Source of the DNA: a virus
Direction: 5' to 3' (one strand)
Length of the DNA: 24,534 nt
IMG/VR virus record: IMGVR_UViG_3300031957_000006
Coordinates: 1 to 24,534 of that record
The translations under genes were made by a program, and so were the position numbers. Below are positions 1 through 24,534 of the stretch, piece by piece. The notes under the pieces were generated by a model that was not told the DNA's origin, did no database searches, and saw nothing but the letters and a program-made list of their open reading frames with translations. Every line of letters begins with the position of its first letter. Position 1 is the first letter of the stretch.

Positions 1-137
1 GCACGACTGAGCATAATCTGTGCTTCAGCTTCAGCTTTGGCAACTTTAACTTTAGTTTCGGCAGCTTTAGTTTCAACTTTACCATTTAACCATGTTCCTG
101 CTAAACTTGCTATCGGGCCAATAAATGCTTGGATCAT
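1..137 (-). CDS. Spanin-like small protein, 3' end cut by window edge
   Basis: This leftward gene starts with an ATG that overlaps the stop of the holin-like gene (ATGA, positions 137-134) and is still open at the window edge, so only the first 45 codons are visible. The visible protein starts MIQAFIGPIASLAGTW, a short hydrophobic N-terminal stretch, and continues with a Lys/Glu/Ala-rich helix (KVETKAAETKVKVAKAEAEA) that should form a coiled coil. A membrane anchor followed by a charged helix, directly after a holin-like gene, is the layout of an inner-membrane spanin or another lysis accessory protein. This role is inferred from layout and position; an uncharacterised structural protein is also possible. 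Confidence 0.6.
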   Translation of the reverse strand, partial: MIQAFIGPIASLAGTWLNGKVETKAAETKVKVAKAEAEAQIMLSR

Positions 138-349
138 TTACTGCCTCTATCTGTCTTTGCTTCTTTATTCATCCAAATACCAAAGCAACCTGTTAATGCG
201 CCCATGCAAACAGATACAAGTCCAGCTTGTCCATTAGTGGGGTCTGGCAGTGCCATATACCAATGTACAGATTGATATGTAAGTATAGTCACAACTAACA
301 TCATTAGTCGTGGAAATAATTTATAGTCATCAATAATAGTATGTGCCAT
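134..349 (-). CDS. Holin-like small membrane protein
   Basis: This is a 71-residue protein with two predicted membrane segments, at about residues 14-32 (LMMLVVTILTYQSVHWY) and 42-60 (AGLVSVCMGALTGCFGIWM), joined by a short polar turn (LPDPTNG). It has a charged N terminus and a basic C-terminal tail. Size and topology fit small phage holins that permeabilise the inner membrane before lysis. The ATG at 349 follows an AGGAG that lies within the end of the upstream gene, and the spanin-like gene overlaps its stop. The only recognisable cell-wall hydrolase in the window is far away on the plus strand (9211-9597). The holin call is by architecture only. Confidence 0.6.
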   Translation of the reverse strand: MAHTIIDDYKLFPRLMMLVVTILTYQSVHWYMALPDPTNGQAGLVSVCMGALTGCFGIWMNKEAKTDRGSK

Positions 350-351
350 TA

Positions 352-597
352 TCAGGTTCTCCTGTATCTAGCGGTTTTCTTTGCAATGCCTTTAGGTTGA
401 GCCACATGCTGCTTACCTGCCTTCGTGCCTTGTCGTTTAGCTCTGGTTGTAGCGGCATACTCACTGCTGCTAAGAGACTCAATAGCCTTAGCAGGTAAAT
501 AACGCTCACCAGTTTTAGCACTAGGCTTCCCACTTTTAGTTCGCCAATCTTGCTTAGTCCATTTCTTTAAAGACTTTTGTGATTTAGCGAGGGCCAT
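352..597 (-). CDS. Small, very basic conserved-type phage protein
   Basis: The 81-residue protein is rich in Lys, Arg, Ser and Thr (start MALAKSQKSLKKWTKQDWRT; end KGIAKKTARYRRT), with a central GERYLPAKAIESLSSSEYAATT segment that looks like a folded core. It has no membrane segment or signal peptide. I recognise it as a type seen repeatedly in marine phage genomes but know no function. Its ATG overlaps the stop of the upstream gene (TAATG at 599-595), so the two are probably translationally coupled. High basic charge suggests nucleic-acid contact, for example in DNA packaging or RNA binding, which is inference. Confidence 0.75.
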   Translation of the reverse strand: MALAKSQKSLKKWTKQDWRTKSGKPSAKTGERYLPAKAIESLSSSEYAATTRAKRQGTKAGKQHVAQPKGIAKKTARYRRT

Positions 598-803
598 TAT
601 TTGTAGCCCCCACCCGCTTTTTTGTATTCACTAGCAAGGAGTTGGGCTTTACGTGCAGACCACTGACCTGCCTTCCCGCCTTTGGTTCCCCGCTTAATCC
701 GCTCAAACAAACGTTTGCGCAGAGTAGGCTTAGTATAATTTCCTGCCTCATTTACACGAGACTTAGACTTTTTGACCGTAGATTTTTTGACGGATTTCGC
801 CAC
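597..803 (-). CDS. Small basic Gly/Lys-rich protein, GTG start
   Basis: From the GTG at 803 this gives 68 residues beginning MAKSVKKSTVKKSKSRVN and ending QYKKAGGGYK-like (SEYKKAGGGYK). The middle reads NYTKPTLRKRLFERIKRG and KGGKAGQWSARKAQ, a basic amphipathic pattern. I chose GTG 803 because a GGGG run sits seven bases upstream and the product then begins with MAK, as in many phage basic proteins. An ATG at 836 gives an 11-residue longer form. Either way its 5' end overlaps the DUF1127 gene in another frame (41 or 74 bases), so the two are coupled. Function unknown; nucleic-acid binding is plausible from charge. Confidence 0.7.
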   Translation of the reverse strand: MAKSVKKSTVKKSKSRVNEAGNYTKPTLRKRLFERIKRGTKGGKAGQWSARKAQLLASEYKKAGGGYK

Positions 804-912
804 GACTGATCCCCATGTCATGCAGTTCTTTATCATTTAGATTCATAAGAATCCAATAGTCGGCTCTGCGTTGCTGATTTTCTTGTAGTTTCTTAAACAT
901 ACGTTTAAACAT
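763..912 (-). CDS. DUF1127 family small protein
   Basis: This 49-residue ORF starts at ATG 912 behind a TAGGAG Shine-Dalgarno at about 924-919. Its C-terminal half, LNDKELHDMGISRGEIRQ (residues 25-42), matches the DUF1127 signature: a short helix, then (L/M)xDxGxSRxxI and a basic end. The N terminus (MFKRMFKKLQENQQRR) is basic. DUF1127 proteins are typically under 60 residues, are abundant in alphaproteobacteria, and some have been linked to RNA turnover or stress and phosphate physiology. A good sigma70-type promoter lies about 70 bases upstream, so this gene heads its own transcript. It may be host-derived and adjust host RNA metabolism, which is inference. Confidence 0.75.
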   Translation of the reverse strand: MFKRMFKKLQENQQRRADYWILMNLNDKELHDMGISRGEIRQKIYGQKV

Positions 913-936
913 ATTCTATCTCCTATATTATGTTAA

Positions 937-953
937 GGTAAGAATTACTTACC
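937..953. repeat. Short inverted repeat in the DUF1127 leader
   Basis: GGTAAG (937-942) and CTTACC (948-953) form a 6-bp stem with loop AATTA. It lies between the predicted minus-strand promoter and the ribosome binding site of the DUF1127 gene. It could be an operator or a leader hairpin; no poly-T tract follows on either side, so it is not a convincing terminator. Confidence 0.4.
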
Positions 954-980
954 CTTATAGAGATAGTTATATCATACTTA

Positions 981-1009
981 GTTATAACATAGTATAGATA
1001 AGATTGCAA
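981..1009 (-). promoter_or_regulatory. Predicted sigma70-type promoter reading leftward into the DUF1127 gene
   Basis: On the minus strand, TTGCAA (1009-1004) is followed by a 17-base AT-rich spacer and TATAAC (986-981), which matches five of six bases of the -10 consensus. It lies in the only sizeable gap (913-1021) in the left minus-strand block, just before the DUF1127 start. The -35 box matches only four of six positions. The call rests on consensus and position. Confidence 0.5.
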
Positions 1010-1021
1010 CCCCGTTATGCA

Positions 1022-1387
1022 TTATCTGTTGGGGTCAAAGTATTCTTCTACAGAAACAATTACTTCCATAGTGTTAGTAGTTTCGCCGTATACTAAAATT
1101 TTATCGCCTGAGTGTAGGTTAAAGTATCCACCATTTACTAAATTAGTTACAGAGTGTCCTGCCATACTAAGTCCATTAGCTATGTAGTGATACGCATTAT
1201 CTTCAGCATGGTAAAATTGCACATACACTTTTTTAGTAGAAGAAGCATTATTACTTATGTGCAAATACCTAGTAATGGCACTAAAGTTAGCAGGGCAAGT
1301 ATACACAGCGGTAGCACTAGCATCTGCCGAAGTAGATGCAATAGTGTACCCTTGTGTGTAAAACTTTGACTTACTAAGATCAGGCAT
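1022..1387 (-). CDS. Possible structural (beta-rich, fiber- or decoration-like) protein
   Basis: The 121-residue protein starts at ATG 1387 behind AAGGAA. Ser, Thr, Asn, Tyr and Val are abundant, with alternating hydrophobic/polar strands such as KKVYVQFYHAED, YHYIANGLSMAGHS and GDKILVYGETTNTMEVIVSV, and there are no long charged helices. This looks like a single beta-sandwich domain of the sort found in phage head-decoration, tail or fiber accessory proteins. It has no signal peptide or membrane segment. It lies in the leftward block among small genes, upstream of the lysis-like genes, consistent with late expression. Family not recognised, so the virion role is inferred from composition and position. 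Confidence 0.55.
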   Translation of the reverse strand: MPDLSKSKFYTQGYTIASTSADASATAVYTCPANFSAITRYLHISNNASSTKKVYVQFYHAEDNAYHYIANGLSMAGHSVTNLVNGGYFNLHSGDKILVYGETTNTMEVIVSVEEYFDPNR

Positions 1388-1396
1388 GTAGTTTCC

Positions 1397-1648
1397 TTAT
1401 GCTATTATAAAGTCTACGATCTGACCATCAGGTGTACGTAGTTTGTTTGGGTTAGGGTTATATGCATACATCTGATTTACTAGCTTTAGATCTTCTACAG
1501 GTGTATCTGGTGTTACTCTATTAGGCTGTTCTGGCTTATACTCTTCGTTATTTCTACTAGACCTATCTTTGTCTGCTTTCTCAAATATAATATTCTCATG
1601 CGTCTGAAAGGGAAAGCTAGGTAAAGGGAAATGAGAAATAAGAGTCAT
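1397..1648 (-). CDS. Hypothetical protein, Pro/Asn-rich
   Basis: An 83-residue protein with no recognised domain. The N-terminal third is rich in Pro and Phe (MTLISHFPLPSFPFQTHE), the middle is charged and probably disordered (KADKDRSSRNNEEYKPEQPN), and the C terminus has NQMYAYNPNPNKLRTPDGQ. The ATG at 1648 follows the stop of the upstream gene without a gap (TAA 1651-1649), so translation is probably coupled. Disordered, Pro-rich small proteins near structural genes can be tail accessory or scaffold-like parts, but nothing in the sequence proves this. Confidence 0.6.
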   Translation of the reverse strand: MTLISHFPLPSFPFQTHENIIFEKADKDRSSRNNEEYKPEQPNRVTPDTPVEDLKLVNQMYAYNPNPNKLRTPDGQIVDFIIA

Positions 1649-1843
1649 TTAAGTTGTACCTTGCATTTGATAACATTGATAACGGGCATAAAAGTTTCTG
1701 CCGTTTGTCATATTGCTTACGTCTTCTTCTACTTGAGTAACACAAGCAGCCTTACTAAAAAACCCCTGATCAGTACGAACTAGCACATCACAAGTTTTAA
1801 CGTTAGTAGGGGAAATGCAAATTAGAACAACTGCAATCCACAT
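1649..1843 (-). CDS. Small secreted or membrane-anchored Cys-containing protein
   Basis: The 64-residue product starts with a hydrophobic segment (MWIAVVLICISPTNV) that could be a short signal peptide or lipid-anchor-like sequence with Cys at 9. The rest is polar with Cys at 18, 34 and 57, suited to disulfide bonds in the periplasm. Layout and the pattern FxxKAAC...YARYQC resemble the plus-strand gene at 22458-22646 (FxxYASC...VTYC). The start overlaps the stop of the RGG-repeat gene (TAATG). Function unknown; an envelope-directed protein, such as a superinfection or lysis accessory factor, is possible. Confidence 0.6.
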   Translation of the reverse strand: MWIAVVLICISPTNVKTCDVLVRTDQGFFSKAACVTQVEEDVSNMTNGRNFYARYQCYQMQGTT

Positions 1844-1992
1844 TACTTCTTTTTCTTAGCCATGCCACCACGCATCATTTTCTTTTTAGGTGCCATACCA
1901 CCACCACGCATCATAGGCTTTTTCTTAGCTGCAGCCATACCACCGCCACGCATAGGTGTTTTCTTTTTCATTGCTCTAGGTTTCATTGCCAT
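1843..1992 (-). CDS. Tiny internally repetitive KKK/MRGG protein
   Basis: This 49-residue protein consists almost entirely of Lys, Met, Arg, Gly, Ala and Pro. It contains three variants of a repeat made of a lysine run, Pro/Met, then MRGGGMA: KKKTPMRGGGMA, KKKPMMRGGGMA and KKKMMRGGMA, followed by a terminal AKKKK. No hydrophobic core is possible, so it is probably disordered. I chose ATG 1992 because GGAG lies nine bases upstream; ATG 1986 overlaps the previous stop and gives 47 residues. Similar RGG/KKK peptides occur in marine phages. Such composition fits binding to DNA, RNA or an acidic protein; the role is unknown. Confidence 0.7.
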   Translation of the reverse strand: MAMKPRAMKKKTPMRGGGMAAAKKKPMMRGGGMAPKKKMMRGGMAKKKK

Positions 1993-2510
1993 TGTTTCTG
2001 TCTCCGTTTTCTTCTATCTAATACGAGTGCTTCATACTCGTCTTTAGGATATACATCATAGTATCCTAACTTTTCTAGTCGTAAACTTGCGTCATCTACT
2101 TTACTTAAAGACTGAATAAACAACATAGCGTATTCATCTTCTATGTCAGACTCCCACTCATGTTCATACAAAAAGTCTAAGTCTGCATCTTCTGCACCAT
2201 AGTCAGGATGAAACTCCATTATGTGCAAATCTCTATGTGTGTACGTATCGTTTAAAAATGTAGTAAATTCTTTAAGCTGTAGTGGAGAAGGAAAATAATA
2301 AGAAGCAACTACAACTAAGTCATACGTATTGTCAAACAAATTAGCTTGTGTAATAGCTTCAATACCAAGGTGCTTAGTTTCTATTACATTTACTTTATTT
2401 TGTTTCCAAGCTTGTTGTGCATAAGGACATGCGGGTAGGCCACCTAAAGTATCATTTGGTACTTCTAATACTTTACGTGACCAATCCCGTATATCATTCT
2501 CTATGCTCAC
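1983..2510 (-). CDS. Conserved-type hypothetical phage protein with a PACPYA motif
   Basis: A 175-residue acidic, apparently globular protein. Visible marks are PACPYA near residues 26-31, a beta-strand-like YDLVVVASYYF (63-73), FHPDYGAEDADLDFLYEHEW, and a C-terminal LSKVDDASLRLEKLGYYDVYP followed by a basic tail (RRKRRQKQ). I believe this is a protein type recurrent in marine phages, but I cannot assign a family with confidence; the CPYA motif superficially resembles that of DUF1415. The start is GTG 2510, whose G is the last base of the upstream TAG. No membrane segment or signal. Possibly a late accessory protein. Confidence 0.7.
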   Translation of the reverse strand: MSIENDIRDWSRKVLEVPNDTLGGLPACPYAQQAWKQNKVNVIETKHLGIEAITQANLFDNTYDLVVVASYYFPSPLQLKEFTTFLNDTYTHRDLHIMEFHPDYGAEDADLDFLYEHEWESDIEDEYAMLFIQSLSKVDDASLRLEKLGYYDVYPKDEYEALVLDRRKRRQKQWQ

Positions 2511-3109
2511 TAGTAGAACAAACCACCTTTACGCATATCTACGTGACCTTTAGTAACTTTGCCACCACGTTTCATGTAGCCCATTTTATTGCGTACAGGA
2601 GTAGGTAGCTTCTTTAGACCAGTTTGATCTGCAGTAGGTTTAGTGAGGCCACCTTTAGCAAAAGGCATTTCTGGTAAGGTTACAGGTTTAGACTTACGAT
2701 CTGCAGCAGACTGTGCTGACTTACGTGAAGCACGTGATACTTCTGCGGCTTGCATCTTTTCAAACTCTGTTACTTGCCTATCCAGCATATTCTGCATAGT
2801 CTTTTTACGTAAACCCTCTGGCATATCATCAATACGTCTTTGCATAGTAGATAGTTTATTAGCGGTATCAGCTTGCTTAATGTCAGTAGCACTAACAGTC
2901 ATCTTCTTAGCTACAGAACCCTTTTTCTCTACTACCTTAGCTGCTGTTTCATTTTTACGAAGTTTACTTTTCTCTGCTGCTGCTTTAAGTTTCTTCTCAG
3001 CTTCTTCCATAGCAGCTTTAGTTTTAGCAGGTACATCTTTGGTCTTTACACCTACTTTAGATTTCTTAGCTGCTTTAGCGGCCTTAGCTGCTGCACTCAA
3101 TATTCCCAT
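2510..3109 (-). CDS. Basic Ala/Lys-rich coiled-coil protein with a C-terminal RGG/KGGL tail
   Basis: From ATG 3109, preceded by AGGAG eight bases upstream, this encodes 199 residues. The N-terminal half is Ala/Lys/Glu-rich and should be a long helix or coiled coil (AAKAAKAAKKSK; EEAEKKLKAAAEKSKLRK). The middle, MQRRIDDMPEGLRKKTMQNM, looks like a helical bundle. The C terminus is disordered with the marine-phage-type pattern AKGGL...MGYMKRGGKV...DMRKGGLFY. An upstream start at 3160 exists in frame but lacks a comparable ribosome site. The tail resembles the neighbouring KKK/MRGG peptide. A DNA-binding internal or scaffold-like virion protein is possible, but this is inference. Confidence 0.7.
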   Translation of the reverse strand: MGILSAAAKAAKAAKKSKVGVKTKDVPAKTKAAMEEAEKKLKAAAEKSKLRKNETAAKVVEKKGSVAKKMTVSATDIKQADTANKLSTMQRRIDDMPEGLRKKTMQNMLDRQVTEFEKMQAAEVSRASRKSAQSAADRKSKPVTLPEMPFAKGGLTKPTADQTGLKKLPTPVRNKMGYMKRGGKVTKGHVDMRKGGLFY

Positions 3110-3125
3110 TGGTATATCTCCTATA

Positions 3126-3419
3126 TTACCATTTAACTTTATGCGACCAATATCTCGCACTTAGCTTACTAGGCTTAGAGTCTTGAGCATTGTGTCTTGC
3201 GTAATAGCTCTTCTTACGAGCTTTGTCTTTTGCAGTTGTAGGACTCTTACCAGCACCACGTACACCTTGCTGTCCGAATCTAATAAATTTATACGTGTCA
3301 CCTTCTTTAGCCATTACAGCGTGTGACTTCTTAGGATGCTTAGGTGTCCTCTTAGGTTTATTAACACCAGAGAGTCCTTCCTCTTTCATTTTAGTTTTAA
3401 CTCTTTCAGGTATACTCAT
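3126..3419 (-). CDS. Small basic conserved-type phage protein
   Basis: A 97-residue, strongly basic protein. Its middle, GDTYKFIRFGQQGVRGAG, suggests a compact beta domain, flanked by basic stretches (KPKRTPKHPKKSHAV; KDKARKKSYYARHNA) and ending LSARYWSHKVKW. I recognise this as a type common in marine phages, without known function. The ATG at 3419 overlaps the stop of the upstream gene (ATGA), showing coupling. The basic charge and RFGQQGV core suggest nucleic-acid binding, but no catalytic motif is visible. Confidence 0.75.
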   Translation of the reverse strand: MSIPERVKTKMKEEGLSGVNKPKRTPKHPKKSHAVMAKEGDTYKFIRFGQQGVRGAGKSPTTAKDKARKKSYYARHNAQDSKPSKLSARYWSHKVKW

Positions 3420-3625
3420 TTTTCGTCAGTCCAACCTTCTGCTCTCATAGCCCACTCTACATGCTCTAACGTAAATGTACGACCGTAGTGGGCTTCCACT
3501 GCAGTCTTTACATAAAATACATCACTATGGGGAATATGTAAATCTTCAAGATTACCAGATAATACGTGTCGGTAAAATTCTTCAAGAACATTGTCTGTAT
3601 ATAGTTTTACTGATTTCTTTGCCAT
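3416..3625 (-). CDS. Hypothetical protein, first gene of the leftward operon
   Basis: A 69-residue protein from ATG 3625; a TTG two codons upstream is also in frame. It has a short basic N terminus (MAKKSVKLYTD) followed by mostly helical, amphipathic sequence (NVLEEFYRHVLSG; VKTAVEAHYGRTFTLEHVEWAMRAEGW). The second helix pair could be a small helix-turn-helix, but there is no clear family match. The Shine-Dalgarno is weak (only TAAG upstream). Being first in the leftward operon next to the control region, it could be a regulator; that rests on position only. Confidence 0.65.
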   Translation of the reverse strand: MAKKSVKLYTDNVLEEFYRHVLSGNLEDLHIPHSDVFYVKTAVEAHYGRTFTLEHVEWAMRAEGWTDEK

Positions 3626-3705
3626 TGTCAATACTTAATTTGTACAAATAATAAAGAGACTCGCCTACGGCAAGTTTTCATTTACAAGTGTTACCTTCGG
3701 AGATA

Positions 3706-3824
3706 GTCACTATAAGTGTATCACTGTACGTGTGTACTTATAGTATATTTATAGTTACTGTATATTTAAAAGATTATTATATGTGATTGTAAGTATGTAC
3801 TGTACGTGTATCACTTATAGTGAC
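3706..3824. repeat. 13-bp inverted repeat with an internal 11-bp direct repeat
   Basis: GTCACTATAAGTG (3706-3718) recurs as its exact reverse complement CACTTATAGTGAC (3812-3824), enclosing an AT-rich stretch. Inside each end ACTGTACGTGT occurs in direct orientation (3723-3733 and 3799-3809). The paired ends around an AT-rich core could bracket an easily melted origin segment or be paired protein-binding sites. The identity is read directly from the sequence; the role is inferred. Confidence 0.65.
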
Positions 3825-4081
3825 CCTACCCTAACTAACATATATAGTTTTACACATTCTAAGATACATGTCAACCCCTAATCGTACTATTGTAACATTA
3901 TGTGATACATTGAAACATTCCGTTACCCAGTGATAGCACGTACTGTGTTATAGTATAACATACATAGGACTGTGTAAACCACCTTATGTATATAGTGGTT
4001 AACAGTGCATTTTACTGATCTGTGTAGATATACATGTATATATAACGTACACCCCCCGCATGGCCCCTGCCCGCCCTTGCA

Positions 4082-4159
4082 TGACACACATACATAGCGC
4101 ATATCAGGTGCATGTGTTGCTGGTGCACACATTATGTGACACACATTACACCAGCGCAT
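4082..4159. repeat. Iteron-like imperfect direct repeat, two copies 55 bp apart
   Basis: Copy one (4082-4102) is TGACACACAT, then ACAT, then AGCGCAT. Copy two (4137-4159) is TGACACACAT, then TACACC, then AGCGCAT. The outer blocks are identical and only the link between them differs. GCTGGTG (4119-4125) and CACCAGC (4149-4155) form a 7-bp inverted repeat across copy two. A spacing of 55 bp is about five helical turns, as for sites read by the same protein on one DNA face. Role unknown; replication-initiator or regulator binding is possible. Confidence 0.55.
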
Positions 4160-4336
4160 GAGGAACCCTAGCAATTTCAACAGCTTACAATGATGCGACA
4201 ACTGTTATGTAATCAGTTGCCATACTAAAGTATGAATTGTAGTGGGGTATTATGACACCGAAGGTGTGTAACGGTGCCGATGCATATTTATACCCTACCA
4301 CCTATGGTGATGGTCACATCATATTCAAACCAACAG

Positions 4337-4352
4337 TGTCCAACATTGGACA
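4337..4352. promoter_or_regulatory. Operator-like palindrome TGTCCAA-CA-TTGGACA (copy 1)
   Basis: This non-coding copy has 7-bp arms around CA and is the most symmetric of five GTCCAA-YR-TTGGAC sites (others at 5013, 5314, 5859 and 6244). A 6-bp-arm dyad with a 2-bp centre is typical of a dimeric repressor site. A second palindrome, CACAGT-TAT-ACTGTG, lies four bases further on. Binding protein unknown. Confidence 0.65.
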
Positions 4353-4355
4353 TGC

Positions 4356-4370
4356 CACAGTTATACTGTG
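4356..4370. promoter_or_regulatory. Palindrome CACAGT-TAT-ACTGTG
   Basis: A perfect 6-bp dyad with a 3-bp centre, four bases after the first GTCCAA/TTGGAC palindrome. Two different dyads placed side by side upstream of the rightward operon suggest a compound control site. The match is seen directly; the regulatory role is inferred from position. Confidence 0.45.
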
Positions 4371-4521
4371 ATATATATGCAACACCAACAGTTTGCCCAA
4401 CCCAAACTAGCCTCACGAGTTTAGCGCACGAACTTCGTAATTACTTGTAATTACTGCAGTAGCATGGGAAACGACGGGCGCAGAGGATCACGAGGCAACT
4501 TTTCTCTGGACAAACTCTATA

Positions 4522-4603
4522 CTATCTTCTAATAGTTTTATAAGAGAATTATATCTCACTTCTTGTGAGAGATATAAGTTCTCTTTTATAAAACAGAAGA
4601 TAG
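4522..4603 (+). promoter_or_regulatory. Very long leader hairpin before the first rightward gene
   Basis: CTATCTTCT (4522-4530) pairs with AGAAGATAG (4595-4603), GTTTTATA (4535-4542) with TATAAAAC (4587-4594), AGAGAA (4543-4548) with TTCTCT (4579-4584), TTATAT (4549-4554) with ATATAA (4572-4577), and CTCAC (4555-4559) with GTGAG (4565-4569). That is about 34 bp of stem with a few bulged bases and a TTCTT loop. The ribosome site AGGAA (4606-4610) begins just outside the stem, leaving it free. Possible roles are mRNA protection, an RNase III site, or DNA cruciform control. A poor promoter candidate, TGGACA (4507-4512) with TCTAAT (4528-4533) and a 15-bp spacer, overlaps its start. Confidence 0.7.
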
Positions 4604-4617
4604 ATAGGAAAACGAAA

Positions 4618-5190
4618 ATGGCAAACTCAACAGCAACAACTGGAACTTCAATCGACGCTTTAGTAAAAGAGGGCAAAGCCCTTGGTTCAATTTGGCGTCA
4701 AGTGAACAGCCTCAAGCAAACCATCAAAGAGAATGGTTTTGATACAAGGTTGGGTAAATTGCTACAGCAATTGAAAGCTAATGCCACCACCGATGCAGGT
4801 CAAATACCAACACATGTCCTTCGGACTCATGGTATTCAGCAAATTGATCGTCGTCGTCGTTCAGAGGCTCTATGGTTCGTTGAAAACGAAAAGGAGTGTC
4901 GTGAGTTCATAAAAGCCTCTGGCTTTAAAGGCTCATCTCTTACAGCTTTACAAGCTGCAATGCGTAAAGCTGCCAAAGGCAGTGATGAAGATCAACCTGC
5001 TAAAGCAGAACCGTCCAATGTTGGACAGTCTGATGAGGCTCCTGCTAAAGCAGAAAAGGCACCAGTGAAGATCACTCACAAAGTGATGGTAAATACCATC
5101 TTAGCTCAAACAGAGCTTAACGGCTTGGATCTTGAAAAGATCATTGAGGATCTGATGGCAGCTATTCCTGCAGCAAAGGCAGCGGCATGA
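4618..5190 (+). CDS. Hypothetical protein, first gene of the rightward operon
   Basis: A 190-residue protein of unrecognised family. The first 125 residues look folded and helical, with a basic patch QQIDRRRRSEALWFVENEKE (about 74-93). Then follows a disordered Ala/Lys/Glu/Pro linker (KGSDEDQPAKAEPSNVGQSD...APAKAEKAPVK) and a C-terminal helical segment (VMVNTILAQTELNGLDLEKI). The ATG at 4618 has AGGAA seven bases upstream, right after the long hairpin. The linker codons contain palindrome copy 2 (5013-5026). As the first early-type gene it could be a DNA-binding regulator or host-takeover protein, but no motif proves it. Confidence 0.75.
   Translation: MANSTATTGTSIDALVKEGKALGSIWRQVNSLKQTIKENGFDTRLGKLLQQLKANATTDAGQIPTHVLRTHGIQQIDRRRRSEALWFVENEKECREFIKASGFKGSSLTALQAAMRKAAKGSDEDQPAKAEPSNVGQSDEAPAKAEKAPVKITHKVMVNTILAQTELNGLDLEKIIEDLMAAIPAAKAAA
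5013..5026. promoter_or_regulatory. Operator-like palindrome GTCCAATGTTGGAC (copy 2, inside a gene)
   Basis: A perfect 6-bp dyad with TG centre, preceded by ACC and followed by A as in the other copies. It is read in frame as Pro-Ser-Asn-Val-Gly-Gln in the gene's disordered linker. Copy 3 is read in a different frame, so conservation is of the DNA, not the protein. Confidence 0.6.
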
Positions 5191-5417
5191 GCCGTAGGGA
5201 TAGCACATCTATTCGGTACTTGTTACCGAAAACACAAGCAAGCATTCAGCAGTATATGCTGGATGCAGCTATGGCACAATTCATTGAATTGTCACAGGCA
5301 CATGAAGAAAACCGTCCAACATTGGACACTTTGATTGCTAACACATTAACTCCTAAAGAGTTAAAAGAGCATGAACCAACGCTTGTCTACGATAGTGGAT
5401 GGAAGGACGTATCGTGA
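5187..5417 (+). CDS. Small hypothetical protein
   Basis: A 76-residue protein starting at an ATG that overlaps the preceding stop (ATGA), so it is coupled to the first gene. It begins MSRRDSTSIRYLLPKTQASI, continues with an amphipathic helix (QYMLDAAMAQFIELSQAHEE), and ends acidic (KELKEHEPTLVYDSGW). No family recognised, no membrane segment. It contains palindrome copy 3 (5314-5327), read as Arg-Pro-Thr-Leu-Asp-Thr. The next gene overlaps its stop (GTGA). Confidence 0.7.
   Translation: MSRRDSTSIRYLLPKTQASIQQYMLDAAMAQFIELSQAHEENRPTLDTLIANTLTPKELKEHEPTLVYDSGWKDVS
5314..5327. promoter_or_regulatory. Operator-like palindrome GTCCAACATTGGAC (copy 3, inside a gene)
   Basis: A perfect 6-bp dyad with CA centre. 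Flanks match the intergenic copies: AAACC before and ACTTT after. It is translated in a different frame from copy 2, giving unrelated residues, which supports selection on the DNA site. Confidence 0.65.
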
Positions 5418-5614
5418 ATTACTCTGTAATTGTATTAAATGCTGATGGTGAAACCATCTTTGAAACCAAACCATACGATGGTGACTGTGAAGTGGCTGGG
5501 AAAGCTATGGGCAGATGTGCCGACAGATGGGAAAAGCGTGGCTACGAAGTACAATTTCGTGAAAGAAAAGATGCCGCTGTGGAATTACATTTGCATGGAT
5601 GGCACCATGATTAA
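5414..5614 (+). CDS. Small hypothetical protein, GTG start
   Basis: From GTG 5414, which overlaps the previous stop (GTGA) and has GGAAGGA six bases upstream, this gives 66 residues; an in-frame ATG at 5399 gives five more. It starts with a beta strand (MNYSVIVLNADGETIFETKP), followed by a helix with Cys (DCEVAGKAMGRCADRWEKRG) and a second strand pair (YEVQFRERKDAAVELHLHGW). The beta-alpha-beta-beta pattern suggests a compact fold. Function unknown. Confidence 0.65.
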   Translation: MNYSVIVLNADGETIFETKPYDGDCEVAGKAMGRCADRWEKRGYEVQFRERKDAAVELHLHGWHHD

Positions 5615-5777
5615 AATCATTCTCGCTGTAGCATGGTCTGTAATACTTGTATTACTTACCTATTTGACCATTGCCGTTGTGTCACTCAATGGTCACTTGC
5701 ATATACTCATAGGCATTGCGGTTCCCGTTGCAATGTTGGGCTTTATCACAATTTGTGAACGGCCTCTTGACAAGTAG
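5607..5777 (+). CDS. Small two-helix membrane protein
   Basis: From ATG 5607, which overlaps the end of the preceding gene by eight bases, this gives 56 residues with two hydrophobic segments: IILAVAWSVILVLLTYLTIA and, after a SLNGH turn, ILIGIAVPVAMLGFITI. A short charged tail (CERPLDK) follows. The in-frame ORF extends upstream, but that part is a shadow of the preceding gene. An ATG at 5595 is an alternative. It is probably an inner-membrane protein; an early membrane role such as superinfection exclusion is possible but unproven. The twin hairpin region starts at its stop codon. Confidence 0.6.
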   Translation: MIKIILAVAWSVILVLLTYLTIAVVSLNGHLHILIGIAVPVAMLGFITICERPLDK

Positions 5778-5842
5778 TATTACATAGTTATATAAACACT
5801 TGAAACTTTAGTGAAAGTGTTATATAACATATGTATAATACT
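5776..5842 (+). promoter_or_regulatory. Long AT-rich stem-loop (cassette A)
   Basis: GTTATATAAACACTT (5787-5801) pairs with AAGTGTTATATAAC (5815-5828) with one bulged A; the arms extend outward imperfectly through AGTATTA (from 5776) and TAATACT (to 5842). The 13-base loop is GAAACTTTAGTGA. The loop nearly repeats in cassette B, while the stem differs with compensating changes. A shorter alternative hairpin, ACTTT-AGTG-AAAGT, uses part of the same right arm. A palindrome copy and a gene start follow. Confidence 0.7.
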
Positions 5843-5858
5843 AAAGATAACTGAAACC

Positions 5859-5872
5859 GTCCAATGTTGGAC
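5859..5872. promoter_or_regulatory. Operator-like palindrome GTCCAATGTTGGAC (copy 4, cassette A)
   Basis: A perfect 6-bp dyad with TG centre, flanked by GAAACC and ACTTTAAA, lying 16 bases after the stem-loop and 19 bases before the ATG of the next gene. In RNA it could also fold as a 5-bp GTCCA/TGGAC hairpin just upstream of the ribosome site CGGAG. Confidence 0.65.
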
Positions 5873-5891
5873 ACTTTAAACGGAGTTTATT

Positions 5892-6155
5892 ATGATCTAT
5901 CAAGACCTTTGCCAAACATACTCTGATGTTTACAAAGACTTTCATGGTGTACGCCCACCATCAAGTCACAACATGTCCGTTGTAGAATTGTTAGAGGAAA
6001 TTGATATGTACCAAAAGTACATAGAGGAAGATCTGGCACAGGAACGTGCTGATGAAGATGCAAGCATCAATGCTTGTATGGATCATGGCGCTCCTGACAT
6101 AGACACTGCTATGCGGTGGCTTGAACAGGCTAACATTCATGCTGAATGGGCTTAA
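5892..6155 (+). CDS. Small acidic hypothetical protein
   Basis: An 87-residue protein starting at ATG 5892 behind CGGAG. The N-terminal third is YSDVYKDFHGVRPPS, a pattern I have seen in small phage proteins of unknown function; the rest is helical and acidic (VVELLEEIDMYQKYIEEDLAQ) and ends in a short helix (DTAMRWLEQANIHAEWA). No membrane segment or catalytic motif. It stands alone between two stem-loop/palindrome cassettes, so it may be separately regulated from its neighbours. Confidence 0.7.
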   Translation: MIYQDLCQTYSDVYKDFHGVRPPSSHNMSVVELLEEIDMYQKYIEEDLAQERADEDASINACMDHGAPDIDTAMRWLEQANIHAEWA

Positions 6156-6159
6156 CCTT

Positions 6160-6226
6160 TATGTATAGTATAAGTTATATATACTTGATACTTTAGTGAA
6201 AGTATATATAACGTATACATATACTA
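6160..6226 (+). promoter_or_regulatory. Long AT-rich stem-loop (cassette B)
   Basis: GTTATATATACTT (6174-6186) pairs perfectly with AAGTATATATAAC (6200-6212), a 13-bp stem around the 13-base loop GATACTTTAGTGA. Imperfect pairing continues outside (about 6160-6173 and 6213-6226). Relative to cassette A the inner stem changes C-G to T-A, keeping the pairing. A second possible fold, ATACTTT-AGTG-AAAGTAT (6188-6205), competes for the right arm, so the element could switch between two structures. Confidence 0.7.
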
Positions 6227-6243
6227 ACTACCAAATTGAAACC

Positions 6244-6257
6244 GTCCAATGTTGGAC
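6244..6257. promoter_or_regulatory. Operator-like palindrome GTCCAATGTTGGAC (copy 5, cassette B)
   Basis: Identical to copy 4, with the same flanks (GAAACC before, ACTTTTAAA after). It lies 20 bases before the ATG of the HhH-GPD-like gene and next to its ribosome site AAAAGGA. The order stem-loop, palindrome, ribosome site, gene is the same as in cassette A. Confidence 0.65.
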
Positions 6258-6277
6258 ACTTTTAAAAGGACGATACA

Positions 6278-6907
6278 ATGTATCAACGTGATGTAAATGA
6301 AATCAAAGCTTTCGTAAAATGGCGTGGCCCTGATGCTTTGGTAAACACTGGCTTGTTTGTGTTGCTTACAATACAAGCTGGCCTATCCACAGTACGTGGC
6401 AGCATGGTCAAAGTAGAACGTGACTTCTACCAAGCTGATTGCCTATGGGGTAAGAAAGCTGATGGCTATGAGTACCTAAACGAGAACAAAGAGTTCTTGT
6501 ATGGCAAGCTGTATCACATAGTAGACAGCAAAGGCTATGACAGTGTGGAAGCGTGTGCTGATGTCATACAACTGTTCATGGCTGTACCTAACCTTGGCAT
6601 GGTCAAAGCTGCCTTCCTAGCTCAATGCCTTGGTTTCAATGTGGCATGTATAGACAGCCACAATATCAAGCGGTTGGGTATATCACCTAACCTTGTGAAG
6701 ACGCCACCCTCTGGCATGAAACCTGCGACAGTACGCAAAAAAGTTGAGCAGTACGTTGAGCTTACTCAAGTAGAGGGCAGTGAATACTGGTGGAATACAT
6801 GGTGCGAATATGTGGCAGGTAATCGTGCCAACCGTGCCTTAGATACTGGTGACGTAGTGTCTAGGTATCATGTAGAATGTGTAACATATGGATTTGAACA
6901 TGGCTAA
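6278..6907 (+). CDS. HhH-GPD-like (DNA glycosylase-fold) protein
   Basis: A 209-residue protein. Residues 101-134, containing AVPNLGMVKAAFLAQCLGF and ACIDSHNIKRLG, match the helix-hairpin-helix plus catalytic-Asp pattern of HhH-GPD base-excision glycosylases (compare LPGVGxKTAxxxxxxxxG...VDTHVxRxxxRLG). Lys110 aligns with the glycosylase lysine and Asp126 with the catalytic Asp; their spacing is 16 instead of 18 in endonuclease III. There is no C-terminal Cys cluster for an iron-sulfur centre. An upstream helix (NEIKAFVKWRGPDALV) fits the N-terminal part of the fold. It could excise modified or host bases. The match is by eye and the reaction is not established. Confidence 0.55.
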   Translation: MYQRDVNEIKAFVKWRGPDALVNTGLFVLLTIQAGLSTVRGSMVKVERDFYQADCLWGKKADGYEYLNENKEFLYGKLYHIVDSKGYDSVEACADVIQLFMAVPNLGMVKAAFLAQCLGFNVACIDSHNIKRLGISPNLVKTPPSGMKPATVRKKVEQYVELTQVEGSEYWWNTWCEYVAGNRANRALDTGDVVSRYHVECVTYGFEHG

Positions 6908-7070
6908 GAAAACTTCTGTAACATACCGAAACCCTGTGGCAAAGGCAATGTTACAGGAGCGTAAATCACCGCAAGTTATCCTTCCAAAGAAGGGTAACAA
7001 AGCTAAACGTAACCGCCAACAGGAGAAAATACATGCGATGCGAGATGCAAAACTTTATCAAGATGACTAA
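6900..7070 (+). CDS. Small basic hypothetical protein
   Basis: From ATG 6900, overlapping the previous stop by eight bases, this gives 56 residues (MAKKTSVTYRNPVAKAMLQE...), Lys/Arg-rich with ILPKKGNKAKRNRQQEKIHA. An ATG at 6888 would add four residues. The NPVAKAM(L)xxRxxxQVxxxKK pattern is one I associate with small phage proteins of unknown function. It is probably nucleic-acid- or ribosome-binding by charge. The next small gene overlaps its end in another frame. Confidence 0.6.
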   Translation: MAKKTSVTYRNPVAKAMLQERKSPQVILPKKGNKAKRNRQQEKIHAMRDAKLYQDD

Positions 7071-7176
7071 GAAAAAACCGTTCAATTATGGACAGAAATC
7101 TACTCGTGATGGGTGGAAACGTGCTCGTAAAATTGCACGTCAAGCTAAACTAAACCTTCGTAAATCAGTAGCATAG
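7033..7176 (+). CDS. Tiny basic protein overlapping its neighbour
   Basis: From ATG 7033, seven bases after AGGAG (7021-7025), this gives 47 residues ending in a strongly basic helix (WKRARKIARQAKLNLRKS). The in-frame ATG at 7063 gives 37 residues starting MTKKKPFNYGQK. The first 38 bases overlap the preceding gene in a different frame. A decayed version of the palindrome (GTTCAATTATGGAC, 7080-7093) lies inside. The clean ribosome site and basic composition support a real gene; function unknown. Confidence 0.5.
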   Translation: MRCEMQNFIKMTKKKPFNYGQKSTRDGWKRARKIARQAKLNLRKSVA

Positions 7177-7187
7177 GAGCTAACACA

Positions 7188-7526
7188 ATGACAAACTCAA
7201 ACGTAAATGCACCCGTAGTAAAAACTTCTCACCCAGAATTGTATGCAGAGCATACGTTCCACATGAGCAAAGCACGTAAGTATACCTACAACTACGTGGT
7301 AATTGACGAAGTTATTCGTGAGCTTTGGGGTGAAATGACTATGGAAGAAATGGCAGAAGCCTTAAATGAATACCCTAACCGCATCAAGTATCGTGTACAA
7401 GTCTTGAAAGAACTTGGCGTAATCAAAAACAAGTACAACATGCACCGCTCAAACCTTATGCGGCAACGTAAAGAGGCAGCTACATGGCTGAAAGAGATTG
7501 ATGCAGAGCTTGCGAAAGTAAGCTAA
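7188..7526 (+). CDS. Helix-turn-helix (winged-helix-like) DNA-binding protein
   Basis: A 112-residue protein starting at ATG 7188 behind TAGGAG. Residues 50-79, MTMEEMAEALNEYPNRIKYR followed by VQVLKELGVI, read as a helix-turn-helix with the hydrophobic pattern of a winged helix (helix, AEALN turn, recognition helix RIKYRVQVLKELGVI). A basic stretch follows (MHRSNLMRQRKEAATWLKE). It is the clearest DNA-binding candidate in the early arm and might read the GTCCAA/TTGGAC palindromes, but that is only a guess. It is not a CI-type repressor with a peptidase domain. Confidence 0.6.
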   Translation: MTNSNVNAPVVKTSHPELYAEHTFHMSKARKYTYNYVVIDEVIRELWGEMTMEEMAEALNEYPNRIKYRVQVLKELGVIKNKYNMHRSNLMRQRKEAATWLKEIDAELAKVS

Positions 7527-7711
7527 TGCCCTACCTATTGTTCACACCTTTCGCTGGCTACTTCGCTATGCTGTTTACTATTGTAATCATGCACAGTGTA
7601 GGCTATGACGTGAGAGGTGTGGACACCTTCACTATCTGGTGTGTATACATTCAGATATACGTATACTTATTTGTGATAACAAAACTGAAAGGTAAGTCAG
7701 ATGAGAGTTGA
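7526..7711 (+). CDS. Small membrane protein
   Basis: A 61-residue protein starting at an ATG overlapping the previous stop (TAATG). It is hydrophobic and aromatic, with two likely membrane segments: LLFTPFAGYFAMLFTIVIMH and TIWCVYIQIYVYLFVIT, separated by SVGYDVRGVDTF. A short basic/acidic tail follows. It probably sits in the host inner membrane. No holin-specific feature is visible and its place in the early arm argues against a lysis role. Function unknown. Confidence 0.6.
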   Translation: MPYLLFTPFAGYFAMLFTIVIMHSVGYDVRGVDTFTIWCVYIQIYVYLFVITKLKGKSDES

Positions 7712-8117
7712 AGTTTATTTCAATCTACATAAACACATATGGTCTGTTCGTTCATGTAAGACGGGCAGAGTAATGCTACACACTGACGAAGTACACATAG
7801 ACAATCCTACGTTTGTAGTACGTAAGGCAGGACGTGAGCGTGTACTGCGTGAAGGCAGGAAGAATGTCCATGCATTTGTGCGTGGTGACTTAACAGTGTT
7901 TAATGATTTTGACCATATCAAAGTCGGCTTTGATCCAGACTATTTGGATTATACAATTGTGTCATACAATCCATACAAGTTTGACACGTTTATAGATGTG
8001 ATTGACACAAGACCTGTACGTACAGCTAAACGTGCAGTGCTAAGAATAGAACCACGTATGGTGGTGTATAATACCGTCAACAGACCATACCTATATGCAG
8101 AAGGAGCAAGACCATGA
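7701..8117 (+). CDS. Conserved-type hypothetical phage protein
   Basis: A 138-residue protein starting at ATG 7701 (overlap of 11 bases with the previous gene; AAAGG upstream). It begins MRVEVYFNLHKHIWSVR and contains RKAGRERVLREGRKNVHAFV (about residues 51-70), an N-terminal pattern I recognise from many phage genomes without a known function. The C-terminal half is beta-rich (KVGFDPDYLDYTIVSYNPYK). It is basic overall with no membrane segment. The conserved basic core may contact nucleic acid; this is inference. Confidence 0.75.
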   Translation: MRVEVYFNLHKHIWSVRSCKTGRVMLHTDEVHIDNPTFVVRKAGRERVLREGRKNVHAFVRGDLTVFNDFDHIKVGFDPDYLDYTIVSYNPYKFDTFIDVIDTRPVRTAKRAVLRIEPRMVVYNTVNRPYLYAEGARP

Positions 8118-8305
8118 ATTATATTATAATAAACAAAGAAGATGGCGAACAGGGGTGGTCTAACAAAGATGGTTGGTGCTATGATGGGTACGATGTCTTT
8201 GCAGATTGTATAAAAGAAGAAATCAATTTACCTATGGGTGGAGAATGGGAAGAACACCCCTATGATTATGATGATGTAATAAAAAAAGGAGTGCAACATG
8301 ACTAA
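8114..8305 (+). CDS. Small acidic hypothetical protein
   Basis: A 63-residue protein, strongly acidic and rich in Trp, Tyr and Asp (DGEQGWSNKDGWCYDGYDVF; EWEEHPYDYDDV). The ATG overlaps the previous stop (ATGA), so it is coupled. Acidic aromatic small proteins of this kind can be DNA mimics, but no family is recognised and the composition alone does not establish this. Confidence 0.65.
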   Translation: MNYIIINKEDGEQGWSNKDGWCYDGYDVFADCIKEEINLPMGGEWEEHPYDYDDVIKKGVQHD

Positions 8306-8570
8306 ACTAAAAACAAAACTAACTCGTGAGGAAGTACAAAAACTATGTGACTTGTACAACGCAATGGACAGCATCTTAGATGATGCAGGTGAAACGTTTG
8401 ACGTGAGCCTAAGTAATCTACATTGCTTGCGTGATGAGGCATGGAAACTGCGTGGCATGTTTGATTTCAGAAGTCAGAAGCATGACGAAGATCCAGACAG
8501 ACCTGCACACTGGATGCCACAGGTATTACCTGACGATGATCGTGCATGGTATTACAATGCCAATAATTAA
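8298..8570 (+). CDS. Hypothetical protein
   Basis: A 90-residue protein starting at ATG 8298 behind AAAAGGAG, overlapping the previous gene by eight bases. The N-terminal 60 residues look like a two-helix hairpin (TREEVQKLCDLYNAMDSILD; LRDEAWKLRGMFDF); the C-terminal part is Pro/Asp-rich (HDEDPDRPAHWMPQVLPDDD). No recognised domain or membrane segment. Function unknown. Confidence 0.65.
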   Translation: MTKLKTKLTREEVQKLCDLYNAMDSILDDAGETFDVSLSNLHCLRDEAWKLRGMFDFRSQKHDEDPDRPAHWMPQVLPDDDRAWYYNANN

Positions 8571-8796
8571 GGCATATGAAATTGTCTTAGAGATTGATGG
8601 ACAGGAGAGTTGTATCACACTTGATGATACCTTTCCTGCCATTGATAGCTGGGCAAGTGCTTGCAGCATGGCAGTCCTGATGGCAAAGCACATTCACCCA
8701 GATAAAGAAGTAGAGTTCGTATCATGTGCAGAATACGAAGCAGACGAGTATGCAGACATTGGTTATGTCTATGATGCACCAGTAGTATTGCAATAG
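8557..8796 (+). CDS. Small acidic hypothetical protein
   Basis: From ATG 8557 this gives 79 residues (MPIIKAYEIVLEIDGQES...), beginning with a beta strand. Cys residues lie in SCITLDD, ASACSMAVLM and VSCAEYEADE, and the C terminus is acidic (EADEYADIGYVYDAPVVLQ). The frame is open further upstream (to 8431), but that part is the shadow of the previous gene. The ribosome site is weak, so it may depend on coupling through the 14-base overlap. Function unknown. Confidence 0.55.
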   Translation: MPIIKAYEIVLEIDGQESCITLDDTFPAIDSWASACSMAVLMAKHIHPDKEVEFVSCAEYEADEYADIGYVYDAPVVLQ

Positions 8797-8805
8797 GAGA
8801 AAGCA

Positions 8806-9159
8806 ATGGCAGCTAATATTAAACTAACCCAACGTATGTTGAACAAGTCAGAAATCAATGCTAATAAAACTGTAAAACAGTTCTTGTTAGATGACTTTGG
8901 TATGGAATATACAGACCCATTCTTTGAGATGGGTAACAAGCTCACTGTGATAGGTGAGTACATAGACGGTGAAGAAGCACACATAAACTTCTTCAGACGA
9001 TCAGGCCGTGGTGATACTATGCTTAGTATACAAAAGCTAAAGCAATATGCCGATGCAGGTAACGGAGTACGCCTCATCTCAGACAGCGAAAGCGATGGCG
9101 ATGGTACACGTATATTCATATCAGTCTACACAACAGGATCAGAAACCGATGCCGCCTGA
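8806..9159 (+). CDS. Hypothetical protein
   Basis: A 117-residue protein starting at ATG 8806 behind TAGGAGA. It has a basic N-terminal helix (NIKLTQRMLNKSEINANKTV), then a mixed alpha/beta region (FFEMGNKLTVIGEYIDGEEA; HINFFRRSGRGDTMLSIQKL) and a Ser/Asp/Gly-rich C terminus (SDSESDGDGTRIFISVYTTG). No family recognised. Its 3' end overlaps a tiny ORF in another frame. Confidence 0.65.
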   Translation: MAANIKLTQRMLNKSEINANKTVKQFLLDDFGMEYTDPFFEMGNKLTVIGEYIDGEEAHINFFRRSGRGDTMLSIQKLKQYADAGNGVRLISDSESDGDGTRIFISVYTTGSETDAA

Positions 9160-9214
9160 TGATCCATGTGATGATTGGTCAGGTACACCTTTACCTAAGA
9201 GGAAAGATAAATGA
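9149..9214 (+). CDS. Possible 21-residue micro-ORF coupled to the cell-wall hydrolase
   Basis: The product would be MPPDDPCDDWSGTPLPKRKD plus K. The ATG lies ten bases after AGGA and its TGA overlaps the start of the hydrolase gene (ATGA at 9211-9214). The same frame is open further upstream, to an ATG at 9095, which gives 39 residues. The composition is protein-like and the coupling is tight, but a peptide this short cannot be confirmed by eye. It could also be a frameshifted tail of the preceding gene. Confidence 0.35.
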   Translation: MPPDDPCDDWSGTPLPKRKDK

Positions 9215-9597
9215 TTGAAGCAGCATTAATGTGCCTTGCACTTAACGTGTACTTTGAGGCACGTAGTGATACCATGACGGGGCAGTATGCCGTAGCTCAT
9301 GTTGTCATCAATCGTGTACAGAGTGACAAGTTCCCAGACGATGTATGCTCTGTGGTCAAGCAGTCACGTAGTGATGGCACATGTCAGTTCAGTTGGTACT
9401 GTGATGGTAAATCTGACAGACCACGTGAGCCGTATGCATGGGCCTATGCCCAGATGGTTGCAGCAGATGTACTGTTAGGTGATGTGCCTGACATGACACA
9501 AGGAGCAACGCATTATCATGCAAACTATGTACGCCCATATTGGGCTGACAAACTAGAGTACACTGTGACTTATGGGTCACACCTGTTCTACAAATAA
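9211..9597 (+). CDS. SleB-type cell-wall hydrolase (Hydrolase_2 family)
   Basis: A 128-residue, single-domain protein matching the Hydrolase_2/SleB family. LNVYFEARSD (residues 11-20) carries the presumed catalytic Glu16; AVAHVVINRVQSDKFPDDVC and CQFSWYCDG are the family core, followed by GATHYHANYVRPYW (98-111) and His124 in SHLFYK. This family cleaves peptidoglycan (lytic transglycosylase or amidase-type). The start at 9211 has AAGAGGAAAG upstream. There is no signal peptide, so release would need a holin. It lies in the plus-strand arm, far from the holin-like gene at 134-349, which is unusual. It is probably the phage endolysin, though a virion role is possible. Confidence 0.85.
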   Translation: MIEAALMCLALNVYFEARSDTMTGQYAVAHVVINRVQSDKFPDDVCSVVKQSRSDGTCQFSWYCDGKSDRPREPYAWAYAQMVAADVLLGDVPDMTQGATHYHANYVRPYWADKLEYTVTYGSHLFYK

Positions 9598-9603
9598 CTA
9601 ACG

Positions 9604-9616
9604 CCCCTTAGTGGGG
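9604..9616 (+). terminator. Weak terminator-like hairpin after the hydrolase gene
   Basis: CCCC-TTAGT-GGGG forms a 4-bp GC stem just after the hydrolase stop, but only TATTGTATAA follows, not a clean T-run. It could attenuate transcription before DUF932. The 12 bases TAGTGGGGTATT (9609-9620) also occur at 4240-4251 in the control region. Confidence 0.3.
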
Positions 9617-9679
9617 TATTGTATAACTTACATAACTATGGCACAGTTGCCACATACTTATCATAAGGAGAAAAATAGT

Positions 9680-10528
9680 ATGGCTTTTGATTTTAATCAC
9701 CCGAATATCGTACCAGAATACATGGACTTTGACGTAGCTTTTGAGCCTACCAAAGTGAAGGACAAGAAGTACGTCATCAATGCTACATCAGGTGAATACC
9801 TTGGCGTAGTAGGTAACACGTTTACTTGTGCATCACATGGTGACTTCTATCGTGGTGTCCTTGACACAGTGACAGAAGAACTATCTGACTATGAGTTAGC
9901 AAATGCCAATACACATTGGCGTACTGCACGTAATGGGGCATGGGCTATGCTTGACATCACCCTGCCTAACATGAAAACTGTCATTGAGACAGACAAACAC
10001 AGCACTGAGATTGGCAATCGTATTATATCATTACATGGTATTGACGGATCGTGCAGCAATCAGGTGTACTTTGGTGCCATTGATTTCTTTTGTACCAATG
10101 GAATGATTAGAGGGGAGTATGACAAAGTGCGTAAGAAGAACACATCTAACTTTACTATGGAAAGTTTCATCTACGAACTGACACGAGCACGTAAGGACTT
10201 CTACGAAGAAGCCAGCAAGATGCAAGTGTGGGCACAGACTGACCTCAAGTATGTGGATGTAAGCTCACTGCTTGACAACATGATTGCATCTAAGCGTAAG
10301 TCTGAGAAGATGTACAGCTTGTACATGCAAGAAGCTTCACAACGTGGTCACAATAAGTGGGCATTGTATTCTGCCTTCACCAACTATGCATCGTATGCTG
10401 ATGAGCGTAATGGTTTCAACCTGCGTAACACTGGCAACGACACACAGGCTGTAAGCATGTGGTCACGTGAGCAAGAGGTATCTAAGTGGGTATCTGATGA
10501 CAGGTTCATTACTTTGGAGGCTGCATAA
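9680..10528 (+). CDS. DUF932 family protein
   Basis: From ATG 9680 behind AAGGAG (9665-9670) this gives 282 residues. Family marks are LHGIDGSCSNQVYFGAIDFF (about 118-137) and CTNGMIRGEYDKV (138-150), the core of the DUF932 or phage/plasmid-like protein group. The N terminus (FDFNHPNIVPEYMDFDVAFE) and GEYLGVVGNTFTCASHGDFY also fit. An in-frame GTG at 9611 would extend it by 23 residues, but the sequence there is intergenic in character and lacks a ribosome site. DUF932 proteins are common in phages and plasmids next to replication genes; their biochemical role is unknown. It opens the replication cluster. Confidence 0.85.
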   Translation: MAFDFNHPNIVPEYMDFDVAFEPTKVKDKKYVINATSGEYLGVVGNTFTCASHGDFYRGVLDTVTEELSDYELANANTHWRTARNGAWAMLDITLPNMKTVIETDKHSTEIGNRIISLHGIDGSCSNQVYFGAIDFFCTNGMIRGEYDKVRKKNTSNFTMESFIYELTRARKDFYEEASKMQVWAQTDLKYVDVSSLLDNMIASKRKSEKMYSLYMQEASQRGHNKWALYSAFTNYASYADERNGFNLRNTGNDTQAVSMWSREQEVSKWVSDDRFITLEAA

Positions 10529-10531
10529 CAC

Positions 10532-11656
10532 ATGCCAAAGCTACCACGCTATGTACAAGAACGAGTGTCACCTGCGGGTGACATCTCATACCGCTTTAAC
10601 CCGCCACAGAACCTTGTCGATGAGGGTGTGGTCAAACGTGAGGAATATGGTACAGACTTAAAACAGGTACGCAAGATTGTTCGTGATCACAATAAGGCGA
10701 TTGACACGTGGCGTGAAGAACAATCACAGATTGTACGAATAAAGTCTAGCAGCAAGGTGACTGATCTCATTAACTATTACTATATGTCTAATGATTTCAA
10801 TGCTTTACGTCACTCAACTAAGGTTGACTACAGGTACTTTCTGACTGTGCTGCACCAGACTATGGGGTGGCGTAAGTATGAGCACGTTACCTCTAAGGTT
10901 GCAAAGCAATCATATGAAGAGTGGGTCAAACGTGGCATCAGTTTTGCTAATCATGCAGCAACATGTGCCAGTAGGGTGTACAACTATGCGATACAGATGG
11001 AGCATACAACATACAATCCTTGGGCAAATATCAAACGTAAGTCTGCTGCACAGCGTAAGGTGGTGTGGACACATGATGATGTTGTCAAGTTTCTTGACGT
11101 AGCATACAGCGACTTTGAGTATCGTAACATTGGCTTGATTGTACAGATGGCATACGAATGGTGTCAGCGACTAGGTGACATGCGTATGTTGACGTGGGAT
11201 AACATTGACTTTCGTACTCAGAAACTATCACTAGAACAAAGTAAACGTAGGGCTGACATAGAGCTACCAATATCAGAAGATCTATTGCACATGTTAAATG
11301 AACAGCGTAACGACTTTGGTTTTCAAGACTACGTTGCCCCACATCCTAGACCTACGGATGGTTCTTATAACCCTTATGCTATGGAGAGACTATCCAAAGT
11401 GGGTAGAAGGGTAATGCGTCTAGCTAAACTACCCGAAGAGTTACGTCTTATGGACTTACGTAGGACTGGTGTGACACAGATGGTTGATGCCGGTGTACCA
11501 TTGCCCCAAGTTATGGCAGTGACAGGACACAATCATGTGTCTTCTGTGAAACCATATATGAAACATACGTATACAAGTGCAAATAGTGCCTTGACACAGA
11601 GAAATGTAAGTGTATCCTTGAGTGGAACGAACAACATAGAAAGTGATACAGCATGA
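10532..11656 (+). CDS. Tyrosine recombinase (phage integrase)
   Basis: A 374-residue tyrosine recombinase. The N-terminal SAM-like core-binding domain spans about residues 70-170. In the catalytic domain I see Arg213 (CQRLGDMRMLTWD), Lys238 in the beta-hairpin (QSKRRAD), DLRRTGVTQMVDAG with Arg310, TGHNH with His333, and the nucleophile Tyr342 (SVKPYMKHT). The His usually before DLR is Met307. The start ATG 10532 has GGAGG upstream; the stop overlaps the primase start (ATGA). It would catalyse site-specific integration or dimer resolution. No tRNA-like or obvious attP sequence is visible beside it, so the integration target is unknown. Confidence 0.92.
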   Translation: MPKLPRYVQERVSPAGDISYRFNPPQNLVDEGVVKREEYGTDLKQVRKIVRDHNKAIDTWREEQSQIVRIKSSSKVTDLINYYYMSNDFNALRHSTKVDYRYFLTVLHQTMGWRKYEHVTSKVAKQSYEEWVKRGISFANHAATCASRVYNYAIQMEHTTYNPWANIKRKSAAQRKVVWTHDDVVKFLDVAYSDFEYRNIGLIVQMAYEWCQRLGDMRMLTWDNIDFRTQKLSLEQSKRRADIELPISEDLLHMLNEQRNDFGFQDYVAPHPRPTDGSYNPYAMERLSKVGRRVMRLAKLPEELRLMDLRRTGVTQMVDAGVPLPQVMAVTGHNHVSSVKPYMKHTYTSANSALTQRNVSVSLSGTNNIESDTA

Positions 11657-12417
11657 ATATACAAAGTATTATAGATGATCTAGCATTAGTAAATGGACAG
11701 AGTAAACGTATGACGTGCCCTGCATGTAATACTAAGAATACATTTACTATTACTAATAATATGGGTAAGATCATATGGAACTGTTACAAAGCTGGGTGTA
11801 GTGTGTCAGGTGGCACACGTACTCAACTGACTGCCGATGACATACGTAAGTCATTAGGTAGTGTTGCAGAAGAGACACACGTATCAACATTCTCAAAACC
11901 AGATTGGTTTGTGCGTGACGATGCAAAGATCAGAGACTTCTGTGACCAGTGGGTACTAGACCCACAAGATTTAGGCTTGCTGTATGACGTTAAGGAACAT
12001 CGTGTGGTGTTCCCTGTTGTACACAATGGAGTTACAGTCGATGCCACAGGCAGATCACTAGGTAAACGTATACCTAAGTGGAAAAGATATGGTAAAAGTG
12101 ACTTGCCATACGCTGCTGGACGTGGTAAAACGGCTGTAGTTGTTGAGGACTGCGTGAGTGCTGCTATTGTAGGTGATGGTGGTGTATATGTCGGGGTCGC
12201 AGTGTTGGGTACATCATTGTCCAATGGACACAAGAAGTACTTGTCGCAGTTCTCAACAGCAATAATTGCATTAGACCCCGATGCTTTACCCAAGACACTG
12301 CAGTTTGCACGAGAGCTACGTCAGTATGTGGACACTATCAAGATCCTGTACTTGCGTGACGATTTGAAATACCGTAACCCTACCGACTTTGAAAACCTTA
12401 CAACACTAGGAGACTAA
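11653..12417 (+). CDS. DNA primase (zinc finger plus TOPRIM)
   Basis: A 254-residue protein. Cys22, Cys25 (TCPACN), Cys44 and Cys49 (NCYKAGC) form a primase-type zinc finger that selects the start site. The TOPRIM domain shows VVVEDCVSAAIVG with Glu165 and IIALDPDALPK with Asp208 and Asp210 for metal binding. It makes RNA primers for the polymerase. It resembles the primase half of T7 gene 4 but is a separate gene, followed three bases later by the helicase. The ATG overlaps the integrase stop. A middle section (PDWFVRDDAKIRDFCDQWVL) links the two domains. Confidence 0.9.
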   Translation: MNIQSIIDDLALVNGQSKRMTCPACNTKNTFTITNNMGKIIWNCYKAGCSVSGGTRTQLTADDIRKSLGSVAEETHVSTFSKPDWFVRDDAKIRDFCDQWVLDPQDLGLLYDVKEHRVVFPVVHNGVTVDATGRSLGKRIPKWKRYGKSDLPYAAGRGKTAVVVEDCVSAAIVGDGGVYVGVAVLGTSLSNGHKKYLSQFSTAIIALDPDALPKTLQFARELRQYVDTIKILYLRDDLKYRNPTDFENLTTLGD

Positions 12418-12420
12418 CAC

Positions 12421-13650
12421 ATGGAATTATCATTGATACGTAGTCTGATGGACAAAGACTTTTATGACGAGCATCGTGGTGCACGTTGTCCTGACAGACT
12501 ATTCAGTAAAGATGTACGTAGGATCAAGCAGTCTATTGACACTGCTATGGATCGTTATGAACGTACAGTTACACCAGCAGAGATTGAGGCATTGTTCATG
12601 GCGAACAACCCTACTCTCACAACCGCACAGAAGACTGCCTACAGCCACTTGTTTGGGCAGGTAAGTAAGGAGCAGCCAATGGGCAGTGACGTAGCACAAG
12701 AGGTGCTGTCTAAGCTGTTCCAACAGGTGATTGGTGAAGACATTGCCAACCTTGGCTTTGACTATGTGAATGGTAGCAAGTCTACACTGGAGCCATTACG
12801 TCAAATGCTTGAGCAGTATGGTGATGACTTCACGCCAAACCTAAATGTTGAGTGGGAAGACATTGACTTTGATACCATCATGGAACTCAATGACCTTGAG
12901 GCACGTTGGATATTCAACATCCCTACATTGACACGTAAAGTTGAGGGTATCAATGCTGGTCACTTGATTGAGATAGGTGCACGTCCTAATACAGGTAAGA
13001 CATCCTTTCATGCATCCCTTGTTGCTGGGCCTAATGGGTTTTGTGATCAAGGTGCACGAGTAATTGTATTATGTAATGAGGAAGGTTATGGACGTGTGGT
13101 AATGCGCTACATCAATGCTGTAAGTGGCTACGATAAACACCAGTTAAAAGATCCACAGATTAGAAAGAAAGCACTACAATCTTTTTTAAAGATTAAACCT
13201 AATCTAATGTTTAAGGATGCAACAGGGCGTGACATGAATTGGGTTGAGTCAGTATGCAAGTCATACAAGCCAGATATTATTATACTAGACATGGGTGATA
13301 AGTTTGCCCGTACTGCTGGCTTCTCACGTCCTGATGAGGCACTCAAAGCTAACGCCATACATGCACGTCAGATTGCCAAACAGCAAGAGTGTGCAGTGTT
13401 CTACATGTCTCAGCTATCTGCTGATGCAGAAGGTAAGGTCGTACTCAACCAAGCCATGATGGAAGGCTCACGTACAGGTAAGGCAGCAGAAGCTGACCTT
13501 ATGATTATGATCTCCAAGAACCCTACAGTTGAGGGTCAAGAGGAAGAAGACAACCAACGCCACATCAATGTGGTCAAAAACAAATTGTCTGGGTGGCATG
13601 GCATTGTTCACACAGATCTTGAATACAAGATAGCGAGGTATGTATCGTGA
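12421..13650 (+). CDS. Replicative DNA helicase (DnaB/RecA-fold)
   Basis: A 409-residue protein. The N-terminal ~150 residues are helical, DnaB-N-like. The RecA-fold domain has Walker A ARPNTGKTSFHASL (187-200), VLCNEEGYGR with the likely catalytic Glu220, Walker B IIILDMGDK (286-294), and the MSQLSAD loop (329-335) with the sensor Gln331. The end has KNPTVEG and NVVKNKLSGWHG, typical of DnaB-type helicases. It unwinds the replication fork as a hexameric ring and pairs with the adjacent primase. AGGAG lies just before ATG 12421, and the next gene overlaps its stop with a GTG. Confidence 0.9.
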   Translation: MELSLIRSLMDKDFYDEHRGARCPDRLFSKDVRRIKQSIDTAMDRYERTVTPAEIEALFMANNPTLTTAQKTAYSHLFGQVSKEQPMGSDVAQEVLSKLFQQVIGEDIANLGFDYVNGSKSTLEPLRQMLEQYGDDFTPNLNVEWEDIDFDTIMELNDLEARWIFNIPTLTRKVEGINAGHLIEIGARPNTGKTSFHASLVAGPNGFCDQGARVIVLCNEEGYGRVVMRYINAVSGYDKHQLKDPQIRKKALQSFLKIKPNLMFKDATGRDMNWVESVCKSYKPDIIILDMGDKFARTAGFSRPDEALKANAIHARQIAKQQECAVFYMSQLSADAEGKVVLNQAMMEGSRTGKAAEADLMIMISKNPTVEGQEEEDNQRHINVVKNKLSGWHGIVHTDLEYKIARYVS

Positions 13651-14063
13651 ATCAGTTAGAACTATTTAATTTTGAGGTACAAAAAATTAATGATGGTTTA
13701 GAGTGCAACAACTGCGGGATAGTTCAACCCATAAACAACTTCCAACACATGCTATCTGGAGAAATAAAAAGAAAGTGTAGATCTTGTGCACGTAATCAAT
13801 CCAATCTGATTAAACACTTACGTTCTCTGCATCCATATCCTGAAGAAGATTATATATGTCCTATATGTAACCGTGACATACAGGAGATAGGCAGAAAAGG
13901 TCAGAAAAGATTGCAGACGTGGGTGATTGATCATTGTCACGACACAGAAACGTTTCGTGGTTGGGTGTGTCATCATTGCAACGTTGGTTTAGGAGCTTTC
14001 AATGACAAGCTAGACAGAGTTGAAGCGGCAGTAGTATACTTAAAAAAACATAAAGGAATATAA
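13647..14063 (+). CDS. Recombination endonuclease VII-like HNH nuclease
   Basis: A 138-residue protein. Cys20, Cys23, Cys44 and Cys47 form a first zinc site; Cys71, Cys74, Cys108 and Cys111 form a second, enclosing the His-Me finger VIDHCHDTETFRGWVCHHCN (94-113) with GLGAFND after it. That is the endonuclease VII signature (compare T4 gene 49). It cuts branched DNA such as Holliday junctions before packaging, or could be a homing-type HNH nuclease; the EndoVII match makes the first more likely. Start is GTG 13647, overlapping the helicase stop (GTGA). AT content is somewhat higher than in its neighbours. Confidence 0.85.
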   Translation: MNQLELFNFEVQKINDGLECNNCGIVQPINNFQHMLSGEIKRKCRSCARNQSNLIKHLRSLHPYPEEDYICPICNRDIQEIGRKGQKRLQTWVIDHCHDTETFRGWVCHHCNVGLGAFNDKLDRVEAAVVYLKKHKGI

Positions 14064-14064
14064 T

Positions 14065-14727
14065 ATGATACAAACATTTTACATAGATCACATGGGTAGT
14101 GACCTGTCTGTAGTTAATGCAGCACGTGTATCATTCGCTAAGAAGAGTGAGTGGAACCCTGATTGGCGTGACGATCACTATGAACCATTGCTTCCAGCCG
14201 ACAGTAAACTAATCAAATACCTAGCCAAGCACAAACACATGTCGCCTTTTGGTCATGCGTTTGCCAGCTTCCACGTCAAGGCACCTGTGTTTGTAGCTAG
14301 GCAGTTAGTCAAACATAAGTTTCTACGCTGGAATGAAATCAGCCGTAGGTATGTAGACCATGAGCCTGAGTTCTATCAGCCAACAGAATGGCGTGGACGT
14401 AGTGTGGATGCCAAACAAGGTAGCACTGGTGTAGTTGAGGTAGCTAATAAGCCCATTATAGGTCAAGCAGTGTGGCGATCTTTAGAATGTTACAGAGAAC
14501 TATTGAGGCAGGGTATATGCCCAGAGCAAGCACGTATGGTGCTACCACAGAGCATGGTCACTGAGTGGTACTGGTCAGGTAGCTTAGATGCGTTTGCAGA
14601 CATGTGTAACCTACGTTGTAAGCCTGACACACAGTACGAGACACAGGTTGTAGCTGGGCATATTGACACAGAGATGCTCAAGCTATTCCCTGTATCATGG
14701 AAGGCGTTGAGAGGAGATGCAGAATGA
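14065..14727 (+). CDS. thyX: FAD-dependent thymidylate synthase ThyX
   Basis: A 220-residue ThyX. The signature region is KHKFLRWNEISRRY (83-96), against the usual RHRxxSxNExSxRY: the two Arg are Lys and the Ser is Arg88. Other family marks are VSFAKKSE (22-29), HMSPFGHAFASFHVKAPVFV (58-77), ARMVLPQSMVTEWYWSGS (156-173) and the final CNLRC (181-185). It methylates dUMP to dTMP using folate and FADH2, supplying dTTP. ATG 14065 follows the previous stop after one base, with AAAGGA upstream. Together with RNR it forms a phage dNTP supply route. The next gene overlaps its stop. Confidence 0.93.
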   Translation: MIQTFYIDHMGSDLSVVNAARVSFAKKSEWNPDWRDDHYEPLLPADSKLIKYLAKHKHMSPFGHAFASFHVKAPVFVARQLVKHKFLRWNEISRRYVDHEPEFYQPTEWRGRSVDAKQGSTGVVEVANKPIIGQAVWRSLECYRELLRQGICPEQARMVLPQSMVTEWYWSGSLDAFADMCNLRCKPDTQYETQVVAGHIDTEMLKLFPVSWKALRGDAE

Positions 14728-14945
14728 AGGATATAAAAGTAACAGAGATAGAAGAACACGAGGATGGTAGCGCCACACTACAAGTAGAGTGTGACCCTGC
14801 TACATTCGCAGCCATATTTGACGTAGGCTTCTTAACCTTAGTAAAGAAAGGTCTGGAAAACGAAAAGTGGCAGACGTGTTTAACTTGTGGCGGTCCATCA
14901 AAGAATGATACATGTGGCTTTTGTCTAAAGGAAACAGGTAAATGA
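14724..14945 (+). CDS. Small zinc-ribbon-like protein
   Basis: From ATG 14724, overlapping the ThyX stop (ATGA) with GAGGAG upstream, this gives 73 residues. The N-terminal part is acidic and beta-strand-like (ATLQVECDPATFAAIFDVGF); the C terminus holds CLTCGG and CGFC (Cys52, 55, 64, 67), a CxxC-x8-CxxC zinc ribbon. The short N-terminal ORF extension to 14697 is a ThyX shadow. Zinc ribbons in small phage proteins often bind nucleic acid or other proteins. Function unknown. Confidence 0.65.
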   Translation: MKDIKVTEIEEHEDGSATLQVECDPATFAAIFDVGFLTLVKKGLENEKWQTCLTCGGPSKNDTCGFCLKETGK

Positions 14946-15193
14946 TTAGATCAATGACACAAGAAGAACGAGAACGTGCTACTGAAAGGAGACTTACTAA
15001 TATGACTACATCAAAATCAATATGCGAGATACGTTTACATAATGCTATGATACGTAACAACCTGACACTGGAAGAGTGTATAAATGCCATAGATACATAC
15101 GCTATGGATAAAAAGTTTCACGACGATCTTGACAATGCATACAATGTCTACGAAGATACATGGGATGATTGGCACGATGGAGATATAAAGTAG
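14942..15193 (+). CDS. Small acidic hypothetical protein
   Basis: An 83-residue protein starting with an ATG that overlaps the previous stop (ATGA). A second in-frame ATG at 15002 sits ten bases after a very strong AAAGGAG (14985-14991) and would give a 63-residue form starting MTTSKSICEI; this internal start may be the main one. The C terminus is acidic and aromatic (DDLDNAYNVYEDTWDDWHDG). No recognised domain. It lies between ThyX and the polymerase. Confidence 0.6.
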   Translation: MIRSMTQEERERATERRLTNMTTSKSICEIRLHNAMIRNNLTLEECINAIDTYAMDKKFHDDLDNAYNVYEDTWDDWHDGDIK

Positions 15194-15201
15194 GAGACAA
15201 T

Positions 15202-17244
15202 ATGATACTGACCCTTGACGTAGAAAACACAGTAACTAAACGCAACGGCAAGATGCACCTTGATCCGTTTGAACCAGACAACACACTTGTAATGGTGGGC
15301 ATGTTAGATGACAACGATAACGAAACTATTGTAACATTTGATCACGCAGAGCATCAACCCACCACAGATGGGCGGCGTATTGTTCAGGATGCACTGGACT
15401 CTACCCGCCTGTTGGTTGCACATAATGCCCCTCACGATCTTGTATGGTTGTGGGAGTCAGGCTTTACGTATGACGGTGACATCTTTGATACCATGCTAGG
15501 TGAGTACGTATTGCAGCGTGGGCAGAAGGAAGCACTGTCGCTTGAGGCATGTGCGGAACGCTATGAGCTTGACACTAAGAAGCAGGACACACTCAAAGAA
15601 TACTTCAAGCAAGGTTTGTCTACTCGTGACATACCACACGACGAGTTGTCAGAGTACCTGTCACATGACTTACATGCTACGCAGCAATTGTTCAACCGTT
15701 TGCAGACGAAGTACGAGGAGTGCAGTTCACTGGAACCAACGATCACTCTGACTAACCAGCTTGCAATACACCTTGCACGTATTTATCAGCGTGGCTTTCA
15801 GGTAGATATGGACGCACTGATGAAGGTGCGTGATGAGTTTGAGCAAGAACGTAATGTCCTTTCAATTGCACTAGAAGAACAAGTTGCAGATCTTATGGGT
15901 GACAGACCCATCAACCTCAACAGCCCAGAGCAAAAGTCATGGGTAATATACAGCCGTAGGCCACATGACAAGAAGGTGTGGGCAGACTTGTTTGATGAAC
16001 GTATGTCTGACACAGAGTACCGCAGTACAGTACGATTACACAGTAACAGGTTGTACAAGCAGAAGGCGCACCAGTGCAGAGACTGCTATGGTACAGGACA
16101 GGTAAGGAAGGTAAAGAAAGATGGCACTCCATTCGCTAGGACTAATAGATGCAATGCTTGTAATGCTGCTGGCTTTGTATATACTGATACCACTACTCTG
16201 GCAGGACTAAAGTTCTCACCACCTACAGCCAAGTGGGTAAGCTCCAATGGCTTTGGTACAGACAAAGGTAACTTGCTATACCTTGAGGGCATTGCACGTT
16301 CCAAGGGTATGAAAGAGGCAGAGCTATTCTTACAGAACTTACGTAGACTATCTGCAGTAGAAACATATCTCAGCAGCTTTGTAGAGGGTATAGCAACGCA
16401 CGTAAAGAATGACGGTAGGCTGCATGTACGATTACTGCAACACCGCACTGGCACAGGACGTTTATCAGGTGCAGACCCTAACATGCAGAACATGCCACGT
16501 GGTGGTACGTTTCCTGTCAAGCGTGTGTTTACATCACGTTGGGAAGGTGGTCAGATTATGGAAGCTGACATGGCACAGTTAGAGTTCAGAGTTGCTGCGT
16601 TCCTTGCACAAGATACTACTGCCATTGAGGAAGTGTCTACAGGTTTTGATGTACATGCTTACACTGCACAGGTTATCAGTGATGCAGGTCAACCTATGTC
16701 ACGGCAAGAAGCTAAGGCACATACGTTTGCACCTTTGTATGGTGCCAGTGGTTTCGGTAGGTCACAAGCAGAAGCGACATACTACCAACAGTTTACGACA
16801 AAGTATTCTGGTATTGCCAAGTGGCATGAGGCACTAGCCAAAGAAGCATTGAACACAGGCAAGATCACTACGCCATCTGGACGTGAGTTTGCTTTCCCTG
16901 ACGTTGTACGTAGGAGATTTGGAGGTGTGACATTTTTCACACAGATAAAAAATTATCCAGTACAATCGTTTGCAACCGCTGACATTGTACCCATATCTTT
17001 GATATACATAGATAGGTTACTAACAGCAAACAGGCTACACAGTTGTGTAGTAAACAGTGTACATGACTCAGTTGTGATTGATGTGCACCCAGATGAGAAG
17101 GACAAAGTACTAAAGGTTATTAGCACAGCTAATGACAAACTAATCGCAATCGTCAACCGTAAGTGGAACATAGATTTTAATGTACCTCTATTATTAGAGG
17201 CAAAGATTGGTCCGAATTGGCTTGACGTAAAAGATGTAATATGA
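15202..17244 (+). CDS. Family A DNA polymerase with 3'-5' exonuclease and a zinc-knuckle insertion
   Basis: From ATG 15202 behind TAGGAG this is 680 residues. Exonuclease motifs: LDVENT (Asp6, Glu8), HNAPHD (Asn75, Asp79) and EYLSHD (Tyr152, Asp156). Polymerase: HRTGTGRLSGADPNMQNMP (414-432), motif A EADMAQLEFRVAA with Asp456, motif B RQEAKAHTFAPLYG with Lys505 and Phe509 (the E. coli 762 position), motif C NSVHDSVV with Asp622. Between the domains, CRDCYGTG (292-299) and CNAC (317-320) form a DnaJ-type zinc knuckle at the place where T7 polymerase carries its thioredoxin-binding domain. It replicates the phage genome. Length is close to T7 gene 5 (704). Confidence 0.95.
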   Translation: MILTLDVENTVTKRNGKMHLDPFEPDNTLVMVGMLDDNDNETIVTFDHAEHQPTTDGRRIVQDALDSTRLLVAHNAPHDLVWLWESGFTYDGDIFDTMLGEYVLQRGQKEALSLEACAERYELDTKKQDTLKEYFKQGLSTRDIPHDELSEYLSHDLHATQQLFNRLQTKYEECSSLEPTITLTNQLAIHLARIYQRGFQVDMDALMKVRDEFEQERNVLSIALEEQVADLMGDRPINLNSPEQKSWVIYSRRPHDKKVWADLFDERMSDTEYRSTVRLHSNRLYKQKAHQCRDCYGTGQVRKVKKDGTPFARTNRCNACNAAGFVYTDTTTLAGLKFSPPTAKWVSSNGFGTDKGNLLYLEGIARSKGMKEAELFLQNLRRLSAVETYLSSFVEGIATHVKNDGRLHVRLLQHRTGTGRLSGADPNMQNMPRGGTFPVKRVFTSRWEGGQIMEADMAQLEFRVAAFLAQDTTAIEEVSTGFDVHAYTAQVISDAGQPMSRQEAKAHTFAPLYGASGFGRSQAEATYYQQFTTKYSGIAKWHEALAKEALNTGKITTPSGREFAFPDVVRRRFGGVTFFTQIKNYPVQSFATADIVPISLIYIDRLLTANRLHSCVVNSVHDSVVIDVHPDEKDKVLKVISTANDKLIAIVNRKWNIDFNVPLLLEAKIGPNWLDVKDVI

Positions 17245-17282
17245 TATAACCACCATTCGTCTAAAATAAAAGGAGACTTAAT

Positions 17283-18176
17283 ATGAATCAAGTATCAACA
17301 ATCGACACAAACAATTTCTCAGCAATGGCCCAAGCAATGGGCATGAACGCAGATGCACCAAAGCAGTCTGCTAAAGCAAGTACACTTGCACGTTTACGTA
17401 TTCATCACTCACCTATCATGGGTCAGCAAGAGATCAATGGTAAGATGAAGAACGTAGAGGTTGTAAGTGGTGGCACCTACAAGCTAGAGATCCCAGATGG
17501 GCCTACATACTACGCTGATAGTGTGTCTATTCGTCCTTACCTGCAACGCTTCATGCACAAGAAGTTTGTCATGGGTAATGAGTCAAGACCAAACCGCTAT
17601 GTCAAAACTGTTATGGCTAATGACCTTAACGCTGACATGAAAGACAACGATGGTGGCTTCAACTGTGGTAAACCTGCTGGCTTTATCCAAGATTGGGCTG
17701 CACTACCAGACAATATGAAAGACTTGATTAGATCAATCAAGCGTGTTCGTGCGTTGTTTGGTGTCGTTGAGATGGTCAATCCTACAGACGATCAAGGTAA
17801 CTCTGTTGATGTAGAGTCTACCCCATTCATCTGGGAGATTGATAACCGTGACGCATTTAAAACAGTCGGTAAAGTATTTGCTGATCTGACAAAGATGCGC
17901 CGCTTGCCACCACAGCACTACGTGTCAATGACCACAACAGAAGTACCGTTACCAAATGGTAGCAGCTTCTATGTGCCTAACACTTCACTGGACTTGAACA
18001 ATACGTTGGACATGGACAATGAAGCACAGGAAAACTTTGCTAGTTTCATGGCATGGATTCAGAATTACAATACGTACATTCTAAATTCATGGGATGAGAA
18101 CATGCATAAGAATGAAGAAGTTGACACAGACACTGTGGAAGAGTTCGTAGACATTGACGCAGAGGATTTTGTCTAA
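17283..18176 (+). CDS. Probable single-stranded DNA-binding protein
   Basis: A 297-residue protein starting at ATG 17283 behind AAAAGGAG. The body is mixed beta-rich (KNVEVVSGGTYKLEIPDGPT; YADSVSIRPYLQRFMHKKFV; FGVVEMVNPTDDQGNSVDVE), and the last ~25 residues are very acidic (DTDTVEEFVDIDAEDFV), ending with aromatic Phe-Val. An acidic tail with a terminal aromatic residue is the mark of phage and bacterial SSBs such as T7 gp2.5, through which they contact polymerase and helicase. Position between polymerase and exonuclease fits. I cannot prove the OB fold from sequence alone. The stop shares one base with the next start. Confidence 0.6.
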   Translation: MNQVSTIDTNNFSAMAQAMGMNADAPKQSAKASTLARLRIHHSPIMGQQEINGKMKNVEVVSGGTYKLEIPDGPTYYADSVSIRPYLQRFMHKKFVMGNESRPNRYVKTVMANDLNADMKDNDGGFNCGKPAGFIQDWAALPDNMKDLIRSIKRVRALFGVVEMVNPTDDQGNSVDVESTPFIWEIDNRDAFKTVGKVFADLTKMRRLPPQHYVSMTTTEVPLPNGSSFYVPNTSLDLNNTLDMDNEAQENFASFMAWIQNYNTYILNSWDENMHKNEEVDTDTVEEFVDIDAEDFV

Positions 18177-19030
18177 TGAACCATCCTGCTGAACTGGCGA
18201 TCAATCAGTATCTTGAAGATGCTACATCTGGTAAATCAACAATGTCGGAAGAAACAATTAAACAGATTGGTACAGATGTAATGGATGCTGTTAGACGCCA
18301 GTTTGGTGGGGGCAATAAGCGTGACAAGTTTCGGCTGCGTATGTCTAATGTAGGCAGACCGACTTGTCAGCTTTGGTTTGAGAAGAATAAACCAGAGAGA
18401 GCATTGCCCAAACCAACAACATTCGTAATGAACATGCTGATGGGTGACATCGTAGAGGCAGCGTTCAAGGGTATCATAACAGAAGCAGGAGTTAAGTACG
18501 AAGACGATGACAACTTTGTTGAATTACAGTTGGGTGAGACTACAATAAAAGGATCATATGATCTTGTGCTGGATGGGGCAGTCGATGACGTTAAATCTGC
18601 ATCTGACTGGTCATACAGAAACAAGTTTGAATCGTTCCAAACACTGAAAGACAGTGATCCATTTGGTTACGTAGGTCAACTGGCTGGCTACGCTAAGGCT
18701 GCAGGTAAGAAAGCAGGTGGCTGGTGGGTAGTCAACAAAGCCAATGGTGGAATTAAATATGTTCCAGCAGAGGGTATTGACATTGACGCAGAAATTACTA
18801 CATTAGAAGATACTGTTGACACAGTAAATGCTAACGAGTTCAAGCGTTGTTTTGATCCTGTACCTGAGACATTCAGGGGTAAGGCATCAGGCAACAAAGT
18901 ACTAAACAGTAACTGCAAGTTCTGTGACTACAGGTTTGAGTGTTACCCTACGCTACAAGAGTTACCATCTAAGGTATCTCAAGCTAAGGTAAAACCCATT
19001 GTACCATACATAGAAGTAAAGGAGTATTAA
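18176..19030 (+). CDS. PD-(D/E)XK exonuclease, RecB/Cas4-like, with probable Fe-S cluster
   Basis: A 284-residue nuclease. IKGSYDLVLDG carries Asp129, VDDVKSAS gives Asp138-x-Lys140, and GQLAGYAKA shows the QxxxY motif (Gln168, Tyr172), the RecB/Cas4 nuclease signature. Cys64 (RPTCQLWF) plus Cys247, Cys250 and Cys256 (NCKFCDYRFEC) are arranged as in Cas4/AddB-type [4Fe-4S] nucleases. It probably acts as the phage 5'-3' exonuclease in host DNA degradation or recombination, in place of T7 gp6. It starts at ATG 18176, sharing one base with the SSB stop, and is followed directly by the next gene. Confidence 0.85.
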   Translation: MNHPAELAINQYLEDATSGKSTMSEETIKQIGTDVMDAVRRQFGGGNKRDKFRLRMSNVGRPTCQLWFEKNKPERALPKPTTFVMNMLMGDIVEAAFKGIITEAGVKYEDDDNFVELQLGETTIKGSYDLVLDGAVDDVKSASDWSYRNKFESFQTLKDSDPFGYVGQLAGYAKAAGKKAGGWWVVNKANGGIKYVPAEGIDIDAEITTLEDTVDTVNANEFKRCFDPVPETFRGKASGNKVLNSNCKFCDYRFECYPTLQELPSKVSQAKVKPIVPYIEVKEY

Positions 19031-19258
19031 ATGTTAGGTGATGACGAAATAAAAGAAATGCAAGAGCAGATCAATGCTATGGAACAGGATCTTGTTGAGC
19101 GTAAGAAAGCCTTACATGAGGCTAAGTATGCAGGGTTACGTTCCGCTATGGAAGCACGTAAGGCAGCAGAAGCAGCAGTACGAGAAGAACTACGCACACT
19201 AGGTGTAGCTACTGTAAGTAGTTTGCCTAGTCCTTGGAATGGGTTGTGGCGTATCTAA
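19031..19258 (+). CDS. Small coiled-coil protein
   Basis: A 75-residue protein whose first ~55 residues form one long charged helix (EIKEMQEQINAMEQDLVERK; AMEARKAAEAAVREELRTL), likely a coiled coil. It ends with VSSLPSPWNGLWRI. ATG follows the previous stop with no gap and its own stop overlaps the next ATG (TAATG). It may be a partner of the flanking nucleases; no family recognised. Confidence 0.65.
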   Translation: MLGDDEIKEMQEQINAMEQDLVERKKALHEAKYAGLRSAMEARKAAEAAVREELRTLGVATVSSLPSPWNGLWRI

Positions 19259-19710
19259 TGAATGGCAAGCAGTTTGCCGCTGCTCTGAAACATGGGTATA
19301 GGAGTGGGCTAGAGATCAAAGTAAAGGACTACTTGGTAGAACGTAATGTTCGTGTCAAGTACGAAGCCATCAAGATTGAATGGGAAGATCTTATGTACCG
19401 CACCTATACCCCAGACTTTGTGTTACCTAATGGGATCATAATAGAAACTAAGGGTAGGTTTACATCAGATGATAGACGTAAACATGCAGCTATTAAGAAA
19501 CAGCATCCAAAGCTAGACATTAGGTTTGTGTTTGAAAGTAGTAGACGTAAGCTGAGTAAGGGTGCTAAGACAACCTATGGTCAGTGGTGTGAAAGAAATA
19601 AGATCTTGTTTTATGACAGGATCATCCCAGAAGATTGGTTAAATGAAAAGGGTAAGGACATGCATCCTGATCTAATACATTTCCCATACAAAAAAGTGAA
19701 GAGGAAATAA
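19258..19710 (+). CDS. Endonuclease I, T7 gp3-like Holliday-junction resolvase
   Basis: From ATG 19258 (TAATG overlap) this gives 150 residues, close to T7 gp3 (149). Catalytic residues match: Glu19 (RSGLE), Asp53 (YTPDF), Glu63 and Lys65 (IIETKGR). The family ending is also present: DIRFVFESSRRKLSKGAKTT, then YGQWCERN. A start at 19234 would add eight residues read from the preceding gene. The enzyme resolves branched DNA and helps break down host DNA into nucleotides. With endonuclease VII-like 13647-14063, this phage has two junction-cutting nucleases of unrelated folds. Confidence 0.92.
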   Translation: MNGKQFAAALKHGYRSGLEIKVKDYLVERNVRVKYEAIKIEWEDLMYRTYTPDFVLPNGIIIETKGRFTSDDRRKHAAIKKQHPKLDIRFVFESSRRKLSKGAKTTYGQWCERNKILFYDRIIPEDWLNEKGKDMHPDLIHFPYKKVKRK

Positions 19711-19711
19711 T

Positions 19712-20041
19712 ATGACAGAAGAAAAAGTATTCATGGACTTTGATGCAAACGATTTTATTATACGTATCACACCTTTCCTAGACCCAAAGGGAAACTGGAC
19801 AGGGGAGTTGATGGTAGGCACTGTGACTACAGGAGAGAACACTACTACAGATGATGACTACGTAAACCTAATGCGCTTGTGTCATATGGTTTGTGCATCT
19901 ATCCCAGCTATGGAAGATGACAATGATGTAAGAGACATACTTGCCAAGTATGCCAATGATGTGTTAGAAGAAGAAGAGGCCGCACCAAAAGCTACAGTGG
20001 AGAGTGTAGAAGACAATGTGGTTAAAGTGAAGTTTAATTAG
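19712..20041 (+). CDS. Acidic hypothetical protein
   Basis: A 109-residue, strongly acidic protein (MTEEKVFMDFDANDFIIRIT; DDDYVNLMRLCHMVCASIPA; EDDNDVRDILAKYANDVLEE) ending VEDNVVKVKFN. Start ATG 19712 has GAGGAAA upstream. The middle looks helical, with beta strands at both ends. No recognised domain. It follows endonuclease I and precedes DUF3310. Confidence 0.65.
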   Translation: MTEEKVFMDFDANDFIIRITPFLDPKGNWTGELMVGTVTTGENTTTDDDYVNLMRLCHMVCASIPAMEDDNDVRDILAKYANDVLEEEEAAPKATVESVEDNVVKVKFN

Positions 20042-20052
20042 GGGAGATATGT

Positions 20053-20280
20053 ATGGCAGATAAAGATATGGTAAACTCACCAGAGCACTACAACTTTGCA
20101 GGAGTAGAATGTATTGATGCTATTCGTGCAGCAACTGGTGAGGAAGGTTTTCAGTATTACCTGCAGGGTAACATTATGAAATACCTATGGCGATACAGAT
20201 ACAAGAATGGTATTGAAGACTTACAGAAAGCACAGTGGTATCTGAATCAATTAATTGAGGAAGAGAACGGTGATAGTTAA
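20053..20280 (+). CDS. DUF3310 family protein
   Basis: A 75-residue protein. VNSPEHYNFAGVECIDAIRA, GNIMKYLWRYRYKNGIEDLQ and KAQWYLNQLIEE are the DUF3310 signature, a short all-helical domain very common in phages, often near nucleotide-metabolism or replication genes. Start ATG 20053 follows GGGGAG. Its exact function is unknown; a link to dNTP metabolism (MazG-like helices) has been suggested by context. The next small gene overlaps its end with a GTG. Confidence 0.88.
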   Translation: MADKDMVNSPEHYNFAGVECIDAIRAATGEEGFQYYLQGNIMKYLWRYRYKNGIEDLQKAQWYLNQLIEEENGDS

Positions 20281-20428
20281 AGTCTTTCTTACACTAGAAA
20301 TAGACGAAGACGAGTATCCTATTCCTGTGGATGGCTTTGTTGATGAAGAAGTAAAGGATGCACTACAGGAATTTATCTACGATGTAGATGGTATGAAGAT
20401 TAAAGCAATGAAACTAATTACGGAGTGA
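20270..20428 (+). CDS. Small acidic protein between DUF3310 and RNR, GTG start
   Basis: A 52-residue product: MIVKVFLTLEIDEDEYPIPV, then a helical middle (EVKDALQEFIYDVDG) and MKIKAMKLITE. The GTG at 20270 overlaps the DUF3310 end by 11 bases, with GAGGAAGAG upstream, and its TGA lies just before the RNR start. The pattern of a beta strand, acidic turn, amphipathic helix and strand is protein-like, and similar small proteins (VKVTLEIDxxxYPxPxDG...) occur in phages next to DUF3310. Function unknown. Confidence 0.65.
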   Translation: MIVKVFLTLEIDEDEYPIPVDGFVDEEVKDALQEFIYDVDGMKIKAMKLITE

Positions 20429-20433
20429 TGTAT

Positions 20434-22353
20434 ATGGACAATTATTTACCAACAGACTATCAATCCTTCATTCACAAGTCACGTTATGCACGATGGCTTG
20501 ACGAAGAAGGTAGACGAGAAGCATGGGATGAAACAGTAGATCGTTATATGAATAACGTAGTAGAACCTGTAGTTGACAGTGGGGCTAGTGAGGCTAACTT
20601 TAATGTTGCTCACGATATTGAACAAGCTATTCTTAGCTTAGAGGTTATGCCCTCTATGAGAGCTATGATGACCGCTGGTAAGGCATTAGAACGTGACAAC
20701 ACTGCAGGGTACAACTGCAGCTACCTACCCGTAGATGACCCTAAGTCCTTCGACGAGGCTATGTTCATTCTCTTGTGTGGTACTGGTGTCGGCTTCAGTG
20801 TTGAGCGGCAGTTTATATCTAAGCTCCCTGAAGTTCCTGAGTTGTTCGACAGTGATACCACAGTCGTTGTCAAAGACAGTAAGGAAGGTTGGGCTAAAGC
20901 GTTCCGTCAAGTTCTTGCTCTCCTCTGGGCTGGTGAGATCCCTAAGTGGGATGTCTCTAAGGTACGTCCTGCTGGTGCACGACTAAAGATCTTTGGTGGT
21001 AGAGCCAGTGGCCCTGCACCTTTGGTGGAACTGTTTAACTTTGCTGTCACTACATTCAAGGGCGCACAAGGTCGTAAGTTGTCAAGCATTGAGTGTCACG
21101 ATCTTATGTGTTTCATTGGACAGATCGTAGTTGTAGGTGGTGTGCGTAGATCAGCTATGATTAGTTTGTCTAACTTATCTGATGATCGTATGCGTCACGC
21201 TAAGTCTGGACAATGGTGGGAGACTGCAGCACATCGTGCACTAGCTAATAACAGTGTTAGTTATACAGAGAAACCAGACATGGAAACATTCATGCGTGAA
21301 TGGCAAGCATTAGTTGAGAGCAAATCAGGAGAACGTGGTGTATATAATAGGCAAGCAGCTAAGAACCAAGCTAAAAAGTTTAAGCGTAGAAATCCAGATT
21401 ACGAGTTTGGAACTAATCCTTGCAGCGAGATCATCCTTCGTCCATATCAGTTCTGTAATCTTACGGAAGTTGTTGTACGTGCTACAGACACTATGGAAGA
21501 TCTTGAGCGTAAGATCCGTTTGGCAACAATTCTGGGAACTATCCAGTCAACATACACCAAGTTCCCATACTTGCGAAAGGTGTGGTCTACCAATACAGAA
21601 GAAGAACGACTGCTTGGTGTGTCACTCACAGGGATAATGGACAACCCCTTGATGACATTAAGTAACAAAGGATTGGAGAGTACTCTTGAACATCTTCGTG
21701 GGGTCGCTGTATCTACTAATGCTGAATGGGCTGACCGTCTTGGTATACCTGTTGCTGCTGCAATTACATGTGTCAAACCGTCAGGCACAGTCTCACAACT
21801 GGTGGATAGTGCCAGTGGCATACATGCTCGCCACAGTGCCCATTATATCCGTACTGTCCGTGGTGATAATAAAGATCCGTTGACAAAGTTTATGTCTGAT
21901 CAAGGTATACCTAGCGAACCTTGTGTTATGAAACCAGAGACTACTACAGTCTTTAGTTTTCCTGTTGCATCACCTGTAAAATCTGTTACACGTAATGATA
22001 TGACAGCCATTGAGCAGCTAGAGATGTGGCTTATGTATCAACGACATTTCTGTGAGCACAAACCTAGCGTTACAATCTCTGTACGTGAGGAAGAGTGGAT
22101 GGAAGTAGGTGCATTTGTGTACAAATACTTTGATGAGATGTCAGGTGTGTCATTTTTACCACACTCTGAACATACTTATCAGCAAGCACCTTATCAAGAG
22201 GTAGACAAAGACACATATAAGATGGTACTACAGACTATGCCTAAACGAATTGATTGGGCTGGGCTGTCTGAGTACGAGAAAGACGATAACACTGTTGCAA
22301 TGCAAACTATGGCTTGCTCTGGTGACGTATGTGAAATAGTAGATATAACATAA
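20434..22353 (+). CDS. Adenosylcobalamin-dependent (class II) ribonucleotide reductase, monomeric type
   Basis: From ATG 20434, eight bases after CGGAG, this gives 639 residues; ATG 20428 or GTG 20425 would add two or three. Cys95 (YNCSYLP), the thiyl-radical Cys330 and Glu332 (NPCSEI), Cys341 (FCNLTE) and the C-terminal pair Cys628/Cys633 (ACSGDVC) reproduce the spacing of the Lactobacillus leichmannii enzyme (408 to 419; 731 to 736). VKPSGTVSQLVDSASGIH and CGTGVGFSVER are further family marks. It reduces ribonucleoside triphosphates and needs B12 from the host. It is about 100 residues shorter than the leichmannii enzyme. It works with ThyX to supply dNTPs. Confidence 0.94.
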   Translation: MDNYLPTDYQSFIHKSRYARWLDEEGRREAWDETVDRYMNNVVEPVVDSGASEANFNVAHDIEQAILSLEVMPSMRAMMTAGKALERDNTAGYNCSYLPVDDPKSFDEAMFILLCGTGVGFSVERQFISKLPEVPELFDSDTTVVVKDSKEGWAKAFRQVLALLWAGEIPKWDVSKVRPAGARLKIFGGRASGPAPLVELFNFAVTTFKGAQGRKLSSIECHDLMCFIGQIVVVGGVRRSAMISLSNLSDDRMRHAKSGQWWETAAHRALANNSVSYTEKPDMETFMREWQALVESKSGERGVYNRQAAKNQAKKFKRRNPDYEFGTNPCSEIILRPYQFCNLTEVVVRATDTMEDLERKIRLATILGTIQSTYTKFPYLRKVWSTNTEEERLLGVSLTGIMDNPLMTLSNKGLESTLEHLRGVAVSTNAEWADRLGIPVAAAITCVKPSGTVSQLVDSASGIHARHSAHYIRTVRGDNKDPLTKFMSDQGIPSEPCVMKPETTTVFSFPVASPVKSVTRNDMTAIEQLEMWLMYQRHFCEHKPSVTISVREEEWMEVGAFVYKYFDEMSGVSFLPHSEHTYQQAPYQEVDKDTYKMVLQTMPKRIDWAGLSEYEKDDNTVAMQTMACSGDVCEIVDIT

Positions 22354-22365
22354 AGGAGATATAAT

Positions 22366-22458
22366 ATGTTTGAAGCATTAACAGTAATAGCAGGTGTAGT
22401 AGTATTGGCAGACTTTGTTATTCCACTGGTAGTGGATACAGTCTCAGGGCTGTTCTAA
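22366..22458 (+). CDS. Tiny membrane peptide
   Basis: This 30-residue ORF has a very strong AAAGGAG (22353-22359) ahead of its ATG and overlaps the next ATG by one base (TAATG). The product, MFEALTVIAGVVVLADFVIP plus LVVDTVSGLF, is almost entirely hydrophobic with two acidic residues, suited to one membrane helix. Strong ribosome site and coupling support a real gene despite its size. Function unknown. Confidence 0.55.
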   Translation: MFEALTVIAGVVVLADFVIPLVVDTVSGLF

Positions 22459-22646
22459 TGTATGTGTTGGTGCTCATTATGACCTTCCAAGGTGATATGA
22501 AAATACGATCTTATCATACATTGTTTACAGACTACGCTAGTTGTAGAAAAGTAGCAGCACCAATGGAAGAAAGATTAGTGAGCACTAAACCTGCACCAGA
22601 AGCAACCGCAGTTACATACTGCATACAGTTACCAACATCTACATAA
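22458..22646 (+). CDS. Small exported-type Cys protein
   Basis: A 62-residue protein with a short hydrophobic start (MYVLVLIMTFQGDMKIRSYH) and Cys29 and Cys55 in a polar remainder (DYASCRKVAAPMEERLV; AVTYCIQLPTST), a signal-or-anchor plus disulfide layout. It resembles the minus-strand gene at 1649-1843 in length, arrangement and spacing of its last two Cys (26 here, 23 there). It starts with a TAATG overlap on the tiny membrane gene. Probably periplasmic or membrane-linked; function unknown. Confidence 0.6.
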   Translation: MYVLVLIMTFQGDMKIRSYHTLFTDYASCRKVAAPMEERLVSTKPAPEATAVTYCIQLPTST

Positions 22647-22658
22647 GGAGAAAAATAG

Positions 22659-22865
22659 ATGACAAAGATTACTATTGATGAAGTAGAGTATGACACAGAA
22701 GACTTTACAGAACTACAGAACCAGATTGTACAGGAAATCATGTACAACAATAACGTTCAAACTCAGTTGAACTATCAGTCAAACAGTTTACGTGTGTCGT
22801 TAGACTTACTGACAGCTAAACTAAAACAATCCCTAGAAACAGAAACACCAGAAGAATCGGAGTAA
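22659..22865 (+). CDS. Small helical protein, DUF6447-like
   Basis: A 68-residue protein starting at ATG 22659 behind AAGGAG. MTKITIDEVEYDTEDFTELQ followed by a long helix (NQIVQEIMYNNNVQTQLNYQ; RVSLDLLTAKLKQSLETE) resembles small phage proteins with an IxIdxvEYdxxxLS start and a coiled-coil tail (DUF6447-type). The family call is tentative. It lies between the Cys protein and a possible nuclease. Confidence 0.6.
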   Translation: MTKITIDEVEYDTEDFTELQNQIVQEIMYNNNVQTQLNYQSNSLRVSLDLLTAKLKQSLETETPEESE

Positions 22866-22868
22866 GAC

Positions 22869-23303
22869 ATGGCCTATAGAAAACCTTTCTCACGTGACCT
22901 TTACGCTAAGTATGACGAAGCAGCAAAGCAAACACTGATCACTCACCTAATTGGTGAGGGTCACGAACTTGTGGATAGCACAGAGTCATACGATGCAGAC
23001 GTTGTAACACAAAAAGATGGAGTAAAATATTACAGTGAAGCTGAAGTAAAGACTGCGTGGGTAGGTGACTGGCCTACTAATTGGGCAGAGATACGTATTC
23101 TTGAGCGTAAGAAGAAGTTACTATCTAAGCATGATAATCTACAGTTCTATATCTTCAGCAGTGGCATGGATAAATGCTGGTGTATAGACAGTTCACTACT
23201 AACAGATGACAAGCTACGTGAAGCACGTGGACGTAACATCTACGCAGGTGAACAATTTTACCATGTGCCCTACACCGAAGCAACATTAATCAACGTAGCA
23301 TAA
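22869..23303 (+). CDS. Possible PD-(D/E)XK-fold nuclease-like protein
   Basis: A 144-residue protein. YDADVVTQKDGVKYYSEAEV with Asp44, then Glu59-Val-Lys61, fits the D...ExK core of PD-(D/E)XK nucleases, followed by a helix with basic residues (EIRILERKKKLLSKH) and strands (NLQFYIFSSGMDKCWCID). Length suits a minimal single-domain member. Alternative: a non-catalytic member or unrelated protein. It starts at ATG 22869, three bases after the previous stop. A role in host DNA degradation or phage DNA repair would fit its operon, but this is inferred. Confidence 0.45.
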   Translation: MAYRKPFSRDLYAKYDEAAKQTLITHLIGEGHELVDSTESYDADVVTQKDGVKYYSEAEVKTAWVGDWPTNWAEIRILERKKKLLSKHDNLQFYIFSSGMDKCWCIDSSLLTDDKLREARGRNIYAGEQFYHVPYTEATLINVA

Positions 23304-23313
23304 GGAGTTTCTT

Positions 23314-23568
23314 ATGATAAAAAGAACAAGCAGAAAAGATCGTGGTCTGGGTAAATACGATGCACCACTTAAAGTACAATATCAAATGGGTTACGAAAAC
23401 TTTAAGCGGGGTAAACTAATCAACCCTTTCCATGAGGATACAATGCAGTATCGTGAGTGGCATAGGGGTTTTAATAAAGCTTACTATGATAATTTAAAAA
23501 GGGTAATATCGTATGAAGCTAAAAGAGGAAGCGGAACAGTTTCTAAAGGAGAAGTACAGCATGTCTGA
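23314..23568 (+). CDS. Rmf/CrpP-like small protein
   Basis: An 84-residue protein starting at ATG 23314 behind AAGGAG. Residues 22-60 (VQYQMGYENFKRGKLINPFH; TMQYREWHRGFNKAYYDN) follow the ribosome modulation factor/CrpP pattern, YxxGYxAxxxGxxxNPY then xxxxxxWxxGFxxA. The N terminus is basic. Rmf in bacteria dimerises ribosomes into an inactive form; phage members have no proven role. The last ~18 residues overlap the MazG start region in another frame, and the stop overlaps the MazG ATG. Confidence 0.55.
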   Translation: MIKRTSRKDRGLGKYDAPLKVQYQMGYENFKRGKLINPFHEDTMQYREWHRGFNKAYYDNLKRVISYEAKRGSGTVSKGEVQHV

Positions 23569-23890
23569 TTTCAATGCGTATCAACGTAGTGCCTCTCGTA
23601 CCGCTATCTATCCTGAGCAACACAAGATCCTTTATCCTGCATTGGGTCTTGCTGGTGAGGCAGGTGAGGTAGCCAACAAGGTAAAGAAGCTTATACGTGA
23701 TGGCCCAGATAAACGTCCTGAGACATGGCGAGAGGACATAGCCAGTGAGATAGGTGATGTACTGTGGTACTGTGCTGCACTTGCTACTGACCTTAACCTT
23801 ACGTTGGGTATGATAGCTGGACAGAATGAGGCAAAGCTAAGTGCTAGAAAAAGTGCAGGTACAATAGGTGGCAGCGGAGACACTAGATAA
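23561..23890 (+). CDS. mazG: MazG-like nucleotide pyrophosphohydrolase
   Basis: From ATG 23561, nine bases after AAAGGAG (23545-23551), this gives 109 residues; an ATG at 23513 would add 16 read from within the previous gene. The metal-binding motif is ExxE (Glu33, Glu36 in GEAGE) with ExxD (Glu63, Asp66 in SEIGDVLWY) and the final NEAKLSARKSAGTIGGSGD. MazG-type enzymes hydrolyse NTPs or dNTPs to monophosphates; in marine phages they may adjust nucleotide pools. It is the last gene of the rightward operon, 10 bases before the terminator. Confidence 0.9.
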   Translation: MSDFNAYQRSASRTAIYPEQHKILYPALGLAGEAGEVANKVKKLIRDGPDKRPETWREDIASEIGDVLWYCAALATDLNLTLGMIAGQNEAKLSARKSAGTIGGSGDTR

Positions 23891-23900
23891 GAATAAAAAA

Positions 23901-23920
23901 AAGGGGCTTTGCGGCCCCTT
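23901..23920. terminator. Bidirectional rho-independent terminator between convergent operons
   Basis: AAGGGGC (23901-23907) and GCCCCTT (23914-23920) form a 7-bp GC-rich stem around TTTGCG. An A-run (23893-23902) precedes and TTAACTTTTATTT follows, giving U-runs on both strands. It ends the rightward MazG operon and the leftward gene that stops at 23926. Confidence 0.85.
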
Positions 23921-23925
23921 AACTT

Positions 23926-24534
23926 TTATTTGTAAACATCTTCCGATAGATCTATGAGTGTCGTAAGATCTGCTATGCTATTCACATCAGGATCTCTACC
24001 TGTAATCTTTTTGAATTGCAATAATGCATAGCTCCTGTCTATTTTAGGTACTCTATTTAATTGATCAACAATTTGTACCAATGCAGAAGACATACCTTCC
24101 ATTTGATATTCAGATCTAAGGTCACGCAACCCATCATTAACGTATTTACGGGCTATTGTGTATTCTTCTTTTTTACTGGTAGCTTCTGACTGTGCCATAG
24201 TCTTGGCTATCTCAACCACAAGAGGTAATGAAATACTAATTAATTCATTCTCATTACGTCTTTCTGATGGTACTCTAGCCTTACTGCCTAGCTCAAATGT
24301 AGGATCACCAAAGCCTATTTCAACTAAGTAATCTGTTATGTCACTATCTTTCTCCCGCACCGACAAACCACCGAATAGTTTAAGAGCAGCATTGGGTCTT
24401 TCCATTGTGCCTTTGTCTATAGTCTGACGTGCAGGTAATTCTTCTTCGTATGAAGGTGCAGCAAGACCACGTGATATTGGACCACGGTAAAACTCTGCCT
24501 GAAAGCCACCCTCTAGTGTAGGATCTACGCCAGT
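23926..24534 (-). CDS. Likely structural or late protein, 5' end cut by window edge
   Basis: The frame is open to the right edge with no stop, so the real start is outside; an internal ATG at 24405 is not the likely start. The 202 visible residues begin TGVDPTLEGGFQAEFYRGPI, then PSYEEELPARQTID, a helical section (ISLPLVVEIAKTMAQSEATS; KKEEYTIARKYVNDGLRDLR) and an acidic end (LTTLIDLSEDVYK). No family recognised. Being the last gene of a leftward operon that ends at the terminator, it is probably the C-terminal part of a larger late or virion protein. Confidence 0.6.
   Translation of the reverse strand, partial: TGVDPTLEGGFQAEFYRGPISRGLAAPSYEEELPARQTIDKGTMERPNAALKLFGGLSVREKDSDITDYLVEIGFGDPTFELGSKARVPSERRNENELISISLPLVVEIAKTMAQSEATSKKEEYTIARKYVNDGLRDLRSEYQMEGMSSALVQIVDQLNRVPKIDRSYALLQFKKITGRDPDVNSIADLTTLIDLSEDVYK

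Follow-up and report, generated by a model that had tools for sequence, protein, structure and literature searches.

A putative multi-site operator family and its candidate regulator among the early genes of HMO-2011-type marine phages

The start-associated sequences (SAS/ESAS) of Cluster K mycobacteriophages are repeated elements located shortly 5' of start codons and tied to translation starts. In Cluster A phages (L5/Bxb1), one short asymmetric site of 13 bp, the stoperator, is bound by a monomer and occurs in many inter- and intragenic copies, mostly in a single orientation relative to transcription, and from phage to phage its consensus changes along with that of the repressor (PMC6550527, PMC9283540). 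Cluster O phages (Corndog) carry more than 30 copies, genome-wide, of a 17-bp repeat, TGTTCGG-N3-CCGAACA, with invariant dyad arms and a variable centre; about a third of the copies are intragenic and many are intergenic, and their function and binder are unknown (PMC4351075, in which the Cluster K elements are also mentioned). HMO-2011-type phages have been described as dominant in the ocean and as widely distributed there (PMC9038755). In the two genome papers searched (PMC9038755, PMC6918029) a repressor, a promoter or a palindrome is unmentioned, no regulatory system is described, and the site is not linked to gp01/gp74. The elements analysed here would give these phages a candidate regulatory system, with named candidate regulators in cultured phages (CRP-1 gp01, CRP-345 gp01 and HMO-2011 gp74).

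The window, which is the whole stretch of viral DNA analysed (24,534 nt, 24.5 kb), contains genes matching those of Roseobacter phages CRP-1 and CRP-345 and Puniceispirillum phage HMO-2011, and represents part of the genome of a marine phage of the HMO-2011/CRP-1 type. A sequence-only reading had pointed out five exact 14-bp dyads, GTCCAA-YR-TTGGAC, at the start of its rightward arm, with flanks shared by copies 3-5 and a possible decayed copy at 7080-7093. All five were recovered without a sixth exact copy in the window, about 0.002 being expected by chance per 24.5 kb (12 fixed bases). When up to three mismatches were allowed, the core was seen 13 times against 9.7 expected, which is no enrichment, so the signal in the window consists of the perfect copies alone. 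The shared flanks are AAACC on the 5' side and ACTTT on the 3' side, while copy 1, in the gap between leftward and rightward genes, has flanks unlike the other copies. The suspicion of a decayed copy proved well founded, since a relative has an intact site, aaaaaaccGTCCAATGTTGGACagaaatctactcg, at the homologous place (L006:4766). An Rfam search returned nothing of note. The features referred to below are as follows.

4338..4351, no strand assigned: candidate operator copy 1, GTCCAACATTGGAC; it lies within the divergent gap, 5' of the candidate regulator gene by about 270 bp
4618..5190, + strand: candidate operator-binding regulator gene, 190 aa; homologs are CRP-1 gp01, CRP-345 gp01 and HMO-2011 gp74
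4939..4980, + strand: predicted recognition helix codons (residues 108-121), with Thr109 at 4942-4944 and Ala113 at 4954-4956
5013..5026, + strand: candidate operator copy 2, within the candidate regulator's own gene, coding for SNVG in a variable linker
5314..5327, + strand: candidate operator copy 3, within gene 5187-5417 in a different reading frame, flanks AAACC/ACTTT
5787..5828, + strand: TTGAAA-17-TATAAC, an inverted repeat resembling a promoter, upstream of copy 4
5859..5872, + strand: candidate operator copy 4, in the leader of gene 5892-6155; 14 nt from the end of AAACC-site-ACTTT to the ATG
6174..6212, + strand: TTGATA-17-TATAAC, an inverted repeat resembling a promoter, upstream of copy 5
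6244..6257, + strand: candidate operator copy 5, in the leader of gene 6278-6907; 15 nt from the end of AAACC-site-ACTTT to the ATG
7080..7093, + strand: decayed candidate operator copy within ORF 7033-7176, with 2 mismatches; relatives have it intact

A viral collection was scanned with the flanked motif, which gave at least 119 stretches, and nearly all of those listed encode homologs of window genes. In 1.18 Mb of fetched loci the dyad occurred 448 times, against 24 for the second-commonest dyad of the same 6+2+6 form; arm spacers of 0-19 bp were tested, and 2 bp was used exclusively, except for three cases at 14 bp. The flank logo is biased by the search pattern. The bias of motif-based fetching was removed from the counts by fetching 80 loci by homology to protein 4618-5190 alone, and these loci contained 386 perfect dyads, distributed over 73 of them, the other 7 using GTCCGA-YR-TCGGAC. 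Only 3 one-mismatch dyads were present, which is about chance (4 in the shuffled control), and therefore the sites are either perfect or absent. Phages of this group carry five to nine identical copies among their earliest genes. In about 85,000 bacterial genomes, only 7 single, scattered matches to the flanked motif were found, none of them beside homologs of window genes, and the reading as a host regulator site was rejected. Among published genomes, the site family occurs in the isolates HMO-2011, CRP-1 and CRP-345, which belong to the same lineage and also encode a homolog of 4618-5190; neither the element nor the homolog was found in CRP-207 and CRP-2, nor over the first 50 kb (1-50 kb) of CRP-603, CRP-13, HTVC033P and CRP-3. 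A literature search with core versions of the dyad sequence gave no relevant match. Neither an equal density of the motif elsewhere nor a lack of conservation in relatives was thus observed, and the sites are far above chance and lineage-restricted, as a dedicated multi-site phage operator should be; a third such property, a phage protein whose specificity shifts with the site, is seen by covariation only.

It had been argued from the two in-gene copies, which lie in genes 4618-5190 and 5187-5417 and are read in different frames, that protein constraint does not explain them, and the codons in relatives agree with this. The 4618-type gene contains an internal dyad copy in 94 of 107 loci. The Ser of this copy is encoded by TCC in 77 of 78 genes, against 9% in the rest of these genes; for Gly the codon is GGA in 75 of 78 (13% elsewhere) and for Val it is GTT in 73 of 78 (42% elsewhere), and the linker around the copy is variable in sequence. 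The dyad is conserved at the DNA level even within genes. A site that is perfectly conserved, hardly ever degenerate and also present within genes is typical of parS-like or origin sites, and the in-gene copies are unrelated to promoters; this would also fit an element for phage DNA organisation (a partition, centromere or replication site), the protein being ParB-like or origin-binding-like. However, no ParA or ParB domain was found in the window proteins scanned, and the leader sites stand at a fixed distance from the start codon, after promoter-like elements, and are confined to early genes; we consider such a role quite unlikely. As much as 98% of the sites fall between 0.6 kb 5' and 5 kb 3' of the start of the 4618-type gene, usually in the divergent gap, in the candidate regulator gene and in the leaders of small early genes; they cluster where the rightward early genes begin.

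Strongly flanked sites (AAACC...ACTTT) numbered 114, and 98 of them are followed within 60 nt by a start codon that has a Shine-Dalgarno-like sequence. In 85 of these 98 leaders the distance from the flanked motif to the start codon is 14-16 nt. Directly 3' of the stop codon of a preceding gene are 38 of the 114 sites, and upstream of 22 of the 114 lies a strict sigma70-like match, for which shuffles give an expectation of 0.15. Among unambiguous intergenic sites, the flanks are oriented with transcription in a ratio of 61:2, while the flank asymmetry of the divergent-gap copy is leftward in many relatives. Both the spacing and the orientation would be compatible with an element that acts in RNA, namely a hairpin GUCCA-AYRU-UGGAC located immediately 5' of the Shine-Dalgarno sequence, which would serve as a leader or as an operator of translation and might be a target of the same protein; the A-T to G-C change between the site classes described below, and the G-T hybrid, would also preserve the RNA stem. 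On the other hand, only a modest hairpin is predicted at the two leader sites (z -0.4 and -1.0), and in HMO-2011 the centre of a leader site at record position 60 is the reverse of that at the homologous site in relatives, with a varying distance to the start. Moreover, the first copy, in the divergent gap, is often oriented away from the rightward genes, and the variable centre is mostly of a self-complementary set (TG, CA, CG), as expected for double-stranded DNA. Action in RNA is considered unlikely on balance; with DNA organisation, it is one of the two chief alternatives.

The dyad exists in several classes among the relatives. HMO-2011 is without the GTCCAA dyad and carries AGTCCGACAGCGGACT five times at the corresponding places, and variant dyads of this type also occur in other contigs. 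In related phages, GTCCGA-YR-TCGGAC is found at the same places, and a hybrid operator, GTCCGACGTTGGAC, is used by the loci L030 and L052. GTCC-N6-GGAC is common to all classes. The operator class of a locus was taken as the majority of the sites in the fetched stretch; one locus, L009, has mixed operators.

Three products, those of 4618-5190, 7188-7526 and 3416-3625, had been proposed as readers of the dyad, and the first of them co-occurs with the site. A profile built without HMO-2011 gp74 recovers gp74 as a homolog of 4618-5190 (E = 1.4e-10). The family has no relative in Pfam, PHROG or PDB and no recognised DNA-binding fold, no helix-turn-helix family match was found for the product, and homologs were not found in plasmids. 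In a first set with 5 distinct GTCCGA-class proteins, alignment columns 109, 117 and 134 separated the operator classes. Column 134 is the dyad itself, read as Asn or Asp, and column 117, which had separated the classes perfectly in this set, failed as a class marker in the larger one. As a test set, further GTCCGA-class loci were fetched by DNA pattern alone, and they supplied 19 of the 24 GTCCGA-class proteins. In the combined alignment, in which many loci are fragments and the proteins of related phages are non-independent, Ser109 together with Lys113 occurred in 24 of 24 GTCCGA-class proteins and in 0 of 74 GTCCAA-class proteins, Thr109 in 73 of 74 GTCCAA-class proteins, and Lys113 in 7 of 7 HMO-class proteins, and the proteins of hybrid-operator loci had Ser109 with Arg113. 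The L105 protein has Ser109 and Arg113, yet its sites are of the GTCCAA type, and because of this case and the mixed locus the 109/113 code is not strictly binary. At least 12 (about 12) switches of operator class were counted on the best tree (residues 10-92), of which only 3 independent pairs lie on strongly supported branches. The proteins of L105 and L215 are 96% identical over residues 10-102 and have different operators, their helices reading LQRAMREA and LQKAMNAA, and other close pairs with different operators are L069/L304 (89%), L107/L205 (87%), L082/L201 (87%) and L120/L275 (81%). Such near-identical natural pairs make the specificity directly testable.

If another protein were the binder, such as the winged-helix product of 7188-7526, that of 3416-3625 or a host factor, the covariation of 4618-5190 would be due to shared ancestry. 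The product of 7188-7526, which had been put forward as a helix-turn-helix protein, does have a weak winged-helix match (E 0.005, below cut-off), but a search of HMO-2011 did not find it, and the columns of it that separate best are gappy and cover only 3 GTCCGA-class proteins. The second candidate, 3416-3625, is present in the site-less phages CRP-207 and CRP-2, and none of its columns follows operator type; for a host factor the motif is absent from host genomes. None of the eleven neighbouring proteins (7188-7526 and ten others) has a column with a comparable, well-sampled separation of the operator classes: the sole complete separation is in ORF 7033, where its own copy of the site is read as peptide, and the next-best columns (overlap 0.04-0.12) are covered by only 2-3 GTCCGA-class proteins. 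The products of 7188-7526, 3416-3625, 6888-7070, 7701-8117 and the other conserved neighbours were therefore rejected as the regulator, and a different binder is judged very unlikely. The product of 4618-5190, the first of the early genes, is the likely reader of the dyad, and its physical binding is strongly inferred.

The 94 element-bearing junctions comprise 42 distinct neighbour pairs, as might be expected of a recombination seam at which early genes are shuffled as cassettes. This reading is weakened because element-free junctions are equally variable, the same downstream partner being found at 0.45 with the element versus 0.52 without it and the same upstream partner at 0.58 versus 0.61. 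It also leaves the in-gene conservation in the candidate regulator and the class switching unexplained, and we give it hardly any credence.

For the product of 4618-5190, AlphaFold predicts an all-helical N-terminal domain (pLDDT 88.6, pTM 0.81), the last helix of which (108-121) bears residues 109 and 113. Since they are four residues apart, these are likely on one face of the helix. A fold comparison with the PDB gave no match (best E = 0.3), and the best viral structure match was S4S2E1 (205 residues, TM 0.74), which has the same length as HMO-2011 gp74. In protein-DNA contacts, Lys can pair with guanine and Thr with the methyl group of thymine; a contact of Lys113 with G5 and of Thr109 with A5:T would make chemical sense.

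The site family, its selection at the DNA level, and its co-occurrence and covariation with the protein are supported by the data. We consider it fairly probable, judging from sequence comparison, that the dyads are operators of the 4618-5190 product, which would act at many sites, likely as a dimer, and most likely repress early transcription. As a symmetric dimer, the protein would recognise operators of the class GTCC-N6-GGAC, which in the window take the form GTCCAA-YR-TTGGAC within AAACC...ACTTT flanks, and helix 108-121 of either subunit would contact one GTCCAA half-site. The occupied sites would lie near the divergent promoters, in the regulator's own gene, just after promoters and between early genes, and the regulator would repress transcription of its own gene and of the early genes around it by obstructing both initiation and elongation, as a repressor with stoperators does; we infer both the dimerisation and the repressive direction of control. 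Of the functions that had been suggested, a repressor with stoperators, a promoter element or a partition site, the stoperator-like one is the most likely, and the idea of a dedicated control system with a multi-site operator is largely upheld by a site that is lineage-confined, located in the early region, conserved at the DNA level and shifting in type with one protein. The chances are about even that the system represents a new all-helical phage regulator family, whose specificity has been repeatedly switched via a helix code (Thr109 for GTCCAA, Ser109 with Lys113 for GTCCGA) and whose operators, including the copy in the regulator's own gene, have all been rewritten to match, giving separate control (perhaps immunity) groups among abundant marine phages. 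The joint change of a candidate regulator and its many scattered operators is unusually clear-cut here, and the operator classes are a possible key to superinfection groups.

Like Cluster A stoperators, the dyads are one short site in many inter- and intragenic copies, spread across early genes and oriented with transcription except for the first copy, which is often opposite. They are unlike them in that the core is a perfect dyad with asymmetry only in the flanks and centre, in that copies are fewer (5-9), and in that the 4618 family, lacking a Pfam, PHROG or PDB match, is not an L5/Bxb1-family repressor. Because the site is symmetric and the protein is without a known relative, the system may work like Cluster A stoperators without being one of them. 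The Cluster O palindromes are the nearest known puzzle, sharing the invariant dyad arms and variable centre; the dyads here differ in arms and spacer, in being limited to early genes, and in having several specificity classes plus a candidate binder. Unlike SAS, dyad copies are also found mid-gene and in the divergent gap. The system also differs from a lambda CI-type one, 4618-5190 having no helix-turn-helix family match and the weak winged-helix candidate 7188-7526 no well-sampled covariation.

Lysogeny is possible in view of the integrase gene and of the demonstrated integration of CRP-3 (PMC6918029), with the reservation that CRP-3 is without the site or the protein in the 50 kb examined. 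Dyads with the centre GG were also observed in the integrase gene of CRP-1, CRP-345 and several contigs, and a copy lies in a Cas4-type gene of CRP-345; these are possibly coding coincidences.

Two kinds of secondary structure accompany the putative operators (14-bp dyads of the form GTCCAA-YR-TTGGAC) and the gene for their candidate regulator in the window:

5787-5828 and 6174-6212: an inverted repeat whose loop, GA(A/T)ACTTTAGTGA, is conserved
4515-4605: long, very stable hairpin directly upstream of the regulator gene (folding energy -35.8 kcal/mol, z -6.5)

Both loop-bearing repeats fold well as RNA (z -4.5 and -3.0, respectively), and they overlap a promoter-like TTGAWA-17-TATAAC sequence. 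Among relatives the loop is conserved and the stems are very dissimilar, such as ccctGAACTTTAGTGAaggg and aactattCATCTTTAGTGAaatagtt. For 20 of the 30 distinct cases, the repeat is located 18-43 nt upstream of an operator, and it is also present in phages with the operator variant of HMO-2011.

Smaller inverted repeats enclose Shine-Dalgarno sequences in the leaders downstream of operators, for example at 5878-5891 in the window, at many loci of relatives and likewise in HMO-2011-class phages. Their arms covary (AAAC GGA GTTT, AATC GGA GATT, TTAC GGA GTAA, TAATAC GGA GTATTA and ACAAG GAA CTTGT). In the gap between the divergent genes of CRP-345, a second palindrome, TTGTGATCACAA, occurs twice (record positions 54393 and 54468), and in the gap of several relatives it adjoins the first operator.

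A dyad copy with GG or CC at its centre (GTCCAAGGTTGGAC) was found inside the integrase genes of CRP-1 (6868), CRP-345 (7079) and the related loci L029, L050, L069 and L107; the window's own integrase gene has no such GG/CC-centred copy. It could be a genuine operator, or its occurrence in the coding sequence could be coincidental. One related contig, L009, carries two GTCCAA and two GTCCGA operators together with a Thr109/Ser113 regulator, and is possibly a phage caught in the middle of a switch or one whose regulator reads operators less strictly.

Follow-up and report, generated by a model that had tools for sequence, protein, structure and literature searches.

Long intercistronic hairpins upstream of the T7 early genes serve as RNase III sites; these have no conserved apical loop, and a bacterial RNase III site needs no conserved apex. 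The MS2-type coat-protein operator combines a lower stem, one or more unpaired purines, a 2-bp upper stem and a loop of about 4 nt. In cluster K mycobacteriophages, a conserved 13-bp start-associated sequence (SAS), GGGATAGGAGCCC, adjoins start codons, and the extended form (ESAS) contains imperfect inverted repeats of about 17 bp, whose arms follow a consensus around a variable spacer; SAS/ESAS have no assigned function and are dispersed, in one orientation, beside the starts of numerous unrelated genes (PMC3203893). The early promoters of phage N4, present as three copies in the early region, are short hairpins with a 3-base loop that join conserved recognised bases to variable bases kept only for pairing; the transcript starts about 11 nt from the loop, and a virion RNA polymerase of about 3500 residues is required (PMC4496689). 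The put sites of HK022, two stem-loops of about 70 nt near two promoters, are structured early leader RNAs that work on the host RNA polymerase with no need of a phage protein (PMC9378689).

The hairpin element described here is placed as SAS/ESAS are, but has free arms and a conserved loop, the reverse design; compared with SAS by inspection only, its conserved part is the apex. Like the N4 promoters it occurs in three copies in an early region and combines recognised with pairing-only bases, but its stem of more than 20 bp and its apex of 9–14 nt lie outside the N4 pattern, and a virion RNA polymerase of the N4 kind was not found in these phages. It could act on the host RNA polymerase as put does; unlike put it is one long hairpin ahead of individual genes, and by description its apex motif is different. 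Its copies are long and intercistronic upstream of early genes, as T7 RNase III sites are, but their loop is conserved. The element also shares the anatomy of the MS2 operator, except that the lower stem is much longer, the unpaired GA lies on the 3′ side and the ribosome site is usually outside the hairpin.

HMO-2011-type phages have been described as dominant among marine viruses and as broadly distributed (PMC9038755). Text searches of PMC9038755 and PMC8528129, both on these phages, turned up no account of promoters or of such a hairpin element, although it may be mentioned elsewhere. The window analysed here, a virus contig of 24.5 kb, represents part of the genome of an HMO-2011-type marine podovirus; among annotated phages it is closest to Roseobacter phage CRP-1 (76% DNA identity over 36%) and next to CRP-345, with a weaker match to HMO-2011. 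Our comparisons show that its hairpins belong to a family of start-proximal elements of marine podoviruses, predicted to act in cis. The varying yet pairing stem and the near-fixed tip, carried by numerous abundant marine phages, point to what may be an undescribed genetic switch or tag recognised in the infected cell.

Three hairpins ahead of early genes

The early genes of the window run rightward from 4618, and three hairpin copies each lie directly 5′ of a gene.

4535–4594, + strand: copy C, divergent first-gene class, loop ACTTCTTGTGA at 4558–4568, fold z −4.43
4618–5190, + strand: first early gene, 190 aa, downstream of copy C
5775–5843, + strand: copy A, long hairpin, loop GAAACTTTAGTGA at 5802–5814, fold z −4.95
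5859–5872, no strand: palindrome GTCCAATGTTGGAC, between copy A and its gene
5892–6155, + strand: gene, 87 aa, downstream of copy A, weak phrog_21968 match with no predicted function
6163–6224, + strand: copy B, long hairpin, loop GATACTTTAGTGA at 6187–6199, fold z −4.32
6244–6257, no strand: palindrome GTCCAATGTTGGAC, between copy B and its gene
6278–6907, + strand: gene, 209 aa, downstream of copy B, no match in the family search

Copies A and B form hairpins of about 25–28 bp with the core ACTTGAWACTTTAGTGAAAGT and folding energies of −22.4 and −22.9 kcal/mol, respectively; none of 200 shuffles was equally stable. Folded either as RNA or as DNA, each window copy formed one long hairpin (z between about −4.3 and −5.1) that no shuffle equalled in stability, and copies A and B matched a covariance model, built from the same family, with 57.7 and 60.0 bits. 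A loop-agnostic scan of the window returned three long hairpins with (U)GA-type loops; the same scan found no long hairpin of any kind in the first 50 kb of each of CRP-207, CRP-13 and CRP-603. The preliminary description had presented A and B as twins whose 13-base loops differ at one position and whose loop-adjoining stems, ACACTT/AAGTGT and ATACTT/AAGTAT, carry compensating changes. These details are confirmed in the sequence and both hairpins are real and not due to chance; their arms, however, are longer than described, and the pair belongs to a trio with copy C.

Behind the first-gene class of hairpin, the family of the 4618–5190 gene is retained in HMO-type contigs (45 members); it was not found in HMO-type relatives without the hairpin, and may be regarded as a candidate early regulator. 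The family (locus L005, 1–627, and the window gene) is present in CRP-1, CRP-345 and genome G020.

A hairpin family with covarying stems

The exact core ACTTKAWACTTTAGTGAAAGT was found in 104 stretches of public viral contigs. With looser criteria, a search for motif plus stem yielded 131 unique hairpins, as defined by their 18-nt arms, with 42 loop types; the sites derive from related contigs, and the counts are not independent. Five control loop patterns of equal complexity returned 1–3 hairpins each, in a scan that, as for the terminators below, took in all collected loci and not only element-carrying phage contigs. Matches to a relaxed core without the canonical core were nearly all coding sequence lacking a stem. 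The covariance model recovered further divergent copies, including a second HMO-2011 copy at 1205–1242 that has lost one whole base pair, and CRP-345 has a divergent copy at 817–856. Scanning 16 phage segments for loops with GA...GA ends on a stem returned only loops of the inner-helix pattern described below. Rfam 15 gave no match at the gathering threshold across the whole window, and a permissive scan of the region gave chance-level matches only; four isolated matches in 85k bacterial genomes, for which stems were left out of the comparison, are taken as chance. Because several contigs are fragments, absence is weak evidence.

While the core stays fixed, the arms are exchanged for unrelated complementary sequence, such as GTTATATAAC/GTTATATAAC, TTAATTAATTATT/AATAATTAATTAA and TGTGATAAATAC/GTTTTATCAC. 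Arms pair with their own partners at a mean of −6.4 kcal/mol, compared with −2.1 kcal/mol after swapping. Across 33 aligned copies of the canonical class, double-sided changes fill 83 cells of the 14-pair stem (42.5 in shuffles), which reaches a covariation score of 0.388 (0.155 in shuffles), and none of the slid registers approaches the true one. When the lower stem and the inner helix were taken together, 94.7% of cells were paired against 66% in shuffles, the score rose to 0.775 against 0.209, and double-sided changes occurred in 10 of 10 pairs. The stem has a mean of about 23 Watson–Crick pairs within 34 nt, and its small internal loops are conserved.

In divergent copies the apex reads, in order, GA, sometimes one further base, a 2-bp inner helix, a tip of 3–5 nt and (U)GA. 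The 3′ (U)GA is nearly invariant; its GA is fully so in the 12-nt-loop alignment, where this is partly by construction, GA being also a search criterion. The 5′ GA can be absent, as in copy C. The inner helix covaries as well: among 34 rows the inner pair is C-G in 15, U-A in 11 and U.G in 4, and the outer pair is A-U in 24 and G-C in 3. In some lineages AC/GU is swapped to GU/AC, as in GAGTTCTTACGA, and in CRP-1 and CRP-345 the helix is C-rich (CCTTTAGGGTGA). Membership of the K-turn class was dropped on inspection, there being no 3-nt bulge on the right strand.

These results bear out the initial idea of a conserved loop on covarying stems before early genes, and are consistent with a recognised RNA or cruciform; a lack of homologues with covarying stems had been named as evidence against it, and the search found the opposite. 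The shorter ACTTT-AGTG-AAAGT hairpin into which copies A and B were said to refold is present in both, but in only 72 of the 131 family members; as the other 59 lack this alternative hairpin, the two-state regulator proposed from it is unsupported. The suggested unit of stem-loop, palindrome and gene likewise describes the order in both gaps correctly, but not a single cassette. GTCCAATGTTGGAC, a GTCC palindrome, recurs three more times in the window (at 4338, 5013 and 5314), in no case as part of a hairpin, and a palindrome follows 67 of the 131 hairpins. Its variants are GTCCAAYRTTGGAC in the window, CRP-1 and CRP-345, and GTCCGACAGCGGAC in HMO-2011. None was found in CRP-207, CRP-13 or CRP-235 (first 50 kb), nor in G013 and G016, the genomes checked from a second phage group described below; CRP-603 (first 50 kb) has one asymmetric match. 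Its solitary copies, its lack behind half of the hairpins and the negative result for G013 and G016 speak against membership of a hairpin cassette, and the palindrome is best treated as a separate, dispersed, operator-like repeat. In hairpin-bearing HMO-type phages the 14-bp dyad GTCCAAYRTTGGAC is dispersed at 5–7 copies per genome with a genome-specific centre, and it looks like the operator of some regulator.

Position relative to genes

A same-strand start codon with a ribosome-binding site lies downstream of 129 of the 131 unique sites, at a median of 36 nt from the stem foot (upper quantile 53). The hairpins are intercistronic within operons, the proteins encoded downstream fall into 43 families, and the same junction is seen with different upstream genes. 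Right arms lead into an A-rich spacer and the ribosome site. Neither copy A nor copy B was listed as terminator-like (a G+C-rich stem followed by a T run), so an intrinsic terminator was set aside. Sequestration of the ribosome site was rejected as a general mechanism: the site is usually outside the hairpin, and its pairing with the left flank is not above controls (mean 0.53 against 0.43 shuffled in the first-gene class, 0.26 against 0.33 for the other hairpins). A sigma-70 promoter, with a −35 TTGAWA in the core and a −10 in the right arm, was discarded for want of a consistent hexamer across arms; strict promoters fall at 14 of 132 sites, compared with 6 when shuffled, in scattered places. 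TTGAC is frequent at the left-arm foot among the copies listed, much of it inside the 3′ end of the preceding reading frame.

Wobble pairs in the stems

Near the apex, the stems hold 4 G.T and 4 A.C pairs against 1051 Watson–Crick pairs (G.T 0.4%), G.T thus being no commoner than A.C. As arms extended to 60 nt proved too noisy for this count, 262 terminator-like stems from all collected contigs, a class that works as RNA, served as the control; these hold 131 G.T and 52 A.C against 2809 Watson–Crick pairs (4.5% G.T). Wobble pairs are about 12 times rarer in the element (Fisher p 2e-13), a deficit that arises partly from its stems being more perfect and more A+T-rich. So few G.T pairs are unusual for an element selected as RNA and argue against a simple RNA reading. 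The inner helix has G.U in 5 cells and A.C in 0, and these wobble pairs weakly favour RNA. The stem data thus lean towards DNA, or towards DNA-level homogenisation of the arms, and the orientation, place and inner helix lean towards RNA.

Phage groups and candidate partners

The HMO-2011-type DNA polymerase was present in 29 and the terminase in 24 of 40 element-bearing contigs, some of these records being fragments. A second element-bearing group is A+T-rich, has neither HMO-type gene and carries 3–5 copies per genome on both strands. This group (loci L440–L447; genomes G013, G014, G016 and G065) is a podovirus with a P22-like portal, a CobS-like ATPase, a DUF7192 protein and a pyrimidine-dimer glycosylase gene; a search of GenBank phages with G013 gave no near DNA relative.

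A phage-encoded partner was sought by phylogenetic profile and rejected: the two groups have nothing in common but a lysis enzyme and one small late protein. phrog_13596 was dismissed, being also found in phages without the element. We note that it is common to HMO-2011 (L267, 7680–8183), the second group (L444, 17423–17803) and at least 33 pelagiphage records. What remains as partner would be a host factor or a small protein diverged beyond recognition.

Interpretation

We tentatively favour a 5′-leader RNA element that is bound at its apex. The element would act in early transcripts, either in the 5′ leader or between cistrons, with a putative factor bound at its apex. Such a factor more probably comes from the host, since no homologous phage protein follows the element through both groups. 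Its binding would set the fate of the downstream message through processing, stability or RNA polymerase elongation. Message fate is preferred to hiding of the ribosome site because of the location and pairing of that site given above. TTGACA at the left-arm foot of some copies counts against a leader RNA, since it would place the start site inside the hairpin. The same promoter-like motif fits the main rival, a DNA hairpin (cruciform) promoter with extruded arms, an apex read by RNA polymerase and a start within or just after the right arm. Stems of Watson–Crick pairs only suit it too, as does the small number of copies, which sit where the early region begins and point the same way as its genes, and N4 promoters likewise combine conserved apex bases with variable pairing-only bases (PMC4496689). 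We nevertheless consider it doubtful: the stems are several times the N4 length, a conserved −10 at a fixed place is absent, and no polymerase to read it was found. The T7-family enzyme (PF00940) was found in 0 of 21 records and, in a search that detected it in two control phages, in 0 of 11 hairpin-bearing records; a very divergent N4-like enzyme would be missed this way. A T7-type promoter was rejected on these grounds; CRP-1, CRP-345 and HMO-2011 have no annotated gene of N4 virion RNA polymerase size, and the giant protein of the second group matches an internal virion protein/lysozyme and not a polymerase. A hairpin promoter that does without a phage polymerase is conceivable if unrelated marine phages share an identity tag, the GA/2-bp/tip/UGA apex on a sequence-free Watson–Crick stem, that a host nucleic-acid-binding protein reads, perhaps in extruded DNA; we regard this as unlikely.

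Two further readings take up the stem and the shuffling of genes. The long stem, its conserved small internal loops and its intercistronic position in operons would suit an RNase III-type cut that punctuates early polycistronic RNA, as in T7. The host enzyme would be needed, as an RNase III search of the hairpin-bearing phage genomes found no gene and detected the host controls; RNase III sites do not require the conserved apex, and the wobble pairs that the enzyme tolerates are missing, which makes this improbable. The 43 downstream families, the same junction beside different upstream genes and the Watson–Crick-only pairing could instead reflect a mobile early-gene cassette (like T4-type PeSL), in which the hairpin would be the repeated flank for ORFan shuffling and hairpin-templated DNA repair would keep the pairing. 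Such repair leaves unexplained both the strict position near start codons and the conservation of the apex across unrelated phage groups while the arms turn over completely, and we hold this reading to be very improbable.

In this covarying element the fixed apex predicts a binding site and the stem predicts freely mutable positions. The cultured phages CRP-1, CRP-345 and HMO-2011 carry it, and its shortage of G.T pairs allows a direct test of whether it works as RNA or as DNA. Finding the partner of the element would reveal how phages that lack an RNA polymerase of their own steer host expression.

A structured block upstream of copy C

Upstream of copy C, at about 4420–4500 of the window, lies a block of about 90 nt with the order CGAACTTC-hairpin-TGCAGT..GGGAAACGAC..GCAGAGGATCACG, which recurs in many HMO-type contigs and is a candidate for a separate structured RNA. 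The sequence of its inner hairpin varies with pairing kept (GTAATTAC, AAATATATATGAAATATATTT and GGAATAACTTGTTATTCC).
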